Source: a virus. From it: 64,000 bases of DNA. The notes beneath the pieces were generated by a model. The model was not told the origin of the DNA and did no database searches. It saw only the letters and a list, made by a program, of their open reading frames with translations. The position numbers and the translations under genes are program-made. Of the stretch, positions 1 through 64,000 are shown piece after piece. Positions within the stretch are counted from its first letter, which is position 1, and the number at the start of each line of letters is the position of its first letter. The stretch covers positions 250,001-314,000 of the IMG/VR virus record IMGVR_UViG_3300031669_000001, one strand, 5' to 3'.

Positions 1-117
1 CAGGTCGGTGTTACCGCCCCAGGACAAGCGCACCTTGAAACGTTCAGTCTTTTTCAGGTTCAGAGACAGTTTAGCTGGTTTGTCGCCGGCTTTGGTGAGG
101 TTCATTGTTAGTGCCAT
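1..117 (-). CDS. TerD-family stress/tellurite protein, N-terminal part only
   Basis: Only the first 39 codons lie in the window; the gene continues beyond base 1. The start ATG at 115-117 follows an AAGGGAAG-type ribosome site. The visible N-terminus (MALTMNLTKAGDKPAKLSLN, later RLSWGG) resembles the beta-sandwich start of TerD/CABP1 proteins, calcium-binding stress proteins usually found with TerC and TelA. Those two are directly upstream on the same strand, which strengthens the call. The calcium-binding residues lie outside the window, so function cannot be confirmed here. Confidence 0.7.
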   Translation of the reverse strand, partial: MALTMNLTKAGDKPAKLSLNLKKTERFKVRLSWGGNTDL

Positions 118-134
118 TTTCTGTACTTCCCTTC

Positions 135-1340
135 TTAGTTTAATTTAACGGTGCTAGTGCGGGCACCAAGAGCCGCGATGTTTTGGCGAGCTTCGCCGAA
201 CACCTTTCTTGCTTCTTCGAACGATGCCTTGTTTGTAGCCTTGGCATCATCGACGATCTTCATCAGCTCAGTAGTATCAGCGACGATCTGCTTGATCTGT
301 TCTGCCTGCATCATGCGATTTTTGCCTGGTGCGGTAGCAGAGTCGGTGACTACTTGCTGCATGAGCTTGCTACGAACTGCAAGCAAATTGTTATCCAAGT
401 CGGCAGACTGTTGAGACAGTTGCTGTACGGAGCGGATCGCCAGAGTGCTGTTCAGAGTGATCAAAGTCATCTTGATGCTGGCAAAGCGTGTGGCGGCTGT
501 CGTGGTCGTTTCTTGCAGGGTGATGATACCTGCATTTTGCAGTTGACTAACAACCAACGCATCGGCTGGAAGTCGAGTCAAGACACCTTCCATGGCCAGC
601 ACTCGGCTTTCCATAGCTTGTAGCTTTTCTTCCCACTCGCGCTTGTCAGAAACGTTCCACGTGCTTGTATCAACAGCTTGGGCTTTTGCAAGTGCAAGCT
701 GTCCTTGATAGGTGGCGCCGACGAACTGTTTGTAGTTTGTGAAATATGTTTCGCGAAGCTTGCCCATTATGATCAGTTCATTTTCGAGGTTGGCCTGTTC
801 AGTTTTGAGTTCAGCTTCCATCTTCGTGATGACGTTCGTCAAGGTGCCGCTCTTGCCAGAGATGAGAACGCGGGTGCTTTCCAGGAAATCATTCTTGAGC
901 TTGGCGAGCTTCTTCTTTGACAAGAAACCAATGAGGCGATCCATGAACGGAAGCTTGTCATCGAGAACTTTTGCAGCTAGTCCTGGAAGATCTTCCTTGG
1001 ACACCTGCTCGTTGAAGGTGCTAACGAGGTTGAACAGGCGCGGCGCATCCGCGTGATTGATTCGATCCAGGAAACCATTGAGCGCGTTGTTCAAGCCTTG
1101 GTCGACGTCAGAGTGAAAGAGGGCGATGTCACGCATGCTCAACAATTTGATGTCGGGCACTTGCGTTTCAATCGTTGCACGATCTTCTGGGCTCAGCAAC
1201 TGAGCAACAGATATTTGACTCGCAGATACCGCCACCGCCTGGGTTCCAGTCTGAACGGCTGGAACCGGTGCAACTGATGCTGGCGCGAAGAAATCTGTCT
1301 TGACCACTGTGGGCGTGATTGTTTGTGTTTGGTCGTCCAT
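135..1340 (-). CDS. TelA/KlaA-like toxic anion resistance protein
   Basis: A 401-residue protein when started at the ATG at 1338-1340, which has an AAGGGAA ribosome site; an upstream in-frame ATG at 1421 has none. The central part is rich in charged helices (for example LPFMDRLIGFLSKKKLAKLK) and matches the TelA family of cytoplasmic helical proteins in tellurite/stress clusters. The biochemical role of TelA is not established. It sits between a TerC-like membrane protein and a TerD-like protein, all co-oriented and nearly touching, so they probably share one transcript from the promoter at 2431-2459. Confidence 0.75.
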   Translation of the reverse strand: MDDQTQTITPTVVKTDFFAPASVAPVPAVQTGTQAVAVSASQISVAQLLSPEDRATIETQVPDIKLLSMRDIALFHSDVDQGLNNALNGFLDRINHADAPRLFNLVSTFNEQVSKEDLPGLAAKVLDDKLPFMDRLIGFLSKKKLAKLKNDFLESTRVLISGKSGTLTNVITKMEAELKTEQANLENELIIMGKLRETYFTNYKQFVGATYQGQLALAKAQAVDTSTWNVSDKREWEEKLQAMESRVLAMEGVLTRLPADALVVSQLQNAGIITLQETTTTAATRFASIKMTLITLNSTLAIRSVQQLSQQSADLDNNLLAVRSKLMQQVVTDSATAPGKNRMMQAEQIKQIVADTTELMKIVDDAKATNKASFEEARKVFGEARQNIAALGARTSTVKLN

Positions 1341-1341
1341 G

Positions 1342-2355
1342 TTATTTCCCTTCAAGTACGATTGCGTTACGGTTTGAGATGATTGAGCTGATGAGAGCCA
1401 GAATGATGAAGCCTGCACCAATCAAACCTGTAACCAGCTCGGGAATTTCATACATCGTTCCTACAAACATGATGATCGCGAGGGTGCCGATGGCGTAGAA
1501 AGCGCCGTGTTCCAAGTATTTGAACTCACTCAGCGTGCCTTTGTCGACGAGCATCAGCGTCAACGATCGAACGAACATAGCACCGATGCCGAGGCCGAGA
1601 GCGATGATGAAGATGTTGTTGGTGATAGCAAAGGAGCCGATGACACCGTCAAATGAGAAGCTTGCATCCAAGACTTCCAAGTAGATGAACGCTCCAAGAC
1701 CAGCTTTAGCGAGTCCTACGACCGCGTCATCTGCTTCCAGGAATTCACCGAGCCATTCGACCAGAACGAAACCAGCTACACCCATCATACCAGCAGCTAA
1801 GAAGCCATTGACTTCCGCGACAGGTAGAAACTTGGAGACGATGAAGACTGTAACCAACGTGACCGCGATCTCGGTGGCTTCCAGGCGAGGCATCCAACTT
1901 TCAACGAAGCTAATCCAGTGAACATCTTTTTCAGAGTCAAAGAAGAACTTCAACGCAACCATCATCAGGAACGCGCCGCCGAAGCCAGCTATCAGAACGT
2001 GAGCGCCGGTAAGAGTTGAAGCATACAGTGCAGGATGATAAATTGCCATGTCCAGAGCGGCCAGTGGGCTAACAGAAGAAACTACAGATACGATCAGAAG
2101 AGGGAAGATAACGCGCATACCAAAGACGGCGATAACCATACCCCATGTAATGAAACGTTTGCGCCAGATGGGATCCATCGTGTTGAGTTGCTTGGCGTTG
2201 ACGACGGCATTGTCGAAGGAGAGAGAAACTTCCAGGATACCCAGAATGCCGACGATAATGGCAGCTTGGATGCCTCCGAGGAAGAGCGCAGCTGTGGCGA
2301 GAGCCACCACCGTAAAGGCCATAGAGCCTTTGAAGTAGTTCAGAAAGTTATTCAC
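1342..2355 (-). CDS. TerC-like integral membrane protein (DUF475 type)
   Basis: A 337-residue polytopic membrane protein. Successive hydrophobic segments and the motif LEVSLSFDNAVVNA near residues 41-54, followed later by LDASFSFDGVIGSFA, are typical of the TerC/DUF475 family, whose paired acidic residues in membrane helices suggest metal-ion transport. The start is a GTG (AAAGGAAAATCT GTG). It is first in the tellurite/stress operon, 75 bases from the extended -10 promoter, and its stop lies next to the telA-like start. Such clusters occur in some large phages; their benefit to the phage is unknown. Confidence 0.8.
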   Translation of the reverse strand: MNNFLNYFKGSMAFTVVALATAALFLGGIQAAIIVGILGILEVSLSFDNAVVNAKQLNTMDPIWRKRFITWGMVIAVFGMRVIFPLLIVSVVSSVSPLAALDMAIYHPALYASTLTGAHVLIAGFGGAFLMMVALKFFFDSEKDVHWISFVESWMPRLEATEIAVTLVTVFIVSKFLPVAEVNGFLAAGMMGVAGFVLVEWLGEFLEADDAVVGLAKAGLGAFIYLEVLDASFSFDGVIGSFAITNNIFIIALGLGIGAMFVRSLTLMLVDKGTLSEFKYLEHGAFYAIGTLAIIMFVGTMYEIPELVTGLIGAGFIILALISSIISNRNAIVLEGK

Positions 2356-2430
2356 AGATTTTCCTTTGTTGTTGACGCTACCCTTTAGAGAGGTGGGTAG
2401 TATATCCTCTTTGCTTTAACTGTAGAATGA

Positions 2431-2459
2431 ATTATAACTTAGACTACAGGGAAAGTAAA
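2431..2459 (-). promoter_or_regulatory. Promoter for the tellurite/stress operon
   Basis: On the minus strand TTTACT (2454-2459) and TATAAT (2431-2436) are 17 bases apart. The -35 box is followed by TTCC, as at most promoters of this family in the window. The transcript would carry a short stem CTACCC/GGGTAG in its leader before the terC-like gene. Confidence 0.7.
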
Positions 2460-2496
2460 CAACTTTGTGAATAAATATGGAAGACTGGAGAACAAC

Positions 2497-2694
2497 ATGA
2501 AATTCAAAAACTTTGTAACAGAATCAAATGACGGCGTGGACGTAGTGAAGGTAACGGTACCTCTTTTGATCCGTTTACTTGAGTGGGCGCGTGAAGAAGC
2601 TAAGAACGACATCCAAATTCACGAACTTACTGAAAAGATCGTGAAGAAGAACGGCGTTCTTAACTCAGATGATTATGACTCTTTGATGTCTTGA
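2497..2694 (+). CDS. Small protein with a T4 capsid-targeting-like N-terminus
   Basis: A 65-residue protein of unknown function. The start is the ATG at 2497, placed 6 bases after GGAGA; an ATG at 2467 lacks a ribosome site. It begins MKFKNFVTESND, reminiscent of the capsid-targeting sequence of T4 internal proteins (MKTYQEFIAEA). An AATAAATA box at 2469-2476 could be a weak late promoter. The 3' end overlaps the convergent endolysin gene by 22 bases. Packaging into the head is only an inference. Confidence 0.65.
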   Translation: MKFKNFVTESNDGVDVVKVTVPLLIRLLEWAREEAKNDIQIHELTEKIVKKNGVLNSDDYDSLMS

Positions 2695-3191
2695 GAACCG
2701 ATACGAAGATTGTTAGCAGCTCTACCAGTCCAACCAGCCCCAAATGTAGACCAAACTGAGAGGTGACGCCAAAAGTCTAGACGCTCAGCTGTAAGAAGCA
2801 TGATTACTTGAGCTGGTTTAAAGCTCTTGATAGTTGCAACCGTAACAGGACCCACATTACCGTCGGGTGCAACACCAACAGCAGTTTGAAGATGTCTTAA
2901 AGCGGTTTGAATTCCGCTATTAACAGCAAAGTCAAAAACTTGGAATGAGATAGCTGGATCATATTGATCCATCTTACCTGCATCCCAGAAGAAAGCTTTG
3001 TAAATGACGCTCGCTTGATCACGAGTCATGTCGGCGATCGTTGTATCTGTTGGTAAAAGATTAGCACCGATAGCTTGGTGTAGAACTGGCCATGTGATAC
3101 CCCAGTTTGTTTCTCCACCAGGATCTGCTGGATTGTTTACGTAACCGCCTTCGTTGCCTATGATTCTATTGAATGCTGTTGGGTAGTCCAT
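2673..3191 (-). CDS. Endolysin, GH108-type lysozyme with peptidoglycan-binding domain
   Basis: A 172-residue lysozyme. The N-terminal domain begins MDYPTAFNRIIGNEGGYVNN, the glycosyl hydrolase 108 signature with catalytic Glu14, and NWGIT follows. The second half (VGVAPDGNVGPVTVATIK and onward) is the PG_binding_3 region. It would cut peptidoglycan glycan strands at lysis. The ATG at 3191 is preferred because AAAGGAAAATA precedes it; an in-frame ATG at 3230 has no ribosome site. No signal peptide is seen, so a holin, not identified here, would be needed. Confidence 0.9.
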   Translation of the reverse strand: MDYPTAFNRIIGNEGGYVNNPADPGGETNWGITWPVLHQAIGANLLPTDTTIADMTRDQASVIYKAFFWDAGKMDQYDPAISFQVFDFAVNSGIQTALRHLQTAVGVAPDGNVGPVTVATIKSFKPAQVIMLLTAERLDFWRHLSVWSTFGAGWTGRAANNLRIGSQDIKES

Positions 3192-3263
3192 TATTTTCCT
3201 TTGTGTTAAAAATTCTTTCCACGATTGCATCTATGGAATAGTCAAACGTTGTGATCTCTACAT

Positions 3264-3634
3264 CTACGTTAGATGGACGCTCGAACATTTTGTTAGTGTC
3301 ATCAAATCTTCCAGCGTTGTAAGGGATCCGACTTGAATAGGGCTAAACTGGGAAACAGTCGAATTTATACCTAGTTGCCCATCAACATTCAATCCCCAAC
3401 TCCAAAGAGTTCCATCAGTTTTTAATGCTAATGAATTTGTATAAGCAGCAATTGCTGACCAAGTGATTCCTGATCCTACTTGAGTAGGACTGCTTATATG
3501 AGGCCAGCCAACAGGACCAAGATTTAATCCTAGGTCACCATCTAAGTTATACTCCAAGACCATAGACCACCTACAACAGGACCTAGGCTAGGTTTTACTG
3601 CACTTCCAATCCCTATAAAAAATGAACTAAACAT
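3264..3634 (-). pseudogene. RCC1-repeat protein gene with a frameshift
   Basis: Two reading frames together form an RCC1-like repeat protein. Frame A starts at the ATG at 3632-3634 ([20 protein letters not shown], ending GGLWSW) and stops a few codons later. Frame B continues with YNLDGDLGLN and then LKTDGTLWSWGLNVDGQLGI, a canonical RCC1 blade. Only two bases lie between the TGG of LWSW and the TAT of YNL where three are expected, so one base appears lost near 3555. The start overlaps the stop of the upstream collagen-like gene as TAATG. RCC1-like propellers occur in phage fibres. A sequencing error is the alternative to a true pseudogene. Confidence 0.65.
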
Positions 3635-6360
3635 TATGCCACTCCATGTTTGCTTAATCCAAACCATACATGTGTAGAATCTACAACATAGAATGTAAGT
3701 AAGTTAACTGCACTGGCAGTGGTAGACACCGTAGGTATTGTTCCATCATTAGAAATCCAATTGGTGTCAAAGGTTAAGGTCGAAGGTGTTGCATTTTGTG
3801 TGATAGCAATTTGTCCACTTGTCCCAGCTACTGCATTTGTTGGGTTGCTCAATACCTGTGAAGTTGTAGCTTGCAGAGCCAATGAGAAGTTATTCGTTAA
3901 ACTTAAATTCACGGCAACCGCATTTGCTGCAACTGAAAGAGCTGTCACGGCAAACGATTGTGTAGCGGTGAAAGTTTCCACATTTGCGAGATATGCCACA
4001 CCAGCAGGTACTACACCTGTTGGACCTGTTGGGCCTTCAAGACCTGTAGGACCTGTAGGACCTTCTATACCAGCCGGACCTGTAGCTCCATCTGCACCAG
4101 TTGGACCAGTGAGTGAAGGACCGGTAGGACCGTCTAAACCTGTAGGACCGGTAGGACCGTCTAAACCTGTAGGACCGGTAGGACCGTCTAAACCTGTAGG
4201 ACCGGTAGGACCGTCTAAACCTGTAGGACCGGTAGGACCGTCTAAACCAGTAGGACCACCAGCTGGGCCTGTAGCTCCAGTAGGACCAGTTACGAATGAG
4301 TCGGCACCTGTAGGACCTGTAGCACCTTCAAGACCTGTAGGACCAGTTACGAATGAATCTGCACCCGTAGCACCAGTTGGACCAGTGAGTGAAGGACCGG
4401 TAGGACCGTCTAAACCTGTAGGACCGGTAGGACCGTCTAAACCTGTAGGACCACCAGCTGGGCCTGTAGCTCCAGTAGGACCAGTTACGAATGAGTCGGC
4501 ACCTGTAGGACCTGTAGCACCTTCAAGACCTGTAGGACCAGTTACGAATGAATCTGCACCCGTAGCACCAATAGGACCTGTAGGACCTGTAGCACCTTCA
4601 AGACCAGTAGGACCAGTTACGAATGAGTCGGCACCTGTAGGACCTGTAGCACCTTCAAGACCTGTAGGACCAGTTACGAATGAATCTGCACCCGTAGCAC
4701 CAATAGGACCTGTAGGACCTGTAGCACCTTCAAGACCTGTAGGACCAGTTACAAATGAGTCGGCACCAGTTGCACCAGTTGCACCTATAGCTCCAGTAGG
4801 ACCAGTTACGAATGAGTCTGCACCTGTAGGACCTGTTGGACCGTCTAAACCTGTAGGACCTGTAGCACCTTCAAGACCTGTTGGGCCTGTAGGACCACCA
4901 GCTGGACCTGTTGGGCCTTCAAGACCTGTAGGACCTGTAGGGCCACCAAACGCACCTGTAGGACCAACTTCGCCCGTAGGACCCGTAGCACCTTCTAGAC
5001 CAGTAGCTCCAGTAGCTCCAGTAGCGCCAGTGTTACCTAAATTACCTTGAGGACCTGTAGGGCCGGTTACGAATGAGTCTGCACCAGTAGGACCGGTAGG
5101 ACCGCCGAATGGACCTTGAGGACCTGTAGGACCTATCGCGCCAGTAGCGCTGTTAGCACGGATAGTTCCATAAGAAGATGCGCTCCAACCTGTAAAGACA
5201 GATTCTGTGTTCAGATAGATTGTAGTTGGAACAGCCAGAACATATCTCTTTGTTGTCAGAGGAACTTCATAGATTGTAGTGAACGTTGTATTAGTAAAGT
5301 CTTGTGCGTTAGTTTGAAAGTTAAATCCATTGCCTGTACCAATCACCGCGCTTGTAGAATTTGAAGCTCCAGAGAGCGTAGTTACAGATGCACCAGCTGA
5401 AATTGGAGATTCATTTGCAGTACCTGTACCTGTACCGGGACCTGTAGCAACGAAAGTTGTTCCAGATAAACTATCTGTTGCGCCTATCAAAGTAAAATCT
5501 GTATTGCCTGGACTTGCAATTGTGTAAGAATATCCAGTTACAAAAGAACCAGCTGTTACTATTGGAGCAACAAATTGGTAACCTACGAAACCTGAAATAT
5601 CCCACGAACCCGCTGATAGTGAGATGCTTGTAATGTTCGCAGTTAAACCTGATGTCAATGTAACAGGAACAGATATGACAGATTCTACGTAGATACCATC
5701 ACCTGTTGCGCCTGTAGGACCAGTAATTGACAATCCATCTGCACCAGTAGGACCTGTAGGTCCTTCGAGACCCGTAGGACCTGTTACAAAAGAGTCAGCA
5801 CCAGTAGGACCAGTAATAGCTAGACCATCAGGACCTGTAGGACCTGTTACAAAAGAGTCAGCACCAGTAGGACCAGTAGGACCACCAAATGCACCTGTAG
5901 GACCAACATCTCCTGTAGGACCTGTAATCGAAGGACCAGTAGGACCAGTAACTGAAGGACCTGTAGGACCACCAGGTCCTACAAAACCAGATTTGATAGA
6001 ACCATCAAGCTGCATAACTGAGAAGCCGTCTGTGTCAATGTAAGCTAGAGTTTCACTAGATTGAAGAGTTATCTTGCAAAGAACGTATGTGATAGCGTTA
6101 TCGTTGACTTGTAAAGTCACTACGATCGGTGCCGTATCCGCGTTGTAGATAGTGAGAGCTTTTAACTGTCTTTGAGTAGCTGCTGCAGGTGCAGTTACCA
6201 TTGGTTGAGCTATTGTAGAGCCGATGTTTCCATCAGAGCTCAGTGGAGTAAATGTTGTGCTTGTGATGTCAACGTAGCTAGCTGTCCAAGGTATGGAAGC
6301 TCCTGGAAGAGATCCTAAGAAGATCTCAAGAGATTTAGTAGTTGTATCAAAAATGATCAT
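3634..6360 (-). CDS. Collagen-like tail fibre protein (908 aa)
   Basis: Residues 1-115 form a unique non-repetitive head ([20 protein letters not shown] and onward), followed by collagen Gly-X-Y tracts built from GPTG, GATG and the recurrent module [11 protein letters not shown] globular insertion at about 225-400 interrupts the tracts, which resume to about residue 790. The last ~115 residues are a non-repetitive tip. This resembles trimeric fibres whose shaft folds as a collagen triple helix. The stop overlaps the RCC1-like start, and the gene follows another collagen-like gene by one base, so they are co-transcribed. Receptor binding by the tip is inferred. Confidence 0.85.
4118..4252 (-). 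repeat. Five near-perfect 27-bp direct repeats in the collagen shaft
   Basis: A 27-base unit encoding nine residues (GPTGLDGPT register) is repeated about five times with almost no change. Exact DNA repetition, unlike the codon-varied repeats elsewhere in the gene, suggests recent tandem duplication and possible length variation of the fibre shaft. Confidence 0.75.
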
Positions 6361-6361
6361 A

Positions 6362-7729
6362 TTAGACTCTCAGTGAAATAAGTGTTAGTACTTGTTGTTG
6401 ATTTGCAGATGACGGTCCTGTAGGTCCTGTTATTGATGGTCCTGCAGGACCTGTAGAACCTGCTGGACCAGTTGGTCCTTCTACATTCGAAGCTGCTCCA
6501 GTAGGTCCCGTTATCGATGGTCCTGTAGCGCCTGTAGGTCCAACTGAACCAACAGGACCGGCGCTTCCAGGTAATCCAGCAACACCTTGAGGACCTGTTG
6601 CGCCTTTTACACCGGCGGGTCCGATAGCGCCAGGCGCACCAACAGGTCCTGTAGGTCCCGCTACACCAGCTCCTGTAGGTCCTGTAATTGATATGCCAGC
6701 GGGACCTGTTGCACCAACCTGTCCAATGGCACCAGCGGGACCTGTAGGACCGTCAACGCTTCTACCGACAGAGTAAGATGCATTCGTTGTCAGTAATACA
6801 GTCTGAGCGCTTAAAATTATAGCAACTTGCTGAGATATTAAGTTAGACGCTAAAGGTGCAGTTTGTGTTAACTCGCCTATAGATCTTGGAGAAGTATCTG
6901 CGTATAAAACTTTACCTTGAGTTAAATCCCAATTCCAATTAGAATTGTAAACTACGCCACCTGTTATTATCTTTGCTGCCTGACCATACGTTAAATTTAC
7001 ATCTACGATACCGATGATAGGGTGTATTAAATCTGCGCCATCTGCTACGCTGATAGTACCTTCACTTTTAACTGAAACACAGTAGAAAGCTGGTATAGAT
7101 TCAGCGGCTATAGACTGAATTTCTAGATCAACAGGAACAGAGTAATTACCTTGATCAACAGCAACAGGTGACGCTGTCGTTAGGAAGTTTCCATTGATCG
7201 TTTTGATTCCCGATCCATCGCTGCCTCGTAGGATGTAACCAGCTGCAACATCATTAGTTGTATCTGGTCCAAGTCCAACTTGAGTTCCCAAAGGTTCAAA
7301 TGTAAAGCTCGATCCACCATTGAAGGAACCTGCAAAGACTCTACACTTTTCTACCCACTGACTTCCACTCCACACCTTCATAATGAATGTGTTTAGATCA
7401 TACCAATGTTGATCTACTGCCGGCGCTGTTGGAGTCACGCTCGATGTTATAGGATCATAAATCGTGTAACTTCTAGTGATGAGACCTGTCGCTAAGTCGA
7501 TATCCCAATAGAGATAGAATGGAGCAGAACCACTGAATGGACCCCAAGCATTTGCAACCGAAGAAACTTCATTGATCAGGTAATTTGCCTGACCGTACGT
7601 AACCGTTACGATGACAGGCGTCGTCGGCGTAGCTAAGATTTGAACGTACGTGCCATTATAGTCAAGGAAAGATGGACTTCCATTAACTATCGGTGCTGTA
7701 ACTATACCTTGCCTGAAATTTAATTTCAT
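6362..7729 (-). CDS. Fibre protein with globular head and collagen-like tail (455 aa)
   Basis: Residues 1-325 are a non-repetitive domain starting [20 protein letters not shown]. From about 326 ([12 protein letters not shown]) to about 440 runs a collagen-like Gly-X-Y stretch with GPTG and GPAG units, ending in a short tail [12 protein letters not shown]. The order, globular part first and collagen last, complements the following gene. It probably forms a fibre or baseplate-attached trimer. A late-promoter-like CATAAATA lies 26 bases upstream, and a ribosome site AGGATAAAC precedes the ATG. Confidence 0.8.
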
Positions 7730-7754
7730 GTTTATCCTAATTACTTGTTAGGAG

Positions 7755-7762
7755 TATTTATG
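7755..7762 (-). promoter_or_regulatory. Late-promoter-like box CATAAATA
   Basis: The minus strand reads CATAAATACTCC, close to the T4 late consensus TATAAATA followed by CTATT. It lies 26 bases before the collagen-like fibre gene ending at 6362, the expected distance for a late transcript with a short leader. Confidence 0.55.
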
Positions 7763-7799
7763 ATTTTCAACAAAATGGTTGCATTACTGGTCAGTAAGT

Positions 7800-8414
7800 T
7801 TACTTCAAAGCCAAGAATTGAGCGAGAGTAAGTCCAGGAGTAGTCGTCAAGCTTCTAGCAGCTGCAGCCCAAACGGCGTCAGGAACGGTGCTTAGATCGC
7901 CTGTAACAACATTTTGGTTCTGCACGACGGTGTTGATAACAGAGCTTACCTGCGCAGCATAAACAGGATTTAGATTTGCATCGTAGTATGCAGTCGTATA
8001 ATTGTCTGAGAACAACACCCCAGATATCGCAACCTTCGTTATATCTACAACCAACTTCCAACCATTTATGAGGAAGTAAACGTCGCCTGTAAATCCACCT
8101 GGGATAGGATCTAGACCATTGTACCGTATTGCATATAGATATTCAGTGTTAGGTGACAACGTTAACCATTTTACCCACGCAGAATAGACATCGGTTCTAA
8201 TGTTTAAGGCAGTAACGCCAGGGTTTACAGTGATGAGCTTATTGGGACCATCAAATGTGACCTTTTCGTATAGTTGCCAATCTGTCATTCTAGCTAAGAC
8301 AACTCCACCGTCAATTGAATTTATCGCGAATACAACCGATGGATCTATGGGACACGCATCGCCAACGATCACCGCGCTGTACAGATCTTTAGGGAAGTTG
8401 AAAATTTGCGTCAT
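7800..8414 (-). CDS. Putative tail/baseplate structural protein
   Basis: A 204-residue protein of unrecognised family. It is rich in beta-prone stretches (DVYFLINGWKLVVDITKVAI) and ends in an alanine-rich helix (VPDAVWAAAARSLT), a pattern often seen in small baseplate or fibre-attachment proteins. A GATAAATA late box sits 32 bases upstream, and fibre genes lie directly downstream. A structural role rests on position and promoter class; no catalytic motif is seen. Confidence 0.6.
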   Translation of the reverse strand: MTQIFNFPKDLYSAVIVGDACPIDPSVVFAINSIDGGVVLARMTDWQLYEKVTFDGPNKLITVNPGVTALNIRTDVYSAWVKWLTLSPNTEYLYAIRYNGLDPIPGGFTGDVYFLINGWKLVVDITKVAISGVLFSDNYTTAYYDANLNPVYAAQVSSVINTVVQNQNVVTGDLSTVPDAVWAAAARSLTTTPGLTLAQFLALK

Positions 8415-8445
8415 AAAATACCAGAATAGTTTACTACATTCTGTG

Positions 8446-8453
8446 TATTTATC
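8446..8453 (-). promoter_or_regulatory. Late-promoter-like box GATAAATA
   Basis: The minus strand reads GATAAATACACAG, 32 bases upstream of the structural gene that starts at 8414. Only the first base differs from the T4 late consensus TATAAATA. Confidence 0.5.
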
Positions 8454-8454
8454 G

Positions 8455-9150
8455 TTAATCTGACTTTAACCCATAACGGAGAAGATCTGCTTTGGAAACT
8501 GTGCGCTTCCAGATAATGTTGGTAACTGTTGGACGATGCCGATCAGCGATGATCTCGACTTTAACGTGAAACCAAACATTATCAATCTTCTCGAACTTGA
8601 GACCATCAACTTCACGGCGTGTTGAGGCAAGCTTTTCCTTATGCTCGATCGCCCATCTTTTATTGCGAGCACGGTAAGATTCAGAGTTTTTGGATTTGCA
8701 GAGGATGCCAGAGATTGGATGAACGAAAAGATCACCATTGTTGATGGTAGATCCGCCGTTATAAGCGTCGCAGTAGCAGATGTAACCTGCATCGCTGATG
8801 TAGGTGTGGATCTCTACTTTATCGAGGAAGATAGATTTGAGATCGAGAGCTTTTGCTGCTGAGGTTTTGCAGATGGAAACTATCTCGGAATAGACTTCAT
8901 CCCAAGGTTTACCAACGCGAGATTCGATGAAACGTTTAGCTGTTTTATAGGCAAAGCGGTGTGATTTACCTTCCCAACCAACTTCTTTGGAACGGATAGG
9001 ATTGATACGACCAGAAAATTGATCGTCAACGTTGAGATCTTCATCGAGCTTGAAGTGCTTAGCACGGCGATAATCGTTAGAAAGGGTACGATAATACCCT
9101 ACACCAGCCCGAGCGGGCTCAGTGATAATTTTGGACATGTCATGACGCAT
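8455..9150 (-). CDS. Hypothetical protein (231 aa)
   Basis: A basic soluble protein of unknown family. The ATG at 9150 is well supported by AAAGGAG seven bases upstream. It has no signal peptide, membrane segment or catalytic motif that I recognise; a tyrosine/cysteine-rich stretch (YISDAGYICYCDAYNGGSTI) is mid-protein. The promoter at 9230-9258 drives it. The leader contains a tiny ORF, ATG ACG ATT TAA, behind its own AAAGGAAA, which could act as a translational attenuator. Confidence 0.75.
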   Translation of the reverse strand: MRHDMSKIITEPARAGVGYYRTLSNDYRRAKHFKLDEDLNVDDQFSGRINPIRSKEVGWEGKSHRFAYKTAKRFIESRVGKPWDEVYSEIVSICKTSAAKALDLKSIFLDKVEIHTYISDAGYICYCDAYNGGSTINNGDLFVHPISGILCKSKNSESYRARNKRWAIEHKEKLASTRREVDGLKFEKIDNVWFHVKVEIIADRHRPTVTNIIWKRTVSKADLLRYGLKSD

Positions 9151-9229
9151 GATGTTTCTCCTTTAGGTTTAAATCGTCATGGCATTTCCTTTCTTAGTGT
9201 AGTTGAATGATTTATATTTAGAGATGAGC

Positions 9230-9258
9230 ATTATAACTTAGAATTTGTAGAATGTACA
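9230..9258 (-). promoter_or_regulatory. Promoter for the 231-aa hypothetical gene
   Basis: On the minus strand TGTACA (9253-9258) and TATAAT (9230-9235) are 17 bases apart. The -35 box lies in the first copy of the 72-bp direct repeat, so the repeat carries part of this promoter. Confidence 0.65.
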
Positions 9259-9390
9259 CATTTATTGACATTATGGAAATTAAAGAAGAAGCATTTACAC
9301 CGTTATTGACATCTTGATGTAGAATGTACACATTTATTGACATTATGGAAATTAAAGAAGAAGCATTTACACCGTTATTGACATCTTGAT
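9247..9390. repeat. Two perfect tandem copies of a 72-bp intergenic unit
   Basis: Copies at 9247-9318 and 9319-9390 are identical and abut. Each holds TTGACA twice on the plus strand and one TGTACA -35-like box on the minus strand. No start codon with a ribosome site lies inside. Together with the minus-strand promoter and the terminator at 9404, this accounts for the gene-free stretch 9151-9527. The duplication may add binding sites for a regulator; that is inference. Confidence 0.85.
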
Positions 9391-9403
9391 TGATAACCTA
9401 CTC

Positions 9404-9446
9404 AATAAAAAGGGACCTTCGGGTCCCTCGGTTTGCTGGCAAACCG
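9404..9446 (-). terminator. Rho-independent terminator after thyX, with a second hairpin
   Basis: On the minus strand the hairpin GGGACC-CGAA-GGTCCC (9412-9427) is followed by TTTTTATT, a classic intrinsic terminator. Just upstream is a second perfect hairpin, CGGTTTG-CCAG-CAAACCG (9429-9446). It lies 82 bases past the thyX stop and would end that operon. Confidence 0.85.
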
Positions 9447-9527
9447 TAATTGCACAATACGCGAAAGAATTTTACCTCTCTCCGTGCAACCGAAGGTTTA
9501 TTGTAACACCTCGGTGCCCATTGTACA

Positions 9528-10298
9528 TTATTTGCCAGCCAAATACAGCTCATAAGTGCGAGGGAACTGCTTCTGAATCAGTTCACCTACTGCATCTGCA
9601 TACTGACGAATTTCCCATTGAGCTGCAGGTGCCTGCCGCAACGTCAAGAATGCAAGCCAATTGCGAAGATTTGCGCTGGCTCTCATTCGAGAATAACGTG
9701 CAACAGGCACTGGAAGACGAGCGAGTTCCTTTGGAATTCCAGCTTCAATTCCCTGCTCATAGATCGATTGGCAATTTTCGTAGCAAATCTCAAGAGTTGA
9801 TCTCCAATCTTTTGCTTCCTGCTCAGTTAACGCCTTACCTGTTCCTTGAGCTTGCTTGTTGGTAGTTGTAGTGTTTGCACCTAACATCAATCGTTCGATC
9901 GAAGGGATGTAGTTCTCGTCTGGAAGAGGGATGTAGCGAGCTGACATCTCATTGTAGCTCTGCGTGCGATGACGGTGCCATTCACGGAACACGAAGATAG
10001 GAGCCTTGACTTCGATTACCATACCAGCCATTTCAAATGGAGTGGAGTGCTTGTTGTTGTAGAGGAAAGCAAGAAGCTTTTCATCTCCTGGAGTATCGTG
10101 ATCACACGTACAACGACGACTTATCGCCTCGAGGTGAGGAAGGTTGGAAGAGAGTCTACATGCCTTGGAATGATTTGGACCCCATCCAAGGAATCCTTTT
10201 CCAGTTGACATGCGTGCTGCCTCGATGATGCTTTCATCGCTTCCCCAATGATCGATAAAGCTAACGTAACCTTGGTCTAACACATCTAATTTCTTCAT
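9528..10298 (-). CDS. thyX: FAD-dependent thymidylate synthase ThyX
   Basis: A 256-residue flavin-dependent enzyme that methylates dUMP to dTMP using methylene-tetrahydrofolate and NADPH. The ThyX signature RHRTQSYNEMS (RHRx7S) is intact, and the C-terminal part (PVARYSRMRASANLRNW) fits the substrate-binding region. It is last in its operon, before the terminator at 9404-9446, and its start overlaps the upstream gene's stop by four bases. A thymidylate-synthase-like protein of the unrelated ThyA fold is also present near 42 kb; the two would be redundant only if that one also makes dTMP. Confidence 0.95.
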   Translation of the reverse strand: MKKLDVLDQGYVSFIDHWGSDESIIEAARMSTGKGFLGWGPNHSKACRLSSNLPHLEAISRRCTCDHDTPGDEKLLAFLYNNKHSTPFEMAGMVIEVKAPIFVFREWHRHRTQSYNEMSARYIPLPDENYIPSIERLMLGANTTTTNKQAQGTGKALTEQEAKDWRSTLEICYENCQSIYEQGIEAGIPKELARLPVPVARYSRMRASANLRNWLAFLTLRQAPAAQWEIRQYADAVGELIQKQFPRTYELYLAGK

Positions 10299-10594
10299 TT
10301 ATTTTCTCTCTTAAAGTGAATGTAAGTTGCTTCTATTCCATTTTTGCGCCGTTGGATTTCAATTTCAACGTCATATCTAGGGGTTACTTCTCCTAGGCTG
10401 ACTTCATCAAATTCCGTTGAAACCGCTTGAACTATGAAAGTCTCGTTGAAGTAATCAAATTCAATTCGGATTGGAATGATCTTTGCATAGATCTTTTGAA
10501 TGATAGCGGGATTTTGTTCTAGAATCTGATTTGTGTAGGCGATAGTTCCTATTCGCCTTTCAATGAGAACGTTTGAATCGAGTTGTAATGACAT
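10295..10594 (-). CDS. Hypothetical protein (99 aa)
   Basis: A small beta-rich protein of unknown function ending in a basic tail. It is coupled to thyX by a four-base overlap. Its ribosome site AAGGAG lies within a perfect nine-base-pair leader hairpin (10597-10624), so translation may be controlled by melting of that stem. Confidence 0.7.
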   Translation of the reverse strand: MSLQLDSNVLIERRIGTIAYTNQILEQNPAIIQKIYAKIIPIRIEFDYFNETFIVQAVSTEFDEVSLGEVTPRYDVEIEIQRRKNGIEATYIHFKRENK

Positions 10595-10596
10595 AA

Positions 10597-10624
10597 AATG
10601 ACTCCTTAGAATATAGGAGTCATT
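10597..10624 (-). promoter_or_regulatory. Leader hairpin that masks a ribosome binding site
   Basis: The minus strand has AATGACTCC (10616-10624) and GGAGTCATT (10597-10605), a perfect 9-bp stem around a 10-base loop. The 3' arm contains the Shine-Dalgarno sequence of the gene starting at 10594. A -10-like TAGAAT lies at 10622-10627, so the hairpin could form at the very 5' end of a transcript. Confidence 0.6.
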
Positions 10625-10635
10625 CTATCACAGAC

Positions 10636-10989
10636 TTACTTAGTTGAACATTTTTCCACGGTGGTTCGTGAACCCAACCTGAAAAATTGATTCCTGATAG
10701 CGATCGCTTCCTCGAAGGATAGTTCGCTCTTGATGACAGCTGGAAGCTGAGAGATGACATCATTAACCTCATTGAAATTCTGCCCATTGAGGTCTTTGAT
10801 TAGGTTGATGGTATTTAACGTGCTGTGCCCAAAGGAATGCATCAACACTTCAAATTTATTTTGAGAACTTTCATCAAGGAAAGCTTCATACTGCCTAGCG
10901 ATCGCTATCACCCACTCGCCTTGATTTCTCTCAACGTTGGGTGATAGAGTTTGGACAGCCAAGCTTAACGCCAGCTGCTTGTTGTTCAC
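10636..10989 (-). CDS. Hypothetical protein (117 aa)
   Basis: A mostly helical soluble protein without a recognised motif. Its start overlaps the stop of the preceding 191-aa gene by four bases, showing translational coupling. Nothing in the sequence points to a specific function. Confidence 0.7.
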   Translation of the reverse strand: MNNKQLALSLAVQTLSPNVERNQGEWVIAIARQYEAFLDESSQNKFEVLMHSFGHSTLNTINLIKDLNGQNFNEVNDVISQLPAVIKSELSFEEAIAIRNQFFRLGSRTTVEKCSTK

Positions 10990-11561
10990 ACAGATCCTTT
11001 GCCGATCAGCGAGTGATTGTAGCTGAGACCGTTAAACTTCCAGTCAAGACGCTTCGAGAGTTCCTTCTTCAGGAGGCCGAGGTCGGCGAGAATGGTTGTT
11101 TGTGTTTGTGGATCGTCGTTCAGCTTGGAGTCAGAGTAACGAACGGTGTTGCTGAGGATGACCTGAACTTTGACGTCAGTTCCACCGGAGTTGTACTCGA
11201 AGTCTGGAGTACGCACAGCGGACACGCGGAAGCCGCGACGATTTTTAACGCGTGACTTTTCAGCCCAGTGTTTTAACACTTCGCGAAGCGAAGATTTGAC
11301 TGCGCGAACTTCGAACTTATCAGTGATGCTCAACTTTACCTTGAGATCGACGATCTGCAGCGTGTCTTTTGGATCATGTGCTACCGAGATCATGCCGCTG
11401 AAGTCGGAGTCGGTCAGCATCGCTACGATCGCTTCAGATTGTGTTTGCGCGACACATTCCTTGAATGTTGATTTATCAGCGATGACACCTGTCGGTGAAT
11501 CGAAGCTTTCAACTTCGGCATCGAATCCACGGATCACGAAACTTTTCTTTGGTTTGCTCAT
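10986..11561 (-). CDS. Hypothetical protein (191 aa)
   Basis: A soluble protein with mixed charged and beta-prone segments (for example KDTLQIVDLKVKLSI) and no known motif. The ATG follows AAAGGAAAAAAGAAA. It lies in a run with thyX and a Nudix gene, which hints at an early metabolic or regulatory role but does not prove it. Confidence 0.75.
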   Translation of the reverse strand: MSKPKKSFVIRGFDAEVESFDSPTGVIADKSTFKECVAQTQSEAIVAMLTDSDFSGMISVAHDPKDTLQIVDLKVKLSITDKFEVRAVKSSLREVLKHWAEKSRVKNRRGFRVSAVRTPDFEYNSGGTDVKVQVILSNTVRYSDSKLNDDPQTQTTILADLGLLKKELSKRLDWKFNGLSYNHSLIGKGSV

Positions 11562-11612
11562 TTTCTTTTTTCCTTTTGCTAGGTTGTACTACGAAATTTT
11601 CTCATTTAATGC

Positions 11613-12077
11613 TCATTTTGCCCTATACCCTACTCTTAGATTTGCAGGAACGTGAGACATGATCCACTTGTCCATACCATTTCCCACCTTTTCACCAATT
11701 TGATCCATTTCAAACACAGCGAATCCATCCATCTCTGGAAAGTTAGGACCTTTCAGATTCTCTACCATTGAGATACACTTCATGATCCGAGTGTCGATCT
11801 TTTCAACCTCGATGTAATAGAGGTGAAGGTCTTTCTTATTATCGTAATCGTGCTGACCGAGATCGATTACCGAATCGATACCAAAGAAGATTTCCAAACC
11901 TGTCTCTTCAAATAGTTCACGCTTCGCAGCTGCGAAGTGATCTTCACCTTCATCAGCGGCACCTTTTGGAAGATCCCACCTATTTCCAGTGTTTGTTGGA
12001 TGACAGAGTAGCCAGCCGCTAGGAAAACCGTTCTTTGTTTCTGCTATGATGAATCCACAACTGCATTTATTTTTCAA
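11613..12077 (-). CDS. Nudix hydrolase
   Basis: A 154-residue protein with a complete Nudix box: GAADEGE, seven residues, then RELFEETGL (pattern GX5EX7REUXEEXGU), preceded by WDLPKG. Such enzymes hydrolyse nucleoside diphosphates linked to another group; the substrate cannot be told from sequence. Oxidised or non-canonical nucleotides, dinucleoside polyphosphates or ADP-ribose are possible, the last notable because a PARP gene is close by. The start is a TTG at 12075-12077, since no earlier ATG precedes the domain. A promoter lies at 12104-12132. Confidence 0.9.
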   Translation of the reverse strand: MKNKCSCGFIIAETKNGFPSGWLLCHPTNTGNRWDLPKGAADEGEDHFAAAKRELFEETGLEIFFGIDSVIDLGQHDYDNKKDLHLYYIEVEKIDTRIMKCISMVENLKGPNFPEMDGFAVFEMDQIGEKVGNGMDKWIMSHVPANLRVGYRAK

Positions 12078-12103
12078 GATGATCTTTCTTTAGAATTTCG
12101 TCT

Positions 12104-12132
12104 ATTATATCACAAGTAGAATTCAATGTTAA
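12104..12132 (-). promoter_or_regulatory. Promoter before the Nudix gene
   Basis: On the minus strand TTAACA (12127-12132) and TATAAT (12104-12109) are 17 bases apart, with the extended -10 form TGATATAAT. Confidence 0.6.
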
Positions 12133-12139
12133 CTTTCTT

Positions 12140-12328
12140 TCATGAAGTCTGCCTATAGTCTTCTGGCGCCAACACTTCATTGAGACTACTCAAGACGAAA
12201 TCTTCAACCTCTACCAGATGCTGATCAACTTGCTTAAGAAGATCTTGCGCGGCCTCTTCAGAAACACAATGTCCACTTAAGCCAGACATCGAGATGATAT
12301 TTCGAATTGCTGCAATGTTGTCTCTCAT
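12140..12328 (-). CDS. Hypothetical protein (62 aa)
   Basis: A small acidic helical protein of unknown function. It overlaps the upstream 84-aa gene by four bases and is the last gene of the run that starts with the RNA ligase and PARP genes. Confidence 0.6.
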   Translation of the reverse strand: MRDNIAAIRNIISMSGLSGHCVSEEAAQDLLKQVDQHLVEVEDFVLSSLNEVLAPEDYRQTS

Positions 12329-12579
12329 CCGAAGATGTTCTCACAGATGTCACAAAGGTCGAAGAATGGATCTCGTCTGATTTCTTTTGAATCAGGCAGC
12401 GCCATCCAAAATGTATTCAACATCGAGACAAGTTTGTCATCGTCAAATTCACTCTGATCAATAGACGCGGTGCTCATGTTATACTTACCCAAGACCTTCA
12501 GGTATAGATCGATGTAATACTTTTCCGAGAAGATCTTATCTTGAAGGTTTATTGCAGCTCGTTGAATTTCTGTAGTCAT
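12325..12579 (-). CDS. Hypothetical protein (84 aa)
   Basis: A small acidic protein; the segment FDDDKLVSMLNTFWMALPDS recalls FDDDKLVSTITNFIADFP in the 229-aa protein at 25521-26210, so the two may share a short helical module. Its start overlaps the PARP stop codon by one base, implying co-translation. Confidence 0.65.
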   Translation of the reverse strand: MTTEIQRAAINLQDKIFSEKYYIDLYLKVLGKYNMSTASIDQSEFDDDKLVSMLNTFWMALPDSKEIRRDPFFDLCDICENIFG

Positions 12580-13922
12580 TATTTTTCCTCGAACTCGATG
12601 AGGTATCGAATGTTGACTTGACTGTTTCGATACACTATCATCTCATTGTTCATCACACCGCTCTTGCCAGCTTCTGCAAATGTAGAATCATAACCAGCTT
12701 TTGGCAGTGACTCATAAGAGCTCCGGGGTGTGTAATGTTTACCCATTGCGAAGTCGACTAAGAACATGAAGCAGTTCTTGTCTGTCGCACCGCGATCCCA
12801 ATAACCACGCGCGTAGTTCAACGCCTTGGTAGACTGATCTGAACCGTAGATACCATCGCCGAACATCCGGCCTGTTACCTGGAACGAACCACTCTTTGGT
12901 GGGCAGAAGAGACCGCTCTTCAGGATCGACAGCACGTTGAACACGCGAGTACCGTGCCAAAGCATTTGAATGTTTGGCAGCTTAGCACCATCTTTATCAA
13001 ATGCAGCTTTGCGCTCTGACATGTTCACTTCGTAGAAGCGAATCGGCTTCATGTTCTTTGACTCATGCCGATTGTTGATGCTGTCAAAGAACATTTTTTC
13101 AATCTTTGCAATCATGATCTTATCGCTGAGAATCTTCAAGTCTGCGTTGAAGATATTTGGAGTTGTAGCGAGAGTCGTTTGAACTGCAGAGGTCTTCGCA
13201 GCAGTAACGCGAGCTTCGGCGAGATCAGCAGATGCATCCAATTGATCGAGTAGGGTGCTTTGACTCTGCAGCGTGTTGTGACCTGAGAAGAATTCTTTGT
13301 GCCAGCCGCGCCGATGCCCGACTGTCTGAGGAACGAGCATCAAGTAAGTATTGAGGTTCTCGATGAATTGCTTGTCATCAAACTTTTGCTTCGCGACAAA
13401 CTTGTCCATCGCGTCGAGGGTTGCACGTGCCTGTTTCACGGTGTCCTTAGTGATCACGCCGATTGGAGTTGAAATGATACCTGTCGTCAAGTCGATGTCC
13501 ATCTGACCACCAGAAGCTTTGACCAACTCATGTCTGTTAGCTTCGACGAGACGTTCGATAAGCTTTGATAGCTCAGTGTCACCGCCGCCGAGTTGTTGCT
13601 TGGCAGCTTCACGAACAACGGCCTTAGACATAGCAGGCCCTGTAGGAGCGATGTCAGCTTTCTCAGCGAGGATGGCGATTTCACGGTATGGCGGCTTGTA
13701 GGTTGCAGAACCTTCTTTACCGCTTCCCTTCAGCTTTTCGCGAATTTTTGCATCGAGCTGCTTGCGCGTCATATGCTTTGGATCATCTTCATTGCGAGTC
13801 TTTCCAACTCGACCGTAGATAACGGTAACCATCTCAGTGTCAGTGTCGTACTTGTATTCCCAGAACTTGTTGTTGTTGTTAAGCGCGTCGGCGCACACGA
13901 ATTTCTTATGTTCGATTGTCAT
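12579..13922 (-). CDS. PARP-type poly/mono-ADP-ribosyltransferase with WGR domain
   Basis: A 447-residue protein with the domain order of a small eukaryotic-type PARP. Residues ~15-75 form a WGR domain (FWEYKYD, VIYGRVGKT). Residues ~85-260 resemble the helical PARP regulatory domain (LTTGIISTPIGVITKDTVKQ, then LVPQTVGHRRG). Residues ~270-447 are the catalytic domain: LWHGTR with His323, GDGIYGSDQSTKALNYA supplying the Tyr, and MNNEMIVYRNSQVNIRYLIE supplying the Glu of the H-Y-E triad. It would move ADP-ribose from NAD+ to proteins or nucleic acids, possibly when WGR binds DNA ends. NAD+ salvage genes lie about 21 kb away. T4 Alt and Mod enzymes belong to the different R-S-E class. Confidence 0.9.
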   Translation of the reverse strand: MTIEHKKFVCADALNNNNKFWEYKYDTDTEMVTVIYGRVGKTRNEDDPKHMTRKQLDAKIREKLKGSGKEGSATYKPPYREIAILAEKADIAPTGPAMSKAVVREAAKQQLGGGDTELSKLIERLVEANRHELVKASGGQMDIDLTTGIISTPIGVITKDTVKQARATLDAMDKFVAKQKFDDKQFIENLNTYLMLVPQTVGHRRGWHKEFFSGHNTLQSQSTLLDQLDASADLAEARVTAAKTSAVQTTLATTPNIFNADLKILSDKIMIAKIEKMFFDSINNRHESKNMKPIRFYEVNMSERKAAFDKDGAKLPNIQMLWHGTRVFNVLSILKSGLFCPPKSGSFQVTGRMFGDGIYGSDQSTKALNYARGYWDRGATDKNCFMFLVDFAMGKHYTPRSSYESLPKAGYDSTFAEAGKSGVMNNEMIVYRNSQVNIRYLIEFEEK

Positions 13923-14100
13923 GCTGCTTCCTTGAGTTTGATTGATAAGATAACGCTGCGATCATACGCGATAGCCACTTTATTTCTGGCCTCTTTTCAG
14001 AGTATGCAGCACGAATTAAAGTCCTGACACCCATCAATCGCTTGTTTATCGCATCAAATTCTCTGAACTTTATTTCAAAATTGTCTGGATTGTTATTCAT
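13906..14100 (-). CDS. Hypothetical protein (64 aa)
   Basis: A small basic protein of unknown function, started at the ATG at 14100 because AAGGGAAG precedes it (an upstream ATG at 14124 has none). It overlaps the PARP start by 17 bases, so the two are translationally linked. Confidence 0.6.
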   Translation of the reverse strand: MNNNPDNFEIKFREFDAINKRLMGVRTLIRAAYSEKRPEIKWLSRMIAALSYQSNSRKQHDNRT

Positions 14101-14446
14101 CGTCACTTCCCTTCTTAATCGCATCCTCGATTTTATCCCAGCTGGATCCGATTAACACCATGCTGAGAATGACGATCACTCCTAAGAACCAATGGTCGTA
14201 CCATACGAGAACTCCAGCGAGCACCAAGTCGGTGTAGTTGAACAGCTTTGACAACTTTGAACGTGAAGATTTAGCCTTGACTAACATCTCCTTGCCCGTG
14301 TCAGTGGTGATCGCGATGCTGCTGAAGAATAATATCCAGATAAAAAACACCATCAAGTTGTAAGCGCCTGCAACATTCTTGACAATTGCAAAGTAGACCA
14401 GCACCCACATGATAACGTTGTAGACTGTCTGTTTTAGTTCTCTCAT
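14093..14446 (-). CDS. Small membrane protein
   Basis: A 117-residue protein started at the ATG at 14446, behind AAAGGAAAAC. Three or four hydrophobic segments (including TVYNVIMWVLVYFAIV and VVFFIW-type stretches) separated by a basic loop indicate an inner-membrane protein with an acidic C-terminal tail. No family is recognised. It sits between the RNA ligase and PARP genes. Confidence 0.65.
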   Translation of the reverse strand: MRELKQTVYNVIMWVLVYFAIVKNVAGAYNLMVFFIWILFFSSIAITTDTGKEMLVKAKSSRSKLSKLFNYTDLVLAGVLVWYDHWFLGVIVILSMVLIGSSWDKIEDAIKKGSDDE

Positions 14447-14474
14447 TTGTTTTCCTTTGGAAATTGTAAACGCG

Positions 14475-15701
14475 TCATTCATCAAGCTCCGCGGTGGTCT
14501 GCAAAAGGTTCAATTGACGTAAGCCAAATTGTTCACGTAGGTAGTTGCGTTCGTAGAAGCCATTGTAGTCTGGCTCCTTGCCGTCCTTCTTGTTCATGAT
14601 CAGCTTGAAGAAAGGATGGTTGTAGCCTTGCGAACCGTAAAGCAACGCAAGCTCTTTCTTTGTCTTGTTACAAACAAGTTCAAAGATGTCATTGACTGTC
14701 CAGATGATCGCATCTATCTCAGCAACCACTCGAGTTTCGATGGCGTTGATCTCGGTGATATCGCAACCTTCACCAACCAGTACCGACTTTAAGTCATCCA
14801 GAGTTTCATTCAACACCATCTCAGCGATGTCACGTTCGCGCAGGAAGGTCATTGCTTTGTGACGCTCCATGTACCAAGCAGTTTTTACCTTCAACATTTC
14901 ACCGCTTTCAAACTGAACTACTACGCCTTCAACATCTGTAGTTTCTTCAATGTAGCGCTTAACGCCCTCGGGATTGTCAAACATCTTCTTGAGGTGATCG
15001 AGTTCAGTTACAACAGGGATATAAAACGATTTTGCAGTTACTTCCAACTCTGCGGTCTTAAAGTATTCACCTGTAACGTTGTGACGAATGTGCAACAAGG
15101 TCAATGAATCGTGCTTGTAACCTATGACTATCCGTGCAACTGGGGAAGTCCACTCGAAGATAGCAGTGAGATCATTCTCAACGCACCAATTGCAAAAATC
15201 GCCGTAGCGTGGATAGGCAAAGGAGGAAGAGAGGAGAAAGGAAGGAGAAGGAGTTGCAGTTTCAGCTAACATCAAGAAGCCCTTAGCTTGGTGTGCAACG
15301 TCAGACACGTAGCTCTTCTTTGACTTTAAATCAAAGTTGAGGTTACTTGGCCATAATTTGTCTGTATTCTTTACAGCGACTGTGTGGATCATTGAACCGT
15401 CGCGCTTGTCCATCACGCGAACAACCTTGGACCAGTCGATATTCTCAAAGAGCACATCTTGATTCTGATTCAGGTTGCTAAATTTGTGAAGTGGGCGGGC
15501 AATTACTTTGCCGTCTTTGAATACGATGCCGCGAGCTTCACGAGAGTACATCTCGTCGAAGGTACCATCGCAAGAGACGATGTAGGAACAAACGACAGTT
15601 CCATTATCTTGGTCCATGAAGCGAATTTCAGGCTTGTGAGCGACAGCCTGACGCATTGCCAAGTCATCAGTAAGAACTGGAAATACCAAATCGTTGCTCA
15701 T
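14475..15701 (-). CDS. T4 Rnl1-like RNA ligase
   Basis: A 408-residue ATP-dependent RNA ligase. Motif I is DKRDGS with the adenylated Lys99; upstream is EARGIVFKDGKVIARPLHKF, typical of Rnl1; motif IV is VEGVVVQF and motif V LKVKTAWYM. In T4 this enzyme seals tRNA cut by host anticodon nuclease, together with polynucleotide kinase; a PNK-like kinase is encoded at 27241-27783. The transcript begins just upstream, and the start codon lies in an 8-bp leader hairpin (15697-15725). Confidence 0.92.
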   Translation of the reverse strand: MSNDLVFPVLTDDLAMRQAVAHKPEIRFMDQDNGTVVCSYIVSCDGTFDEMYSREARGIVFKDGKVIARPLHKFSNLNQNQDVLFENIDWSKVVRVMDKRDGSMIHTVAVKNTDKLWPSNLNFDLKSKKSYVSDVAHQAKGFLMLAETATPSPSFLLSSSFAYPRYGDFCNWCVENDLTAIFEWTSPVARIVIGYKHDSLTLLHIRHNVTGEYFKTAELEVTAKSFYIPVVTELDHLKKMFDNPEGVKRYIEETTDVEGVVVQFESGEMLKVKTAWYMERHKAMTFLRERDIAEMVLNETLDDLKSVLVGEGCDITEINAIETRVVAEIDAIIWTVNDIFELVCNKTKKELALLYGSQGYNHPFFKLIMNKKDGKEPDYNGFYERNYLREQFGLRQLNLLQTTAELDE

Positions 15702-15725
15702 CTTTGCTCCAATCTTTAAGATGAG
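15697..15725 (-). promoter_or_regulatory. Leader hairpin covering the RNA ligase start codon
   Basis: The minus strand has CTCATCTT (15718-15725) and AAGATGAG (15697-15704), a perfect 8-bp stem. The GGAG ribosome site lies in the 13-base loop and the ATG is in the 3' arm. It begins three bases after the -10 box, so it would form the 5' end of the mRNA. Confidence 0.6.
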
Positions 15726-15727
15726 TC

Positions 15728-15756
15728 ATTATATCACCAGTCCTACTGAAAGTAAA
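15728..15756 (-). promoter_or_regulatory. Promoter for the RNA ligase operon
   Basis: On the minus strand TTTACT (15751-15756) and TATAAT (15728-15733) are 17 bases apart; the -10 is extended (TGATATAAT) and the -35 is followed by TTC, as elsewhere in this family. Confidence 0.75.
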
Positions 15757-15770
15757 CAGTTATATGTAGT

Positions 15771-15872
15771 TTATTCGTTATCCATGATGAAACGTGGGTA
15801 ATAATGATAATCTACAAATGTCATCTTTGATAAGATTTTTGATAGTCCAATATGATCACTTAGTGGATGCAT
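15771..15872 (-). CDS. Possible 33-aa small protein
   Basis: An ORF beginning MHPLSDHIGLSKIL and ending YHYYPRFIMDNE in the space between the terminator-like hairpin at 15877 and the RNA ligase promoter. There is no clear ribosome site, so coding is doubtful. It is listed because it fills most of an otherwise empty 230-base gap. Confidence 0.25.
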   Translation of the reverse strand: MHPLSDHIGLSKILSKMTFVDYHYYPRFIMDNE

Positions 15873-15876
15873 ACAA

Positions 15877-15905
15877 ACTTTCGCAGGATATTTTCCTGCG
15901 AAAGT
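15877..15905 (-). terminator. Hairpin terminator after the nuclease/small basic gene pair
   Basis: The arms ACTTTCGCAGGA and TCCTGCGAAAGT form a perfect 12-bp stem with a five-base loop. On the minus strand it lies 26 bases past the 23-aa gene and is followed by TTTGTATG, a weak U-tract. It probably ends transcription there, or stabilises the 3' end. Confidence 0.55.
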
Positions 15906-15931
15906 TGAATTATAAATGATGTAACAAAACA

Positions 15932-16003
15932 TTATTTTGCAGGAACTGGTTGTTTCTTTGGCTTTTTCTTTTCTTTGGTGCTGCGTTGTTGACCTTTTGC
16001 CAT
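15932..16003 (-). CDS. Small basic protein (23 aa)
   Basis: A 23-residue lysine-rich peptide starting MAKGQQRSTKEKKKPKK. Its ribosome site AAGAGGAAA is strong and it begins three bases after the nuclease gene ends. Very similar short proteins (MAKGQ-RS-KE-KKPK type) are, as I recall, common in proteobacterial genomes, suggesting acquisition from a host; function unknown. It is too short for routine gene calling. Confidence 0.6.
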   Translation of the reverse strand: MAKGQQRSTKEKKKPKKQPVPAK

Positions 16004-16005
16004 GA

Positions 16006-16779
16006 TTATTTCCTCTTTTGTTTTGCTTGTATTAACCAAGCTTGATAGTTAGCAACTGTGGTTTTGTCGAGACTTGGATCAAACTTGATTCCAGTAACAG
16101 CTTCAATCGCCTCCAAGTTTACAACAAATTTTGATAGGTCGTGTTCAGGCTCGTTAGGCATCATGAATGCGATTGACTTTCCAGTCTGAGCATCGATCAT
16201 GATCTTCCACAGTGAGCTTGGAACCCAAACTTTATCCTTACCGATCGTAGGTGGATTGATGGTCTTGTAGACTGGACCTGTGATGACGTAGACACCAGCT
16301 GGATGGCTCTTCGTGTAGCCTCGAATGTAAGTTTCCATTTGCTTCCAGATAACCTCATTGTTTTTGTAATTTTGAGGCACCATGTTGGACATGAAGAACG
16401 ACTCATGAACGCAAACTTCACACGCGCTGAAGTCTTGATCTGGGGTCATGTGACCGCGATCGCATCTTCCGCCGTTACACATGGAATGCACGTAATCTTT
16501 TGGAGAAGATTGATGACTTGGATCGATGGCTGGATCTACTCTAAAGTCATTGCTTCTCTTCATCTTTCCAGTGTGATTAGCTGCGAGAAATTCAGTCGTG
16601 TAGATAGGATTTCTGCTCGTCCAAGAGTAGGCGACGGCGTATTCTTTGTGGCAGATATACTGGTCAGCGTTGATAACTGGGGCTGACTTGTAAGTTAGCT
16701 GTTTGCAGGAATCATCAATAGGATTTGCAAACGCGGTGGTTGCTGCAAGCAGCAAGAATAGAGAAAGTAGTTTCTTCAT
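16006..16779 (-). CDS. Exported DNA/RNA non-specific endonuclease (DRGH type)
   Basis: A 257-residue nuclease of the NUC1/EndA beta-beta-alpha-metal family. It has a signal peptide (MKKLLSLFLLLAATTAFANP), the catalytic DRGH motif with His110, and the downstream SNMVPQNYKNNEVIW that supplies the metal-binding Asn. Paired cysteines suggest disulfides in the periplasm. It might degrade incoming DNA (superinfection) or host nucleic acids; the sequence shows only export and nuclease chemistry. Confidence 0.92.
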   Translation of the reverse strand: MKKLLSLFLLLAATTAFANPIDDSCKQLTYKSAPVINADQYICHKEYAVAYSWTSRNPIYTTEFLAANHTGKMKRSNDFRVDPAIDPSHQSSPKDYVHSMCNGGRCDRGHMTPDQDFSACEVCVHESFFMSNMVPQNYKNNEVIWKQMETYIRGYTKSHPAGVYVITGPVYKTINPPTIGKDKVWVPSSLWKIMIDAQTGKSIAFMMPNEPEHDLSKFVVNLEAIEAVTGIKFDPSLDKTTVANYQAWLIQAKQKRK

Positions 16780-16788
16780 ATTGTACCT

Positions 16789-17379
16789 TTAAATTGTGAT
16801 TTGAAAGATGTTGTCGATTTTGTTGTAGAGATTATTTATTCCCAACGTTTTGTCATTTAGGATGACAAAATCACTATCTTCATGAGTGATACCAGCTTCT
16901 GATGCATGTTGATACTTTTCATCTCGCACGAGATTAGGAACTATGATGTAGATCAAGATTGAATCTGGTTGCGATCTAACCCAGTCTGCCTCATTCTGAA
17001 AGCGAACGTCGGTGATGATCGTCTTAAAACCTTCAGCTGCGTTCTTTTTAACCTCAAGCTCAGCTCGCCTTATCCAAATATCATCACGAACCATCTGCCT
17101 ACCGAATTCAGTACCGAGAAGTTGAAACATTCTGCGAGGTGTTAACCCACCGCCCCAGAATTCATCTTCGGCTTCTTTGAGAATTCTGTCTTCGAGCTGT
17201 TCATCGCTAAAGCCAAACATGATCTGACATGCTCGTTTTACTGGATTTGCAAAAGCGTAACGCTTCCACCTCGGTGGTCCTGAGATAGTTTTATCCATAG
17301 CGCTGATGTAGTTCGCGACTGTATCTTTTCCACCGTTTAAAGGCCCGTGGATGCCTATCAATTTGGGAATTTTGTTCAT
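16789..17379 (-). CDS. Deoxynucleoside monophosphate kinase, T4 gp1-like
   Basis: A 196-residue P-loop kinase: IGIHGPLNGGKDTVANYI near the N-terminus, then YAFANPVKRACQIMFG and TPRRMFQLLGTEFGRQM, all typical of the T4 gene 1 family, which phosphorylates dNMPs including modified ones. It would feed nucleotides into phage replication together with ThyX, MazG and the TS-like enzyme. The start overlaps the upstream small membrane gene by four bases. Confidence 0.85.
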   Translation of the reverse strand: MNKIPKLIGIHGPLNGGKDTVANYISAMDKTISGPPRWKRYAFANPVKRACQIMFGFSDEQLEDRILKEAEDEFWGGGLTPRRMFQLLGTEFGRQMVRDDIWIRRAELEVKKNAAEGFKTIITDVRFQNEADWVRSQPDSILIYIIVPNLVRDEKYQHASEAGITHEDSDFVILNDKTLGINNLYNKIDNIFQITI

Positions 17380-17585
17380 AAGAGTGAAAAGAAGGACTTG
17401 ACTAGATCAGAAAGGCTGTAAACTACGCCTACGATTAAGAACCAGATTCCGAGGATACTTGCTGCGATGTTGAAGAGCGTTTGATTTTCAGAAGAGTTTT
17501 TCACCACTGAACTTTGACTCGTTCTCAATATCAAGAACATGATAATTACAGCGATGATGATTGCAGCGTTGAAAAAAGAAAACAT
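17376..17585 (-). CDS. Small two-helix membrane protein
   Basis: A 69-residue protein with two hydrophobic helices (AAIIIAVIIMFLIL and ASILGIWFLIVGVVYSL). Its ribosome site AGGGGA sits in the 3' arm of a weak leader stem (CCCTA/TAGGG), and the promoter at 17615-17643 is just upstream. Function unknown. Confidence 0.65.
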   Translation of the reverse strand: MFSFFNAAIIIAVIIMFLILRTSQSSVVKNSSENQTLFNIAASILGIWFLIVGVVYSLSDLVKSFFSLL

Positions 17586-17614
17586 TCAAATCCCCTAAAA
17601 TTATTCTAGGGAAG

Positions 17615-17643
17615 ATTATAACATTGCGCTGTTAACTTGTACA
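17615..17643 (-). promoter_or_regulatory. Promoter before the two-helix membrane gene
   Basis: On the minus strand TGTACA (17638-17643) and TATAAT (17615-17620) are 17 bases apart, with TG one base before the -10 (TGTTATAAT). Confidence 0.65.
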
Positions 17644-17650
17644 TTTGCCC

Positions 17651-17947
17651 CTAGTAATCTGGCTTCCGCTTTTTGTGTGAATGACGAATGACGAATGGCT
17701 CTAAGGTGAATTCTTCTTTGAGACCAAATTCTTTGATTTGTTCATCAGTAAGTCTTCCAATGATCGGATCTTCTTCTACTTTGATCTTTGGATTTGCAGG
17801 AATACAGATTGCTTTCCTACTTCTATTAGGATAGATTCCGTATTGATGTGATCGATAAATGCAGTCCTGTTGTGTTTCGAAGCTGCTAGCGAATTCTGGC
17901 ACTAGAGTTCTACCGTATAGCACAAAGATGATCAGGACTGTGTTCAT
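17651..17947 (-). CDS. Probable exported small protein
   Basis: A 98-residue protein from the ATG at 17947 (GGTGA five bases upstream; a GTG start three codons earlier is possible). The N-terminal MNTVLIIFVLYG is hydrophobic like a short signal anchor, followed by a soluble, cysteine-containing region and a basic C-terminus. No family recognised. Confidence 0.55.
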   Translation of the reverse strand: MNTVLIIFVLYGRTLVPEFASSFETQQDCIYRSHQYGIYPNRSRKAICIPANPKIKVEEDPIIGRLTDEQIKEFGLKEEFTLEPFVIRHSHKKRKPDY

Positions 17948-18049
17948 AGGAGTCACCAGAGCTTACCACATAATTTTGTTATATGGTACTATGTCTTAGT
18001 TTTGAGAGTGACGCAGAGATGATTCTGTCGGGTTGATTTATTATTCAAA

Positions 18050-18214
18050 TCAATTACTTGGTTTAGCTGGTGAACATTTCAGATTATCTATCCAAGCAGA
18101 GCTGACTGTTGTTCCATGTAGTCTGCATTGAGTCTGTATGTCATGTTCATGTGAGTACGCACCAATGTAAAGTAGCGAGATAGCAACGGCAGTGAACAGA
18201 AAAATTTTCATCAT
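18050..18214 (-). CDS. Small exported peptide (54 aa)
   Basis: An ORF with an excellent ribosome site (AAGGAGAAA ATG ATG). It starts MMKIFLFTAVAISLLYIGAY, a signal-peptide-like helix, and has two cysteines in the mature part (QTQCRLHG and NLKCSPAK), which may form a disulfide in the periplasm. Function unknown. Confidence 0.65.
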   Translation of the reverse strand: MMKIFLFTAVAISLLYIGAYSHEHDIQTQCRLHGTTVSSAWIDNLKCSPAKPSN

Positions 18215-18221
18215 TTTCTCC

Positions 18222-18557
18222 TTACCAACTAATCTCGATCATCAGCTCGTCTCCGCGATCGAGATTAAAATGTTTCATCAGCCCAGCGTTAAACTGTCTG
18301 AGCACCTCTTCATCCTCATCCTCATCCTCAATTACACAGTAATCTACCGTGCAGTCATTTCCTGGAAAGTCGATGCAATCCAATACATTATTAACCCATA
18401 TCCTGTCATAGCCTTCATGCGCTACAATGTACATCGCAACCTTGAAGAACTCATAAACTGTTACGACCTTTGGCTCTGGCTTGTCGCACATAGGGCAGTA
18501 TTGGACGTAATGCATTTCCATTTTACCGCCGCATTTGGGGCATTGATCGTAATTCAA
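18222..18557 (-). CDS. Zinc-ribbon protein (111 aa)
   Basis: The N-terminus carries two Cys pairs, CPKCGG and CPMCDK, forming a zinc ribbon. The middle is helical and the C-terminal part acidic (VIEDEDEDEEVL). It overlaps the topoisomerase subunit gene by four bases, so it is translated with it. It could bind nucleic acid or a protein partner; specific role unknown. Confidence 0.7.
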   Translation of the reverse strand: MNYDQCPKCGGKMEMHYVQYCPMCDKPEPKVVTVYEFFKVAMYIVAHEGYDRIWVNNVLDCIDFPGNDCTVDYCVIEDEDEDEEVLRQFNAGLMKHFNLDRGDELMIEISW

Positions 18558-19933
18558 AATTTTAACTCCATCAATTCACGACGGTACATCTTCGGCGCGG
18601 TGTCTGATTCCAGGTTTTGCAGCTTCTTGCGCTCTGCTTCAAGCTTCTTCAGCAGCTCTTCCACGTTATCTTTCGTCAGAGTCCAGATTGACATTCCAAG
18701 CAGACGTTCTGGTTGAGTGAACGCGTTCACCGTTAACAGCTCGAGAAGTTCTTTCTTTCCAGCGTTGCGGAACTCTTGAGTGCGAGCGAGGTAGAACTCA
18801 ATGAAGCGAACAACCTCTTCAAGCCAAACGATCTGTGCTTTCGTTATCTCGATTTGCTTGCTGCGACGATCTTCGTAACGCTCTAGACGCCAAGTTACAA
18901 AAGCTGCCAGAAGCTTCTCGACAGACTCATACTTCTCGATGACTCCGTCAGGATTCCACACCGTCAGATTTTCTGTGTCGCGAGCTTCAAGCTTCAAGAG
19001 CTTTAGTATCTCGGCATTCTCAAGCATTGTGGTGGTACGTGGAGCTTTGATGATGAAGTCAAAGCCATTGTCGTCCGACGCGTTCTTGAAGCTCTTGATG
19101 ATCTCTTTATCCTCAAGCTTGAAGAGAATTTCTTCATACTTGTCACTTTGGACTCCAACGGGAAGCTCAACAACTCTGATCTCAGTGGTGTTGACTTTCT
19201 CGAAGACTCCAGTAACCTTCACTTGATTGTTTGTCTTGTCACGTTCAACCTTGCCGATGAAATCACTCCACCAAGGTACGAGTTCACCATCTGTAAGCTT
19301 CTTGCCGTCGATCAACTTGATCACTGCATGCTTCAGATCGTCAGGCTTGTAGGCGAAGATTCGAGTAGCGTGCCCGGTACCCATACCTTCTGCACCATTC
19401 AGAAGAACAACTGGTAGAATAGGGATGAAGTATTTTGGCTCTATCTTGATGTCACCAACCTTGCGCTGCTCGAGGATGATGTCATCTTCTTTCTTGAAGA
19501 TCTTGCGGAAGTTTTCATGAATCTTCGTTTCGATGTAACGAGGAGCAGAAGCTCCATGAGAACGGCGAGAACCGAACTGTCCATCAGGAACGAGGAAGTT
19601 CATGTTGTTGCTACCTGCAAAGTCTTGCGCGAGACCGACGATGGTACCTTGCATTGAACCGATACCATGATGGTAGTCTGTACATGCAGCACATGATGCC
19701 GAGACTCGCTCGACGGTGATCAGTCCTGCATTTTCACCACGATCGAGCATACCCCATAGAGCTTTGCGTTGTGCTTCCTTGAAGCCATCGCCGATGAATG
19801 GAATTCCACGAACGTTGCTGTGAGCGCTGTAAAGACGAAGCGAGTTATTGAAGAAGTCATGTGCTGACATCTCAACAAGCTTTGCTGCATTAAGACCAAA
19901 ATCTAAAAGAGGTTTACTCAAAAGAATCTCCAT
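18554..19933 (-). CDS. DNA topoisomerase II medium subunit (gp52-like)
   Basis: A 459-residue homologue of T4 gp52 and the GyrA/ParC breakage-reunion domain. FIGDGFKEAQRKALWGM matches the DNA-gate region; SAPRYIETKI contains the Tyr that attacks DNA; NGAEGMGTGHAT is a conserved loop. It lacks the GyrA C-terminal wrapping domain, as in T4. With the gp39-like subunit at 21219-23150 it forms a type IIA enzyme for replication. The start is uncertain: ATG at 19933, or TTG five codons later behind GGAG. Confidence 0.93.
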   Translation of the reverse strand: MEILLSKPLLDFGLNAAKLVEMSAHDFFNNSLRLYSAHSNVRGIPFIGDGFKEAQRKALWGMLDRGENAGLITVERVSASCAACTDYHHGIGSMQGTIVGLAQDFAGSNNMNFLVPDGQFGSRRSHGASAPRYIETKIHENFRKIFKKEDDIILEQRKVGDIKIEPKYFIPILPVVLLNGAEGMGTGHATRIFAYKPDDLKHAVIKLIDGKKLTDGELVPWWSDFIGKVERDKTNNQVKVTGVFEKVNTTEIRVVELPVGVQSDKYEEILFKLEDKEIIKSFKNASDDNGFDFIIKAPRTTTMLENAEILKLLKLEARDTENLTVWNPDGVIEKYESVEKLLAAFVTWRLERYEDRRSKQIEITKAQIVWLEEVVRFIEFYLARTQEFRNAGKKELLELLTVNAFTQPERLLGMSIWTLTKDNVEELLKKLEAERKKLQNLESDTAPKMYRRELMELKF

Positions 19934-20099
19934 AAGTTCCGTTATTCATTACATCTTCGATTGCAACCATAGTCTCATCATCGATGCAAAGCTTCTTCTG
20001 CTCTAAGCTTCTACAATCTCTACAAGAACAGTTGCGATGCTTTCTTGCCGCCTTTTCAGCGTCAGATAAGACAATATAATTTCCATTGATGTCAAACAT
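19914..20099 (-). CDS. Hypothetical protein (61 aa)
   Basis: A small protein started at the ATG at 20099 with a clear GGAGG site. It has a cysteine cluster (CSCRDCRSLEQKKLC) that could bind a metal. It overlaps the topoisomerase subunit by 20 bases. A promoter lies at 20119-20147. Confidence 0.6.
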   Translation of the reverse strand: MFDINGNYIVLSDAEKAARKHRNCSCRDCRSLEQKKLCIDDETMVAIEDVMNNGTYGDSFE

Positions 20100-20118
20100 A
20101 TAACCTCCGTAATGAGTA

Positions 20119-20147
20119 ATTATATCACAGTTCAACGCGAATTGAAA
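20119..20147 (-). promoter_or_regulatory. Promoter-like site before the topoisomerase subunit operon
   Basis: The minus strand has an extended -10 TGATATAAT (hexamer 20119-20124) and a weaker -35 TTTCAA 17 bases upstream, inside the 3' end of the preceding gene. Confidence 0.5.
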
Positions 20148-20389
20148 CACTTTTTACGAATGATTGGATGACCTTTCAACCGAATCAAGAATCTTCTGAG
20201 GCTCTTGTAGCGTAACCATCTAGAGTTCATCTTCAAATCAACGCCAGGTTCAAACTTGATGTAGCCTTTGTAGTACTCAATGTACGGCCTTTTAACGTAC
20301 GTCATCTTTCTCGCAGAAAGCCCTATAGCTTTCTGCGTTGTTGTTCTCGCACGTAAAATTAACCTGCGTTTGATTCGACGACGTTTCAT
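20132..20389 (-). CDS. Very basic hypothetical protein (85 aa)
   Basis: A strongly Arg/Lys-rich protein (starts MKRRRIKRRLILRARTTTQK), probably binding nucleic acid or ribosomes; no family recognised. It is coupled by ATGA to the upstream 52-aa membrane gene. Confidence 0.6.
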   Translation of the reverse strand: MKRRRIKRRLILRARTTTQKAIGLSARKMTYVKRPYIEYYKGYIKFEPGVDLKMNSRWLRYKSLRRFLIRLKGHPIIRKKCFNSR

Positions 20390-20544
20390 CTTCCTTGGTT
20401 ATTTGCTTTGTTCATACCAAGTATTGCAGCGTACAGAATAACTCCAATGCCAGCAGTTGTCAACCCTCCGCTTATTGAGTTTCCCGATAATCCAAGACCT
20501 ACTGACAGTAGGGTGAGTCCAACAAAGTATATGAGAGTCAACAT
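20386..20544 (-). CDS. Small two-helix membrane protein (52 aa)
   Basis: A 52-residue ORF, MLTLIYFVGLTLLSVG followed by a second hydrophobic segment TAGIGVILYAAILG. A ribosome site CGGAG precedes the ATG, and the stop overlaps the next start as ATGA. Both features make it a credible gene although it is short. Function unknown. Confidence 0.65.
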   Translation of the reverse strand: MLTLIYFVGLTLLSVGLGLSGNSISGGLTTAGIGVILYAAILGMNKANNQGR

Positions 20545-20546
20545 GA

Positions 20547-20882
20547 TTACTCCGATTTAAGTTCAAATTCTTCTAGAAAAACATCAACGACTGGAGGATT
20601 GGTAACAGGACCATCGCTCTGCATTACGTGGGTGTCTGTTTGAGATGTGTTGTTGGCAAAGCGAACATCATACTCACATACCCTATCAGCATAAACACCA
20701 CAGTAAACTTTTACCACTTGGCCTTTAGCATTCGTTAAAACGCTGCGAACGAAATCACCGCGATGCCACTTTGGAATTGGGTCTGGGGTGTTATCGCAGC
20801 CAGACAATGCACCCAAAATGCAGATGAGTGCTATGAAGGGTATGTAGTATCGAGGAGTATCTACCATCTCATGTAATGTCAT
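20547..20882 (-). CDS. Putative lipoprotein (111 aa)
   Basis: The N-terminus has a hydrophobic helix ending in a lipobox-like LGALSGC, so the protein is probably lipidated at that Cys and anchored in the envelope. The mature part is short and beta-prone (GDFVRSVLTNAKGQVVKVYC). Possible roles include altering the host envelope during infection; nothing more specific is visible. Confidence 0.65.
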   Translation of the reverse strand: MTLHEMVDTPRYYIPFIALICILGALSGCDNTPDPIPKWHRGDFVRSVLTNAKGQVVKVYCGVYADRVCEYDVRFANNTSQTDTHVMQSDGPVTNPPVVDVFLEEFELKSE

Positions 20883-20898
20883 TTTGATTCCTTTTGTT

Positions 20899-21219
20899 TC
20901 ATGAATAGAAAAGTCTGAAGTAGCGTTTTTTGTCGCTGTTTATCAAATACGTCAGAGGCGCGATATCTTCCCATAAGACACCAGAAGGATCGTGAATTTC
21001 ATCACGCTTATCAGGAAACAATATCCTGCAGATTTGGCGTATTTGTCCGATCGTAGTCGTTTCAGGAACGATAATAGCGGCACTCTCATTGAATGAGATC
21101 AAGGTAATGCAGATACCATCAGGCATGATGCCGAGAACGTATTTTGTTCGGAGAAGCTTATTAGCTTCTTCCAAATCAAAGAACATTCCCTCTCTAGTTT
21201 CTAGTGTAATCTTGCTCAT
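20899..21219 (-). CDS. Hypothetical protein (106 aa)
   Basis: A soluble protein of unknown family, sharing one base with the stop codon of the gp39-like gene, which suggests co-translation with the topoisomerase subunit. Confidence 0.65.
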   Translation of the reverse strand: MSKITLETREGMFFDLEEANKLLRTKYVLGIMPDGICITLISFNESAAIIVPETTTIGQIRQICRILFPDKRDEIHDPSGVLWEDIAPLTYLINSDKKRYFRLFYS

Positions 21220-23150
21220 TATTCAAAGCTGCTGAAGTAGTTAATATTGTTTAGCCATTCTTTGCGCTCGTCTGCTTGACTTCCACGGAAGGCGAGTTCT
21301 AATCCCTTGAAGTCTACATCTTCGAGCTTGCCAACTCGGCAGAGGTAGCTCTCACGATTTTCCAGAATCTGTTTGAATCGTGCGGTCTTGAACTTACCAA
21401 GTCCTTTGAAACGAGCAGCTTCATGCTTAGGAGCAGTCTTGGCCCACTCTTCGTAGGATTCGTCAGTCATGAACTCGATCTCCTTACCCTTGACCGTTGC
21501 AATGACCAGCGGGGTGTTCATGCGGTATATGATGCCGAGTTCGAAGAGCTCTGGCCAGAAGTAAGCGAAGAAGTTTATGAGCAGAGAACCAACGTGGAAG
21601 CCGTCCAAGTCTTGGTCGGACAAGATGATGATCTTACCGAACCGAAGGTCTTTCACGCTCTTGACTGGAACACCAATCTTCAAGCCTGTGATCTTCAGGA
21701 TGCTCTTGATCTCGTTGTTGCCGTTGTCTTCTTTTTCCTTATCTTTTTTCTTACCGCCGATTACTCGCTTCAAGTCCACATCCATGACGTTCAACGGTTT
21801 CCCCTTTAACGCGAAGCTGCCAATGTAAGGGTTCTTTCCGCGAGCTTCATGAATTGACTTACGAGCTGAGTCACCTTCTGTCAGGTAGAGTTCGCAAAGG
21901 TGACGGTGATGATCTTCCATCGCGTCAGAGAACTTGTCAACGCGCCGCGGGTTACCCTTGTCGATGTCCTTGCTAAGTTCTTTCAATTGACGCATCTCTT
22001 CAGCTTTAGCTTTCGCTTCTGCCCAAAGCAGAACGCGATCAACGATGCCAGAATCGATGACTCGCTTGATAAACTTGTCCGTTGGTTCCCATGCAGTCTT
22101 GTATTCTTTGATCTCGGTGATCAGATTTTCTTTGGTCTGCGAATCATAGCGAGGGCGAACTATTGACGCGTTGATGAACACCTGCATGTGAGCTTGAATT
22201 TGAGTAGGGATAACGTCAATCTTGTGCTTCTTGTTGATGTACTCACGGAGTTTCACTGCGATCTGAGACCAGACGTAAAATAGGTGGGTACCACCTTGCA
22301 AAGTCTCCGTAGTGTTGACGAATGAGACGTGCTGAAATCCATCGTCAGAAGCCGCAACACCGATCTGCCAGTTACCATTATCGTCATACTCAAACTTGTC
22401 AGTGTAGAGGCTGATGTAATCTTTGAATGAAGCGATCCGGATCTGTTCGCCGTTAAGATACACCTTCAGCTTAGGATTACACCCAGCTACATCGTAGACT
22501 CTCTTCACGAGTTTGCTATAGTTGTCATCATCAAGCTTGGTATCTATGTGGGCGTAATCTGGTGTGTAGGTAATCTTGGTGAAGCCTTTACCATTACCAT
22601 CAGTGATCTTTGGATCGGTCTTATCCATCATGTTGTTAGTCCAAGTTTGCTTGAACTTCTTCTTGCCGTCAGAAGATTCAACGGTGAAGGATGTGGAGAA
22701 GATGTTGGTGAGAGATGCACCTTCACCATTTTGGCCTGCGCCTGTTGAGTCTTCAGTATCGTCGAAGTTTGAACCTGAACGCAGGTAACCAAAGATCAGA
22801 GTTGGGACGTACTCGTCATATTCTTTATGCTTGACGACTGGAATTCCACCATTATCCCAAACCGTTATCTCGCCTGTAGGCTGATCAATGTCAACTTTGA
22901 TGACGTCCAGGTGCTTTCCTTCTGGACGCTTTGAGTGATCGACTGCGTTTGAGATGACTTCATCGAAAAGCTTGATGAGGCCAGGATTGTAGGTTATCTC
23001 TCGCTTGGTCATAGATGAACCATTCAGGATCACCCAAGATTCAGCTGTGTGGGGTTTGACTGAGCCAATGTATCGACCTGGTCGAATCAGAACATGCTCA
23101 ACATCTGAGAGTTTACGATATGTAGTTTCAATTGTTTTATTTTTTGTCAT
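21219..23150 (-). CDS. DNA topoisomerase II large subunit (gp39-like)
   Basis: A 643-residue GyrB-type subunit. The N-terminal GHKL ATPase is seen in ELFDEVISNAVDHS-like text (LFDEVISNAVDHSKRPEG) and VWDNGGIPV. The Toprim part has YLTEGDSA (catalytic Glu) and ILSDQDLDGFHVGSLL (metal-binding Asp pair). Like other T4 relatives outside T4 itself, it is not split into gp39 and gp60. It pairs with the gp52-like subunit. Its leader has a CACAT/ATGTG stem that includes the GTGAGAAA ribosome region. Confidence 0.95.
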   Translation of the reverse strand: MTKNKTIETTYRKLSDVEHVLIRPGRYIGSVKPHTAESWVILNGSSMTKREITYNPGLIKLFDEVISNAVDHSKRPEGKHLDVIKVDIDQPTGEITVWDNGGIPVVKHKEYDEYVPTLIFGYLRSGSNFDDTEDSTGAGQNGEGASLTNIFSTSFTVESSDGKKKFKQTWTNNMMDKTDPKITDGNGKGFTKITYTPDYAHIDTKLDDDNYSKLVKRVYDVAGCNPKLKVYLNGEQIRIASFKDYISLYTDKFEYDDNGNWQIGVAASDDGFQHVSFVNTTETLQGGTHLFYVWSQIAVKLREYINKKHKIDVIPTQIQAHMQVFINASIVRPRYDSQTKENLITEIKEYKTAWEPTDKFIKRVIDSGIVDRVLLWAEAKAKAEEMRQLKELSKDIDKGNPRRVDKFSDAMEDHHRHLCELYLTEGDSARKSIHEARGKNPYIGSFALKGKPLNVMDVDLKRVIGGKKKDKEKEDNGNNEIKSILKITGLKIGVPVKSVKDLRFGKIIILSDQDLDGFHVGSLLINFFAYFWPELFELGIIYRMNTPLVIATVKGKEIEFMTDESYEEWAKTAPKHEAARFKGLGKFKTARFKQILENRESYLCRVGKLEDVDFKGLELAFRGSQADERKEWLNNINYFSSFE

Positions 23151-23179
23151 TTTCTCACATTTCTATAGCTAAGATGTGT

Positions 23180-23208
23180 ATTATATCACAAATCGCGTTA
23201 AAAGGTAA
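23180..23208 (-). promoter_or_regulatory. Promoter for the topoisomerase large subunit
   Basis: The minus strand has an extended -10 TGATATAAT (hexamer 23180-23185) and a -35 TTACCT at 23203-23208, 17 bases away, within the 3' end of the preceding gene. Confidence 0.6.
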
Positions 23209-23821
23209 ATTTATTTTGGTTGACATTTATGTCTACCATCATTCCGAGCTCTCTTGCTTCATCCCTGAGATATCGACCTTCATCTTTTGTTGAATCTCTG
23301 TAGTAAGGTTTTGCATCTTTCCACAGTAACTGCTGATCAACAACGTTGCTGTCGATTAGTAGCCAAGGTACTATGAACTTTCTACCATCATTTTCTTTCA
23401 CGTAGAAGGAGATGATGTAGTCGTACTTTTTCCAGTAAGTGAAGAGCTGATCATCCATGCTCTTGCTGCTAAAGCAGAACAGGAATGGGAAGCTTTTACC
23501 TTTAAACTTGATCTCGCACTTTGCGCCTTCAACTTCAACGTCCCAGTAGAACTGTTTAGTTTTTGGTTCATCATTGTGAACAACGTTGACACCCGCATCC
23601 TTCAACGCGTTGTAGATACCATGTTCTCCAAGCTCTCCGACTTGAGTAGATCGAATGACATCTTTTAGCGATCGTGCGTCACTTCCATATTGCGCGTAGA
23701 AGATCTTTGACTTCTCAAGAACTTCAGCTTCAAACGCTGGATCGCTTTCGATGTCAGTTACGTCAATCGGTTTGGAAAGCACCTCTCGGATGAGAAGCGC
23801 CGTTGGATGATCAAGCTTCAT
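23198..23821 (-). CDS. Putative PD-(D/E)XK nuclease-fold protein (207 aa)
   Basis: A protein with a possible restriction-endonuclease-like core: GELGEHGIYNAL supplies a helix with an acidic residue, and WDVEVEGAKCEIKFKGKS gives the D-x(n)-E-x-K pattern. Flanking beta strands (YDYIISFYVK, KFIVPWLLI) fit the fold. It could cut DNA or be a degenerate relative. It overlaps the upstream gene by four bases. Confidence 0.55.
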   Translation of the reverse strand: MKLDHPTALLIREVLSKPIDVTDIESDPAFEAEVLEKSKIFYAQYGSDARSLKDVIRSTQVGELGEHGIYNALKDAGVNVVHNDEPKTKQFYWDVEVEGAKCEIKFKGKSFPFLFCFSSKSMDDQLFTYWKKYDYIISFYVKENDGRKFIVPWLLIDSNVVDQQLLWKDAKPYYRDSTKDEGRYLRDEARELGMMVDINVNQNKFTF

Positions 23822-24390
23822 CTTGCGAGTGGGCAGGATTTCATCATCGTTAGGAATCTACCTTCTGAGCTTTCTTTCGCGTAACGAGCCTTGATAACTC
23901 CATCCTTAACGAAGAAGTAATCCTCTTCGAGGTTGCCTGGGAGATAAAAGCCATTGTCGTACTCGCGGAAGGTATTGAACTGATCTGACATTCCAGTACC
24001 GTCTCCTAGAGAAGTTTCATGGACAAGATCTTTAGCTCTACGATAGGTGACAGCGTCGTAGATTTCTTCTGGCAAAATGATTCCCACGCCAGTCATGATT
24101 CCTTCTAGCGAGATGTCGTCTTCATAGAATGGTGCGTATGGAGCAACAAAGCTGAAGTCGTCAGCTTCTGCGTCCAAGAATTCCAGAATAGTTTTTGTAC
24201 CAATGCTTGGACCACCGTTCAAGACGATCATCGTCTTGTGGTTTTCAGCCCAATTGTAGATGAGAGAAGATTTATCGAAGTCGTACTTGTACTTGACAAA
24301 CATGTCACCCAGAACGTGACCTGACTGGATTCCCTGTTGGATGCTTGAGAGGTAGAAGTTGATGAAGGTGTATAGTCGAAGTTCGCTCAT
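23818..24390 (-). CDS. Pth2-fold-like protein (190 aa)
   Basis: The N-terminal half resembles peptidyl-tRNA hydrolase 2-type folds: a strand (LRLYTFINFYLSS), the Q-x-G-x-QSGH helix start (QQGIQSGHVLGDMFVKY), then WAENHKTMIVLNGG and EDDISLEGIMTGVGIILPEE. A clearer Pth2 is encoded at 60819-61211. Whether this one acts on peptidyl-tRNA is unknown; the catalytic residues cannot be assigned with certainty. Confidence 0.5.
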   Translation of the reverse strand: MSELRLYTFINFYLSSIQQGIQSGHVLGDMFVKYKYDFDKSSLIYNWAENHKTMIVLNGGPSIGTKTILEFLDAEADDFSFVAPYAPFYEDDISLEGIMTGVGIILPEEIYDAVTYRRAKDLVHETSLGDGTGMSDQFNTFREYDNGFYLPGNLEEDYFFVKDGVIKARYAKESSEGRFLTMMKSCPLAR

Positions 24391-24515
24391 GGTCTTTTTT
24401 ATGATTTAAGAGTGTTTGAAGGTGTTTGAAGCCGTCATCAAGAATCTTGTCCTTATCAGGACCATCAGGATGAGACTCAAGAGTCTTCAACCATTCTTTG
24501 TAGATTTTTTTCTTC
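24305..24515 (-). other. Possible -1 frameshift extension of the 66-aa gene
   Basis: In the -1 frame of the gene at 24477-24677 an open frame continues past its stop with protein-like text (KKIYKEWLKTLESHPDG, then DKDKILDDGFKHLQTLLNH). A slippery run A-AAA-AAT lies at about 24504-24511. The extension bridges an otherwise empty gap but then overlaps the next gene by 86 bases, so a decayed gene or chance ORF is equally possible. Confidence 0.25.
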
Positions 24516-24677
24516 AGAAACTCGTGTTGTTTGCTTCTTGTGAGTTGACTGTTTTCCTGCAAATGATCTGCTTAGTGCTCTCGAAAAAGCTTCATTCATA
24601 CGCAACATTCTTTTCTTTGCTGCTTCGTTTGCTTCTTGAAAAGCATTAAGTTCTTCGTTTTTCTTTTGAGAATCCAT
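24477..24677 (-). CDS. Hypothetical coiled protein (66 aa)
   Basis: A small charged helical protein started at the ATG at 24677, which has a strong GGAGG site; the in-frame ATG at 24716 has none. The sequence MDSQKKNEELNAFQEANEAA suggests a coiled coil. Promoter at 24750-24778. Function unknown. Confidence 0.6.
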   Translation of the reverse strand: MDSQKKNEELNAFQEANEAAKKRMLRMNEAFSRALSRSFAGKQSTHKKQTTRVSEEKNLQRMVEDS

Positions 24678-24749
24678 AATACCTCCAAATATGCAAAATA
24701 CGCATAGGAAAATCATAATAGACTAATTGATGGGGTCATTCATGCGACG

Positions 24750-24778
24750 ATTATAACACAGTACTCGTGAACAGTACA
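24750..24778 (-). promoter_or_regulatory. Promoter before the 66-aa gene
   Basis: The minus strand has TGTACT (24773-24778) and TATAAT (24750-24755), 17 bases apart, in the extended form TGTTATAAT. Confidence 0.65.
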
Positions 24779-24781
24779 ATG

Positions 24782-25225
24782 TTATTTGTAGAGCGCGATT
24801 TCTGCTTTAAGAGCTGCGATTTCTTTTTTAGTTTTCTCATCTTGAGGCTTAGTCTTTAATTCTTTCAACTTGCCCATCAGATAATCAACTTCATCTACAT
24901 TCTTGGTTTCGCCACCTTTTTTAACAGGAAGACCGCGCTTTACCTCTGTAGAACCGACTGGGTGATAAACATACTCTTGATATTCTTGCTTGCCTGACTT
25001 GAAGGCTTTCTTCTCAGTCTTATCGTTAACCTTATTGAAGACTACACCATGAACAACAAATTGTCTGATTCCATCTTTGCTCTTGAAGGAGTGGATGGAA
25101 GGCTTCTGAATGGAAAGGATGTTTTCATTTGGCTTGAATTTTTCACGAATAGCAGCGTCAAGCTCTGACATCTTGCTTTCTTCTAGAGTTTCAGATGCTT
25201 CTAGTAAAGTCTTTAGGATTGACAT
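24782..25225 (-). CDS. Late-expressed hypothetical protein with CTS-like N-terminus
   Basis: A 147-residue lysine-rich helical protein beginning MSILKTLLEASETLEESK. The L-x-x-LLE start and the late-promoter box TATAAATA 26 bases upstream suggest an internal virion protein targeted to the prohead, by analogy with T4 internal proteins. The C-terminus (EIAALKAEIALYK) is a probable coiled coil. No enzymatic motif. Confidence 0.6.
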   Translation of the reverse strand: MSILKTLLEASETLEESKMSELDAAIREKFKPNENILSIQKPSIHSFKSKDGIRQFVVHGVVFNKVNDKTEKKAFKSGKQEYQEYVYHPVGSTEVKRGLPVKKGGETKNVDEVDYLMGKLKELKTKPQDEKTKKEIAALKAEIALYK

Positions 25226-25250
25226 GGAGTACCTCTAAGTTTGATTGAGG

Positions 25251-25258
25251 TATTTATA
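25251..25258 (-). promoter_or_regulatory. Late-promoter box TATAAATA
   Basis: The minus strand reads TATAAATACCTC, an exact match to the T4 late -10 consensus, 26 bases upstream of the gene starting at 25225 and overlapping the end of the preceding gene. Confidence 0.65.
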
Positions 25259-25517
25259 GGAAGAATGGGGAATACTCTATCCCCCAACCATGCTCTAGGT
25301 CAAGACTTGCATCTTTGTAAGCTTGCCCAAAGTTTGAATTTCCAGACTGAGTCATTCTAAAAATTTGATCCTTTTTGATTTCTCGAATGCTAACCTCTAC
25401 CCACTCACCATCTTGAAAAATTTCAAAAACGGATTTATTGGTTGTAGGCTTTTTCTTTTTAACGTCAACATTCTTAACATCAATCGGTACAATCTTTTGC
25501 TCTGTTTTTGTGATCAT
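25254..25517 (-). CDS. Hypothetical protein (87 aa)
   Basis: A small protein with a lysine-rich N-terminal part (VKNVDVKKKKPTTNK) and a hydrophobic C-terminal end. No family recognised. The late promoter of the next gene lies inside its 3' end. Confidence 0.6.
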   Translation of the reverse strand: MITKTEQKIVPIDVKNVDVKKKKPTTNKSVFEIFQDGEWVEVSIREIKKDQIFRMTQSGNSNFGQAYKDASLDLEHGWGIEYSPFFL

Positions 25518-25520
25518 GAT

Positions 25521-26210
25521 TTAATCCTTAAATGTGTAAGAGAGTCTGGTCAGACCGCCGCTGATGCGCTCCAGCTTTAGATTTTCACGTTTGAGATGCC
25601 CATAGAATACAGGCAACATCACATGACGATCTAAGATGAGGTACTTTTTAGTTCCTACAGGGCCAGCGAGAAGATCTTCAAAGTACTTTTCCTCTGATCT
25701 CTTGTAAGCAACTGGACAGGCAACCTTCAGTTCCTCTATCTTGCTCTTGCTAATGTTGGCAAAGTTCTGAGGAATCAAAAGCTTCTTGGATCTCTCTGCC
25801 TTCTCGAATAGCTTCAGTGTTCGATAGAAGTACTTCAGCGAGGCTGGAACCTCATCGATTCCAAGCATGAAGTTGGTGTACTTCTCGCCCTCACGCTGCG
25901 CGCTTTTGATCTCAAAGACCGGTTCACCATTCACGAAGCAATCTATTGAACTTGATGATCCACCCAACTCAATGTCATCAAAGATGAAGTATACCAATAC
26001 CTCACCTCGACCTAACCTTGAACCAAGGTGTGGGACGTTTCCGTGAATATCGTATAGAGCAGATGCAAAGGTTGGAAAATCAGCGATGAAGTTTGTGATC
26101 GTTGAAACTAATTTGTCATCATCAAACTTCGTGCAATGTGAGAGTGGATCATCCTTACCATTGAAGTGCTTCAGTAATCTTTCCCGAATTTGCTTCTTCA
26201 AGTTATTCAA
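25521..26210 (-). CDS. Putative PD-(D/E)XK nuclease-like protein (229 aa)
   Basis: The segment LGRGEVLVYFIFDD, then SSSSIDCFVNGEPVFEIKSA, contains the acidic helix followed by D-x(n)-E-x-K expected of a PD-(D/E)XK core, so this may be a nuclease. The N-terminal FDDDKLVSTITNF is shared in part with the 84-aa protein at 12325. It overlaps the upstream 103-aa gene by eight bases. Confidence 0.5.
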   Translation of the reverse strand: MNNLKKQIRERLLKHFNGKDDPLSHCTKFDDDKLVSTITNFIADFPTFASALYDIHGNVPHLGSRLGRGEVLVYFIFDDIELGGSSSSIDCFVNGEPVFEIKSAQREGEKYTNFMLGIDEVPASLKYFYRTLKLFEKAERSKKLLIPQNFANISKSKIEELKVACPVAYKRSEEKYFEDLLAGPVGTKKYLILDRHVMLPVFYGHLKRENLKLERISGGLTRLSYTFKD

Positions 26211-26514
26211 TGATACCTGCGTTGTATGTTACAAATATTCGGTACGCGATATTCGTTTCATTGTATATCGCTTTTGGAGTCACCTCGAAGATTTCTCTTG
26301 GCTCTTCACGCTGCCAAGTCTCGAATTCTTCCGTGGTGCGAAATACCTTCATTCCTACTAGGCTTCTGCGGATTTTAGGCGAGTCTGATGGAATAGCTTG
26401 TTCGTGAATCTTGGCGAAGTCTGTATTTTCGTCAACTACGATTACTGTAGGTTCAGGATAACCAGAGCTGGATTCTGTCCAAGAGTCAAGGGATGGTGTT
26501 GTTTCGTTTGTCAT
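26203..26514 (-). CDS. Hypothetical protein (103 aa)
   Basis: An acidic soluble protein (MTNETTPSLDSWTESSSGYP at the start) with no recognised motif. It follows a homing-endonuclease gene, whose insertion may have interrupted the operon here. Confidence 0.6.
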   Translation of the reverse strand: MTNETTPSLDSWTESSSGYPEPTVIVVDENTDFAKIHEQAIPSDSPKIRRSLVGMKVFRTTEEFETWQREEPREIFEVTPKAIYNETNIAYRIFVTYNAGIIE

Positions 26515-26534
26515 GTTTTATTCCTTACGCAGAT

Positions 26535-27242
26535 TTATATTTTTATTTTATCATCTTCCGTAAGAAATTTACATTTTTCAAAATGCCATTGGTTCATGGT
26601 ATTTTTGGATATTTCTCGTTTACAATGAGGACATTGAATTTTCAGGTGGGATGCAGCTATCATCTTTTTCATCTGTTCAGGAGATGAAGTATTTTTACGT
26701 TCTTTATTTGAAGCAATAATACTTTCACGATGATTGGTGGATATAATGCGCTTCTCTCCTTTACGATGTTTACCTTTGCCGCCGATAGACATTTTAGTGA
26801 GTGTCTCAACAGAACGATTTTGTTGAGCTAACGACATTTTGGTACGAGTTTCAACAGAAATGTTTTGTTTAGCGATCTTCATTCTTGCACGTGATTCGGC
26901 AGAATGTTTTCGTCCTGTCATTTTAGCGATCGTTTCCGCGGTATGCCCTGAACTACCACCCCAGATTCCATTTTCAGGCATTAAATTAAGCCATAAATCT
27001 GATTTCACAATGTCTTGATGTTCACTAAACATTAGCGCAAACTTTGTGAGCTCTTCCTGCTCAGTGAACAGACAATACCAAAGAGTCTCTACATACTCGC
27101 GACCATGTTTCTTAATATGACGTTTCCAACGTTTCCCTGATCCAAGGTATTGGAATTTAGAAAGATCACCCGTAGTCTTACCGAAATAACACTTTCCTGT
27201 GATAGAATGCAGCTTGATATAAAGATAGGTAGGTCTAAAGTT
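26535..27242 (-). CDS. GIY-YIG homing endonuclease with NUMOD3 repeats
   Basis: The reading frame opens with YLYIKLHSITGKCYFGKTT, the GIY-YIG core, then GSGKRWKRHIKKHG (catalytic Arg region) and FTEQEELTKFA (Glu). Several NUMOD3 DNA-binding repeats follow (TAETIAKMTGRKHSAES type), with a C-terminal zinc-finger-like CPHCKRE...HFEKC. It resembles the T4 Seg family. No ATG, GTG or TTG exists before the GIY motif in this frame; ATA or ATT after GGAG at the junction with the kinase gene may serve, or the gene is 5'-truncated. An ATG at 27032 would remove the catalytic domain. Confidence 0.75.
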   Translation of the reverse strand, partial: NFRPTYLYIKLHSITGKCYFGKTTGDLSKFQYLGSGKRWKRHIKKHGREYVETLWYCLFTEQEELTKFALMFSEHQDIVKSDLWLNLMPENGIWGGSSGHTAETIAKMTGRKHSAESRARMKIAKQNISVETRTKMSLAQQNRSVETLTKMSIGGKGKHRKGEKRIISTNHRESIIASNKERKNTSSPEQMKKMIAASHLKIQCPHCKREISKNTMNQWHFEKCKFLTEDDKIKI

Positions 27243-27783
27243 AATCGTTATTGATCTCCAAAATCAGATTAAAGCCCTCACTACGAGACGGAGCGACATA
27301 CGAATTGAACATGTTCTTCAGCACAAAAGGAGGGATTACTTTCCCCGTCAAGGCTGCACGTGCATCAAGACGAGCTTGCAACACCTTGTCATCGCAGGTG
27401 AAGTTCAGACAAATCTTGTTGTACGAGTCTGGTACTACGGCAAGTTTCGACGTGCGAGCCTTGCGACCCATGTTTGTTTGATCGTGGAAGATGTTCTTGC
27501 GAGCTAGGATAGCTTTAGCGATCTGCTCTTCCATCTCACGCTTAACCTTCTTCTGATTCACTTTGTGAAAAGCTTCGGAGTACGTCAACCCCATCTTCGC
27601 AGCTTCGATTTCGACTAGGTCGTCCGTCGATGCCAAGATGAATGGATTACACGCACCGTTAGATTCTTCTTGAAGTTTCTTCAAGAATGTAGATTTGCCT
27701 ACACCAGGAGCGCCGACCATCATGACGTATGACGGTGTTTGCCATTCCTGAAGTAAACGCTGGATTGCTGTAGATGGTTTCAT
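27241..27783 (-). CDS. P-loop kinase, polynucleotide-kinase-like
   Basis: A 180-residue kinase with GAPGVGKSTFLKKL (P-loop, residues ~24-37), STDDLVEIEAAKMG, DQTNMGRKAR and a lid-like RLDARAALTGKVIPPFVL, followed by SYVAPSRSEGF. This matches the kinase domain of T4 PseT and zeta-toxin-type enzymes; no phosphatase domain is attached. With the Rnl1-like ligase it could repair cleaved tRNA. The promoter's -10 ends six bases before the ATG, so the mRNA may be leaderless. Confidence 0.8.
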   Translation of the reverse strand: MKPSTAIQRLLQEWQTPSYVMMVGAPGVGKSTFLKKLQEESNGACNPFILASTDDLVEIEAAKMGLTYSEAFHKVNQKKVKREMEEQIAKAILARKNIFHDQTNMGRKARTSKLAVVPDSYNKICLNFTCDDKVLQARLDARAALTGKVIPPFVLKNMFNSYVAPSRSEGFNLILEINND

Positions 27784-27789
27784 ACAGGC

Positions 27790-27818
27790 ATTATATCAAA
27801 GTGTAACGTGAAAGTAAA
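27790..27818 (-). promoter_or_regulatory. Promoter for the PNK-like kinase
   Basis: The minus strand has TTTACT (27813-27818) and TATAAT (27790-27795), 17 bases apart, extended -10 TGATATAAT. Only GCCTGT separates the -10 from the start codon. Confidence 0.75.
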
Positions 27819-28334
27819 CTAAAGTTTGAGTTTCTTCAGTTCTTTGATCGTCTTAGCAGCGCTGACGTGTAGAATTCCTATTCCACCTGCAGCTACCCAA
27901 GGATCAATGGACTTGGAACGATCGTCTATCAGAATAGAATGTTCGTTTGCATACTTTGACTTTTCCTTAGACTGTCTTACAAACAGCGCTCTCTTAGCAG
28001 CTTCGTATCCGAGGTGCTTCTTTACCCACTCTCGCTTTTCTTCAGCTGCCCTTGGAGTGTGTCCTGTCGAAGATAGGACAATCGGATCATACTTCTTAAT
28101 GTGATTCCAAAGCACCATAGCGTCTGGCATTAAGTCCATGTGCTCGAAGAACTTTTTACCAGAACGAGCTCTCTTGTCAAGCTCCTTAAAGAATTCACTC
28201 GTCTCTCTATCGTCGGCCTTGTCGAGATCGATGCCAGTAACTTCTTTAGCCTTCTTCATGAAGTCTGCCAAGACTCCATCTAGGTCCACGTAGACGGTGT
28301 AGTGATTTGGATTTAAGATTTCCGTAAGCTTCAT
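27819..28334 (-). CDS. HAD-family 5'(3')-deoxyribonucleotidase-like phosphatase
   Basis: A 171-residue HAD enzyme. YVDLDGVLADFMKKA carries the nucleophile and acid Asp pair, VLSSTGH the second motif, and ILIDDRSKSI the metal-binding acidic pair. Such enzymes remove phosphate from deoxynucleotides, fitting the nucleotide-metabolism theme. The first residues MKLTEILNPNHY repeat in the next gene and may be a common targeting tag. It overlaps that gene by four bases. Confidence 0.8.
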   Translation of the reverse strand: MKLTEILNPNHYTVYVDLDGVLADFMKKAKEVTGIDLDKADDRETSEFFKELDKRARSGKKFFEHMDLMPDAMVLWNHIKKYDPIVLSSTGHTPRAAEEKREWVKKHLGYEAAKRALFVRQSKEKSKYANEHSILIDDRSKSIDPWVAAGGIGILHVSAAKTIKELKKLKL

Positions 28335-28618
28335 CTTGTTTTTAGAACCTTTAATGTATGACTGAACGAAGAACCCTTCGCGTGCATGTGATCTTTGACG
28401 GCTTTCTTAATTGAATCTTTGAACTTTCCAGGGATGACCTCATCAAAATCTCCATCAAAGAAGTGCCAGCTTCCCTGATCTTCATCCTTTGGAAGAGTTG
28501 CGTGATGATCACCAGGCGCGTACTCTACGGATGAATTTCTATTGAGGGTGTAGGTGTTCTTTCCACCCGGAACTAGAGGAAAGCCTACTTTTCTTTGAAC
28601 TATTTCTGTAAGCTTCAT
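28331..28618 (-). CDS. Hypothetical protein with MKLTEI start (95 aa)
   Basis: A 95-residue protein sharing the N-terminal MKLTEI with the following nucleotidase gene. The rest is unlike known families. It ends in a basic helix (FKDSIKKAVKDHMHAKG). Confidence 0.65.
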   Translation of the reverse strand: MKLTEIVQRKVGFPLVPGGKNTYTLNRNSSVEYAPGDHHATLPKDEDQGSWHFFDGDFDEVIPGKFKDSIKKAVKDHMHAKGSSFSHTLKVLKTR

Positions 28619-28647
28619 GCTACCACCACAGGGTGAAGGATTGAGCG

Positions 28648-28676
28648 ATTATAGGCGCTGACGAGTTGAAGTTTGT
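28648..28676 (-). promoter_or_regulatory. Weak promoter-like site
   Basis: The minus strand has TATAAT (28648-28653) but only ACAAAC at the -35 position. It lies between the terminator at 28684 and the 95-aa gene, where a promoter is expected. Confidence 0.4.
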
Positions 28677-28683
28677 AATTTTT

Positions 28684-28723
28684 TGGAATAAAAGAAACAC
28701 GAGATCATCCTAAGTGATGATCT
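28684..28723 (-). terminator. Intrinsic terminator
   Basis: On the minus strand AGATCATC and GATGATCT form a perfect 8-bp stem with a six-base loop, followed by CGTGTTTCTTTTATT. It starts in the stop codon of the 77-aa gene and should end that operon. Confidence 0.75.
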
Positions 28724-28955
28724 ATTTACTCTTTCTATTCCTTCGACGAGATTTTTGGGATAGCTTGCGCAGTCGCTTGCGATTTGATGGTTTCGGTTTG
28801 CCTATAGGTCCTACATAATCCTGCACGCTGCCATTTATGATGTTGTCGTCATCGTTCCTGATTCTTAATGGATAGATAGGAACATCTTCGTAGATTGGAG
28901 GCGCACAAACTACTGACGCGATAGCTAACATTGCTAGAGTTTTTTGAATTGTCAT
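28722..28955 (-). CDS. Exported small basic protein (77 aa)
   Basis: A signal-peptide-like start (MTIQKTLAMLAIASVVCAPP) is followed by a short acidic part and a very basic tail (KLSQKSRRRNRKSK). It could be periplasmic or lipidated (the Cys lacks a perfect lipobox). Coupled by ATGA to the upstream gene. Confidence 0.6.
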   Translation of the reverse strand: MTIQKTLAMLAIASVVCAPPIYEDVPIYPLRIRNDDDNIINGSVQDYVGPIGKPKPSNRKRLRKLSQKSRRRNRKSK

Positions 28956-29401
28956 TCTGCTACCCTATCAATGCTTTCGAGAAATTTTGTTTGTAAGATG
29001 TGACGGATTGAATAGACAGCTTCAATGTATGCAAATCGATAAGGATATGAACGAGTGTGATACTTGACGCGAGTGCTGAGAGAAGCGTTGAGGTAAACTT
29101 TCTTTAACTTCTTTGCAGCCTCTATTGCAGCGTCGAGACATTCTGAGTGCAAAACGCGGACTAAACGATCTTCCTCACTCATCGGGTTAAATGTGCCGTA
29201 GACTCGCTTGATTCTCTCGATTGTTTTTGAGGCCTTAAGCTCTGCAATTTCAGCTTCAAGTTCCTCGATTCGACTCAACAGTTGATAACGTTCTGATTCT
29301 TGTTGCTCACATTCCTGAACAGCGGCCGCACCGTGTCGTGGGCAATCTGGATCTTCCGCGATGAAGCGTCCACCAATTTGATAGCATTCACAACTGTCCA
29401 T
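28952..29401 (-). CDS. Hypothetical coiled-coil protein (149 aa)
   Basis: The N-terminus has Cys/His residues that might bind zinc (MDSCECYQIGG, PDCPRHG), then a coiled coil (LLSRIEELEAEIAELKASK) and a helical C-terminal half. The leader has TTACTC/GAGTAA arms around its ribosome site. Function unknown. Confidence 0.65.
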   Translation of the reverse strand: MDSCECYQIGGRFIAEDPDCPRHGAAAVQECEQQESERYQLLSRIEELEAEIAELKASKTIERIKRVYGTFNPMSEEDRLVRVLHSECLDAAIEAAKKLKKVYLNASLSTRVKYHTRSYPYRFAYIEAVYSIRHILQTKFLESIDRVAE

Positions 29402-29430
29402 GTTACTCTCTGCTCAATTTCGATGGAGTA

Positions 29431-29458
29431 ATTATATCACAGGTGTGAAAAAAGTAAA
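29431..29458 (-). promoter_or_regulatory. Promoter before the coiled-coil gene
   Basis: The minus strand has TTTACT (29453-29458) and TATAAT (29431-29436), 16 bases apart, extended -10 TGATATAAT. Confidence 0.7.
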
Positions 29459-29461
29459 CAG

Positions 29462-29764
29462 TTAAATGCTGCTTTCTTCTTTGAGAGGTCGGCGATATTC
29501 ATCGAGACCGATGCGTCGAAGATTTGAGTAATCATTGAGCATAAAGGCCAGCATTAAAATTGCAACGTAAGAATACAGAGCAAAATCTTTGATGAAGTGA
29601 CCATTGACTCCTAGAATTTTGAGAAGTGGAATAGAGATCAACAAGTGACCGCCCAACAAAACTCCAAAGATTCGAAAAATGTCATTGTACCAGAGCCAGA
29701 TCCAAGCCCGCTTTAGCTTGTTGGTTTCTGGTACCAATTCATTGCCGTAATAATCTACGTCCAT
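29462..29764 (-). CDS. Small membrane protein (100 aa)
   Basis: Started at the ATG at 29764, preceded by AAGGACC; longer in-frame starts lack a ribosome site. Two hydrophobic helices (IFGVLLGGHLLISIPLLKIL and ALYSYVAILMLAFML) indicate an inner-membrane protein. Function unknown. Confidence 0.65.
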   Translation of the reverse strand: MDVDYYGNELVPETNKLKRAWIWLWYNDIFRIFGVLLGGHLLISIPLLKILGVNGHFIKDFALYSYVAILMLAFMLNDYSNLRRIGLDEYRRPLKEESSI

Positions 29765-29801
29765 TATTTTGGTCCTTCTGCGATCTTGGATAGTTTGAGT
29801 G

Positions 29802-30293
29802 TCATACACATATCTCCACGAATTCCACGCCGTCAACTTTCTGAACTGCGATGTACTTGCTGATCTTACGATCTTCGTAGTAGGTTCCGAAAGCATTATT
29901 GGGGGTTTCTTGCAAAACAGATACGTTCAATGGCAAATTTTTGCCGGCTTCACGACGGATAACTTCCAGGTGAGCGATGAGCTCATCAAGGGTTTCGACG
30001 TCATTTGTTTCCTTGTCATCTACTGCACACTTGGCACATGCGTTATTGACGCCGTGCTCATCTGCACAGCTAACTGGAGTGTCGTATTTTTCAATGACAT
30101 AGTCGCTCCAGCCTGGAATAGGCTGTGCAAGATTGGCTTGATCCCAACCGCGATACCAATGTTCAGCGGCCTTCAAAGAATCGGGTGTAGAATCTTTACC
30201 TTCAGGCAATAAAATTTCAATTGGAACCAAGCGAACCCTTCCAGCCTTAAATGCTCTTTGACCGGCTAAACGATACGAGTCGAAAGTTGACAT
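29802..30293 (-). CDS. Hypothetical protein (163 aa)
   Basis: Started at the ATG at 30293 behind a perfect GGAGG. The N-terminal third resembles a short helical module (AGQRAFKAGRV, then AAEHWYRGWDQANLAQPIPG) like the small Rmf/CrpP-type helical folds; that likeness is weak. A CAKC pair is mid-protein and the C-terminal part is beta-prone. Promoter at 30324-30351. Confidence 0.65.
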   Translation of the reverse strand: MSTFDSYRLAGQRAFKAGRVRLVPIEILLPEGKDSTPDSLKAAEHWYRGWDQANLAQPIPGWSDYVIEKYDTPVSCADEHGVNNACAKCAVDDKETNDVETLDELIAHLEVIRREAGKNLPLNVSVLQETPNNAFGTYYEDRKISKYIAVQKVDGVEFVEICV

Positions 30294-30323
30294 GTGAACC
30301 TCCAATCAATTTATGATGGAGTA

Positions 30324-30351
30324 ATTATATCATAGTGCAGCAGAAAGTAAA
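30324..30351 (-). promoter_or_regulatory. Promoter before the 163-aa gene
   Basis: The minus strand has TTTACT (30346-30351) and TATAAT (30324-30329), 16 bases apart, extended -10 TGATATAAT. The following leader can pair CTCCA with TGGAG at the ribosome site. Confidence 0.75.
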
Positions 30352-30564
30352 TCAATTTTTAAGCTTTTTCAGCTTATTTTCACGAGCGATACGCTGCTTC
30401 TCACGCTGAACTAAGATTTCTGTCCATTCCTCTTCTGTCACGCTTGACTTCAGAATTACATCCCATGCATCTTCTGTAAGAATAGGAGTCATGATGTAAC
30501 CGCACCACCTCATCCATGGAAGGAGAGTGACGTAGGACTGTGATTCAAAGTGCCAGACTAGCAT
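30352..30564 (-). CDS. Hypothetical protein (70 aa)
   Basis: A small protein with an aromatic N-terminal half and a basic coiled C-terminus (VQREKQRIARENKLKKLKN). It overlaps the upstream gene by seven bases. The start could instead be the internal MTPILTED. Confidence 0.5.
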   Translation of the reverse strand: MLVWHFESQSYVTLLPWMRWCGYIMTPILTEDAWDVILKSSVTEEEWTEILVQREKQRIARENKLKKLKN

Positions 30565-30932
30565 TTGACGAATCCATAACGAATCAACATGATAGGACTC
30601 GATCCGTCAGACCACTTACAATCAACCTTGATAGCAAGCTGATTGAATCTTTTTGCTCCGCGATTAGCATCGAAGTACATTTCCTCCTCTACCCAATCGC
30701 TAACCCATGTCAGATTGTTATCGTGAATGATCTGATCTGACCTTGACAGGCTTAGCTTGAGATGTCCACACCAAACTTCAACGAGATTATAACCATCATC
30801 TCGTATCGTAACGTAGAATCTGTTCAGTCTAATCTTGACAACTTCGTAAAGTTGTCCTACTCGCAGTCTAGGTGGTTTATCGAAGTAAGGCATCGATGTC
30901 AGCGTAACTGGAGAACCGATTTCCAAGTTCAT
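30558..30932 (-). CDS. Hypothetical protein (124 aa)
   Basis: A beta-rich soluble protein beginning MNLEIGSPVTLTSMPYFDKP; the repeated short strands suggest an SH3-like or barrel fold. It is coupled by a four-base overlap to the CoaE-CoaD fusion gene. Function unknown. Confidence 0.6.
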   Translation of the reverse strand: MNLEIGSPVTLTSMPYFDKPPRLRVGQLYEVVKIRLNRFYVTIRDDGYNLVEVWCGHLKLSLSRSDQIIHDNNLTWVSDWVEEEMYFDANRGAKRFNQLAIKVDCKWSDGSSPIMLIRYGFVKC

Positions 30933-32020
30933 TTGTGAACGTCCTTGAGCTTTTCAAGAACACACTTTGAAACGTAAGGAGCTGCAACTCTCTCCCACTC
31001 TCGAAGCGCTAAGGCCCCCTTGATCAGAGAAGAACTAATCTCTATCAGTTCACGAGGCGTCATCAAGAAGATCGTTTCAATCTCAGGCGCTATCTTCTTC
31101 TGAAGAAGGTTCAATTGATTTTCATACTCAAGGTCTGTAGCGCCTCGAAGTCCCCTGAAGATAAACTTTGCGCCTGAGTTTGCTGCGTAACTAACGATCA
31201 GTTCGTCGGATGGAATGAAGTCGATTGTGACTCTCGCCATTTGTTCAGGTGACAGGACTTCTTGTAACGTGCACTTTACTAGCTGCGATCTCGTCTCATC
31301 ATCGAAAAGGTATTTCTTAGATGGGTTTGATGCTACAGCGACGATGATATAGTCCACTATATCAAGCGCTCTTTGAATGACCCAGGTGTGTCCCAGTGTA
31401 ATCGGATCGAATGATCCAGACACTATACCGATCTTCTTTCCCTTCAGCTGCTTCTTACGCATGAGGTCAAGAGCTTTCTTTATCTCCAATTGAAGATAAT
31501 TTTCTTCATGTATCGCTCTTATTCCATTGTAGATTATCGCATCGCTAACCGCAAATCTATGTTCGTCTGTAGTTTGAGATTCCATGATAGCCAAAATTTG
31601 ATCTTGTGATCGTCCATCTCTATCACTCACTCGCTGAATCTGTAAGCTAGGGGGAGACACCACTGAGATTACAAAGTCAAACCTTGAAATCAACGTTGGA
31701 GCGTTCTCAACTAATAACGGGAACTCTAGGATAAAGTCATTCCTTTGCATAAGAGTTTCAATCTTCCTAGAGATTATGTCATGAAAGATGAATTCAAGCT
31801 CTTTCATCGCTTGCTTATCTGCAAAAACAATATCACGTATCTTTAATCGATCGCTTGTTCCAAATTCCAGCCTTAAAGCGCTGCATATTTCTGGATTATC
31901 ATACGCATCCCTTACAAATTCATCTATGCTAAAGACGTGATGATTTGGAAGAGCGTCAGCTAACAACTGACATACTGTTGATTTGCCTGAACCTATCCCA
32001 CCTGTTACTACGATCTTCAT
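30929..32020 (-). CDS. CoaE-CoaD fusion: dephospho-CoA kinase plus phosphopantetheine adenylyltransferase
   Basis: A 363-residue two-domain protein. Residues 1-190 match dephospho-CoA kinase: VVTGGIGSGKSTVCQLL (P-loop), SIDEFVRDAYDNPEICSALR, FILEFPLLVEN and a lid with RVSDRDGRSQ. Residues ~195-363 match phosphopantetheine adenylyltransferase: IGIVSGSFDPITLGHTWVIQ (TxGH signature), NPSKKYLF, ELIVSYAANSGAKFIFRGLR and ISSSLIKG. Together they would perform the last two steps to coenzyme A. The order CoaE then CoaD is opposite to eukaryotic CoA synthase. Both active sites look intact. It is tightly packed with neighbours by four-base overlaps. Confidence 0.9.
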   Translation of the reverse strand: MKIVVTGGIGSGKSTVCQLLADALPNHHVFSIDEFVRDAYDNPEICSALRLEFGTSDRLKIRDIVFADKQAMKELEFIFHDIISRKIETLMQRNDFILEFPLLVENAPTLISRFDFVISVVSPPSLQIQRVSDRDGRSQDQILAIMESQTTDEHRFAVSDAIIYNGIRAIHEENYLQLEIKKALDLMRKKQLKGKKIGIVSGSFDPITLGHTWVIQRALDIVDYIIVAVASNPSKKYLFDDETRSQLVKCTLQEVLSPEQMARVTIDFIPSDELIVSYAANSGAKFIFRGLRGATDLEYENQLNLLQKKIAPEIETIFLMTPRELIEISSSLIKGALALREWERVAAPYVSKCVLEKLKDVHK

Positions 32021-32307
32021 GATATTTTTACCTCGAATGAAGTTTTGATTTCAGCTGGTGTTACCTTCAGCGCCAAAAAGTTCTTGTCACCATAAGTAGC
32101 AGATAAACGTTTTTTGATCTCATCTTCCCATTCTTGCTTTTCGGTGTACGCAACGTACTCTAAAAAGTGTTCTGTTGAAGCTGGATATCCGTGACCTGGA
32201 AAGTCAATGCTTCTCTGATCGCCTGGTATCGAGACAGAACGATTCTCGATGATCGCGTAGTGCTCTGTCTTTGGCACTTCACTTGTGTTATGGCAATATT
32301 TTATCAT
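32017..32307 (-). CDS. Hypothetical protein (96 aa)
   Basis: A soluble protein of unknown family, containing a His/Gly/Pro-rich turn (SIDFPGHGYPASTEHF). Overlaps both neighbours by four bases, so it is part of the CoaE-CoaD operon. Confidence 0.65.
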   Translation of the reverse strand: MIKYCHNTSEVPKTEHYAIIENRSVSIPGDQRSIDFPGHGYPASTEHFLEYVAYTEKQEWEDEIKKRLSATYGDKNFLALKVTPAEIKTSFEVKIS

Positions 32308-32681
32308 GGCTTTTTAGGTGGTGCTTTAATTGGTTTTGGTGTAGGACGATAATCAAAAATTTCATCTTTCGATGGAACAACTTCACAATCATCAAACCAG
32401 AAGCGGCTCAAACATCCTTTCTCGGTTCTCGGCTCCGTCAAGCTAACGTGATCGATGCTCTGGTCTGTATATCTTTTTGATGGTGCTGACCAAAGAGATA
32501 ATTTTCCGTCTTCATCAATGCAACCTGGTGCATATTCCCAATAAGTTTGTCTCCAGATGTATTGACCATTGCTAAGCATCGTCCACGGCCACCAGGCGTA
32601 ATGCTCTACGCCATAAATTTGTTCACGAAGCTCTAGTTGTCTTTCATAATGCTGCTGTTCAGTTGTTTTACCAAAGATCAT
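32304..32681 (-). CDS. Hypothetical protein (125 aa)
   Basis: A tryptophan-rich protein (for example WWPWTMLSNGQYIWRQTYWE) with no recognised fold, ending in a Pro/Lys tail. Coupled to neighbours by four-base overlaps. Similar Trp-rich small proteins of unknown function are common in large phages. Confidence 0.65.
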   Translation of the reverse strand: MIFGKTTEQQHYERQLELREQIYGVEHYAWWPWTMLSNGQYIWRQTYWEYAPGCIDEDGKLSLWSAPSKRYTDQSIDHVSLTEPRTEKGCLSRFWFDDCEVVPSKDEIFDYRPTPKPIKAPPKKP

Positions 32682-33016
32682 TTTATTTCCTTTTCTGATT
32701 CTTTTGTTTCCTTTTCTGATTCTTCTGTCAATTCTTCAACTGATTCCTGCATCTCTTCGATCGTCTCGTTGACTTCTTCCATTGAAGATTTCACCTCTGT
32801 AAGCTCTACACCTTGGAGATTTACGGTTAACTGCAGGAAAAGCATTTGATAGATCGCCTCTAGCGATACTAACGTAGTGAGAACTAACAGGATATGATCA
32901 CGTCTGGATACGTCAAATAAGAACCACAGCCCCATTCCAGTGAAGAAGATGGTGTGTAGAATGATGGATTGAGTGGTGCCGATCCACTGAGTTATCTTTT
33001 TTGCTAAAGCTTCCAT
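32678..33016 (-). CDS. Membrane protein with acidic coiled tail (112 aa)
   Basis: Two hydrophobic segments (ILHTIFFTGMGLWFLFDV and ILLVLTTLVSLEAIYQMLFL) are followed by a long acidic coiled coil rich in EE and EK. The arrangement resembles DUF1003-like small membrane proteins. It could form an inner-membrane scaffold; function unknown. Confidence 0.65.
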   Translation of the reverse strand: MEALAKKITQWIGTTQSIILHTIFFTGMGLWFLFDVSRRDHILLVLTTLVSLEAIYQMLFLQLTVNLQGVELTEVKSSMEEVNETIEEMQESVEELTEESEKETKESEKEIK

Positions 33017-33024
33017 TTTCCATC

Positions 33025-33342
33025 CTAGTAAAGATTTTCTGAGAAGAGATTACCACCATTCAAGGTGTCACCACCACATCTTCTAAAAATTTGACCGTTC
33101 TTCTCCGCTATCACCCACGCTTCTTCACGAGTATGAAAGTCACCAAATTGATCTATGAATCCTTGAATAACTCGTTGTCGTTCTTTTTCTTCTTTCCAAC
33201 GATCTCCTAACAAGGCTATCTGCTCTCTCATCGTAGAATCATAGTGACGTGGACCAATTACAACAACGTCACCACACGCGCAAGCTGCACAAACTATCCT
33301 AGGTTCTGCCTTGCCTTCCCAATGTTCAGATCTTTTGATCAT
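33025..33342 (-). CDS. Conserved phage hypothetical protein (105 aa)
   Basis: Contains a Cys/His N-terminal part (RIVCAACACGDVVVIGPRHY) and a C-terminal GGDTLNGGNLFSENLY. I recognise this pattern as a protein widespread in phages with no assigned role; the Cys cluster may bind zinc. It overlaps the upstream 49-aa gene by four bases (ATGA). Confidence 0.7.
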   Translation of the reverse strand: MIKRSEHWEGKAEPRIVCAACACGDVVVIGPRHYDSTMREQIALLGDRWKEEKERQRVIQGFIDQFGDFHTREEAWVIAEKNGQIFRRCGGDTLNGGNLFSENLY

Positions 33343-33488
33343 TTTGGATGGAGAACTTCATCCATGACCATAAATGTTATGAAGGGACTTAAGAACACTC
33401 CGAGCTGTGCACCTATATCTCCATTGTTAAACATCACAAAGCAAAAGTAAACTATCCATGGAATAAAAGTAGCTATCAAAATCTTCAT
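33339..33488 (-). CDS. Small membrane protein (49 aa)
   Basis: An ORF starting MKILIATFIPWIVYFCFVMF and continuing with a second hydrophobic stretch, behind AAGGAAGAC. Both ends are coupled by ATGA overlaps, to the MazG-like gene and to the 105-aa gene, which makes it a convincing gene despite its length. Confidence 0.7.
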   Translation of the reverse strand: MKILIATFIPWIVYFCFVMFNNGDIGAQLGVFLSPFITFMVMDEVLHPK

Positions 33489-33808
33489 GTCTTCCTTACC
33501 CCTTGTTCCCATTTAGTTAACTTTTCAAGTGCTCTGAACTGTAGCAGCATTTCGATTTCTTCGTTTGACCACTCGCTATCTTTGTACATCAGGTGAATGA
33601 TGTCGACGACTGCTGCTATCACATCGACACACTCACCAATGATTCCATCAGGGCCCGGTTGCCGATTCTTGTGACCGCTAACGATTGCAATCTCTGTTGC
33701 AAGTTCTCCTACTTCTTCCATGAGCGTCATCAAGACGTCGCGAGGATCACGACCATTCTTTATCTTGTCGCTTGTTTCTAGAACTTGCGTTATCAGCGTG
33801 TTTGTCAT
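33485..33808 (-). CDS. MazG-like nucleotide pyrophosphohydrolase
   Basis: A 107-residue all-helical protein with the MazG pattern LMEEVGELATEIAIV (EExxE) and ECVDVIAAVVDIIHLM (ExxD), which bind magnesium. It would hydrolyse (d)NTPs to NMPs, and phage MazG proteins may alter host nucleotide signalling. It supports the nucleotide-metabolism set of this window. Confidence 0.85.
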   Translation of the reverse strand: MTNTLITQVLETSDKIKNGRDPRDVLMTLMEEVGELATEIAIVSGHKNRQPGPDGIIGECVDVIAAVVDIIHLMYKDSEWSNEEIEMLLQFRALEKLTKWEQGVRKT

Positions 33809-33809
33809 G

Positions 33810-34613
33810 TTAGTTTTTTATAGGTCCATAGCAAAATGAATGTTGTGGAGAACATTTCTCTGGCGCGTCATACGGTTTGAACGTAGGGTCAGGTATTGGG
33901 TAGTTTGTTTCAGTCTGGTGAACCGCGTTACCGTCAAACATCTGTCCACACGTCTCAGAAACTTTTTCAGCTGAACCTACAGCGCCACTACATTGATCAT
34001 TCAACGCTTTTATCTTTGCTTCAAAATCTTTGATGCGCTGTACTAGAGCGTAATACTTTTTGAAATATTCTTTGCCCCTCGCATTTTCCGCGTAGCCTTT
34101 AACATCAAACTCTTTTACTGCTTGATTGAGAGTGGCTGCATCTTGATTGATAGTATCTCGTTCAGCGTTGACTTTGCTGGCTTCATCATCAACCTTTACC
34201 TTCCACTCATTGACTTTGTCAATCATTGGCTGTATTCTGGATCTTTCGCTGCTGCACCAGTTGTACGTGTTTTGATCAACTGTCCCGCTGCACGTTCCGT
34301 TGTAAGAGTCGGCCTGTTGATTCACGTCTTTCGCGTAAGCACGTTGCTGCTTGATTTCAGCAGCAACCTGATCGGTCCATGCATTGTGCGTAGCAAGATC
34401 TTTTTCATGGGTTGTGACTGCGCGCATGAGCAAATCTGCTGTGTCAAGTTGATGAGCTTGTTCGCTTTGAAGTTTTGTTCCTTCTTTATTCAAGATGTTG
34501 ATGTCTCGAATCGCGTCATGAATTGACGCGACGTATAGGCTTGCATTGGGAGCTGCGATCGCACATGTAATCGATCCCAGCAACAGAACTACGGCTGCTA
34601 TAATGTATTTCAT
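33810..34613 (-). CDS. Exported coiled-coil protein (267 aa)
   Basis: A signal peptide (MKYIIAAVVLLLGSITCAIA) precedes a long helical, coiled-coil region, with cysteine pairs (SYNGTCSGT, YNWCSSERS, NDQCSGAVG) that likely form disulfides in the periplasm. The C-terminus (PEKCSPQHSFCYGPIKN) has another Cys pair. No family recognised; it could act on the host envelope. Confidence 0.75.
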   Translation of the reverse strand: MKYIIAAVVLLLGSITCAIAAPNASLYVASIHDAIRDINILNKEGTKLQSEQAHQLDTADLLMRAVTTHEKDLATHNAWTDQVAAEIKQQRAYAKDVNQQADSYNGTCSGTVDQNTYNWCSSERSRIQPMIDKVNEWKVKVDDEASKVNAERDTINQDAATLNQAVKEFDVKGYAENARGKEYFKKYYALVQRIKDFEAKIKALNDQCSGAVGSAEKVSETCGQMFDGNAVHQTETNYPIPDPTFKPYDAPEKCSPQHSFCYGPIKN

Positions 34614-34656
34614 TTTATTCTCCTACTAAAATACGGTTTAATCTTCCTAAGATAGG

Positions 34657-34689
34657 ATGTCTGGCGGTAAACCGCGGACCGCCAGACAT
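34657..34689 (-). terminator. Strong hairpin after the NAMPT gene
   Basis: Arms ATGTCTGGCGGT and ACCGCCAGACAT form a perfect 12-bp stem with a nine-base loop, starting five bases after the NAMPT stop. The minus-strand side lacks a U-tract, so it may terminate inefficiently or protect the mRNA 3' end. Confidence 0.5.
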
Positions 34690-34693
34690 TTTC

Positions 34694-36178
34694 TTACGCG
34701 TAGGTGGTATCTGCCCGTGCCCAAGACTGTACTTCATCGAAGTCTTGGAAGCGTTTTTGCGCACCATCTTTTGACCACAATCTCCAGCCAGGACCATCAA
34801 CGAAGAAGGAAGCTGGGTTGGCAGTGCAATCACGAACCTCCAACTCACCGCTTTCCAGTTCGAAAGGACGAACCAAACCACGCAGAGACTTCTTGCCCAG
34901 GTCGGTGATTGGTTCTTTAACCAAAGACCTCCAACCGTTTGCATCCATCATCGCGATTGCCTTCATGCTGAAGCTGAAGTCATCGCGAGCACCTTCGTGG
35001 GTAACACCAGCACCCATACCCAAGGTCAGGCTGTCCATGCTGTAACCTTTGCTAGTGAATCCTTCCAGCACTGGCTCGATGGTGTTGATGCGGATTCCAT
35101 CACCTTGGATGACGGCGGTGCAAGGTGCCAAGACCTTGTAACCGGCTGCATTCTTGTGGACACCGAAGGTATCTTCGATGTCCTTTGCGACCCGCGCCGG
35201 CTCAACAGTTGCATCGCCAGAGTCAGGACGCATGACCATCACACCACCACTGTTCTCGATCTCTTCGCGGAAGGTTTCACCCATGTACTCACGAACGAAG
35301 CGGCGAGCATTGTAGGTGTCGATAACGACGCTCAACAGTGGGATGCCTATGCCGCGCTTAGTACGAGCAACAACGGCGTGCAGGCGTTTCACTGCCATCT
35401 TCGCGGCGCCGAAGTCATCACGCTTGTCAGCGTCGCTGTGCGCGCACATTACGCTGTGCTCAGTAGCTTCAACGCTTGAGGTGTATGGCTTGTTGGAGAA
35501 AACGGTGTTCTTGTTGAACAGAGCTTTGATGTAACTGTTTGCGCGAGTGCAATCGCTACCATCGAACATCGCTGCGTGAGCGATACCCGCGATGACAGCA
35601 GCTTCATCTGGACTGTCTGCACCACGATCGCCGAAGTTGTGCAGCTTGTAATTCAGCATTCCCATGTTGGCGCCGGTCTTCTGCATGTACTTGGCGATGA
35701 TGATGCGAGCTGCGCGGCAGGTACTTGCTACGGTAGACATCTTCCAGACGGTGCATTGAACGACAGTCTCGACATAAGTAGGCAACCAGGCAAAGAGATC
35801 GTGAGTATTGACGATACCCAGCACTGGAGTTTGAGGCTTGACGATACGACCTTCTTCAACTGCCCATACTTCCAGCGGCAGCTTGCCGTCCAAATAGTCG
35901 ACCATGTACTGCCAGTCGGCGCGGTTGAATTCGTATCCTTGTTGGGTGATTTCGATATCAGCTTCATCGACCATCCACTGTTCGATGCGCACTGAAGCCA
36001 AAAAGTTTGCTACGTAGGTTTGACCCATCGCGACGATCTTATCTGCGTACTTGCTGGGTTTACGTGGAACGATAGCTGCGTAAGAACGCAGAGTTCCGTC
36101 GGGCAATTCTTGCCAGTGACCAGCTTTGTAGCTGTCGCAGGCCAGAATAAAGTTGAAGCGCTTTATCATTTGTAACAT
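34694..36178 (-). CDS. nampt: Nicotinamide phosphoribosyltransferase (NAMPT)
   Basis: A 494-residue enzyme that joins nicotinamide and PRPP to make NMN. The start LACDSYKAGHWQELPDG, the middle RPDSGDATVEPARVAKD and CTAVIQGDGIRINT are family signatures (substrate-binding Arg/Asp and the phosphate loop). Full length matches cellular NAMPT. The ATG at 36178 follows AAGGAGATTGAC. With the NMNAT-Nudix enzyme 2 kb upstream it forms the two-step NAD+ salvage route known from phages such as KVP40 and reported to counter NAD-depleting defences. Confidence 0.95.
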   Translation of the reverse strand: MLQMIKRFNFILACDSYKAGHWQELPDGTLRSYAAIVPRKPSKYADKIVAMGQTYVANFLASVRIEQWMVDEADIEITQQGYEFNRADWQYMVDYLDGKLPLEVWAVEEGRIVKPQTPVLGIVNTHDLFAWLPTYVETVVQCTVWKMSTVASTCRAARIIIAKYMQKTGANMGMLNYKLHNFGDRGADSPDEAAVIAGIAHAAMFDGSDCTRANSYIKALFNKNTVFSNKPYTSSVEATEHSVMCAHSDADKRDDFGAAKMAVKRLHAVVARTKRGIGIPLLSVVIDTYNARRFVREYMGETFREEIENSGGVMVMRPDSGDATVEPARVAKDIEDTFGVHKNAAGYKVLAPCTAVIQGDGIRINTIEPVLEGFTSKGYSMDSLTLGMGAGVTHEGARDDFSFSMKAIAMMDANGWRSLVKEPITDLGKKSLRGLVRPFELESGELEVRDCTANPASFFVDGPGWRLWSKDGAQKRFQDFDEVQSWARADTTYA

Positions 36179-36234
36179 GTCAATCTCCTTGACGTTGTGG
36201 TTAAAAAGCGGAGTCTATCTCCACTTGGTGGTTA

Positions 36235-36324
36235 CTACTCTTTACTGCCTCTTCTATCAGATGCACCCGCGTTGAACATCAAGATCAACGCAACTGCAAC
36301 TAAATAAATTCCAAACCAAATCAT
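36235..36324 (-). CDS. Possible 29-aa membrane peptide
   Basis: An ORF reading MIWFGIYLVAVALILMFNAG and a short basic tail. Its ATG overlaps the preceding stop as TAATG, the coupling used elsewhere in this genome. One transmembrane helix; function unknown. Confidence 0.45.
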   Translation of the reverse strand: MIWFGIYLVAVALILMFNAGASDRRGSKE

Positions 36325-36683
36325 TACAGCCCCATAAACTTTGTGATTAGGTAGAACGGCCAAACTTTTTCCCAAAGCAAATGTTCAAGTGGGAATCCCA
36401 TCGTTAAACCTGCCCAGAATTGCCAGTTCATCAACATCGTTTTGCAACTGTGGTAACACTTTATAGCGAAACCTCGATCATCTATATGATAGTGAGGTTC
36501 TTGTGGGATGTAATCAGCTCTCATAATTTTAGGTGGGGCTGGAATTCTTCCAGCCTTTATTAGCTCTTGTTCCATTACATCCAAGGCTTCTCTACTCAAT
36601 TTTTCACCTCTGCAAACACTACATGAACACGTAAAAGAATGTTGTGTGCCAAATAGAGTCGTACTGCGAGCTGTGTCAATCAC
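36324..36683 (-). CDS. Hypothetical protein with Cys cluster (119 aa)
   Basis: The N-terminal part has a compact Cys motif (SFTCSCSVCRGEKL) that could bind zinc or an Fe-S cluster. The C-terminal half has hydrophobic stretches (MLMNWQFWAGLTMGFPLEHL), suggesting membrane association. Family unknown. Confidence 0.6.
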   Translation of the reverse strand: MIDTARSTTLFGTQHSFTCSCSVCRGEKLSREALDVMEQELIKAGRIPAPPKIMRADYIPQEPHYHIDDRGFAIKCYHSCKTMLMNWQFWAGLTMGFPLEHLLWEKVWPFYLITKFMGL

Positions 36684-36853
36684 AATGATGTCCTCTTCTT
36701 AACTCTTACGTTCTGCGTCTTCAGCAGCTCTTGAAATTCTTTCTTGATGTCATCACATGACTTGTTTGCTTCGGTGTACACGACATCGTAGAATCGATAT
36801 TTTCCACCGGTGCTACCGTTTTTCGGTACAAACTTGATCTCATAGAATGGCAT
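36680..36853 (-). CDS. Hypothetical protein, probably leaderless (57 aa)
   Basis: Begins MPFYEIKFVPKNGSTGGKYR; beta-prone start and basic helical end. The start ATG at 36853 has no ribosome site, but the promoter -10 (TATAAT) lies only seven bases upstream, so the transcript probably begins at the ATG. The longer reading to 36931 overlaps the upstream gene and promoter and is less likely. Confidence 0.6.
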   Translation of the reverse strand: MPFYEIKFVPKNGSTGGKYRFYDVVYTEANKSCDDIKKEFQELLKTQNVRVKKRTSL

Positions 36854-36860
36854 TTGAAGT

Positions 36861-36889
36861 ATTATAACACCTATTCTAATGGAAGTACA
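36861..36889 (-). promoter_or_regulatory. Promoter for a leaderless gene
   Basis: The minus strand has TGTACT (36884-36889) and TATAAT (36861-36866), 17 bases apart, extended -10 TGTTATAAT, followed by ACTTCAA and the ATG. Confidence 0.7.
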
Positions 36890-37113
36890 TACCTTTTTTG
36901 GAACTGGAATCCTTCTCCGCGAAGGTAACATCCAAGATATGGACCTCTTTGACCTGGATCACGAGGGAAACCTTCTTCGAACAGCTTAACTTCTCCATAT
37001 CCAAGAGAGTTCAGCCAAGTTTGAAGTTGATCTTTAGTCAAGATATAGTCGTCAAGGTCTTGCCACTCTGTAACGGGAGTATCACAAAACACTCGACGAC
37101 TCTGGTACGTCAT
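36871..37113 (-). CDS. Hypothetical protein (80 aa)
   Basis: A soluble protein with aromatic and charged residues (TEWQDLDDYILTKDQLQTWL). Four-base overlap with the ATP-grasp gene upstream. Function unknown. Confidence 0.65.
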   Translation of the reverse strand: MTYQSRRVFCDTPVTEWQDLDDYILTKDQLQTWLNSLGYGEVKLFEEGFPRDPGQRGPYLGCYLRGEGFQFQKRYVLPLE

Positions 37114-37922
37114 CTCTCCATCCCTTCCAACGCCATCACTATCTCCATCACGTTTCCTGCGTAGAAGCCAGATGCATTGATGGTGTTGATCTCTACTATC
37201 TTCATGCCGTCAGGAGTCTCACAGACGTCAAGTACGTAAGCTCTGTGCGGTTGCCATGCACTCGTTGTCATGCTCAAGGTGATATCACCAAAGCGGATAA
37301 CTTGGGCTGCAAACCAACGCACCGCGTCATCAACGACAGGTGAATAGATCACGCGATTGCCTCTTTTGTAAAGAGAGGCTGTAACAATTTTCTTATCGAC
37401 TATCCAAAAACGGTACTCAGCAAAGATCTTCTTTGGAGTGCAGACTTGGACGAGAGTGCTAGGCATTAAGCTGTTACCGTAGTCCAGTTCCAACACGCAA
37501 ACGTTACGCTGCCAATCCTGAAATTCTTCCCACTCAAAGACCCGGCCAGCGAAGACCTTCGAGTCCTCGATAGGACGAATGAACCGCGGCTCATCATCAG
37601 TCCAATGCACGTCTTTGAACTGAACAACTTTAGCGTCAGCGTTCAGCATCATGTCACCCCAATGCTGCAATTGAATCTCAAAGTTGATAGGCTCGAGATC
37701 ATACACTCCTGGGTTCCAGTTGTTTGCCTTTGCTGCATGACGCATCGAGTATGATCCAAAGCAGATAACTTTGTCCTGCTTGGGTTCAGCGGGCGGTACC
37801 AACTCACCGATGAAGGGTACTACCTTGTGAATAGAGTATGGAATCTTGAAGCGATCCAGCGTTCCAACCAAGTTATCCCACTCGGCTTCATTGAACAAAT
37901 TTGTTTGTAAAATCCAGTGCAT
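37110..37922 (-). CDS. ATP-grasp domain protein (DUF4343-like)
   Basis: A 270-residue protein with ATP-grasp features: a central strand region (FAEYRFWIVDKKIVTASLYK) and the C-terminal YVLDVCETPDGMKIVEINTI followed by NASGFYAG, where Asp, Glu and Asn would bind magnesium-ATP. Such enzymes form amide or other acid-linked bonds. The substrate is unknown. It lies between the two NAD+ salvage genes, so a link to NAD or protein modification is possible but unproven. Confidence 0.7.
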   Translation of the reverse strand: MHWILQTNLFNEAEWDNLVGTLDRFKIPYSIHKVVPFIGELVPPAEPKQDKVICFGSYSMRHAAKANNWNPGVYDLEPINFEIQLQHWGDMMLNADAKVVQFKDVHWTDDEPRFIRPIEDSKVFAGRVFEWEEFQDWQRNVCVLELDYGNSLMPSTLVQVCTPKKIFAEYRFWIVDKKIVTASLYKRGNRVIYSPVVDDAVRWFAAQVIRFGDITLSMTTSAWQPHRAYVLDVCETPDGMKIVEINTINASGFYAGNVMEIVMALEGMER

Positions 37923-37990
37923 TAGCAGAATACCGAGTAGATCATCATTAACAACGAAATCGTTACGAAGATTGTGATGAAGAGTTTCAT
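37922..37990 (-). CDS. Possible 22-aa membrane peptide
   Basis: MKLFITIFVTISLLMMIYSV plus two residues, a single hydrophobic helix. AAGGAAA precedes the ATG; the start overlaps the upstream stop (ATGA) and its own stop overlaps the ATP-grasp start (TAATG). The coupling makes it plausible. Confidence 0.5.
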   Translation of the reverse strand: MKLFITIFVTISLLMMIYSVFC

Positions 37991-38223
37991 CCTAGTTTCC
38001 TTAACATGTTTGCGACGCTGTCCTTTGGAATGCAATCTGGGTCGCTCTTTCCACTAGCGACGAGGTTATCAATTCCTCTTTCAATGATCATCTTCCGGCC
38101 AATTGTGTTCATTGCCCGCATCGCGGTGAATATTCTTTCTGTTGTGATGGAGTTGTGACGCTTTGGATCTAGTCCATTAGCTTCATTGTAAATTTGCGTC
38201 AGCTCTTCATTTGTGAACAACAT
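37987..38223 (-). CDS. Hypothetical protein (78 aa)
   Basis: A small helical protein beginning MLFTNEELTQIYNEANGLDP with no recognised domain. It follows the NMNAT-Nudix gene and may share its transcript. Confidence 0.65.
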   Translation of the reverse strand: MLFTNEELTQIYNEANGLDPKRHNSITTERIFTAMRAMNTIGRKMIIERGIDNLVASGKSDPDCIPKDSVANMLRKLG

Positions 38224-38255
38224 CTTTCAATCCTTTCAATCCTCTGGGATCGTGT

Positions 38256-39413
38256 TCATAATTTCCCCAGCATGTACTCGATGATGAAGTAGTGATCTTC
38301 GAAGAACATCTCAGGGCTCTTCATCACTTCATCCAATGGAACCCACCAGGCCTTCTCAGCATCATCGTCACCCTTAACCTTCGGCAGCGATATCTTGCCG
38401 TCTACTACGAAGTCAGGCAGCTTAAACAAAAATCCCTTGGTGACAGTGCGACCGCGTAAGGAACGTTCAGGATAATCGAAGTCTTCTTTGAAGATCATCG
38501 AGCTGCGCAGAATCGGTTCAGGAACCTTGATGCGAGTCTCTTCACGCAGTTCACGGATTGCAGCTTCAAACAATCGTTCTTTGGGGTTCAAGAAGCCTCC
38601 AGGCAGCGCCCACAAACCTTTTCCAGGACGGCTACGACGTTTAACCAGCAGCACGTGACCAGTTTGGATGACGATTGAATCAACCGTCTGGAAGATTGGT
38701 TCGTAGCGAAGACCGGGATCATTTTGACCATAAGTTCCAGGATCACGTGGTATGTTCGGTTTACGATACTCGATGTTGAAGAGATGCTCTTCACGCAGGT
38801 TGTCGTAGAATGGAGTCTCTTCGAAAGCGCGAAGCTCATTAATCGTTTCAGCTGGCAAGAATGCGTTCAATAACAATTCTGCGTGGTTAGCGGTGATCTC
38901 GTTGCCATCGAATGAACGGCCAAAGTAGATTTCACGGACTGCGGTGGCGGTCAAGAAGCGACTGACTTCCATATTTTCATCGACCATGTCAGCGATGAAG
39001 TTAGGAAAGTACTTCAAGTAGAACGTTGAGGAATCACGATCAGCACCAGTGATTCTGATCTCAATGTCTTTGGGATTGAGTTTGACTTGCTCAGCGCTAT
39101 CAACGAACTCGTTGATCACCTTGTTAACGTTTGCTATCCAAAGTTGATCATTGTAGGGGAAGTCTCGAATGCCACGCACTGATACCGGTGCATTTTTAGC
39201 GTGTGGAGTCCAAGGACGAGATGCCCACTTATCAATGACGCTTGCACGTTCTTCAAACGTCCAGGGATTTTTGGGATTTCTTGCTTGATTGATGGAACCG
39301 ATGAGGACCAGCACAGCGTCCGAGCGCTCACGTGCTCGCTTCAGAACTTCTGCATGTCCATTGTGGAATGGGGAAAATCGACCGATGTACACGGTCAGTA
39401 CAAACTTAGCCAT
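38256..39413 (-). CDS. Bifunctional NMN adenylyltransferase / Nudix hydrolase
   Basis: A 385-residue fusion. Residues ~1-185 are an NMN adenylyltransferase: YIGRFSPFHNGHAEVLKRA with the HxGH motif, and FLTATAVREIYFGRSFDG at the C-terminal side. Residues ~225-385 are a Nudix domain with GGFLNPKERLFEAAIRELRE then ETRIKV. It converts NMN to NAD+, and the Nudix part may cleave ADP-ribose, as in KVP40 NatV. It is the second step after NAMPT. The leader has a GTGAACG/CGTTCAC hairpin, and an AAGAG/CTCTT stem enclosing the ribosome site. Confidence 0.93.
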   Translation of the reverse strand: MAKFVLTVYIGRFSPFHNGHAEVLKRARERSDAVLVLIGSINQARNPKNPWTFEERASVIDKWASRPWTPHAKNAPVSVRGIRDFPYNDQLWIANVNKVINEFVDSAEQVKLNPKDIEIRITGADRDSSTFYLKYFPNFIADMVDENMEVSRFLTATAVREIYFGRSFDGNEITANHAELLLNAFLPAETINELRAFEETPFYDNLREEHLFNIEYRKPNIPRDPGTYGQNDPGLRYEPIFQTVDSIVIQTGHVLLVKRRSRPGKGLWALPGGFLNPKERLFEAAIRELREETRIKVPEPILRSSMIFKEDFDYPERSLRGRTVTKGFLFKLPDFVVDGKISLPKVKGDDDAEKAWWVPLDEVMKSPEMFFEDHYFIIEYMLGKL

Positions 39414-39438
39414 AAGAGCTCCTCTTACGTTGGAAAGT

Positions 39439-39457
39439 GTGAACGTCTATCGTTCAC
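39439..39457 (-). promoter_or_regulatory. Leader hairpin of the NMNAT-Nudix mRNA
   Basis: GTGAACG and CGTTCAC form a perfect 7-bp stem with a five-base loop between the promoter and the start codon. A second small stem (AAGAG-GAG-CTCTT) covers the ribosome site immediately before the ATG. Confidence 0.55.
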
Positions 39458-39468
39458 TGCATATTTAC

Positions 39469-39497
39469 ATCTTAACACATATTTGAGAAAAAGTACA
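39469..39497 (-). promoter_or_regulatory. Promoter for the NMNAT-Nudix gene
   Basis: The minus strand has TGTACT (39492-39497) and TAAGAT (39469-39474), 17 bases apart, with TG before the -10. The -10 is weaker than in the other members. Confidence 0.6.
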
Positions 39498-39704
39498 CTA
39501 GATTGTCCATTCTTTTTCAAATTTGTTTGCATCTGACTTCAACTTAAATCTGAACTGCCACATGTCAGATGCTAGAGTTTTCCACTCGAGATGCCTTGTT
39601 CCGACATTTTCATTACACCACCTACCCATCTCTATGCGAATGTCAAGATCGTCAGGTATGATGTTCACCTGATGTCGCATTGGAGTTGTGTATCTGCAGG
39701 TCAT
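39498..39704 (-). CDS. Hypothetical protein (68 aa)
   Basis: A small protein with a WCNENVG turn and a C-terminal WQFRFKLKSDANKFEKEW, typical of small phage proteins without known role. Four-base overlap with the upstream gene. Confidence 0.65.
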   Translation of the reverse strand: MTCRYTTPMRHQVNIIPDDLDIRIEMGRWCNENVGTRHLEWKTLASDMWQFRFKLKSDANKFEKEWTI

Positions 39705-39949
39705 AGAGCTGACAACATACCTGCAATTTCTTTTATCTGTTCGAAAGCATGAACAATCTCATTCTCACGATCCATATCTGTCGTTAACTCTTTAACCTTA
39801 TCAAGATCAAGAATGTTCTCCATGATCTCAGAATATTCTGAAGCTGTAATTTGATTGCTTTGAAAGGCTGACATCGCGTTGATTGTAAGATTTGCAGCGC
39901 TTTTGATGATTGGATCTGCTGAACGAAGATAGTTACTGAGAATAGTCAT
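39701..39949 (-). CDS. Hypothetical helical protein (82 aa)
   Basis: An all-helical soluble protein (MTILSNYLRSADPIIKSAAN at the start), no recognised motif. It overlaps the upstream lipoprotein gene by 17 bases. Confidence 0.65.
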   Translation of the reverse strand: MTILSNYLRSADPIIKSAANLTINAMSAFQSNQITASEYSEIMENILDLDKVKELTTDMDRENEIVHAFEQIKEIAGMLSAL

Positions 39950-40322
39950 TGTGTTTGCCTCCTACGGCCTTTACTATTTCTAGCAGAGAGGATTGTTGAA
40001 CTTGCAGCTTCAACTTACAATACATCTCTGTAGGTGGTGGAGCATTTCCAGTATAAGATTTGATCATTTCATCTAAGTCTGCTTTGACTATCTCCGTAGC
40101 TTGTATCAGATTCTTTTCACCGCCATGATATTGATCGTAGATAAGGGCTTCATCCAAAGAAGTGATTACTTCATGGATGTTATTGACTATGCTTGATGAA
40201 TCACTACAGTCGGTATTAGAAAGCTGAACAGAAGCTTTCACGTATTTATCGTACAACACGTTATCAAACGGCTGTGGAAGTACCGTACAACCAGCTAACA
40301 ATAAGAGGAGAAAATATTTCAC
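39933..40322 (-). CDS. Putative lipoprotein (129 aa)
   Basis: Started at the GTG at 40322, which overlaps the upstream stop (GTGA) and gives MKYFLLLLLAGC, a short signal peptide with a perfect lipobox. The mature part is helical, with a Cys pair (NTDCSDSSS, EMYCKLKLQ). An envelope location is likely; role unknown. Confidence 0.7.
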   Translation of the reverse strand: MKYFLLLLLAGCTVLPQPFDNVLYDKYVKASVQLSNTDCSDSSSIVNNIHEVITSLDEALIYDQYHGGEKNLIQATEIVKADLDEMIKSYTGNAPPPTEMYCKLKLQVQQSSLLEIVKAVGGKHNDYSQ

Positions 40323-40573
40323 AGTGAAACAATTTGCCACTTGAAAACTGAGTTCTCAATCACTCCACGGCTCAAAGTTATCTCTGCATCTTCTCGATTT
40401 GAAACTATCGTGAATGAGTCACAAGATCTGAGAAGCTCTTGAATGTTATCTCTTTCTTCTGCGGCTTCTTCCGATGAAGAAAATAACCCAGTAGCGCTAC
40501 CTTCAAATTCTCCTACTTTACTGTACACATGAACATGTACCAAGTAGCCATGTTCTACGTCAAGATCATCCAT
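40319..40573 (-). CDS. Hypothetical protein (84 aa)
   Basis: A small acidic protein with a beta-prone start (GYLVHVHVYSKVGEF) and an acidic helix. No family recognised. Coupled by GTGA to the lipoprotein. Confidence 0.65.
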   Translation of the reverse strand: MDDLDVEHGYLVHVHVYSKVGEFEGSATGLFSSSEEAAEERDNIQELLRSCDSFTIVSNREDAEITLSRGVIENSVFKWQIVSL

Positions 40574-40582
40574 AAAAATTCC

Positions 40583-41287
40583 TCAGTTAACGATTCGTGA
40601 AGTGTTTGGTTGAAGCGTGTTACGTCTATTTAAACTTCCATCAGAATCCTTGAACCACGTCGTGTACATGATCTGTTGACTCATTGTCTGTAGTTCATTA
40701 AATGCGTGGATTACAACTTCAAGTAACTTTTCAGGAGCTACAAAATTTCCAGATCCATCGTTGACGTCAAGCAAAAGTTTGTGCTTTACCTGGGACTTCT
40801 CAAACGCTCTAATGAAGTCCATCTGTTCTTCATCCTTCTTATCGAAGTTGAATGATAACCCATCGTCCTTGATGAAATCGAAAGATGAAGTGTGAAGAAG
40901 AACCAACAACGTGTTATCCAGAAAAGCTGGATAATTTTGCTCTAAGTTGAAAACGTAATCACCTGAATAACCGCGGTAGCGATGAGAATAAACTGCTTCT
41001 CCGAGGTGAGCCCTGTTCATGATAAATGGAACATCAGTAGACAGCAGCTTCATCATGTCAATGAAAGAAGCTGCTTGATACAGTTTTTGTGCCAAAGATT
41101 TAACGTTTGCCCCATCATAATCATCCGGAACATTCAGGACTTGTCTAGCCTGCTTCACGTAATGATCTAGAATTTCAGGCTTTTGATAATGGATCTCTTG
41201 GAAGAACCCTAAGCGATTTTTGATGCCACTTATGAGCGTGTTCTTTCCAAGGCGATCGATGCCTTCGATTATGATAGAATTTAGCAT
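40583..41287 (-). CDS. Thymidylate-kinase-like dNMP kinase
   Basis: A 234-residue P-loop kinase; IIIEGIDRLGKNTLISGIK matches the TMK P-loop EGIDGAGKTT, and IMNRAHLGEAVYSHRYRGYS resembles the DR(Y/S) region. It probably phosphorylates a pyrimidine dNMP and lies two genes downstream of the TS-like enzyme, so it may act on that enzyme's product. The ATG at 41287 is used (a TTG two codons earlier is an alternative). Confidence 0.75.
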   Translation of the reverse strand: MLNSIIIEGIDRLGKNTLISGIKNRLGFFQEIHYQKPEILDHYVKQARQVLNVPDDYDGANVKSLAQKLYQAASFIDMMKLLSTDVPFIMNRAHLGEAVYSHRYRGYSGDYVFNLEQNYPAFLDNTLLVLLHTSSFDFIKDDGLSFNFDKKDEEQMDFIRAFEKSQVKHKLLLDVNDGSGNFVAPEKLLEVVIHAFNELQTMSQQIMYTTWFKDSDGSLNRRNTLQPNTSRIVN

Positions 41288-41293
41288 TGTCAA

Positions 41294-41653
41294 TTACATC
41301 TTTGTGCCAGGGCGTGCAAGCTTGATGTTGGATGTTTGTTCCAGGTAACCATCTTCAACAGCTTTTTCTGCTGGGTAAACGGCAGCTGCACAATTTGTGA
41401 GGTTGATGGTGAACATTCCATCTTGATTTCCGAGAGACCACGGGAAGAAGGCGATAGCCATTTCATTCTTGTTGATCTGTTGTGCAGTGATACCGCGAAC
41501 TTTTTCAATCGTGATGTTGCCTTCTGGTTCCCAAGGACCTTTACCAGTGAATTGATAACCATCTTCTGAACCACCAAGCAGTACCTTTTTGTCTTCAACC
41601 ACGCGACCTAGAATTTCTTCACCACTGTTCAAACGTACGCATACTACTTTCAT
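41294..41653 (-). CDS. Sm-like phage protein (119 aa)
   Basis: The N-terminal 30 residues (VRLNSGEEILGRVVEDKKVL) look like the first strands of an Sm/LSm fold, as in Hfq-like RNA-binding proteins; the rest is beta-rich with a helical end. Similar proteins are common in T4-like phages; function unassigned. It has a strong AGGAG site. Confidence 0.65.
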   Translation of the reverse strand: MKVVCVRLNSGEEILGRVVEDKKVLLGGSEDGYQFTGKGPWEPEGNITIEKVRGITAQQINKNEMAIAFFPWSLGNQDGMFTINLTNCAAAVYPAEKAVEDGYLEQTSNIKLARPGTKM

Positions 41654-41683
41654 ATATTTCTCCTGTTATTTGTTTGTTGTATT

Positions 41684-41820
41684 TTATGTCGGCGCGAGCA
41701 GGATGCCGGTATTCACTTCGCTAATCTCGCGCTGCTCGGGCGTGGCATCTTTTTCCTCGACGATGCGCTGCACATCGCCCTGTGCGTCGCGCACGATGCG
41801 TCCGTAGCCGTGATGTGAGC
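41684..41820 (-). pseudogene. Embedded fragment of a bacterial glmU gene
   Basis: In the +1 frame relative to the TS-like gene, the minus strand encodes [20 protein letters not shown], then [18 protein letters not shown], ending at a TAA (41684-41686). This matches the pyrophosphorylase domain of GlmU (E. coli GYGRI..., HKDA..EQRQI.EINTGIL). The stretch is strikingly GC-rich against its neighbours. It replaces the 3' end of the TS-like gene and cannot be functional alone. It may mark recombination with host DNA or an assembly join. Confidence 0.8.
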
Positions 41821-42683
41821 CAACGCGTAAATTCAAACTCTTGAGGGATAGCTTCGAATTGACAAGCTCTCAAGAACTTAACTTCCGCTGGACCACTGAT
41901 AGGAGGACAAGAAATTTCCTCATAGGGATCTTTTTTGGTAGTTGGTAACGACAGAAAGTTTTCTCTATTTTCGATTGTCGATCCTGTGATCTTCTCAAGA
42001 AGCTCGAAGTGTCGTTCGTAAACGTGAAAAGAATCTGCAGAGTGATGATAGTTACCGTACTTCAACTCTGGATAAAATTCACGCAATGCATTGAGCACCA
42101 TCTCATGAGTAAAACTGAAAGCTGGAGCATCATTTGCCATTCCATAGACAGAATCCTGTGAACGCATCCTAACGCTCATGTTCAGAAAGTTTTCACGAAT
42201 CCTGAAGTTTAGCGCGTATGTACAAGGGACGTCATTAGTGTCGCTAAGAAGATGATCTCTGCTTAGAATCGATATAGAAGCTCTGCGAGAATCTTTGTCA
42301 TTCTTTAACTGATTGACGACGTTGTCAAATTGACTTACGGGAGTATCTCTGAAGATATATTGCCCGTAGTTTGAGTTTATGGATCCATCACGATTGATGA
42401 GATTGCCCCACATCTTTGCAAAGTCTGCTATGGAAGTATCAAACTTGTCACCTTTCAGGTACCAGAGAAATTCTCTCTTGACGTAGTCTAACTTGAAGCC
42501 GCGAGATGCAAAGCTTGTGAATCGGACGAAAGGTGGAAGGTTGTAGGTATAGTTTTCTATTTCAATGGACTTTTGACCTCGAGGAGATACTCTCTTTCCT
42601 CTTGCAATTAAGTCTTCATAGATGTTTCTAAATGTTGATTCGCTACTGACTACATTATCGTTGTGGTGTCCTGCATTTGACAT
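41721..42683 (-). CDS. Thymidylate-synthase-fold enzyme, dCMP-hydroxymethylase-like, 3' end altered
   Basis: A ThyA-fold protein: [12 protein letters not shown] with catalytic Cys154, [20 protein letters not shown] and [11 protein letters not shown] (His220, Tyr222). In ThyA the base-contacting residue after RSxDxxLG is Asn; here the aligned residue is Asp185, as in T4 dCMP hydroxymethylase, suggesting dCMP as substrate. From about residue 286 the ORF runs into the glmU fragment in a wrong frame (an Arg/His-rich tail), so the native C-terminus is lost or replaced, and activity is doubtful. It starts ATG at 42683. Confidence 0.8.
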
Positions 42684-42799
42684 TATTCATCCCATCCTGG
42701 ATAAGGACCTAGTTTTATTGTTCTTGATTGATTTCCATCTTGCCTATTTTGGTATGTCGGGTATTTGAGGCATTATTTCAGGTGTTCTAAAGCATTCAT
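42683..42799 (-). pseudogene. Interrupted small ORF upstream of the TS-like gene
   Basis: Behind AAGGAA, MNALEHLK is followed by TAA at 42773-42775; the same frame then reads CLKYPTYQNRQDGNQSRTIK and LGPYPGWDE before a TAA that overlaps the TS start (TAATG). Such coupling suggests a former 38-codon gene with one stop mutation. Evidence is thin. Confidence 0.25.
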
Positions 42800-42839
42800 T
42801 TGAATTTCCTTGATGTCGATCATTTCCATGATTTGATCA

Positions 42840-42868
42840 ATTATAACTTCACTGTAGCAAGAAGTAAA
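42840..42868 (-). promoter_or_regulatory. Promoter for the TS-like/dNMP-kinase run
   Basis: The minus strand has TTTACT (42863-42868) and TATAAT (42840-42845), 17 bases apart. It lies just past the glycosyltransferase gene and starts the TS-like transcript. Confidence 0.7.
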
Positions 42869-42880
42869 TTATTCCTACAT

Positions 42881-43984
42881 TTATTTTGACAAAGATTTTG
42901 ATAGATTTTTTGATAATTCATCTTCAATCAATTTAACATTTTTAATCAATCGGGCATCAGTTGGCTCAAATTCAAGTGCTTTTTTTGCCAAAGTCAATGA
43001 TTCTTCTTTAAGACCTAAATTATAAGCTGCTATAGCACAATAATCATAAGGAAAAGAATACCAAGCGGCGGGCTCACAAATATACGACATCGGCTTCTCG
43101 GTGATCTGCAACATTCGTTTCATGGCAAAGTAGAGACCATGCCAATTTTGCATCTGATAGTAAGTTTTTCCAAGGTCTAACCATGGCTCACGTTCACCAA
43201 TAGCTTCAGCGCACGCTTTCAAACCCCAAATTTCAGCTTGCTTAACGTCACCCTTTTCAAGGTAGCATCTAGATAGGAATCTCATAGAAGCGCAACGCTC
43301 AGCATCCCACTTAGCACGTGGAAGAGATAGATGTCGCTTCAATTCATCGATAGCTTTGTCATACTGTTTGTAGTACATGTATTCTCGACCGAGATAGTGA
43401 GAATTTCTGTCATCTTCAGGTTCATCTCTACAACCCATCTCCAATAGAGGTAGGTAACTTCCTCTAGACTTTGTTTTATCAGGATAATGAAAGAGCGTGA
43501 AGTCATGACAGTAAGTTTGAACTTCTTTGATGTCATAGTTGTGAAGAACTTCATGGACAGGTTTTACCCAACGATAACCTTTGCGAGAGTGAATCTTGTC
43601 ATACCAAAAAGTGGTCCCAGGTCTACCATCTGGAAGAGTGTTCCAGACGTATTGATAGCGAAGTCTAGTTGTTTCAGGAGTCCATGCTTTTTCGATCGCA
43701 GCTCTCCAACCTGGTGTAAGAACCTCATCAAGATCGATACAGACGCAGACGTCTACATCTTCTGGAACGAACTGTAATGATGCATTACGAGGAATGTCAA
43801 ACCTCCACGGCTTCATCTCGATCGAGTGAACTATCGCACCTTCATCCCGAAGCATCTGTACTGTGTTGTCTGTTGATCCGGTGTCAGCAACCACGATAAG
43901 GTCAGCTTCATCTTTGATAGAAGCCATGAAGCGCTTTACAAACTTTTCCTCATTCTTACAGATTGTGTAAACTGCTATCTTCAT
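42881..43984 (-). CDS. Family 2 glycosyltransferase with TPR-like tail
   Basis: A 367-residue protein. Residues 1-110 are a GT2 (GT-A fold) domain: YTICKNEEKFVKRFMASI, VVADTGSTDNTVQML and CVCIDLDEVL, the last holding the DxD metal site. The C-terminal half has helix pairs like TPR repeats (KQYDKAIDELKRHLSLPRAK). It probably moves a sugar from a nucleotide-sugar to a protein or DNA. It is paired with a paralogue upstream and lies next to the collagen-like gene, so fibre glycosylation is one possibility, modified DNA another. Confidence 0.85.
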   Translation of the reverse strand: MKIAVYTICKNEEKFVKRFMASIKDEADLIVVADTGSTDNTVQMLRDEGAIVHSIEMKPWRFDIPRNASLQFVPEDVDVCVCIDLDEVLTPGWRAAIEKAWTPETTRLRYQYVWNTLPDGRPGTTFWYDKIHSRKGYRWVKPVHEVLHNYDIKEVQTYCHDFTLFHYPDKTKSRGSYLPLLEMGCRDEPEDDRNSHYLGREYMYYKQYDKAIDELKRHLSLPRAKWDAERCASMRFLSRCYLEKGDVKQAEIWGLKACAEAIGEREPWLDLGKTYYQMQNWHGLYFAMKRMLQITEKPMSYICEPAAWYSFPYDYCAIAAYNLGLKEESLTLAKKALEFEPTDARLIKNVKLIEDELSKNLSKSLSK

Positions 43985-44988
43985 TTTGCTTCCTTTATCT
44001 GCTTTGTAAGTTGATCAAATCTTGTTCCCCAACAACCTGCGTTATATTCGTAGCCGTATGTACGCTCTGTGATCTTTGCTGCACGTTCCATTGTAGCAAC
44101 AGCATCTGATTGTCGACCAGCTTCAAGATAAGTTTGTGCTAGATAAACAACGTATTCACGAACCTTAGGTGCATGCTTGACTACGTTCATCATGTTCATG
44201 ATCGCCGAATCATAATCCTTCTGACGCTTGTTGATTCCAGAGAGTTGATAATGTAGAAAGGCCTTATCAGAATCAGGTAATGTGAGAGCATGCTCAATCG
44301 CTTCTGCCGCTTCTCGATAGAAACCTGCGTTGATATATTCACCTGCTAGAAATGAAAATGTCTTCCAACGCTTCTTATCTTCGATAGCAGACTGTTTAAG
44401 CATCGTAAGATAACTTCCTCTATTCTTTGAGGTGTCTGGTTTTTGAGTCATTTGAATGTCTTTGAGCCACCTAACTTCATCAGGCGTACCATCACACTTA
44501 ACAATATGTTCGTGAACAGGAAGCTTCCACATATAACCATGTCGAGTGTGAATTCTTTCATGCCAATGTTCACTTACATTGCTGTTAGTTGTCTGCCAAT
44601 CCCAGATCGTTCTGAACCTGTGGTGATAACGATCATGTGGTTTACCTCTAGCTGCGATATCTTCCTCAACTGCAGTCTTTAAGATTTGGTACCAACCAGG
44701 CTCCAGCATCTCATCTGCATCAATGGAAACGCAAATATCAACATCACTTGGTAATGACATGAGAGCTGTATTGCGCGCATCGTCGAAACGCCACGGACTA
44801 ACGAATATATTTTTGACGATAAGATTTTTATGTTCTTTGCTTAAATCTGCTAAAATGTCGATTGTCTCATCTTTTGATCCAGTATCACAAATTACGATGG
44901 AATCAGCTTCTTTTATCGATTCATAACAACGTTTTATGAATTCTTTTTCATCTTTGCAGATCATGTAAATGCCTATCTTTACTGTCAT
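43981..44988 (-). CDS. Family 2 glycosyltransferase with TPR-like tail (paralogue)
   Basis: A 335-residue paralogue of the downstream protein, started at the ATG at 44988 behind GGAG. The GT2 motifs are IYMICKDEKEFIKRCYESI, VICDTGSKDETIDIL and CVSIDADEMLEPGW; TPR-like helices follow. The two genes overlap by four bases and arose by duplication; different acceptor or donor sugars are possible. Confidence 0.85.
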   Translation of the reverse strand: MTVKIGIYMICKDEKEFIKRCYESIKEADSIVICDTGSKDETIDILADLSKEHKNLIVKNIFVSPWRFDDARNTALMSLPSDVDICVSIDADEMLEPGWYQILKTAVEEDIAARGKPHDRYHHRFRTIWDWQTTNSNVSEHWHERIHTRHGYMWKLPVHEHIVKCDGTPDEVRWLKDIQMTQKPDTSKNRGSYLTMLKQSAIEDKKRWKTFSFLAGEYINAGFYREAAEAIEHALTLPDSDKAFLHYQLSGINKRQKDYDSAIMNMMNVVKHAPKVREYVVYLAQTYLEAGRQSDAVATMERAAKITERTYGYEYNAGCWGTRFDQLTKQIKEAK

Positions 44989-45001
44989 TAAATTCTCCAT
45001 G

Positions 45002-45009
45002 CATAAATA
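45002..45009 (+). promoter_or_regulatory. Late-promoter-like box CATAAATA (plus strand)
   Basis: The plus strand reads CATAAATATAG 57 bases upstream of the 1410-aa collagen-like gene, the first of the plus-strand structural block. A 19-codon ORF (45015-45074) lies between, overlapping the collagen start. Confidence 0.5.
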
Positions 45010-45066
45010 TAGAAATGATTGTATCTCATCTTAATGAATTTGAACATTTTCTAGAAAGCGTCGTCG

Positions 45067-49299
<4,233 letters not shown>

Positions 49300-49300
49300 C

Positions 49301-50185
49301 ATGCCATTCTTATCTACTTTCGGCACGGCATCTGTTGGAGGTTTTCGTAAAAATAATTTACTGAAACTTCCTTCAAGTATTACATATTTGATTGTTGCAG
49401 GTGGAGGCGGCGGTGCTAAAGATAATTATTCTGGTGGTAGAGGTGCTGGAGGCGGTGGTGCTGGTGGATTATTGACGGGTGTAACATCCATTTCTCCCGC
49501 TACTTCATACCCTATAACAGTGGGAGCTGGTGGAGCTGGAGCAAATTCTTTAAATGGTTCAAATGGAACGAATTCTGTTTTTAATTCATTCATTGCGATA
49601 GGAGGCGGTGGAGGCGGTGGAGATAATAGTTCAGGAACACCTTACAATGGTTTAGCAGGAGGTTCAGGAGGCGGTGCAAGTCAGGGATCACCAGGTCAAA
49701 CAGGTGGAGCAGGAACAGCTGGTCAAGGAAATGCAGGCGGTAACTCTCCAACAAATTCTCCACCATACTGTGGAGCTGGTGGAGGTGGAGCTGGTGCCGT
49801 TGGATCCAACGGAGGATCATCAATAGGTAATGGAGGTATAGGATTATCGAGTTCTATAAGTGGAGTGTCGACGTACTATGCAGGCGGTGGTGGAAGTAAC
49901 AGCGGTCAAGGCGCAACCCCAGGTACTGGAGGAACCGGCGGAGGAGGAACCGGCGGACTTTATGGCGGTAGTGTAAATGGCATTTCAGGTACTGCAAACA
50001 CTGGTGGAGGCGGTGGAGGTGGAGCTTACGGTGGTAACGGTGGTAACGGTGGTTCAGGCATTGTTATCTTAAGCTTCTCTAATAATAGCTCTTTACCAAC
50101 TAATGTAACAGGATCTCCAACGATAACAAATGTCGGTGGAAATTACATCTACACCTGGACTACTAACGGTTCCATACAATGGTAA
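49301..50185 (+). CDS. Glycine-rich putative fibre-tip adhesin (polyglycine-II type)
   Basis: A 294-residue protein; residues ~35-255 are dominated by poly-Gly runs (AGGGGGAKDNY, GAGGGGAGGLL, GGGGGGGAYGGNGG) separated by short variable loops, as in polyglycine-II sandwich domains of phage adhesins (for example S16 gp38). The N-terminus is short (MPFLSTFGTASVGGF) and the C-terminal ~40 residues are beta-prone (NYIYTWTTNGSIQW). It starts one base after the collagen gene and probably caps that fibre, with the loops binding the host receptor. Confidence 0.75.
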   Translation: MPFLSTFGTASVGGFRKNNLLKLPSSITYLIVAGGGGGAKDNYSGGRGAGGGGAGGLLTGVTSISPATSYPITVGAGGAGANSLNGSNGTNSVFNSFIAIGGGGGGGDNSSGTPYNGLAGGSGGGASQGSPGQTGGAGTAGQGNAGGNSPTNSPPYCGAGGGGAGAVGSNGGSSIGNGGIGLSSSISGVSTYYAGGGGSNSGQGATPGTGGTGGGGTGGLYGGSVNGISGTANTGGGGGGGAYGGNGGNGGSGIVILSFSNNSSLPTNVTGSPTITNVGGNYIYTWTTNGSIQW

Positions 50186-50188
50186 AAT

Positions 50189-50196
50189 CATAAATA
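50189..50196 (+). promoter_or_regulatory. Late-promoter-like box CATAAATA (plus strand)
   Basis: The plus strand reads CATAAATAAGTC 17 bases before the fibre gene at 50213. The leader would be very short but would still include the AAGGA ribosome site. Confidence 0.45.
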
Positions 50197-50212
50197 AGTC
50201 AAGGAACTCAAT

Positions 50213-52351
50213 ATGACAGTAACTAGCACAACTTTAGGCCCTAACACTGTAAACATCAACATCTCTGGTGAGTATAATGTTGGAAATATCATCAACGCGA
50301 TAGACAACGTGTTGACTACTCATAGTTGGGCCCAATTTGATCTCATCACTCCAACAAATGCATCCTACGCATACCAACGAATCTACAGGTCAACAAACGT
50401 AGATGGCACTTTCAAGTACATGCAGCTCTTCTTCTATCCCTGGAAACACAAGATCTTCATCGATTTCTTTGAGTCGTGGAACGCGACTACTCACGTCGGT
50501 ACAAATCAATGTTACATGGGTCCAATGGACATAGGTGCTAGCATAGATTATGGACAAACAGCTTGTAATATCTTAATCATGGCAAATTCTCATTGGTGCG
50601 TGATGATGTCAAGCTTCACATTGTCATATTCATCAATGACAGCAGATGCTCAATTTGGGCCTTGGGTCGGTTGCTTTGAAGTAACAAGAGACGCGTTAGA
50701 AGATACAATAGCTAATGGAATTCCATGTTGGTTTGCTACTACATCTTTAAAGTTGGCGAACGGTGGAACTACTGGAAACAATGGAACAATTCTTGAGAGC
50801 GGGTACAATGGAACCGCGCAATTTGCAGTGAGCTTTCCACGCACAAGCTTAGGAACAGGATACACTGCATCTATGCACTCTGGTTCAGTGACGCCTTATT
50901 TTAGCTCTGGTTGTCCAAATAACAATGCATCAATAGGTGCAATCCTTGGTAACGTGCTAGGTACGGCTTCAGCATTTTTTAATAATGGTGGAAATTATGC
51001 TTGGGATTTTACTAAAAAGATAGCAAGCTTGTTTAGAGTTAACGTTGGCGCTGAACTTCATGGAACAGTGATCGGTGCAAAGTTGATGTCTAATCAATTT
51101 TCTACTCAGGCAAAGGTAACGATGCCTCTTGATGCAAATTACATTTACAGCTCAGTTGGAACGCCCACGGATCATGTAGTGTTACCTCTTCAAGTTCAAA
51201 CTTATCGACAGTTAACTATCAACAATCTTCATCAATATAATACAATCAGCGCTGTAGGATTTTCAAATTCATCGATGACTTACTTCAAAAATATCTTCCT
51301 AGCACCAAATGGATATTATTATGTTTGCACGGGTGCATCGATCTACAAGATAAATCCGATATCAGTGCAAACGCTCGTCATCAGTGGGTTACCTGGTAAC
51401 TTGATAGATTCCTGTTTTGACGGTCGTTACATTTATACAGTTTCTAACTCTGCTAATGGAAGCGTTTATACCATTGACACCCAAAACTTTGACTCTGTCA
51501 TCACCAATACAACGGTGGGTGCAAATTTAACGCCTTATAGCATCTGCTGCGATGACGTAAACATTTGGGTAGGTTGTAGAAATTCCGTTGGACCTGCCAT
51601 CAATGTTGTCCAAATTACAAAATCTTCGCCAACAGCGGTAGCTTTTACTACCGCCTGTGCAAATTCTGCATCGGTTTCTTACCCTCTAACCGTGATACCT
51701 GATAATGATGGAAATTGCTTCACAATTGGATCACAGAATATTTGGACAAGTAATAATACTAATGTCCAAAATTATTCTTGGAAGATAGCCCCAGGTGGTA
51801 CTACAACGTCTCTATCTAGCGGCGTGTGGAGCCAGATGTGTGGTCAAATGTTAGTAGGTCCAAGAAAGATTTTAACCTTTGGCGCGTCAACGTACTCAAA
51901 CTTTAATTTAATGCTTGTATCATCGCAAACTTTGTCAACAGATACTCTTACACAAAGCACTAGCATTTGTATGCAAACGTCAGGTTCAAACTATTTCACG
52001 AATACAGTAGGCGGTAATAATACAACTACAGGTAATCTTCAAACGATGGCATTAAATCACCCGATAAAGTTGAGCACGTATGGAAGTACAGTCCTGCTCA
52101 ATCAAAGTGGTGGTACCTATGGAACTGCTATGTACGTAAATACTGCAGTCAACTCAAACTTAGTGTTCAACACTCAAACTTATTTGAATGATCAAACTGT
52201 CCAGAGTTGGCAAGGTTTTGGAGAGATGAAGTACAATCAATGGTTTGGATTGAGTGGAAATGGTGGTGGCTCGCTGGTCGCAGTTTATAACATTTTTAGA
52301 GCAGACGACATCAACAGTTACGCATCAGGAAGAATGATCTTACCGTATTAA
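50213..52351 (+). CDS. Tail-associated protein, paralogue 1 (712 aa)
   Basis: The first ~180 residues (TVNINISGEYNVGNIINAID, YAYQRIYRSTNVDG, FFESWNATTHVGTNQCYMGP) are highly similar to the next gene. The C-terminal 350 residues carry weak repeats like DGRYIYTVSNSANGSVYTID and CDDVNIWVGCRN, suggesting a beta-propeller. Likely a virion fibre or tip protein with carbohydrate-binding potential. Preceded by AAGGA and a late box. Confidence 0.75.
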   Translation: MTVTSTTLGPNTVNINISGEYNVGNIINAIDNVLTTHSWAQFDLITPTNASYAYQRIYRSTNVDGTFKYMQLFFYPWKHKIFIDFFESWNATTHVGTNQCYMGPMDIGASIDYGQTACNILIMANSHWCVMMSSFTLSYSSMTADAQFGPWVGCFEVTRDALEDTIANGIPCWFATTSLKLANGGTTGNNGTILESGYNGTAQFAVSFPRTSLGTGYTASMHSGSVTPYFSSGCPNNNASIGAILGNVLGTASAFFNNGGNYAWDFTKKIASLFRVNVGAELHGTVIGAKLMSNQFSTQAKVTMPLDANYIYSSVGTPTDHVVLPLQVQTYRQLTINNLHQYNTISAVGFSNSSMTYFKNIFLAPNGYYYVCTGASIYKINPISVQTLVISGLPGNLIDSCFDGRYIYTVSNSANGSVYTIDTQNFDSVITNTTVGANLTPYSICCDDVNIWVGCRNSVGPAINVVQITKSSPTAVAFTTACANSASVSYPLTVIPDNDGNCFTIGSQNIWTSNNTNVQNYSWKIAPGGTTTSLSSGVWSQMCGQMLVGPRKILTFGASTYSNFNLMLVSSQTLSTDTLTQSTSICMQTSGSNYFTNTVGGNNTTTGNLQTMALNHPIKLSTYGSTVLLNQSGGTYGTAMYVNTAVNSNLVFNTQTYLNDQTVQSWQGFGEMKYNQWFGLSGNGGGSLVAVYNIFRADDINSYASGRMILPY

Positions 52352-52363
52352 CAGGAGCAACAA

Positions 52364-54442
52364 ATGACAATAACAAGTACCAGCATCGGCACAAACTCCA
52401 TCGACATCAACATAAACGGTGAGTTAAACTCTGGCGGAATCATCACTGCAGTAGACGCAGCTCTTGTAGCTCAAGGATGGGCACAATTCGACTTGATCAC
52501 CCCTACTGGCGCGGCTTTCGCATACCAACGAATCTACAGGTCAACGAACATTGATGGAAGCACCTACAAGTACATGCAGCTCTTCTTCTATCCTTCAGAA
52601 ACAAAAATCTTCATCGATTTCTTTGAGTCGTGGAACGCGACTACTCACGTCGGTACAAATCAATGCTTTTGGGGTCCGATGGACGTAGGTGCATTTGTAC
52701 AATATTCTTACGCGCTGTGTGACATCATCATCTTGGTATCCCCTCGGTGGGTAGTGTTCCAAACTTTCATTAACAATGAACCAGGACCTTGGGTAGGTGC
52801 TTTTGAATGTGAACGTGATGCGCCTGAAGATACTCTGTTAGCAGGATTCCCTGCATGGTTTGCAACAACTTCTTACATGTTGGGAAGTGGCGCTTCTTGT
52901 TACGGTCTTGAATCTGGCGTAGCTGGACAAGCTTCATATAGTGTAGCTTTTCCAAGAAACAATTATGGAACGGGATACTTGGCATCGATGTATTCTGGAG
53001 TAACTACACCTTATTATGGATCTGGTTCAGTGAGTACAGCAAATCCAGCTACGTGGGCAAGTAATCTCGCTTCATCTACAGCATCATTTGGAAATTACGC
53101 GTGGAATACCGCTAATAAAATTGTTTGTGCATTTAGACCTCGCGTTCAAGCTGAGATTCATGGACGTGCGATAGGACCAAAAATTACAGGCGGTGCTTAT
53201 TCTATCTACAACAAGATAAACATGAACGTAGATGCAAGTTACATGTGGGTATCTACAGGTGGAACATCAACGGATCATTGGGTTCTTCCTCTTCACAATT
53301 TTACATATCGCGGTCCAACACAAACTGTAAACATTCCTCATGCCAGCCTCACGATGATTACAAATTCTACAACGATGTACAGGAAGATTTATCTTGCACA
53401 AAATGGATATTATTACGCGTTGGCAATCACTGGAGCTCTACATAAGATCAATGTAACTACTTTAGTATTGAGCGTTGTTGCAAGCACTGGTAACTTGACA
53501 GATATATGTTATGATGGACAGTACATCTGGGGTGCAGTGTACGCTGCAAATGGAACATTAATGCAGATAGATACCAATAACTCTGATACAGTTACTATAG
53601 GGGCTGCAGTTGGAGCATCAATGTCGCCTGTATCCATCGCATGTGATGATACAAATATTTGGATTGGTTGTTATTTCGCTGGGCAAGCAAAGGTGGTGCA
53701 GATAGTAAAAGCTACACCATCTGCCGTCGCTTTTACAACATCTTTAACTGGTGCTACCTCAACTCCTTATCCAATATCTATCATCGTAGATAATGATGGA
53801 AATGCTATGGTTGGAACATCTAATATCTTTTCTAGTGCAAGTCAAAATTTTGGTATAACTTACACTAACTTTTTCCAAGTTAAACCAGGTGGAACACAAG
53901 TAGCTTTTGGTTTGACTGGACAAGCAGATTGTCAAGGTGTTTTGATGATTGCACCAAGAAAATGTTTGTTAGTTGATCAATCAAACACTAATAATTCTTC
54001 TACTTCATTGTCAGCATATACAGTAAGCACTGATACTAGCACCTTAAGCATCAACATAATTCAAACGCTAGTAGCAGTTAGCAGTTTGAATAATACTCTT
54101 CAATGGTGTGCTAATACAATATCTAATACTAATATGAAGATTAGCATGATAGGTGGAATTCCAAATTGCATGTTTGCATCTACTCAAGGTTTAACAAACT
54201 TAGGTACATTTTATGTTAACACTCCAATTCACGGTAATGTACCTATAACAGCTATCGCTACTTATATTGATTTAGTTTCATCAGAAATAACCACTCCCGT
54301 TTGGGGTGAATTTAAGTACAACATGTACTATGGAACTAATAACGTAAATCTTTACGTTTCGACCAGCGTCTGGCGCGCTGATGATGGATATGCTACAACG
54401 GTCGGCGCGGTTGGTGCTGGTCGATTGTTGTTGCCAGTATAA
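52364..54442 (+). CDS. Tail-associated protein, paralogue 2 (692 aa)
   Basis: A tandem paralogue of the preceding gene: IDININGELNSGGIITAVDA, AFAYQRIYRSTNIDG, FFESWNATTHVGTNQCFWGP. The C-terminal propeller-like repeats (CYDGQYIWGAVYAANGTLMQ, CDDTNIWIGCYFAGQAKV) are kept but diverged. Duplication and divergence suggest two receptor specificities or two virion positions. A GGAG site precedes the ATG. Confidence 0.75.
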   Translation: MTITSTSIGTNSIDININGELNSGGIITAVDAALVAQGWAQFDLITPTGAAFAYQRIYRSTNIDGSTYKYMQLFFYPSETKIFIDFFESWNATTHVGTNQCFWGPMDVGAFVQYSYALCDIIILVSPRWVVFQTFINNEPGPWVGAFECERDAPEDTLLAGFPAWFATTSYMLGSGASCYGLESGVAGQASYSVAFPRNNYGTGYLASMYSGVTTPYYGSGSVSTANPATWASNLASSTASFGNYAWNTANKIVCAFRPRVQAEIHGRAIGPKITGGAYSIYNKINMNVDASYMWVSTGGTSTDHWVLPLHNFTYRGPTQTVNIPHASLTMITNSTTMYRKIYLAQNGYYYALAITGALHKINVTTLVLSVVASTGNLTDICYDGQYIWGAVYAANGTLMQIDTNNSDTVTIGAAVGASMSPVSIACDDTNIWIGCYFAGQAKVVQIVKATPSAVAFTTSLTGATSTPYPISIIVDNDGNAMVGTSNIFSSASQNFGITYTNFFQVKPGGTQVAFGLTGQADCQGVLMIAPRKCLLVDQSNTNNSSTSLSAYTVSTDTSTLSINIIQTLVAVSSLNNTLQWCANTISNTNMKISMIGGIPNCMFASTQGLTNLGTFYVNTPIHGNVPITAIATYIDLVSSEITTPVWGEFKYNMYYGTNNVNLYVSTSVWRADDGYATTVGAVGAGRLLLPV

Positions 54443-54443
54443 C

Positions 54444-54722
54444 ATGATCAACGTTACTACTTACGTTACTGATACAGTTGAAGATTTTGCTGCGATAATT
54501 GTCACAGGTGAATTTTCACACAGTTTACAGTGGATTTTTGCAAACGGGGCGTCATTAAATATACAAGGAATCAGTGACTTTATAAATTTAGCGATTACAC
54601 CAGATGCAGCTCAAGCCGTTGCTCGTCCGATAGGAACAGGTTTCTTTGGAAGAGTTGCGGAAACTGTATCAGATTTGATAACTGGAACAGGTGCGGGTGT
54701 GCTGACACAAAGATGGTCTTAA
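54444..54722 (+). CDS. Hypothetical structural protein (92 aa)
   Basis: Started at the ATG at 54444, one base after the upstream stop; earlier in-frame starts overlap that gene. A mixed alpha/beta protein (MINVTTYVTDTVEDFAAIIV) with no recognised family, in the fibre operon. Confidence 0.6.
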   Translation: MINVTTYVTDTVEDFAAIIVTGEFSHSLQWIFANGASLNIQGISDFINLAITPDAAQAVARPIGTGFFGRVAETVSDLITGTGAGVLTQRWS

Positions 54723-54739
54723 ATTAAAGAGGAGAAAAT

Positions 54740-54925
54740 ATGGCAATATCTTACGATCAAGCAAAAACTATGATGAATGTACCATACATCTATTACGATG
54801 TTCCTGCAACTTATAACCCGATTCAACATCACTACATGATTTATGATGGTACAAAAATCATACTCGGTTTTGCGCAATCAGAAGATGCATTAGCAAGCTA
54901 TCAACTTCAAGCTCCACCTCCTTAA
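54740..54925 (+). CDS. Hypothetical protein (61 aa)
   Basis: A small tyrosine-rich protein (VPYIYYDVPATYNPIQHHYM) with an excellent AGAGGAG site, last in the plus-strand block. It overlaps the convergent nucleotidyltransferase gene by four bases, so no terminator fits between. Confidence 0.65.
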   Translation: MAISYDQAKTMMNVPYIYYDVPATYNPIQHHYMIYDGTKIILGFAQSEDALASYQLQAPPP

Positions 54926-55755
54926 AGCGAGGTTGGAACCTTGAGCTTCTTGTTTTTGATTCCTAAATGAGCCTGCTTGAGAATGTCCTCATACTTTTCA
55001 GCGTGAAGAAATTTAGGGGACCTGATGGCCTTGAGAGTGCCTTCAAAGGTCGATACTTGTTTAGGTGTTACTCCGGGACCAAACATCAACTTGGTCACCT
55101 TCGTTGGATCATCTGACACTACTTTCTTTTCAATCGTAGCAAAGTTCTTTCCTACCTTACCCTTCACGTTTACTCTAGACCTAACACCAACCATCAAACC
55201 TCTAGCGAGATCGTAGAAGTAACGCTTCACTTCTAGAGGCTCTCCCTTGTCGTCTTTCTTAAGGATTGTTTGTGGCATGTACTTCGCGATCGCGAAGAAG
55301 AGTTCGTTGCGCTGAGCACCTTTAAGACCATCTGCAAGATCTACAGGGTTAGCTTGATAGGACCACTCTGCGAAGTTGATGTTGTTGACAGGCATCAAGT
55401 CAACCTGTACGAGCTTGTCACCAACCGGGTACGCGAAGGAGAATACTCCAATGCCCTTCATGATTCTGGATGAGTGATTTCCCGCCAGCTCTTTTAGATG
55501 TTCATCGATGACGTTAGGATCACACTCGACCGCAACATCTAGATCTCCAGAGAGATCTGAATCTTGAGGTTTCTTTCCTGCAGAACCAATCAGCTTCACC
55601 TTGCTAGGTGATAGGCTTAGGATCGATTGAATGTTCTTGATAAGTTCAGGAGCAACCTCACGAACTTCAGCTTGAGTGATCTCTGATACCCCCTTCAAGG
55701 CTTTGCCCCCTTCTGTGAGGAGTGAGGGTGATTGGCATAATTCGAGTAGCTTCAT
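54922..55755 (-). CDS. Nucleotidyltransferase-fold protein (277 aa)
   Basis: KLIGSAGKKPQDSDLSGDLD carries the GS...DxD core of the pol-beta-like nucleotidyltransferase fold, and KLVQVDLMPV the third Asp. It could add nucleotides to RNA or protein; related proteins occur in other large phages. It begins MKLLELCQSPSLLTEGG, a start also found in other genes here. A GATAAATA box lies only seven bases upstream, so late leaderless expression is possible but unsure. Confidence 0.7.
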   Translation of the reverse strand: MKLLELCQSPSLLTEGGKALKGVSEITQAEVREVAPELIKNIQSILSLSPSKVKLIGSAGKKPQDSDLSGDLDVAVECDPNVIDEHLKELAGNHSSRIMKGIGVFSFAYPVGDKLVQVDLMPVNNINFAEWSYQANPVDLADGLKGAQRNELFFAIAKYMPQTILKKDDKGEPLEVKRYFYDLARGLMVGVRSRVNVKGKVGKNFATIEKKVVSDDPTKVTKLMFGPGVTPKQVSTFEGTLKAIRSPKFLHAEKYEDILKQAHLGIKNKKLKVPTSL

Positions 55756-55832
55756 GTAATCTATTTATCTGCAAACCAACACCTCCAACCAAAACACTGA
55801 CCTCTAGATACAGAGATAAGTTGAAACCATTT

Positions 55833-56192
55833 TTAATAGGAATCAGCACAAATGTTGAATGCTTGAGCGTAAGGGATTCGATAGAGCTTGCAGATTTCAT
55901 CAAGCGCGAACTTTGGAGTGTTACCTTCTTGAATGTATTCCTTGTAGTCCATCACTATCTTGTGAATGGATGATGGAAGTAAATTTCGGAATTCAGGCTC
56001 ATCATCGCTCATCTTGTGAGTTTGTTTGCCACCTATTTGATTGACCAATTTCCTCGGACGACCTCTGGTCTTCTTTACATCATTTGATTCTATCGGGTGA
56101 TCGTGATCCCGAAAAGGTTTTCCAAGAATGTCAGCCCATAAAAGAGCTGAAACGTGAGGGCGAGAGGTGTCTATTGCAGTATCTTCTGTCAT
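55833..56192 (-). CDS. Hypothetical protein with AT-hook-like motif (119 aa)
   Basis: Contains TRGRPRKLV, an AT-hook-like GRP core that may bind the minor groove of DNA, and a C-terminal helical region (FALDEICKLYRIPYAQAFNI) that might be a helix-turn-helix. A small DNA-binding regulator is possible; no match is certain. Confidence 0.6.
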   Translation of the reverse strand: MTEDTAIDTSRPHVSALLWADILGKPFRDHDHPIESNDVKKTRGRPRKLVNQIGGKQTHKMSDDEPEFRNLLPSSIHKIVMDYKEYIQEGNTPKFALDEICKLYRIPYAQAFNICADSY

Positions 56193-56281
56193 TGTAATCT
56201 TTCTTATGGATTTAGTTATTCCAACTTCGTGGATTTACTCAACCGAGAGAATTTGCTGCTAGGTGAGCTGGAGGTGATGCG

Positions 56282-56551
56282 TTAAATCAGATGGTGTAAT
56301 TGTGCTTTTGCTATCATGTCAGAGATAACTTTTTCACCTTTGAATACTTTCTTTAAAAGCTCGTCAGCTTCGTGATGTTCACGAGTAGCGATCAAATATG
56401 CATGATAGACAGCTAAAGTGTCAAAGCAAGATGGTCTTAGGATCTGTGCGGTCTTAGTATTGACTAATGCTTTTTCTTCTAGGTTAATCTTGATGTGACA
56501 CATTCCAATTATTCTCATATTTGCTGACGAAATGCAATTGTTGAATTTCAT
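56282..56551 (-). CDS. Hypothetical protein (89 aa)
   Basis: A helical, histidine-rich protein started at the ATG at 56551; no clear ribosome site is seen, and internal ATGs at 56518 or 56503 are possible. It follows the tmRNA and may be read through from its promoter. Confidence 0.5.
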   Translation of the reverse strand: MKFNNCISSANMRIIGMCHIKINLEEKALVNTKTAQILRPSCFDTLAVYHAYLIATREHHEADELLKKVFKGEKVISDMIAKAQLHHLI

Positions 56552-56557
56552 TTCGTC

Positions 56558-56581
56558 AGCACGCTGGCGAACCAACGTGCT
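56558..56581 (-). terminator. Hairpin after the tmRNA
   Basis: Arms AGCACGTTGG and CCAGCGTGCT form a 10-bp stem (one G-U) with a TTCG tetraloop on the minus strand. There is no U-tract, so it may be a processing or weak termination signal between the tmRNA and the next gene. Confidence 0.5.
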
Positions 56582-56599
56582 AGTTGTTAGATTTCTTTA

Positions 56600-56935
56600 A
56601 TAAGGTAGAAAGCTTTCACCCTCTATTCTAAACCTCAGGCAACAATTAAGCTGCCAGAGCCAGAGCTCCGTTTGCGTCGTTTGCATTTACATGCTTGTCA
56701 GATTTACGGTCTGTACTCACCGAGTTGTAAAATTAAGGTACGTCCCTACTCAATCGAAACCAGGTACACCCCCATTAGGGGGCACTAGTTACTTTGATCC
56801 GACCTGGGTTCAGGTGTTAATGCGAATCAGGGAGCTCTAGTGCTCGGTGGAGGTGGGGAGAATCGAACTCCCGTCTTGCGCAGCTTTCGCTTTTTCCTTT
56901 CAGCAGTTTCCTGCCATACAACCATCTTTACTACT
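56600..56935 (-). ncRNA. ssrA: Circularly permuted (two-piece) tmRNA
   Basis: The minus strand holds all key parts of tmRNA in permuted order. First comes the 3' acceptor part, with T-arm GGGAG-TTCGATT-CTCCC (56856-56872) and acceptor CACCTCC then ACC (56846-56855). After a spacer comes the 5' part: GGGGGTG (56767-56773), GGTTTCGATT and the message. GGGGGTG pairs with CACCTCC, leaving a G3-U70 pair, the alanine identity element. The resume codon GCA at 56684 begins the tag ANDANGALALAA, ending at TAA (56646-56648). Processing would give two RNAs held by the acceptor stem. A genomic CCG replaces CCA, so CCA would be added. It rescues stalled ribosomes. Outer limits are approximate. Confidence 0.92.
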
Positions 56936-56942
56936 TGAATCC

Positions 56943-56971
56943 ATTATAACAAATTGATACATGAAAGTACA
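56943..56971 (-). promoter_or_regulatory. Promoter for the tmRNA
   Basis: The minus strand has TGTACT (56966-56971) and TATAAT (56943-56948), 17 bases apart, with extended TGTTATAAT. The expected start is near 56935, at the 5' edge of the acceptor part. Confidence 0.75.
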
Positions 56972-57091
56972 TTATTTATTTGCGGGCTTTTGATTCCAAT
57001 AGATAGTTGCGAGCGTGAGAAGAACACCCACACCCATTCCTAGGAAAAAAGCTGTGGAGTAGCACAGCACATACTCTAAAATGATTTCCAC
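56972..57091 (-). CDS. Small membrane protein (39 aa)
   Basis: A GTG-started ORF behind GGAGCTTAAC, with one long hydrophobic helix (YSTAFFLGMGVGVLLTLATI) and the tail YWNQKPANK. Its stop lies next to the tmRNA promoter. Function unknown. Confidence 0.55.
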   Translation of the reverse strand: MEIILEYVLCYSTAFFLGMGVGVLLTLATIYWNQKPANK

Positions 57092-57092
57092 G

Positions 57093-57203
57093 TTAAGCTC
57101 CAGCGATCAGAATAGCAAATATTACGAATGCAATGAAGAAATGACCTGTCACCAGGAATAGGAGCGCTAGGACTGCTAGGATCTGGACAGTATTTCTACT
57201 CAT
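57093..57203 (-). CDS. Small membrane protein (36 aa)
   Basis: An ORF with a good GGAG site: MSRNTVQILAVLALLFLVTG followed by another hydrophobic stretch. It overlaps the upstream gene by eight bases. One or two helices; function unknown. Confidence 0.6.
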   Translation of the reverse strand: MSRNTVQILAVLALLFLVTGHFFIAFVIFAILIAGA

Positions 57204-57750
57204 TTGTTTCTCCATAAAGTGTGTTAGGTAAACCTTTGCGTTGAAGCTTTGCACGAGAACGAGCAATCAACGTTTCTGCTGTCGTTGGGTCCTTAACATC
57301 TCCAATAGTAATTGGTTTTACAGTCAAAACTTTCTTGACTTTCCTGTCCATGGATCCAACGATTCTTTGTTGCTTGTGTTTCAGCAGAGTTACCTCTCTG
57401 CATCGTCTAACTACGCTCTTGAGCTCGCCTATCAGAACGTTAGACATCAAGTTAATAGAAAGAGCGTCAGGCATCTCACAGCCGCCGCTACCAATGTACA
57501 TCTCTTCGCGAAGCAGATTATCGGCGGTGTCTTCGATGTCGAGGCGCAGCTTACTCGATATGAAGTTGAGAGTTTTTACGCTCAACATTCCAGCCTCAGC
57601 TGCGCGGACAGCGTCGGCCATGATTGCTTGGACGCTATGAATCTTCACTGAAAGCTTTCTCGTGTACTTTGGATCATTGAGAAAGTTCAATCTGTCTGCT
57701 AGGTAGATCGCAGCTGGTGTCTTACCAAAGGTGTGCTTATCTAGATTCAT
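57196..57750 (-). CDS. Hypothetical protein (184 aa)
   Basis: A basic helical protein with no known motif. It is coupled to the 102-aa gene upstream by a four-base overlap. The helical, positively charged central part (KLRLDIEDTADNLLREEM, then VVRRCREVTLLKHKQQR) could bind nucleic acid. Confidence 0.65.
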   Translation of the reverse strand: MNLDKHTFGKTPAAIYLADRLNFLNDPKYTRKLSVKIHSVQAIMADAVRAAEAGMLSVKTLNFISSKLRLDIEDTADNLLREEMYIGSGGCEMPDALSINLMSNVLIGELKSVVRRCREVTLLKHKQQRIVGSMDRKVKKVLTVKPITIGDVKDPTTAETLIARSRAKLQRKGLPNTLYGETNE

Positions 57751-58055
57751 TTTACTTGTGCCGTAAATTTTTGTGCTTTTGTTTGGAGTTCCTGAGCAAA
57801 TGCATTTTGATTCATTCCAGCTATCTCAATGTGTAGCTCACATTTAGCGCCTGTTTCTGCATCAAGAACTTCGTCGACGCTGTGGATTCTTCCTTCATTT
57901 TTCTCAACAAACAAGAAGTAGCTAAACAGCATCTCTAAAAATTCATCCTTCTTGCTACCAAGCACGCTGAATACGATGACAAGATCGTTTGCCTTTGGTG
58001 CAGGCTTCATCAAAGTTAACTTGATGAATTTTTCCTCATCATTTTTCCAGCTCAT
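57747..58055 (-). CDS. Hypothetical protein (102 aa)
   Basis: A small soluble protein of unknown family, linked by four-base overlaps to both neighbours and therefore part of a run from the 253-aa gene to the small membrane genes. Confidence 0.65.
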   Translation of the reverse strand: MSWKNDEEKFIKLTLMKPAPKANDLVIVFSVLGSKKDEFLEMLFSYFLFVEKNEGRIHSVDEVLDAETGAKCELHIEIAGMNQNAFAQELQTKAQKFTAQVK

Positions 58056-58813
58056 TTCTTTCCCTTTATAGGCTTTGGTATCGTTACTTTACGAACAGGT
58101 TTCACTTTACGCTGTGATCTAAAGGCGCTAGCTATAGTATCAGATGAGCTCCTTACTGGTGAACCTGTTGAGCTGTATTGTTCACCAGTTTCCAAGTCAA
58201 CTATCACGTATTTTCCTGGACAATCAGTCGTGATTATGATGTCGACTTCATGATCTAACCCCTCGATGACATTACCAGTCAAGAGCTTCCGCTGTAAACC
58301 TCCGCTAGCTTTGAGAGCTGATCTTGACGCTTGTACGCCTTCAAGCATCGTGTCAATCTGTGTTTTGTTACAAACTTCTTCTGTGATAAGCCTGCGAAGC
58401 TTCGTTGAATCCATAGCTTTAACGAACGTTTCTGGCAAATCAGCTGGGCCAGATGCTACATATCGTCCAGAGGCGGTGATCGTTGGCTGATTATTCACCT
58501 TGATCTTACCTAGAACATCGAGAGCCTTTTTAAGTGCAAGCTCTTTCGTTATAACTTCACGAACCTCAACCTTCACTTTACACGCTGTGTTGAAGAGCTT
58601 GGTAACCCTGATGCGAAGCTCTTTCATAAGATCTGTGTTCTGGTAGTTCACAGAATATTTGTAGCTTGGATTTACAGAAAATTGTGCAGACTTAAAAGCC
58701 GGCCAAAAATCAATGGTGGATAGCTTTCCCGATGTCATTTGCTTGTACATGTTGTCAGCAACTTGCTGTAGTTCGTTTTCTGTCCACTTAAACTTATGCG
58801 CAGTCTTCGTCAT
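58052..58813 (-). CDS. Hypothetical protein (253 aa)
   Basis: A basic protein with helical N- and C-terminal regions; a beta-prone part (EVDIIITTDCPGKYVIVDLE) is near the end, and the C-terminus is very basic (KVKPVRKVTIPKPIKGKK). No family recognised; nucleic-acid or virion binding is possible. It overlaps the zinc-ribbon gene by 20 bases. Confidence 0.7.
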   Translation of the reverse strand: MTKTAHKFKWTENELQQVADNMYKQMTSGKLSTIDFWPAFKSAQFSVNPSYKYSVNYQNTDLMKELRIRVTKLFNTACKVKVEVREVITKELALKKALDVLGKIKVNNQPTITASGRYVASGPADLPETFVKAMDSTKLRRLITEEVCNKTQIDTMLEGVQASRSALKASGGLQRKLLTGNVIEGLDHEVDIIITTDCPGKYVIVDLETGEQYSSTGSPVRSSSDTIASAFRSQRKVKPVRKVTIPKPIKGKK

Positions 58814-59144
58814 CTTCTTTTTCTCCGGGAGTTAAAAAGTTGTTCCAGCAAAGTTTCATTTCTTCGTTAAACTCTAACGTTTCGACGTTGAATGGGATTA
58901 TCTCTAGAGTCTCCAAATCAAGTCTATCAAACCTAATACCCATCAACTCAGCAGCGTAAACAGGAATAGGTCCATCAAAGATTCCATTATGTTCAGGAAC
59001 GAAGTCGATTTGGCACTTATCACACCAAAGATGCTTCGCGTATTCTGACCACTGTGTGTTCTCATTACCACACTTACAAGGTGCTATGTCATACTTTCTT
59101 GGTGGCTGAACGTAGCACCAAGTTCGCTTAATCAGCTCTGCCAT
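58794..59144 (-). CDS. Zinc-ribbon-like protein (116 aa)
   Basis: Two Cys pairs, CKCG and CDKC, 21 residues apart (APCKCGNENTQWSEYAKHLW then CDKC), form a zinc ribbon. The second half is acidic (DLETLEIIPFNVETLEFNEE). It overlaps the YqeY gene by 13 bases, so translation is linked. Confidence 0.65.
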   Translation of the reverse strand: MAELIKRTWCYVQPPRKYDIAPCKCGNENTQWSEYAKHLWCDKCQIDFVPEHNGIFDGPIPVYAAELMGIRFDRLDLETLEIIPFNVETLEFNEEMKLCWNNFLTPGEKEDDEDCA

Positions 59145-59581
59145 GTGGCGATGACGTCTTTCGCGATGCGCGCAGCGAGTCCGCCGTCATAACGACCCTC
59201 GTATTTGAACTTTAGAATCTTGAGCATCTCACCCATTGGCTTATTGGCAACGTCGAAGCCATTCACCTTGACGATGTCGATCAGAATTTCACGAATCTTT
59301 TCTTCGGTGAGTTGTGCAGGCAGGAAAGAATTGATCAGCTCTTTTTCAGTCGTAGCATCAACGAAGCGCTCATCACCTTCTGCAAGTAGAGGAAGAATTT
59401 GATCGAGGTTCTTGATGAACTTCTTTATCACGGCAATTGTTTCTGCATCGGTCGTTTCGCGACCTTCGTTCTTACCAACCATAGTTGCTTCAGAAAGAAG
59501 TGTGATCAGAGAAGCTGCCTTCTTGGATTCGCGATTTTTGCGCGCTGTGATAGACGCGGCTTTAATGTCATCGAGAATCAT
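59132..59581 (-). CDS. GatB/YqeY-domain protein
   Basis: A 149-residue YqeY-family protein: MILDDIKAASITARKNRESK (N-terminal helices), then INSFLPAQLTEEKIREILID and KPMGEMLKILKFKYEGRYDG, the conserved YqeY core. YqeY resembles the tRNA-binding tail of GatB, so it probably binds tRNA; its exact role is unclear. It fits the nearby translation set (tmRNA, Pth2, bS21). Confidence 0.85.
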   Translation of the reverse strand: MILDDIKAASITARKNRESKKAASLITLLSEATMVGKNEGRETTDAETIAVIKKFIKNLDQILPLLAEGDERFVDATTEKELINSFLPAQLTEEKIREILIDIVKVNGFDVANKPMGEMLKILKFKYEGRYDGGLAARIAKDVIATWQS

Positions 59582-59757
59582 ATCGCGACAGCGTCTGCGT
59601 GAATCTTGCCAGGGAATTTTCCTGTTTGTGTGATGTGAATTCCGCGCTCTTTCAGCTCACGAGTCTTTTCAACCCATTGATGACGAAGGTTACGAGTGAC
59701 GCGGGATTTGCCGTAGAGAATTTGAGATTGTTTGACAAGCGCTTTTATAGAGTTCAT
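59578..59757 (-). CDS. Small basic protein (59 aa)
   Basis: Started at the ATG at 59757, after a leader in which CTCATCT/AGATGAG forms a hairpin that masks the GAGAAC site. Lysine/arginine-rich (SRVTRNLRHQWVEKTRELKE); it overlaps the YqeY start by four bases. Nucleic-acid binding is possible. Confidence 0.6.
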   Translation of the reverse strand: MNSIKALVKQSQILYGKSRVTRNLRHQWVEKTRELKERGIHITQTGKFPGKIHADAVAI

Positions 59758-59785
59758 TTTCGTTCTCATCTAAATTAGATGAGCT

Positions 59786-59813
59786 ATTATAACACAGAGA
59801 TCCAAAAAGTACA
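59786..59813 (-). promoter_or_regulatory. Promoter before the small basic gene and YqeY
   Basis: The minus strand has TGTACT (59808-59813) and TATAAT (59786-59791), 16 bases apart, extended TGTTATAAT. It starts directly after the terminator at 59814-59847. Confidence 0.7.
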
Positions 59814-59847
59814 CAAGAAAAAGCCCCAGTCTCTTGGCGACTGAGGC
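59814..59847 (-). terminator. Intrinsic terminator
   Basis: The minus strand has GCCTCAGTC-GCCAAGA-GACTGGGGC, a 9-bp stem (one G-U), followed by TTTTTCTTG. It ends transcription of the genes beginning at 60272 just before a new promoter. Confidence 0.8.
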
Positions 59848-59879
59848 GCTGCCACGTTCCAAAGCCTTAGGCAAAGGAA

Positions 59880-60272
59880 CTATTTAAATACCGAGAGTGA
59901 AGCCTTTGCTTTTAGACCTTCATCGTTAGCGCTCTTGATGATCTTGTCGTTCTTCAAGACTACCACGTTAACTAGCTTGTACATCCCCTTCGACGCACCA
60001 CTTTGATCGTGAACGCCATGAAATTCTTTACCGATATCCTTTACGTAGCTGTCATAGGCATTACCTGAGCTAGAGATGAAAGCGAAGCGATTCTTTTCAT
60101 CAGGCTTCTTGCAGACTAGAATCGTATCTTCGCTATCTTTCCACTCTGAAGCTGCGGTGATAATATCTACCGTACGACGACCGTAAAGTGCCATGGTGGC
60201 AGGAAGAATTACCCAATCACGAACTCCATAACGACGCTCGTTGAGAGTTAAAAGCTCTAGAAGTAAGTTCAT
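59880..60272 (-). CDS. Hypothetical protein with LLLEL-type start (130 aa)
   Basis: Begins MNLLLELLTLNERRYG, again a leucine/glutamate start like several others here. The remainder is beta-rich with no recognised family. It overlaps the DUF3175-like gene by four bases and ends before the terminator. Confidence 0.6.
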   Translation of the reverse strand: MNLLLELLTLNERRYGVRDWVILPATMALYGRRTVDIITAASEWKDSEDTILVCKKPDEKNRFAFISSSGNAYDSYVKDIGKEFHGVHDQSGASKGMYKLVNVVVLKNDKIIKSANDEGLKAKASLSVFK

Positions 60273-60763
60273 TTTGAAGCTTCCAGCGTTTCTAAGGCGC
60301 TCTTGAGAACAGCCTTACGATCAGCTGAAAGATTTTTACCTGCACGGTTGATGTAGAAGTTTAATGCAGATACAGCACCCTTCTTATCAGCGTGAGATGA
60401 CTTTAACCATTTAACGATAGCCGATGCAGAACCGTCAGCAAACAGTCCTTCTGGAGGATGCTTTTTGGTTTTAACGTCGCCAGACCACTTCAGCTCCATC
60501 AATTGTTCTAATGAAAGATCATCTTCCATGGATTCGTGAAGGCGCTTTTTAGCAGCTTCCAAAGTTGCCTTGCGATCAGCTGAGAGCTTCTTGCCGGCGC
60601 GGTTGATGTAGAAGTTGAGAGCGCCCATTGCGCTCTTAAGATCTTTGTGGGACGACTTCAACCAAGATGCGATCTCAGCAGCAGATCCAGTTGCAAAAAG
60701 ATCTTCAGGTGGGTGCTTCTTTGTCTTGACGTCGCCAGACCATTTTAATTCGGATAGTAACAT
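60269..60763 (-). CDS. Duplicated DUF3175-like protein (164 aa)
   Basis: Two near-identical modules: LKWSGDVKTKKHPPEDLFAT then ALNFYINRAGKKLSADRK, and again LKWSGDVKTKKHPPEGLFAD then ALNFYINRAGKNLSADRK, covering residues ~5-75 and ~90-160. The module matches the small domain DUF3175, seen singly in bacteria; function unknown. Internal duplication is evident at the DNA level too. Confidence 0.75.
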   Translation of the reverse strand: MLLSELKWSGDVKTKKHPPEDLFATGSAAEIASWLKSSHKDLKSAMGALNFYINRAGKKLSADRKATLEAAKKRLHESMEDDLSLEQLMELKWSGDVKTKKHPPEGLFADGSASAIVKWLKSSHADKKGAVSALNFYINRAGKNLSADRKAVLKSALETLEASK

Positions 60764-60818
60764 GATGGTGATCTCCTTATGCGCTTATTTACTATAGGGA
60801 GATCGAAACGCGAAAAAT

Positions 60819-61211
60819 TTACAGCAACTTAAGGTGCCCAGTTATCGCGTTAATCTTATCATTCTCTGCAGGACCAACAGAAATGCATGTATTGGTTGGA
60901 ACTCCACTGAATTCTGTTAACCCACTATCAGTGATCAGCGAGCAGGTTATTCCAGCAGCTTTAGCCTTCTCTAATAGTTCAAGAAGCTCGGCTTCACTGT
61001 TAACACCGCAACAGATCTTCTTGAACACTCCTTTCATGAGCCACTCATCCATCTCAGGCGTAAGTGGGATCATGAGGTAACGTGCTCCTCCATTGGCAAC
61101 AAAAACACTTCCACTATCAACAACGGGTTTCATAGAAGCGTGAGAACCTTGGGCTACCATCTTACCCTTGCGCATGTTGAGGTCGGTCCTCATTACAATG
61201 ACCTGTTTCAT
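60819..61211 (-). CDS. Peptidyl-tRNA hydrolase, archaeal/eukaryotic type (Pth2)
   Basis: A 130-residue Pth2: MKQVIVMRTDLNMRKGKMVA then QGSHASM, the Lys and Gln/His positions of the active site, and later SLITDSGLTEFSGVPTNTCI, the family's conserved C-terminal signature. It would cleave peptidyl-tRNA released from ribosomes, completing rescue alongside tmRNA. Bacteria normally use the unrelated Pth1. Confidence 0.9.
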   Translation of the reverse strand: MKQVIVMRTDLNMRKGKMVAQGSHASMKPVVDSGSVFVANGGARYLMIPLTPEMDEWLMKGVFKKICCGVNSEAELLELLEKAKAAGITCSLITDSGLTEFSGVPTNTCISVGPAENDKINAITGHLKLL

Positions 61212-61522
61212 TCGTATGAATCTGCCTGTACGAGGATAACTTGGAATTGATTTTTACCAAGCTTGATGTTAACGCATGAATCACCAACTATCAGCTTTGT
61301 GCCGTCCCAACCTTTCTTGCGAAGTCTAACTCCACGCTGAATCTCATCCCAGCGCTCGCGTTTTTCCCTCACAAACTTTCTATTTCCTTCTCGGTTTATC
61401 TCGGCACTTTTCTCAGGATTCTTACGGCGCCAGCGAGCATTTGCTTTTCCACCCGGAGTTTCAGGACGTATTTCGCCTTTACGAGGGCGGCCTTTTTTGT
61501 AGCCAGTAGGTTTGTAAGCCAT
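61208..61522 (-). CDS. Basic AT-hook-like protein (104 aa)
   Basis: Starts MAYKPTGYKKGRPRKGEIRP, containing the AT-hook core GRPRK, then a very basic helix (RWRRKNPEKSAEINREGNRK) and a short beta end. It may bind DNA. It overlaps the pth2 start by four bases; its promoter lies within a hairpin at 61544-61571. Confidence 0.65.
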   Translation of the reverse strand: MAYKPTGYKKGRPRKGEIRPETPGGKANARWRRKNPEKSAEINREGNRKFVREKRERWDEIQRGVRLRKKGWDGTKLIVGDSCVNIKLGKNQFQVILVQADSYE

Positions 61523-61543
61523 TTTTGTACTTTCAAAAGAAAT

Positions 61544-61581
61544 AGGGTGTTCATTATATCATGAACACCCTACAGAGTAAA
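61544..61581 (-). promoter_or_regulatory. Promoter with its -10 inside an 11-bp inverted repeat
   Basis: Minus-strand TTTACT (61576-61581) and TATAAT (61553-61558) are 17 bases apart. Perfect 11-base inverted repeats AGGGTGTTCAT and ATGAACACCCT (61544-61571) flank the -10, which sits mostly in the loop. The stem could be a terminator of the upstream gene, followed by TTTCTTTT, or an operator. Confidence 0.7.
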
Positions 61582-61587
61582 ATTTAT

Positions 61588-61809
61588 TTACGGTTGAATG
61601 CGAAAGAATCTTACGTTGGTGAGAATTTGACCATTTGAGGTGCTGAACAAACTTCCATAACCTTCGTAACGACAGTCTTTGAAGAGGGTTCTACCGTCTG
61701 TAATGACGGTGAATCTACTCTGTCTTTGACCGTGAACTCCATGTAGTTCAAAGTCAATTGGAGTTCCTACTGGATATTCTTTGTCGATCTCTAGTATAAT
61801 TTTTGTCAT
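61588..61809 (-). CDS. Hypothetical protein (73 aa)
   Basis: A small beta-rich protein (MTKIILEIDKEYPVGTPIDF) with no recognised family, located after the spanin genes in the lysis-side transcript. Confidence 0.65.
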   Translation of the reverse strand: MTKIILEIDKEYPVGTPIDFELHGVHGQRQSRFTVITDGRTLFKDCRYEGYGSLFSTSNGQILTNVRFFRIQP

Positions 61810-61813
61810 TTTT

Positions 61814-62071
61814 TTATTCGCAGCTTTGAGCTACAGCTTCAAGTTGAGCTTCATAGCCTTTACGAATTTCTATCTCGGCTAAAGCTTTCTTCGTTTTGAC
61901 GAAGACGTCATCCTTTACGTCACCGGTATCTGTCAAGGGCATGACAGGTTTAGGTGGCAAAGTTACCTTGCAAGGAACCGTAACTAAAACATTGTGATCG
62001 ACTATTTGTGGTTTTGTAGTTCCACAACCCACCAAAAGTAAGGCGGCTAGTATGGTTATAAGTTTCATCAT
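61814..62071 (-). CDS. Outer-membrane spanin subunit (Rz1-like lipoprotein)
   Basis: An 85-residue lipoprotein; MMKLITILAALLLVGCGTTK carries a perfect lipobox (LVGC). The mature part is proline-rich (CKVTLPPKPVMPL) then helical, as in o-spanins. It starts at the end of the i-spanin gene with a four-base overlap. With the i-spanin it would fuse inner and outer membranes at lysis. Confidence 0.8.
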   Translation of the reverse strand: MMKLITILAALLLVGCGTTKPQIVDHNVLVTVPCKVTLPPKPVMPLTDTGDVKDDVFVKTKKALAEIEIRKGYEAQLEAVAQSCE

Positions 62072-62460
62072 TTTGCTCCTGTGATGTAGTCATTGTACAG
62101 AAGATTAGCTGACACACATAAATTCGCTGGAGCTGTAGCTTGAGCTAATAGAATGTCTTGAGCTTTTTTGCTGTAGTATTTGACTTTTGCATCTGCTGCA
62201 GCGAGCGCAACTTTTGCAGCTGCTTCTCTACTTGCTGCATCTGCTGCTAACTTTGCGATAGCGTCAGAGTCAGCTCTGATTTTCAGAACGAGGCCGTCAT
62301 TCTGAGATTGAAGCACCGCGGTCGCAGTTACTTGTTGTGTGTATTGCTTGTGATAGTAGTATGTACCACCACTCAATGCAGCGATCAAAAGCATGACCGC
62401 CAAGCCGATGTAAAGTGAAGTTGATCCACCAGCGAAAAATCCGAATAGCTTGCTGAACAT
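62068..62460 (-). CDS. Inner-membrane spanin subunit (Rz-like)
   Basis: A 130-residue protein from the ATG at 62460 (AGGGAGACTAAA). One N-terminal transmembrane helix (LYIGLAVMLLIAALSGG) and a long periplasmic coiled coil (AKLAADAASREAAAKVALAA) match i-spanin architecture. A TATAAATA late box 28 bases upstream indicates late expression, as expected for lysis genes. Confidence 0.8.
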   Translation of the reverse strand: MFSKLFGFFAGGSTSLYIGLAVMLLIAALSGGTYYYHKQYTQQVTATAVLQSQNDGLVLKIRADSDAIAKLAADAASREAAAKVALAAADAKVKYYSKKAQDILLAQATAPANLCVSANLLYNDYITGAK

Positions 62461-62487
62461 TTTAGTCTCCCTATAATATAGCAAGAC

Positions 62488-62495
62488 TATTTATA
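62488..62495 (-). promoter_or_regulatory. Late-promoter box TATAAATA for the spanin genes
   Basis: The minus strand reads TATAAATAGTC, an exact late consensus, 28 bases upstream of the i-spanin start. Confidence 0.65.
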
Positions 62496-62500
62496 CGCTT

Positions 62501-62635
62501 TGGTTGTGAAGGTAGGGATCCAACCTACATCTACTGACCCATGGAATCAGCGCTTTTAAGATCTGTATCTCGGCTACATCGTAACGGATTTTTACCGTTA
62601 CTCTCTTTTTGTCGGTCACTTTAAGCTACTTCACT
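62501..62635 (-). tRNA. Unusual tRNA-like gene with a very large D-loop
   Basis: From the 3' end: CCA, A73, CTTCACA, a T-arm GTAGG-TTGGATC-CCTAC, variable TAGAT, and an anticodon arm CTGAT-TCCATGG-GTCAG (CAT if read normally, although base 33 is C). The 5' end AGTGAAG pairs with CTTCAC-, with an A-A mismatch at 1-72, and TA, GCTT...AAGC makes a D-stem. The D-loop would be 67 bases, holding a TAACGG/CCGTTA hairpin. It may be an inserted or decayed Met-type tRNA. It shares its first A with the CCA of the next tRNA piece. Confidence 0.4.
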
Positions 62636-62674
62636 GGTGCGCTCGGGGAGACTCGAACTCCCACATACTTCTCC
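62635..62674 (-). tRNA. tRNA 3' half, 5' half missing
   Basis: The minus strand has GGGAG-TTCGAGT-CTCCC (T-arm) and CGAGCGC-A-CCA (acceptor 3' strand). The matching 5' strand GCGCTCG is not found upstream: the HNH gene fills that space. The tRNA looks truncated by the endonuclease gene's arrival, so it should be non-functional unless supplied in trans. Confidence 0.6.
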
Positions 62675-62675
62675 G

Positions 62676-63191
62676 TTAACGCGTTGATCCAATCTCCTCG
62701 AGAAGTTCTTGTAACGTGATAGATGATTTACTACTCTTCGAGGCATTTGCCTTGTGTGGAATAAACTCACAGTTTGCAGGATGAGAGATAATCCTCGGAT
62801 CTATTTGATTCTTGAATCCAAAATCTATTGATAGTCTGTGATCTCTAACGACTCCGCTAGGATTCGTCTTCCTTGAATACATTCCATACTTTACTAATAG
62901 ATCATAACCTTTGATAGTTTCGATTATGCCTGCCAAATTGAAAGTGCATTGCTCTTGATAGATCATCTTTTTCAATTTTGCTTCGTCGGTAACTTTGCGT
63001 TTACCGAGTTTTGTTTCTGACATACTTTGAATTCTGGGGTGACTTTCTTTCGTGAGACCTTTTGACCAAGTAGTTTTCCCTTTATTTGGAGAAGGTATAG
63101 GTTGAAGCCCATTTCGATGAATCAGACACCACCGATAATGAGCGTTCAAAGATTGAGCATTTGGGAAGTCTCGTTCACATTTACATTTCAT
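62676..63191 (-). CDS. HNH-type homing endonuclease
   Basis: A 171-residue protein. MKCKCERDFPNAQSLNAHYR begins a zinc-finger-like part; VVRDHRLSIDFGFKN and ISHPANCEFIPHKANASKS form the HNH core often found in phages. It sits between two tRNA genes: its ATG is in the CC-ATG of the tRNA-Leu 3' end, and its stop abuts a truncated tRNA. No separate ribosome site is visible. It probably moves by cutting tRNA-flanking DNA. Confidence 0.8.
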   Translation of the reverse strand: MKCKCERDFPNAQSLNAHYRWCLIHRNGLQPIPSPNKGKTTWSKGLTKESHPRIQSMSETKLGKRKVTDEAKLKKMIYQEQCTFNLAGIIETIKGYDLLVKYGMYSRKTNPSGVVRDHRLSIDFGFKNQIDPRIISHPANCEFIPHKANASKSSKSSITLQELLEEIGSTR

Positions 63192-63275
63192 GGTGCGACT
63201 GGGGAGAGTCGAACTCCCATGCCTTTCGGCACACGGACCTCAACCGTGCGCGGCTACCAATTACGCCACAGTCGC
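63191..63275 (-). tRNA. tRNA-Leu (GAG anticodon)
   Basis: An intact class II tRNA: acceptor GCGACTG/CAGTCGC, D-arm with GGTAGCCGC, anticodon arm CACGG-TTGAGGT-CCGTG (anticodon GAG), a long variable arm TGCCGAAAGGCA, and T-arm GGGAG-TTCGACT-CTCCC, with encoded CCA. It reads CUC/CUU leucine codons. The HNH gene starts within its last bases. Confidence 0.93.
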
Positions 63276-63277
63276 AT

Positions 63278-63577
63278 TTAGTCTTTTTTACGCCTTATAA
63301 ACGTTAAGTTACTAAGCAAGATAGCTCTTTCATAATCATCTGGACCTCCAACAAGAATTGAAGTACTAGACATTGGATCGACTTTTACTATAGCTTCATC
63401 ACCATTTTTACCGTGATAGAGATATAAAACGTCACCTTCAATCTTTCCTCCAGAAGATGATTTTGGAACTTTTATGAACGTTAATTCACCAACCTCCGGC
63501 AAAAATTCATCATCAGTTTGAACTCTATCATATATTTTCGCTTCTTCACCGCCAGCATAAGGACCAAAATAATTCAT
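63278..63577 (-). CDS. Hypothetical protein (99 aa)
   Basis: A beta-rich small protein (ELTFIKVPKSSSGGKIEGDV) that could be an SH3- or OB-like fold; no family recognised. It lies next to the tRNA-Leu gene and follows the bS21 run on the same strand. Confidence 0.65.
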   Translation of the reverse strand: MNYFGPYAGGEEAKIYDRVQTDDEFLPEVGELTFIKVPKSSSGGKIEGDVLYLYHGKNGDEAIVKVDPMSSTSILVGGPDDYERAILLSNLTFIRRKKD

Positions 63578-63590
63578 TTATGATTTCCTT

Positions 63591-63767
63591 CTAATGTGTT
63601 ACATTCCAGTAGATCCTAAATCCAGCAATTGATCTTCCAGCTACAAACACGATGGTCACATAAGGAGCTTGATCACGCAACTTACGATCTATCTGAATCG
63701 TCGGCAGTGACCAAGCCTCTGGAACGTAAGCGGTCTGTTTTGAAGTTATCTTTTGAAACTCTATCAT
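63591..63767 (-). CDS. Hypothetical protein (58 aa)
   Basis: An ORF directly after the bS21 stop: MIEFQKITSKQTAYVPEAWS, then APYVTIVFVAGRSIAGFRIY. It resembles a small beta-rich protein; no family recognised. The ribosome site is weak, so coupling to bS21 translation is likely. Confidence 0.6.
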   Translation of the reverse strand: MIEFQKITSKQTAYVPEAWSLPTIQIDRKLRDQAPYVTIVFVAGRSIAGFRIYWNVTH

Positions 63768-63980
63768 TTAGTACAACTTTGGAGGCAACAGATTCGTTGC
63801 AAGACGCTTTTGATGGCGCTTCACTGCAGATGCATGCTTGCGCTTGCGTTCTGTTGTTGGCTTCTCATAAGCTTCACGATCTCTAAGTTCATTCAGCAAT
63901 CCTGTCTTCTCGACAGCTCGTTTGAACCTGCGCATTGCAGACTCAAACGATTCATGTTCTTTCACATAAATTTTTGTCAT
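63768..63980 (-). CDS. rpsU: Ribosomal protein bS21
   Basis: A 70-residue homologue of bS21: [20 protein letters not shown], then [20 protein letters not shown], the conserved core. The length equals cellular bS21 (about 71). It can replace host bS21 near the anti-Shine-Dalgarno site and bias translation to phage mRNA; phage copies are known. The ATG at 63980 follows GGAG. Confidence 0.93.
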
Positions 63981-64000
63981 TTATTCTCCAGTTACGCTTG

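Follow-up and report, generated by a model that had tools for sequence, protein, structure and literature searches.

A complete PARP with WGR and regulatory domains in a giant phage: a candidate DNA-break-activated ADP-ribosyltransferase

The PARP Gene and Its Surroundings

The window analyzed here is a stretch of 64,000 nucleotides from a virus record of 345,069 bases (IMG/VR IMGVR_UViG_3300031669_000001, positions 250,001 to 314,000). On its minus strand, at 12579-13922 (genome position 262,579-263,922), lies an open reading frame (ORF) of 447 amino acids with an ATG start, which encodes a WGR domain, a PARP regulatory (helical, HD) domain, and a PARP catalytic domain. The base composition of this gene resembles that of its neighbors, and it sits inside a closely packed minus-strand run, an operon-like setting, in the following order:

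14475-15701, minus strand: T4 Rnl1-type RNA ligase, upstream of PARP (Pfam RNA_lig_T4_1, 1.7e-23)
14093-14485, minus strand: predicted membrane protein of 130 aa (judged by eye from hydrophobic stretches); overlaps the RNA ligase ORF
13906-14124, minus strand: 72-aa ORF (ORF list), with a 17-nt overlap with the PARP start
13929-13933, minus strand: ribosome-binding-site-like AAGGA, 6-10 nt 5' of the PARP start
12579-13922, minus strand: PARP
12325-12579, minus strand: 84-aa ORF (phrog_7464, unknown function, 3.2e-7); its ATG shares nucleotides with the PARP stop (TAATG)
12140-12328, minus strand: 62-aa ORF (ORF list), next in the run after the 84-aa ORF
11613-12077, minus strand: Nudix hydrolase (Pfam NUDIX, 7.6e-11), 502 nt past PARP

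The overlap between the PARP stop and the ATG of the 84-aa ORF suggests that the two genes may be translationally coupled. The 72-aa ORF has no match in a PHROGs search, and all NCBIfam equivalogs for the Nudix hydrolase fall below cut-off, leaving its substrate not assignable. Promoter and terminator scans gave at most a modest excess over shuffled sequences. Six related loci (L002, L003, L004, L006, L013, and L029) also have an RNA ligase homologue upstream of PARP, at a distance of 65-3347 nt, and a Nudix gene is also found downstream of PARP in L002, L003, L004, and L013; a ligase upstream with a Nudix gene or a 191-aa ORF downstream is common only to the close relatives of the window. The neighbors of PARP in the window are the RNA ligase, the Nudix hydrolase, and nucleotide genes, and DNA-end repair genes are not among them. 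A search for the Ku gene found it absent from all 15 PARP phage records searched.

Several other features of the window lie apart from this run. A fusion of CoaE (dephospho-CoA kinase) and CoaD (phosphopantetheine adenylyltransferase), the enzymes that complete CoA synthesis in its last two steps, is encoded by the phage at 30929-32020 (minus strand), and ARAGORN reports a tmRNA gene at 56555-56937 (minus strand), with an asterisk flag and the tag peptide ANDANGALALAA. Two thymidylate synthases are encoded, ThyX and a ThyA-like one (9528-10298 and 41721-42683, both minus strand), the ThyA-like protein falling under all NCBIfam cut-offs and looking divergent in its last part. Long proteins with collagen-like G-P-T repeats, probably tail fibers, are encoded at 3634-7729 (minus strand) and 45067-49299 (plus strand).

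Domain Architecture and Predicted Structure

The three domains of the window protein follow the order found in PARP1, PARP2, and PARP3 according to Pfam:

13677-13922, minus strand: WGR domain (residues 1-82, by alignment to PARP2; Pfam match over residues 12-64)
13194-13619, minus strand: PARP regulatory (helical) domain (residues 102-243; Pfam PARP_reg match over residues 133-229)
12588-13103, minus strand: PARP catalytic domain (residues 274-445; Pfam PARP)

The catalytic match (PF00644; 2.5e-23, 83.1 bits against a cut-off of 26.7) is well past chance level. The WGR match (PF05406; 1.5e-4, 22.2 bits) is barely above its cut-off of 22, and the PARP_reg match (PF02877; 8.7e-6, 26.3 bits) falls 0.5 bit below the curated cut-off of 26.8. 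Because two of the three Pfam matches are marginal for the single sequence, a profile was built from an alignment of 18 phage homologues; this profile gives matches to PARP1 (1e-42, spanning WGR to the end of the catalytic domain) and to PARP2 (2.2e-42).

An AlphaFold2 model of the window protein, computed from an input alignment of 13 sequences (window and IMG/VR), has a mean pLDDT of 77 and a pTM of 0.68. The PARP fold was returned, and the first 12 PDB matches in a Foldseek search are full WGR-HD-CAT PARP1 and PARP2 structures bound to DNA double-strand breaks, the best being PARP1 on a DNA break (best E 4.5e-23, TM about 0.6, about 20% identity). The regulatory domain, which is autoinhibitory in PARP1 and PARP2, is helical in the model (residues 102-112, 116-136, 159-177, 184-196, and 215-243) and aligns with the HD of PARP1. 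A first-pass annotation of this DNA, made from the letters, had described a complete H-Y-E PARP with WGR and regulatory domains in a phage; the Pfam search and structure prediction that it proposed as checks, together with the profile and the residues described below, bear this description out.

Catalytic and DNA-break-Signaling Residues

Residues were compared after aligning the window protein with 68 other phage and bacterial homologues (69 in total) and two human sequences. The catalytic residues are encoded as follows:

12954-12956, minus strand: codon of His323, which aligns with PARP1 H862
12846-12848, minus strand: codon of Tyr359, which aligns with PARP1 Y896
12642-12644, minus strand: codon of Glu427, which aligns with PARP1 E988

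All three are invariant in 69/69 phage and bacterial proteins, that of the window included, and Lys366 and Tyr370 are invariant across the aligned homologues too. With respect to ADP-ribose chains, Glu427 and Lys366 appear permissive only. Ala367 occupies the position of the nicotinamide-contacting Ser904 of PARP1, and the catalytic Tyr is followed by Gly360, where most homologues have Phe; the affinity for NAD+ may therefore be lower.

In the WGR domain, the window protein carries N16, N18, K19, Y36-G37-R38, K63, and Y79. The first of these correspond to DNA-end and allosteric residues of PARP2: N16 to N127, N18 to N129, K19 to K130, and Y36-G37-R38 to W151-G-R153. In human PARP2, Asn127, Asn129, Lys130, and Arg153 connect the DNA end with the helical domain (PMC8190142; also PMC4081085). 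The N129A mutant is inactive (PMC8190142; PMC4081085, numbered N116), and DNA-dependent activity is lost when Arg153 or Asn127 is mutated (PMC8190142). Among the phage and bacterial sequences whose aligned part includes the WGR domain, Lys19 is kept in every one, Asn18 and Arg38 have one exception each, and Asn16 is kept in the majority. The window protein keeps N16, N18, K19, and R38 of the DNA-end-sensing WGR residues of DNA-dependent PARPs, while W151 is replaced by Y36. A Trp-to-Ala substitution at this position abolishes DNA-dependent activity in human PARP1-3 (PMC4081085), and bacterial PARPs most often carry Tyr there (PMC5966428). As judged from the alignment, the whole signaling path from DNA break to catalysis appears to be retained in the window PARP.

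Relatives, Phylogeny, and Earlier Reports

Homologues were detected by tblastn in 15 of 50,697 phage records, and further at 47 viral-contig loci, 11 bacterial genome loci, and on 20 plasmids. The family is rare in sampled bacteria, with 1/397 in one phylum and 8/291 in another, when matches above the Pfam cut-off are counted and the genome centering each search is included. In a maximum-likelihood tree of 70 proteins, which is unrooted, the window PARP nests in a well-supported phage clade beside alphaproteobacterial and Variovorax sequences, and starred branches carry five or more switches between phage and bacterial labels. Human PARP1 and PARP2, the only two human sequences included, lie beyond a 100/97 branch, apart from the window protein. 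A recent capture from eukaryotes is not supported by this tree with its two human sequences; the branching speaks against such an event and says nothing on deep origin. The first-pass description of the protein as mimicking eukaryotic PARP1-type enzymes is apt insofar as it is homologous to PARP1/2/3, but the eukaryotic capture that the wording implied does not agree with its grouping among phage and bacterial PARPs.

Phage PARPs have been reported before. PARPs were listed for phages Aeh1 and phi4:1 in 2014 (PMC4245714), the PARP of XacN1 was named by Iyer and co-authors in 2021 (PMC7824862), the PART family was placed among the commonest viral ARTs by Iyer and co-authors in 2022 (PMC9503650), and GenBank entry QQV91759.1 from Klebsiella phage vB_KpM_FBKp34 is annotated with all three domains. 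The complete PARP of this giant phage is real and rare, but with these four precedents it is not unusual in kind, contrary to what had been implied at first. No biochemical assay of any phage PARP was found in the open-access literature.

The nearest phage-encoded comparisons are the full-length PARPs of Xanthomonas phage XacN1 (BBA65562.1) and Stenotrophomonas phages RAS14 and CM1, which are 38-39% identical to the window PARP and fall in another clade. In XacN1, a von Willebrand A-domain (vWA) gene begins 10 nt past PARP (L019, 13282-13932). The QQV91759.1 protein and its relatives are 31% identical and adjoin class III ribonucleotide reductase genes. Human PARP1, PARP2, and PARP3 share the fold, the domain order, the H-Y-E residues, and the residues that signal from WGR to HD; on the other hand, identity is about 20% in the structural match, the WGR Trp is a Tyr in the window protein, the zinc fingers, BRCT domain, and N-terminal tail of the human PARPs are lacking, and the long insert that precedes the catalytic Glu of PARP1 is missing.

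CdPARP from Clostridioides difficile CD160 and HaPARP from Herpetosiphon are proven DNA-dependent, auto-PARylating enzymes, which share the WGR-PARP_reg-PARP_cat layout of the window protein and in which Tyr is commonly found at the first WGR position (PMC5966428). The catalytic residues of CdPARP, taken from its published description and unaligned, have nearly equal numbering (H322/Y359/E428 against H323/Y359/E427). These two differ in being bacterial genes, and CdPARP has Ser367 where the window protein has Ala367. T4 Alt, ModA, and ModB, like the window PARP, are phage NAD+-dependent ADP-ribosyltransferases, but the contrast that had been drawn with these R-S-E enzymes holds, as the window active site is H-Y-E. 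To our knowledge, the T4 enzymes have neither a WGR nor a helical domain. They belong to the R-S-E clade, and modify host proteins by mono-ADP-ribosylation or RNAylation (PMC9503650).

NAD+ Salvage Genes

The gene pair of NARP2-like NAD+ salvage, NAMPT and an NMN adenylyltransferase, is present in the window, about 21-26 kb from PARP:

34694-36178, minus strand: NAMPT, nicotinamide phosphoribosyltransferase (Pfam NAPRTase 2.4e-21, NAMPT_N 6.1e-15)
38256-39413, minus strand: NadM-type bifunctional NMN adenylyltransferase/Nudix protein (Pfam; best NCBIfam NF003786 at 2.4e-98, below cut-off)

NAMPT occurs in 12 of the 15 PARP-bearing phage records, against a reported frequency of 33% in jumbo phages (PMC9503650). 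The control set consisted of 18 large phage records picked by RNA ligase, 17 of them PARP-negative, and NAMPT occurs in 8 of these 17; a topoisomerase gene used as control bait gave one relative only. Among records above 300 kb, NAMPT is found in 10/13 PARP-positive and 7/8 PARP-negative records (Fisher p = 1; small samples). Below 300 kb the counts are 3/3 and 1/9, the three being closely related Klebsiella phages. A coupling of PARP to NAD+ salvage was therefore rejected, since the apparent enrichment is gone in the size-matched comparison; NAMPT being equally common above 300 kb with or without PARP, salvage follows genome size and not visibly PARP. The earlier suggestion that other genes here remake the NAD+ consumed by PARP stands as far as the presence of NAMPT and NadM goes, but not as a link to PARP.

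PARP-adjacent Genes in Other Phages and on Plasmids

In many large phages, the gene directly downstream of PARP, on the same strand, encodes a protein with the motif F[ST]A[YFH][DN][VI]T..[LI]R, which is absent from the window. A profile of this gene matches 13 of 24 PARP-bearing records, with a single copy in all 13 but one; the profile was built from PARP-adjacent loci, and the independent finds are only those in G001 (far from PARP), G002, G006, and G011. A copy lies within 5 kb downstream of PARP in 10 of the 13, and at 11-14 kb in two. Copies include the following:

L044, 6358-7020
L033, 6260-7312
L050/G006, 33844-34113
L048, 6334-6894
L071, 6315-7220

The motif gene has no convincing match in Pfam or PHROGs, and the L044 copy has no relative in the phage collection. 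Its structural model is modest; over the first 70 residues it shows a weak similarity to winged-helix regulators (E about 0.04 for the best relevant match), from which a winged-helix DNA-binding protein is predicted. Some of the products have an AbrB-like C-terminal part.

A macro-domain-like gene lies about 1-2.6 kb from PARP at several phage loci (L063, 8069-8623; L064, 8583-9062; L071, 7291-7782; L021, 5058-5573; L023, 2899-3414), and these are possible ADP-ribose erasers. Of the two macro domains in the genome of the window, both away from PARP, one is fused to an apparent 2H phosphoesterase of RNA-repair type (judged by eye), and the other overlaps a longer ORF upstream, at the end of that ORF. 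At L016 1447-2463 (genome 201939-202328 region), a macro domain is joined to an N-terminal part that by eye is 2H-phosphoesterase-like, as in RNA-repair ADP-ribose processing. A PARG_cat profile gave no match in 6 records, nor in control genomes, and so carries no weight on whether a dedicated PAR eraser is present.

The plasmid homologues include loci L172, L173, and L174. All 20 WGR-PARP plasmid records are at least 302 kb long, and the 13 with a full-length PARP match span 0.72-1.17 Mb, in a set that contains several near-copies. The apparent confinement of WGR-PARP plasmids to very large replicons is a lead.

Possible Function of the Phage PARP

We propose, with a probability of roughly 60%, that the window PARP is a DNA-strand-break-activated ADP-ribosyltransferase of the PARP2/3 and CdPARP/HaPARP type, acting at breaks during infection. 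By analogy with these enzymes, the WGR domain would bind a DNA end or nick, and Asn18 and Arg38 would relay this contact to the helical domain, which would then cease to block the catalytic site. With NAD+ as donor, the H-Y-E site would ADP-ribosylate the enzyme itself as well as proteins and/or 5'-phosphates at the break, probably building chains, either short or long. The DNA ends in the infected cell would be those of cut host or phage DNA, and the likeliest role would be at phage DNA breaks and at intermediates of replication or recombination, or else in opposing host enzymes that process ends. That the enzyme depends on DNA and forms chains is what we infer from the characterized relatives; the biological target is a guess.

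Gene contexts elsewhere bear on this proposal. The homologue on the Variovorax SRS16 megaplasmid adjoins genes for SSB, Rad52/22, a helicase, and a 3'-5' exonuclease; that of a Vibrio megaplasmid has a 3'-5' exonuclease 79 bp downstream; and that of a Cellulophaga phage adjoins a DNA ligase. These neighbors, single contexts each, favor a role at DNA breaks, while the surroundings of PARP in the Klebsiella phages and in pMPPla107 have no equally clear repair context. DNA ends with a 5'-phosphate are known substrates of PARP2 and PARP3, and PARylation of a break site reportedly protects it from nucleases (PMC8053099). Counted against a break-activated enzyme are the Tyr in place of the WGR Trp, Ala367 and Gly360, the lack of DNA-end repair neighbors in the window, and the absence of Ku.

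An unlikely alternative is that the PARP ADP-ribosylates host RNA polymerase or nucleoid proteins and redirects transcription, as T4 Alt, ModA, and ModB do, with WGR serving only for recruitment to DNA. This is near the role proposed by Iyer et al. for phage PARPs (PMC7824862), and WGR can tether a protein to the DNA on which RNA polymerase works. Plain tethering, however, has no need of the conserved break-signaling residues, the T4 enzymes are from a different ART clade (R-S-E), and the PARP gene lies in a metabolic and nucleic-acid gene run, not visibly near head genes as packaged ARTs are. It is improbable that PARP is a weapon or counter-defense that, upon sensing foreign or cut DNA, burns NAD+ to stop a rival phage or modifies a defense protein while NAMPT and NadM restore NAD+. 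PARP over-activation depletes NAD+ in eukaryotes, and both salvage genes share the 64-kb window with PARP, but they lie at the distance given above, NAMPT is no commoner with PARP in records above 300 kb, and PADLOC gives no PARP match.

The gene neighborhood raises the further idea of a partnership with the Rnl1 RNA ligase and the Nudix hydrolase on RNA ends. The ligase upstream of PARP in the window, where spacing is tight, and in the six related loci, as well as the apparent macro-domain/2H-phosphoesterase fusion elsewhere in the genome, are in line with it; we nevertheless consider it very improbable, as the association is limited to the close clade of the window, only 1 of the 18 large ligase-bearing phage records has a PARP, and PARP3, of the same layout, reportedly does not modify RNA (PMC8053099). 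Still harder to credit is an inactive enzyme retained solely for DNA binding: Ala367 and Gly360 in place of the nicotinamide-site residues of PARP1 would agree with this, yet His, Tyr, Glu, K366, and Y370 are invariant in the aligned homologues.

Beyond the break-activated enzyme preferred here, one may speculate, though the idea is doubtful, that giant phages and megaplasmids use their WGR-PARPs as a prokaryotic system for marking DNA ends, in many phages with a dedicated, predicted DNA-binding gene downstream, in which a break-activated ADP-ribose cap or decoration would shield the ends of a large replicon from host nucleases or steer their repair. The existence of phage PARPs is already established, and the question is one of function. 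DNA-break-triggered ADP-ribosylation in bacterial viruses, if true, would link eukaryotic PARP biology to phage DNA protection, and might explain the recurrence of PARP genes on very large phages and megaplasmids.

Follow-up and report, generated by a model that had tools for sequence, protein, structure and literature searches.

A divergent permuted two-piece tmRNA gene with a preserved tag in a large phage record

The window, a 64,000-nucleotide stretch of a 345,069-bp IMG/VR virus record (G000), contains a gene that, judged by its sequence, is a permuted tmRNA gene, nearest to the beta form and assigned only to the general permuted family. Very probably its product is a working, phage-encoded two-piece tmRNA that is used in trans-translation during infection. 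The gene was located by an Rfam covariance model and by ARAGORN on the minus strand (Table 1), a strand that the sequence-only reading of this DNA had not named. The match to RF04321, the merged permuted-tmRNA model of Rfam 15, scored 84.5 bits against a gathering score of 47 (E = 9.8e-15), with the full model (1-213) aligned over window positions 56905-56646, and ARAGORN called a permuted tmRNA (tmRNA*) with the tag ANDANGALALAA. These two results confirmed the earlier proposal of a permuted two-piece tmRNA in a phage, together with the tag that had been assigned to it. The acceptor and T-arm half precedes the tag half on one strand, with an intervening spacer (ITS), and the tag frame has an Ala-Leu-Ala-Ala type end followed by a TAA stop codon.

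Searches with the family models suggested in the sequence-only reading led to the general permuted family and not to a narrower one. The beta_tmRNA model (RF01850), the best among the clan-competing models reported for this gene, aligned over its whole length, with the 3' hairpin included, and scored 63 bits, below its family cut-off of 84. The alpha_tmRNA model (RF01849) scored 30.4 bits against a cut-off of 50, and the one-piece tmRNA model (RF00023) was also below its cut-off; within the window, gathering scores were reached only by RF04321 and by one tRNA. There was no gathering-level match to cyano_tmRNA (RF01851) in the window, any weaker match being masked by the better match to the beta model of the same clan. 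Every element named previously was found in the sequence (the T-arm, CACCUCC and ACC, followed by GGGGGUG and a tag frame with TAA), as was the proposed G3-U70 alanine identity pair. The place proposed for the gene, 56600-56935, was correct, but its limits were not, as the gene is longer and includes the 3' hairpin.

Table 1. Features of the permuted tmRNA gene and related reading frames (window coordinates unless a contig is named)
Feature	Coordinates	Strand	Basis and remarks
Whole permuted tmRNA gene (pre-tmRNA)	56555-56937	-	ARAGORN, Rfam models
Putative promoter TGTACT-N17-TATAAT	56943-56971	-	Sequence; TGTACT 56971-56966, TATAAT 56948-56943
P2 helix, acceptor-piece strand GGUUGUA	56917-56923	-	Read by eye; pairs with UACAAC 56729-56724
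T-arm, stem GGGAG/CUCCC, loop UUCGAUU	56856-56872	-	Rfam alignment, sequence
Acceptor 3' strand CACCUCC (56855-56849), discriminator A, CC	56846-56855	-	Rfam alignment, sequence; U70 at 56851
ITS, 72 nt, expected to be excised	56774-56845	-	Folding, viral comparison
Acceptor 5' strand GGGGGUG, start of coding piece	56767-56773	-	Rfam alignment, sequence; G3 at 56771, opposite U70
P2 3' strand and PK1	56697-56729	-	Stem 1 CGG/CCG (Rfam alignment); putative stem 2 GUaCAGA/UCUGAC (by eye)
Tag frame ANDANGALALAA, stop TAA	56646-56684	-	Rfam, ARAGORN; resume codon GCA 56684-56682
3' hairpin GCACGUUGG-UUCG-CCAGCGUGC	56559-56580	-	Aligned to terminal helix of beta_tmRNA; folding
Inverted repeat TGACGAAATG/CATTTCGTCA, directly downstream	56525-56558	-	Sequence
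Pth2-type peptidyl-tRNA hydrolase	60819-61211	-	PF01981, 4.5e-31
ITS reading frame, 64 aa	L039:6993-7184		Reading frame
ITS reading frame, 54 aa	L059:2166-2327		Reading frame
ITS reading frame, 50 aa	L036:1969-2118		Reading frame
ITS reading frame	L073:3607-3702		Reading frame
ITS reading frame	L007:2746-2678		Reading frame
ITS reading frame	L029:8657-8592		Reading frame

The ITS, which would be looped out of the precursor, is closed by a stem, GCACUAG (56843-56837) with CUAGUGC (56788-56782), which extends the acceptor stem. The fold of the ITS had a z score of -5.8, none of 200 shuffles being equally stable, and the equivalent closing stem in other viral tmRNAs was 92% paired, compared to 66% when partners were swapped between sequences. 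The productive fold was favored by only 2.5 kcal/mol over a competing precursor hairpin, CCCCC-UAAU-GGGGG. In the gene, ACC is followed by G, so that the terminal A of CCA is missing from the DNA, whereas the first base is A in 67 of the 72 distinct viral spacers compared. The P2 helix sits slightly further 3' in the Rfam model than in our placement by eye, which was based on the sequence and on comparison of permuted tmRNAs.

An own promoter had also been proposed for the gene. The -10 element is an exact TATAAT, and the -35 element, TGTACT, is weak; a strict promoter scan made no call at 56943-56971. The TATAAT box is backed by a related phage, described below, in which TTTACT-N16-TATAAT lies just upstream of the tmRNA, and by its presence upstream of 45 of 92 viral tmRNA genes, compared to 13 expected from shuffles, mostly at 53 to 54 nt from the T-loop. 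Downstream of the gene, both phages have a perfect inverted repeat without a T run (in the related phage, at the matching place in L223); the two repeats differ in sequence, and that of the related phage comprises 17 bp, with a hairpin z score of -8.3.

The strongest indication that the tmRNA is used came from comparison with this relative, a 135,654-bp viral contig (G034) that was one of 40 large viral records encoding a Pth2 relative. Matches to G034 were found for 129 of the 662 ORFs of G000, the best 25 of which were 47 to 82% identical. The tag peptides of the two tmRNAs were identical although 6 of the 12 sense codons differed, all of them synonymously; for six random substitutions, an all-synonymous outcome has a P value of about 3e-4 in this test on one phage pair. 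Beyond the acceptor and the tag, a large part of the RNA had diverged. The T-stem was GCGGG/CCCGC in G034 versus GGGAG/CUCCC in G000, such that two pairs were changed on both sides, and the ITS was about 20 nt long versus 72 nt. In G034 the tmRNA lies just past a tRNA cluster, but in G000 the main tRNA cluster is some 74 kb away, and because of these different positions the agreement in tag is not due to passive synteny. For this single phage pair, the preserved tag speaks for real use of the tmRNA and against passenger or decoy roles.

A passenger gene, in the sense of a host ssrA copy that the phage acquired and that selection no longer maintains, could account for the sporadic presence of permuted tmRNAs, which were over the cut-off in 5 of the 40 large viral records, and for the different placement of the gene in the two phages. 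Such an origin is nevertheless improbable in view of the identical tag with its six silent changes, the compensatory changes in the T-stem and the retention of the upstream TATAAT. Equally, an RNA that merely bound host SmpB or ribosomes and thereby inhibited host trans-translation, as suggested for the DS6A RNA, would have a phage precedent (PMC4131195, PMC11915505) and would agree with the failure to find a phage SmpB. Inhibition of this type would not need a conserved tag frame, stop codon or ALAA end, yet the tag is the conserved part, and we consider a decoy very unlikely. The absence of SmpB was observed with a sequence profile in G000, a record that may be incomplete, and in 29 viral contigs of the tmRNA scan and 5 further tmRNA-bearing records. 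This absence fits with dependence of the phage tmRNA on host SmpB.

The record is that of a T4-like phage, with T4-type topoisomerase II, RNA ligase and tail fiber genes and 52 tRNA genes. The topoisomerase was 38 to 48% identical to its best matches, among which Xanthomonas, Stenotrophomonas and Pseudomonas phages lead. The first and last 127 bases of the record are identical, but circularity is not proved because the same 127-mer occurs again 1,137 bp further in. Most of the region is encoded on the minus strand; a 1,410-aa collagen-like protein with GPTGPTG repeats (45067-49299) and the further long ORFs that follow it are on the plus strand. DNA searches with the window for near and distant matches in phage and plasmid collections returned nothing, and no relatives were found for a neighboring protein of unassigned function. 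The lack of anything similar at the DNA level in the phage collection is what might be expected if a bacterial ssrA gene had been joined to a phage contig by contamination or misassembly. However, T4-like phage genes are present in the window, and the gene is flanked on both sides, within an unbroken phage record, by neighbors of unassigned function. In addition, the tag recurs in a second, independent contig of a related phage, in a region rich in tRNAs, which largely refutes such a joining and makes it highly improbable. As a rule, a 3' fragment of the tmRNA gene is all that integrating elements carry. The gene described here is complete and has a promoter-like box of its own, and so it can scarcely be the relic of an attachment site of a temperate phage, even though tmRNA genes commonly serve as integration sites (PMC11915505, PMC12656738).

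For a working tmRNA, the following series of events can be proposed. The gene would probably be transcribed from its own promoter, and pairing between the two acceptor-stem strands in the folded precursor would leave the ITS as a loop. Cleavage before GGGGGUG by host RNase P and after ACC by host 3' tRNA-processing enzymes would follow, with the CCA end being completed by the host CCA-adding enzyme. Charging by the host alanyl-tRNA synthetase would be expected through the G3-U70 determinant, which is present, and host SmpB and EF-Tu would deliver the molecule to ribosomes stalled on broken mRNA. The ribosome would resume at GCA and append ANDANGALALAA, the LAA end of which, in a peptide whose constraint is apparent from the comparison above, would target the product to ClpXP/ClpAP-type proteases. 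Of this scheme, the DNA itself shows the permuted arrangement, the G3-U70 pair, and the tag frame with its conservation; cutting, CCA completion, charging, delivery and product degradation would be expected from established tmRNA biology. Retagging or rescue of ribosomes during infection, as raised in the sequence-only reading, is plausible in light of the preserved tag. The likely benefit would be to keep ribosomes circulating during destruction of host mRNA, beside a release-factor-domain protein, Pth2 and the 52 tRNAs.

The release-factor-domain protein (136 aa; record positions 212953-213363; L211:12953-13363, minus strand) has only the GGQ domain of class I release factors, is closest to RF1 domain 3 and has no codon-reading domain; it is possibly a codon-independent rescue factor. 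Of 29 other viral contigs retrieved in the tmRNA scan, 4 likewise encoded RF-1 domains. We infer a functional link between the tmRNA and the nearby Pth2 gene; a YqeY-like gene (59132-59581) is likewise close to the tmRNA. Pth2 relatives occur in many large viral contigs, and a conserved Pth2-tmRNA gene pair was rejected: ARAGORN detected a tmRNA at 1 of 75 Pth2 loci (stretches of up to 8 kb on either side), and no tmRNA locus encoded a Pth2 like that of the window. The related phage pf16 is reported to have an SspB adaptor (PMC5587285); a search for one in the phage record gave no match. Both related phages have a tRNA with a CTA (amber) anticodon (L211:2917-2992 and L232:1692-1768, both minus strand). 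Because TAG terminates 16 of 161 long ORFs (about 10%), this tRNA probably does not recode TAG globally; perhaps it acts as a suppressor for selected genes.

Comparison of the viral tmRNA genes revealed ITSs ranging from 29 to 209 nt. The same 102-nt ITS was present in L021, L048, L062, L096 and L121, and the same 61-nt ITS was present in L031, L051, L082 and others. Identical ITSs were found with different tags and bodies, which suggests, from sequence comparison, that phage tmRNA genes recombine or are exchanged as modules. Small ORFs nearly filled the ITS and ended at or near its 3' border in six contigs (Table 1), and for most ITS-ORF contigs a Shine-Dalgarno-like AAGGA was located in the ITS closing stem. 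A free-standing homologue of the L039 product is encoded immediately upstream of the tmRNA in L058 (L058:5295-5116; 31% identity, E = 2e-5). Phage-type genes or phage protein families were detected in five of six contigs tested (L036, L039, L059, L020 and L029). ORF-filled ITSs numbered 16 of 65, compared to a shuffle mean of 8.3 and a maximum of 16, a modest excess that makes the overall test a weak one, and the case depends on the individual examples. The spacer in the window has no ATG and holds no small protein gene. Protein genes nested within the excised spacer are therefore to be regarded as a possible lead and not as a result; no report of such genes was found in the limited literature searched, and the observation may be more novel than the window tmRNA itself. 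More tentatively, and with a rather low likelihood, phage permuted tmRNAs might constitute an exchangeable module with a phage-tuned tag and an ITS slot for small protein genes, such that one transcript would yield a tmRNA and a small mRNA; the tag part of this scheme is seen in the window, where selection would maintain a 12-residue tag in a jumbo-phage lineage that lacks an SmpB of its own, and the nested-gene part comes from predicted ORFs in other viral contigs.

The sequence-only reading had described a phage version of a permuted tmRNA as unusual, a description that did not hold. Two-piece tmRNAs were detected by ARAGORN in 53 phages, 50 of them marine or aquatic (PMC9004378), and another report describes huge phages with tmRNA and SmpB (PMC7162821). 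One exact 23-base pattern retrieved 119 viral stretches from IMG/VR, more than 100 of which had ARAGORN-permuted tmRNAs, and ARAGORN also made a permuted call in two isolate phages. The permuted phage tmRNA is thus a known and common kind, of which the window gene is a new, divergent member. Scans of viral contigs with the tag pattern and with GGGGGTGTACCTGGTTTCGA gave no match; a scan of bacterial genomes with GGGGGTGTACCTGGTTTCGA matched only one-piece tmRNAs of Bacteroidetes, and hence no bacterial donor was identified.

The gene shares with RF04321 the gene order, the T-arm, the G3-U70 acceptor stem, PK1 and the tag frame. It differs in having an additional nucleotide ahead of UGG relative to the consensus (UACCUGG), a hairpin inserted following the P2 strand, a longer ITS and a tag of 12 residues that lacks the aromatic residue often present in viral tags. 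The two-piece tmRNAs of marine phages (Melnitz and SAR11 phages) are likewise phage encoded and permuted and are thought to be active in host trans-translation (PMC9004378). However, the Melnitz gene is of the alphaproteobacterial type and contains a glutamine riboswitch, whereas the window gene scored only 30 bits with the alpha model and an Rfam search found no riboswitch in the window. Huge phages (PMC7162821) and the Sinorhizobium jumbo phage AP-J-162 (PMC11242549) resemble this phage in being very large and in combining many tRNAs with a tmRNA; they differ in that no SmpB was found here, and the available text on them does not specify whether their tmRNAs are permuted. The tRNA-like-only RNA of mycobacteriophage DS6A is also a phage RNA that engages the trans-translation machinery, but it has no tag frame, whereas the tag of the window RNA is preserved. 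With the window gene, the phage tmRNAs known so far gain a jumbo-phage lineage, and there is now sequence evidence that selection acts on the peptide encoded by a phage tmRNA tag; this favors real tagging over a decoy or passenger role. Furthermore, the combination of a tmRNA with a release-factor-domain protein and Pth2 suggests that some large phages have several routes for freeing ribosomes.
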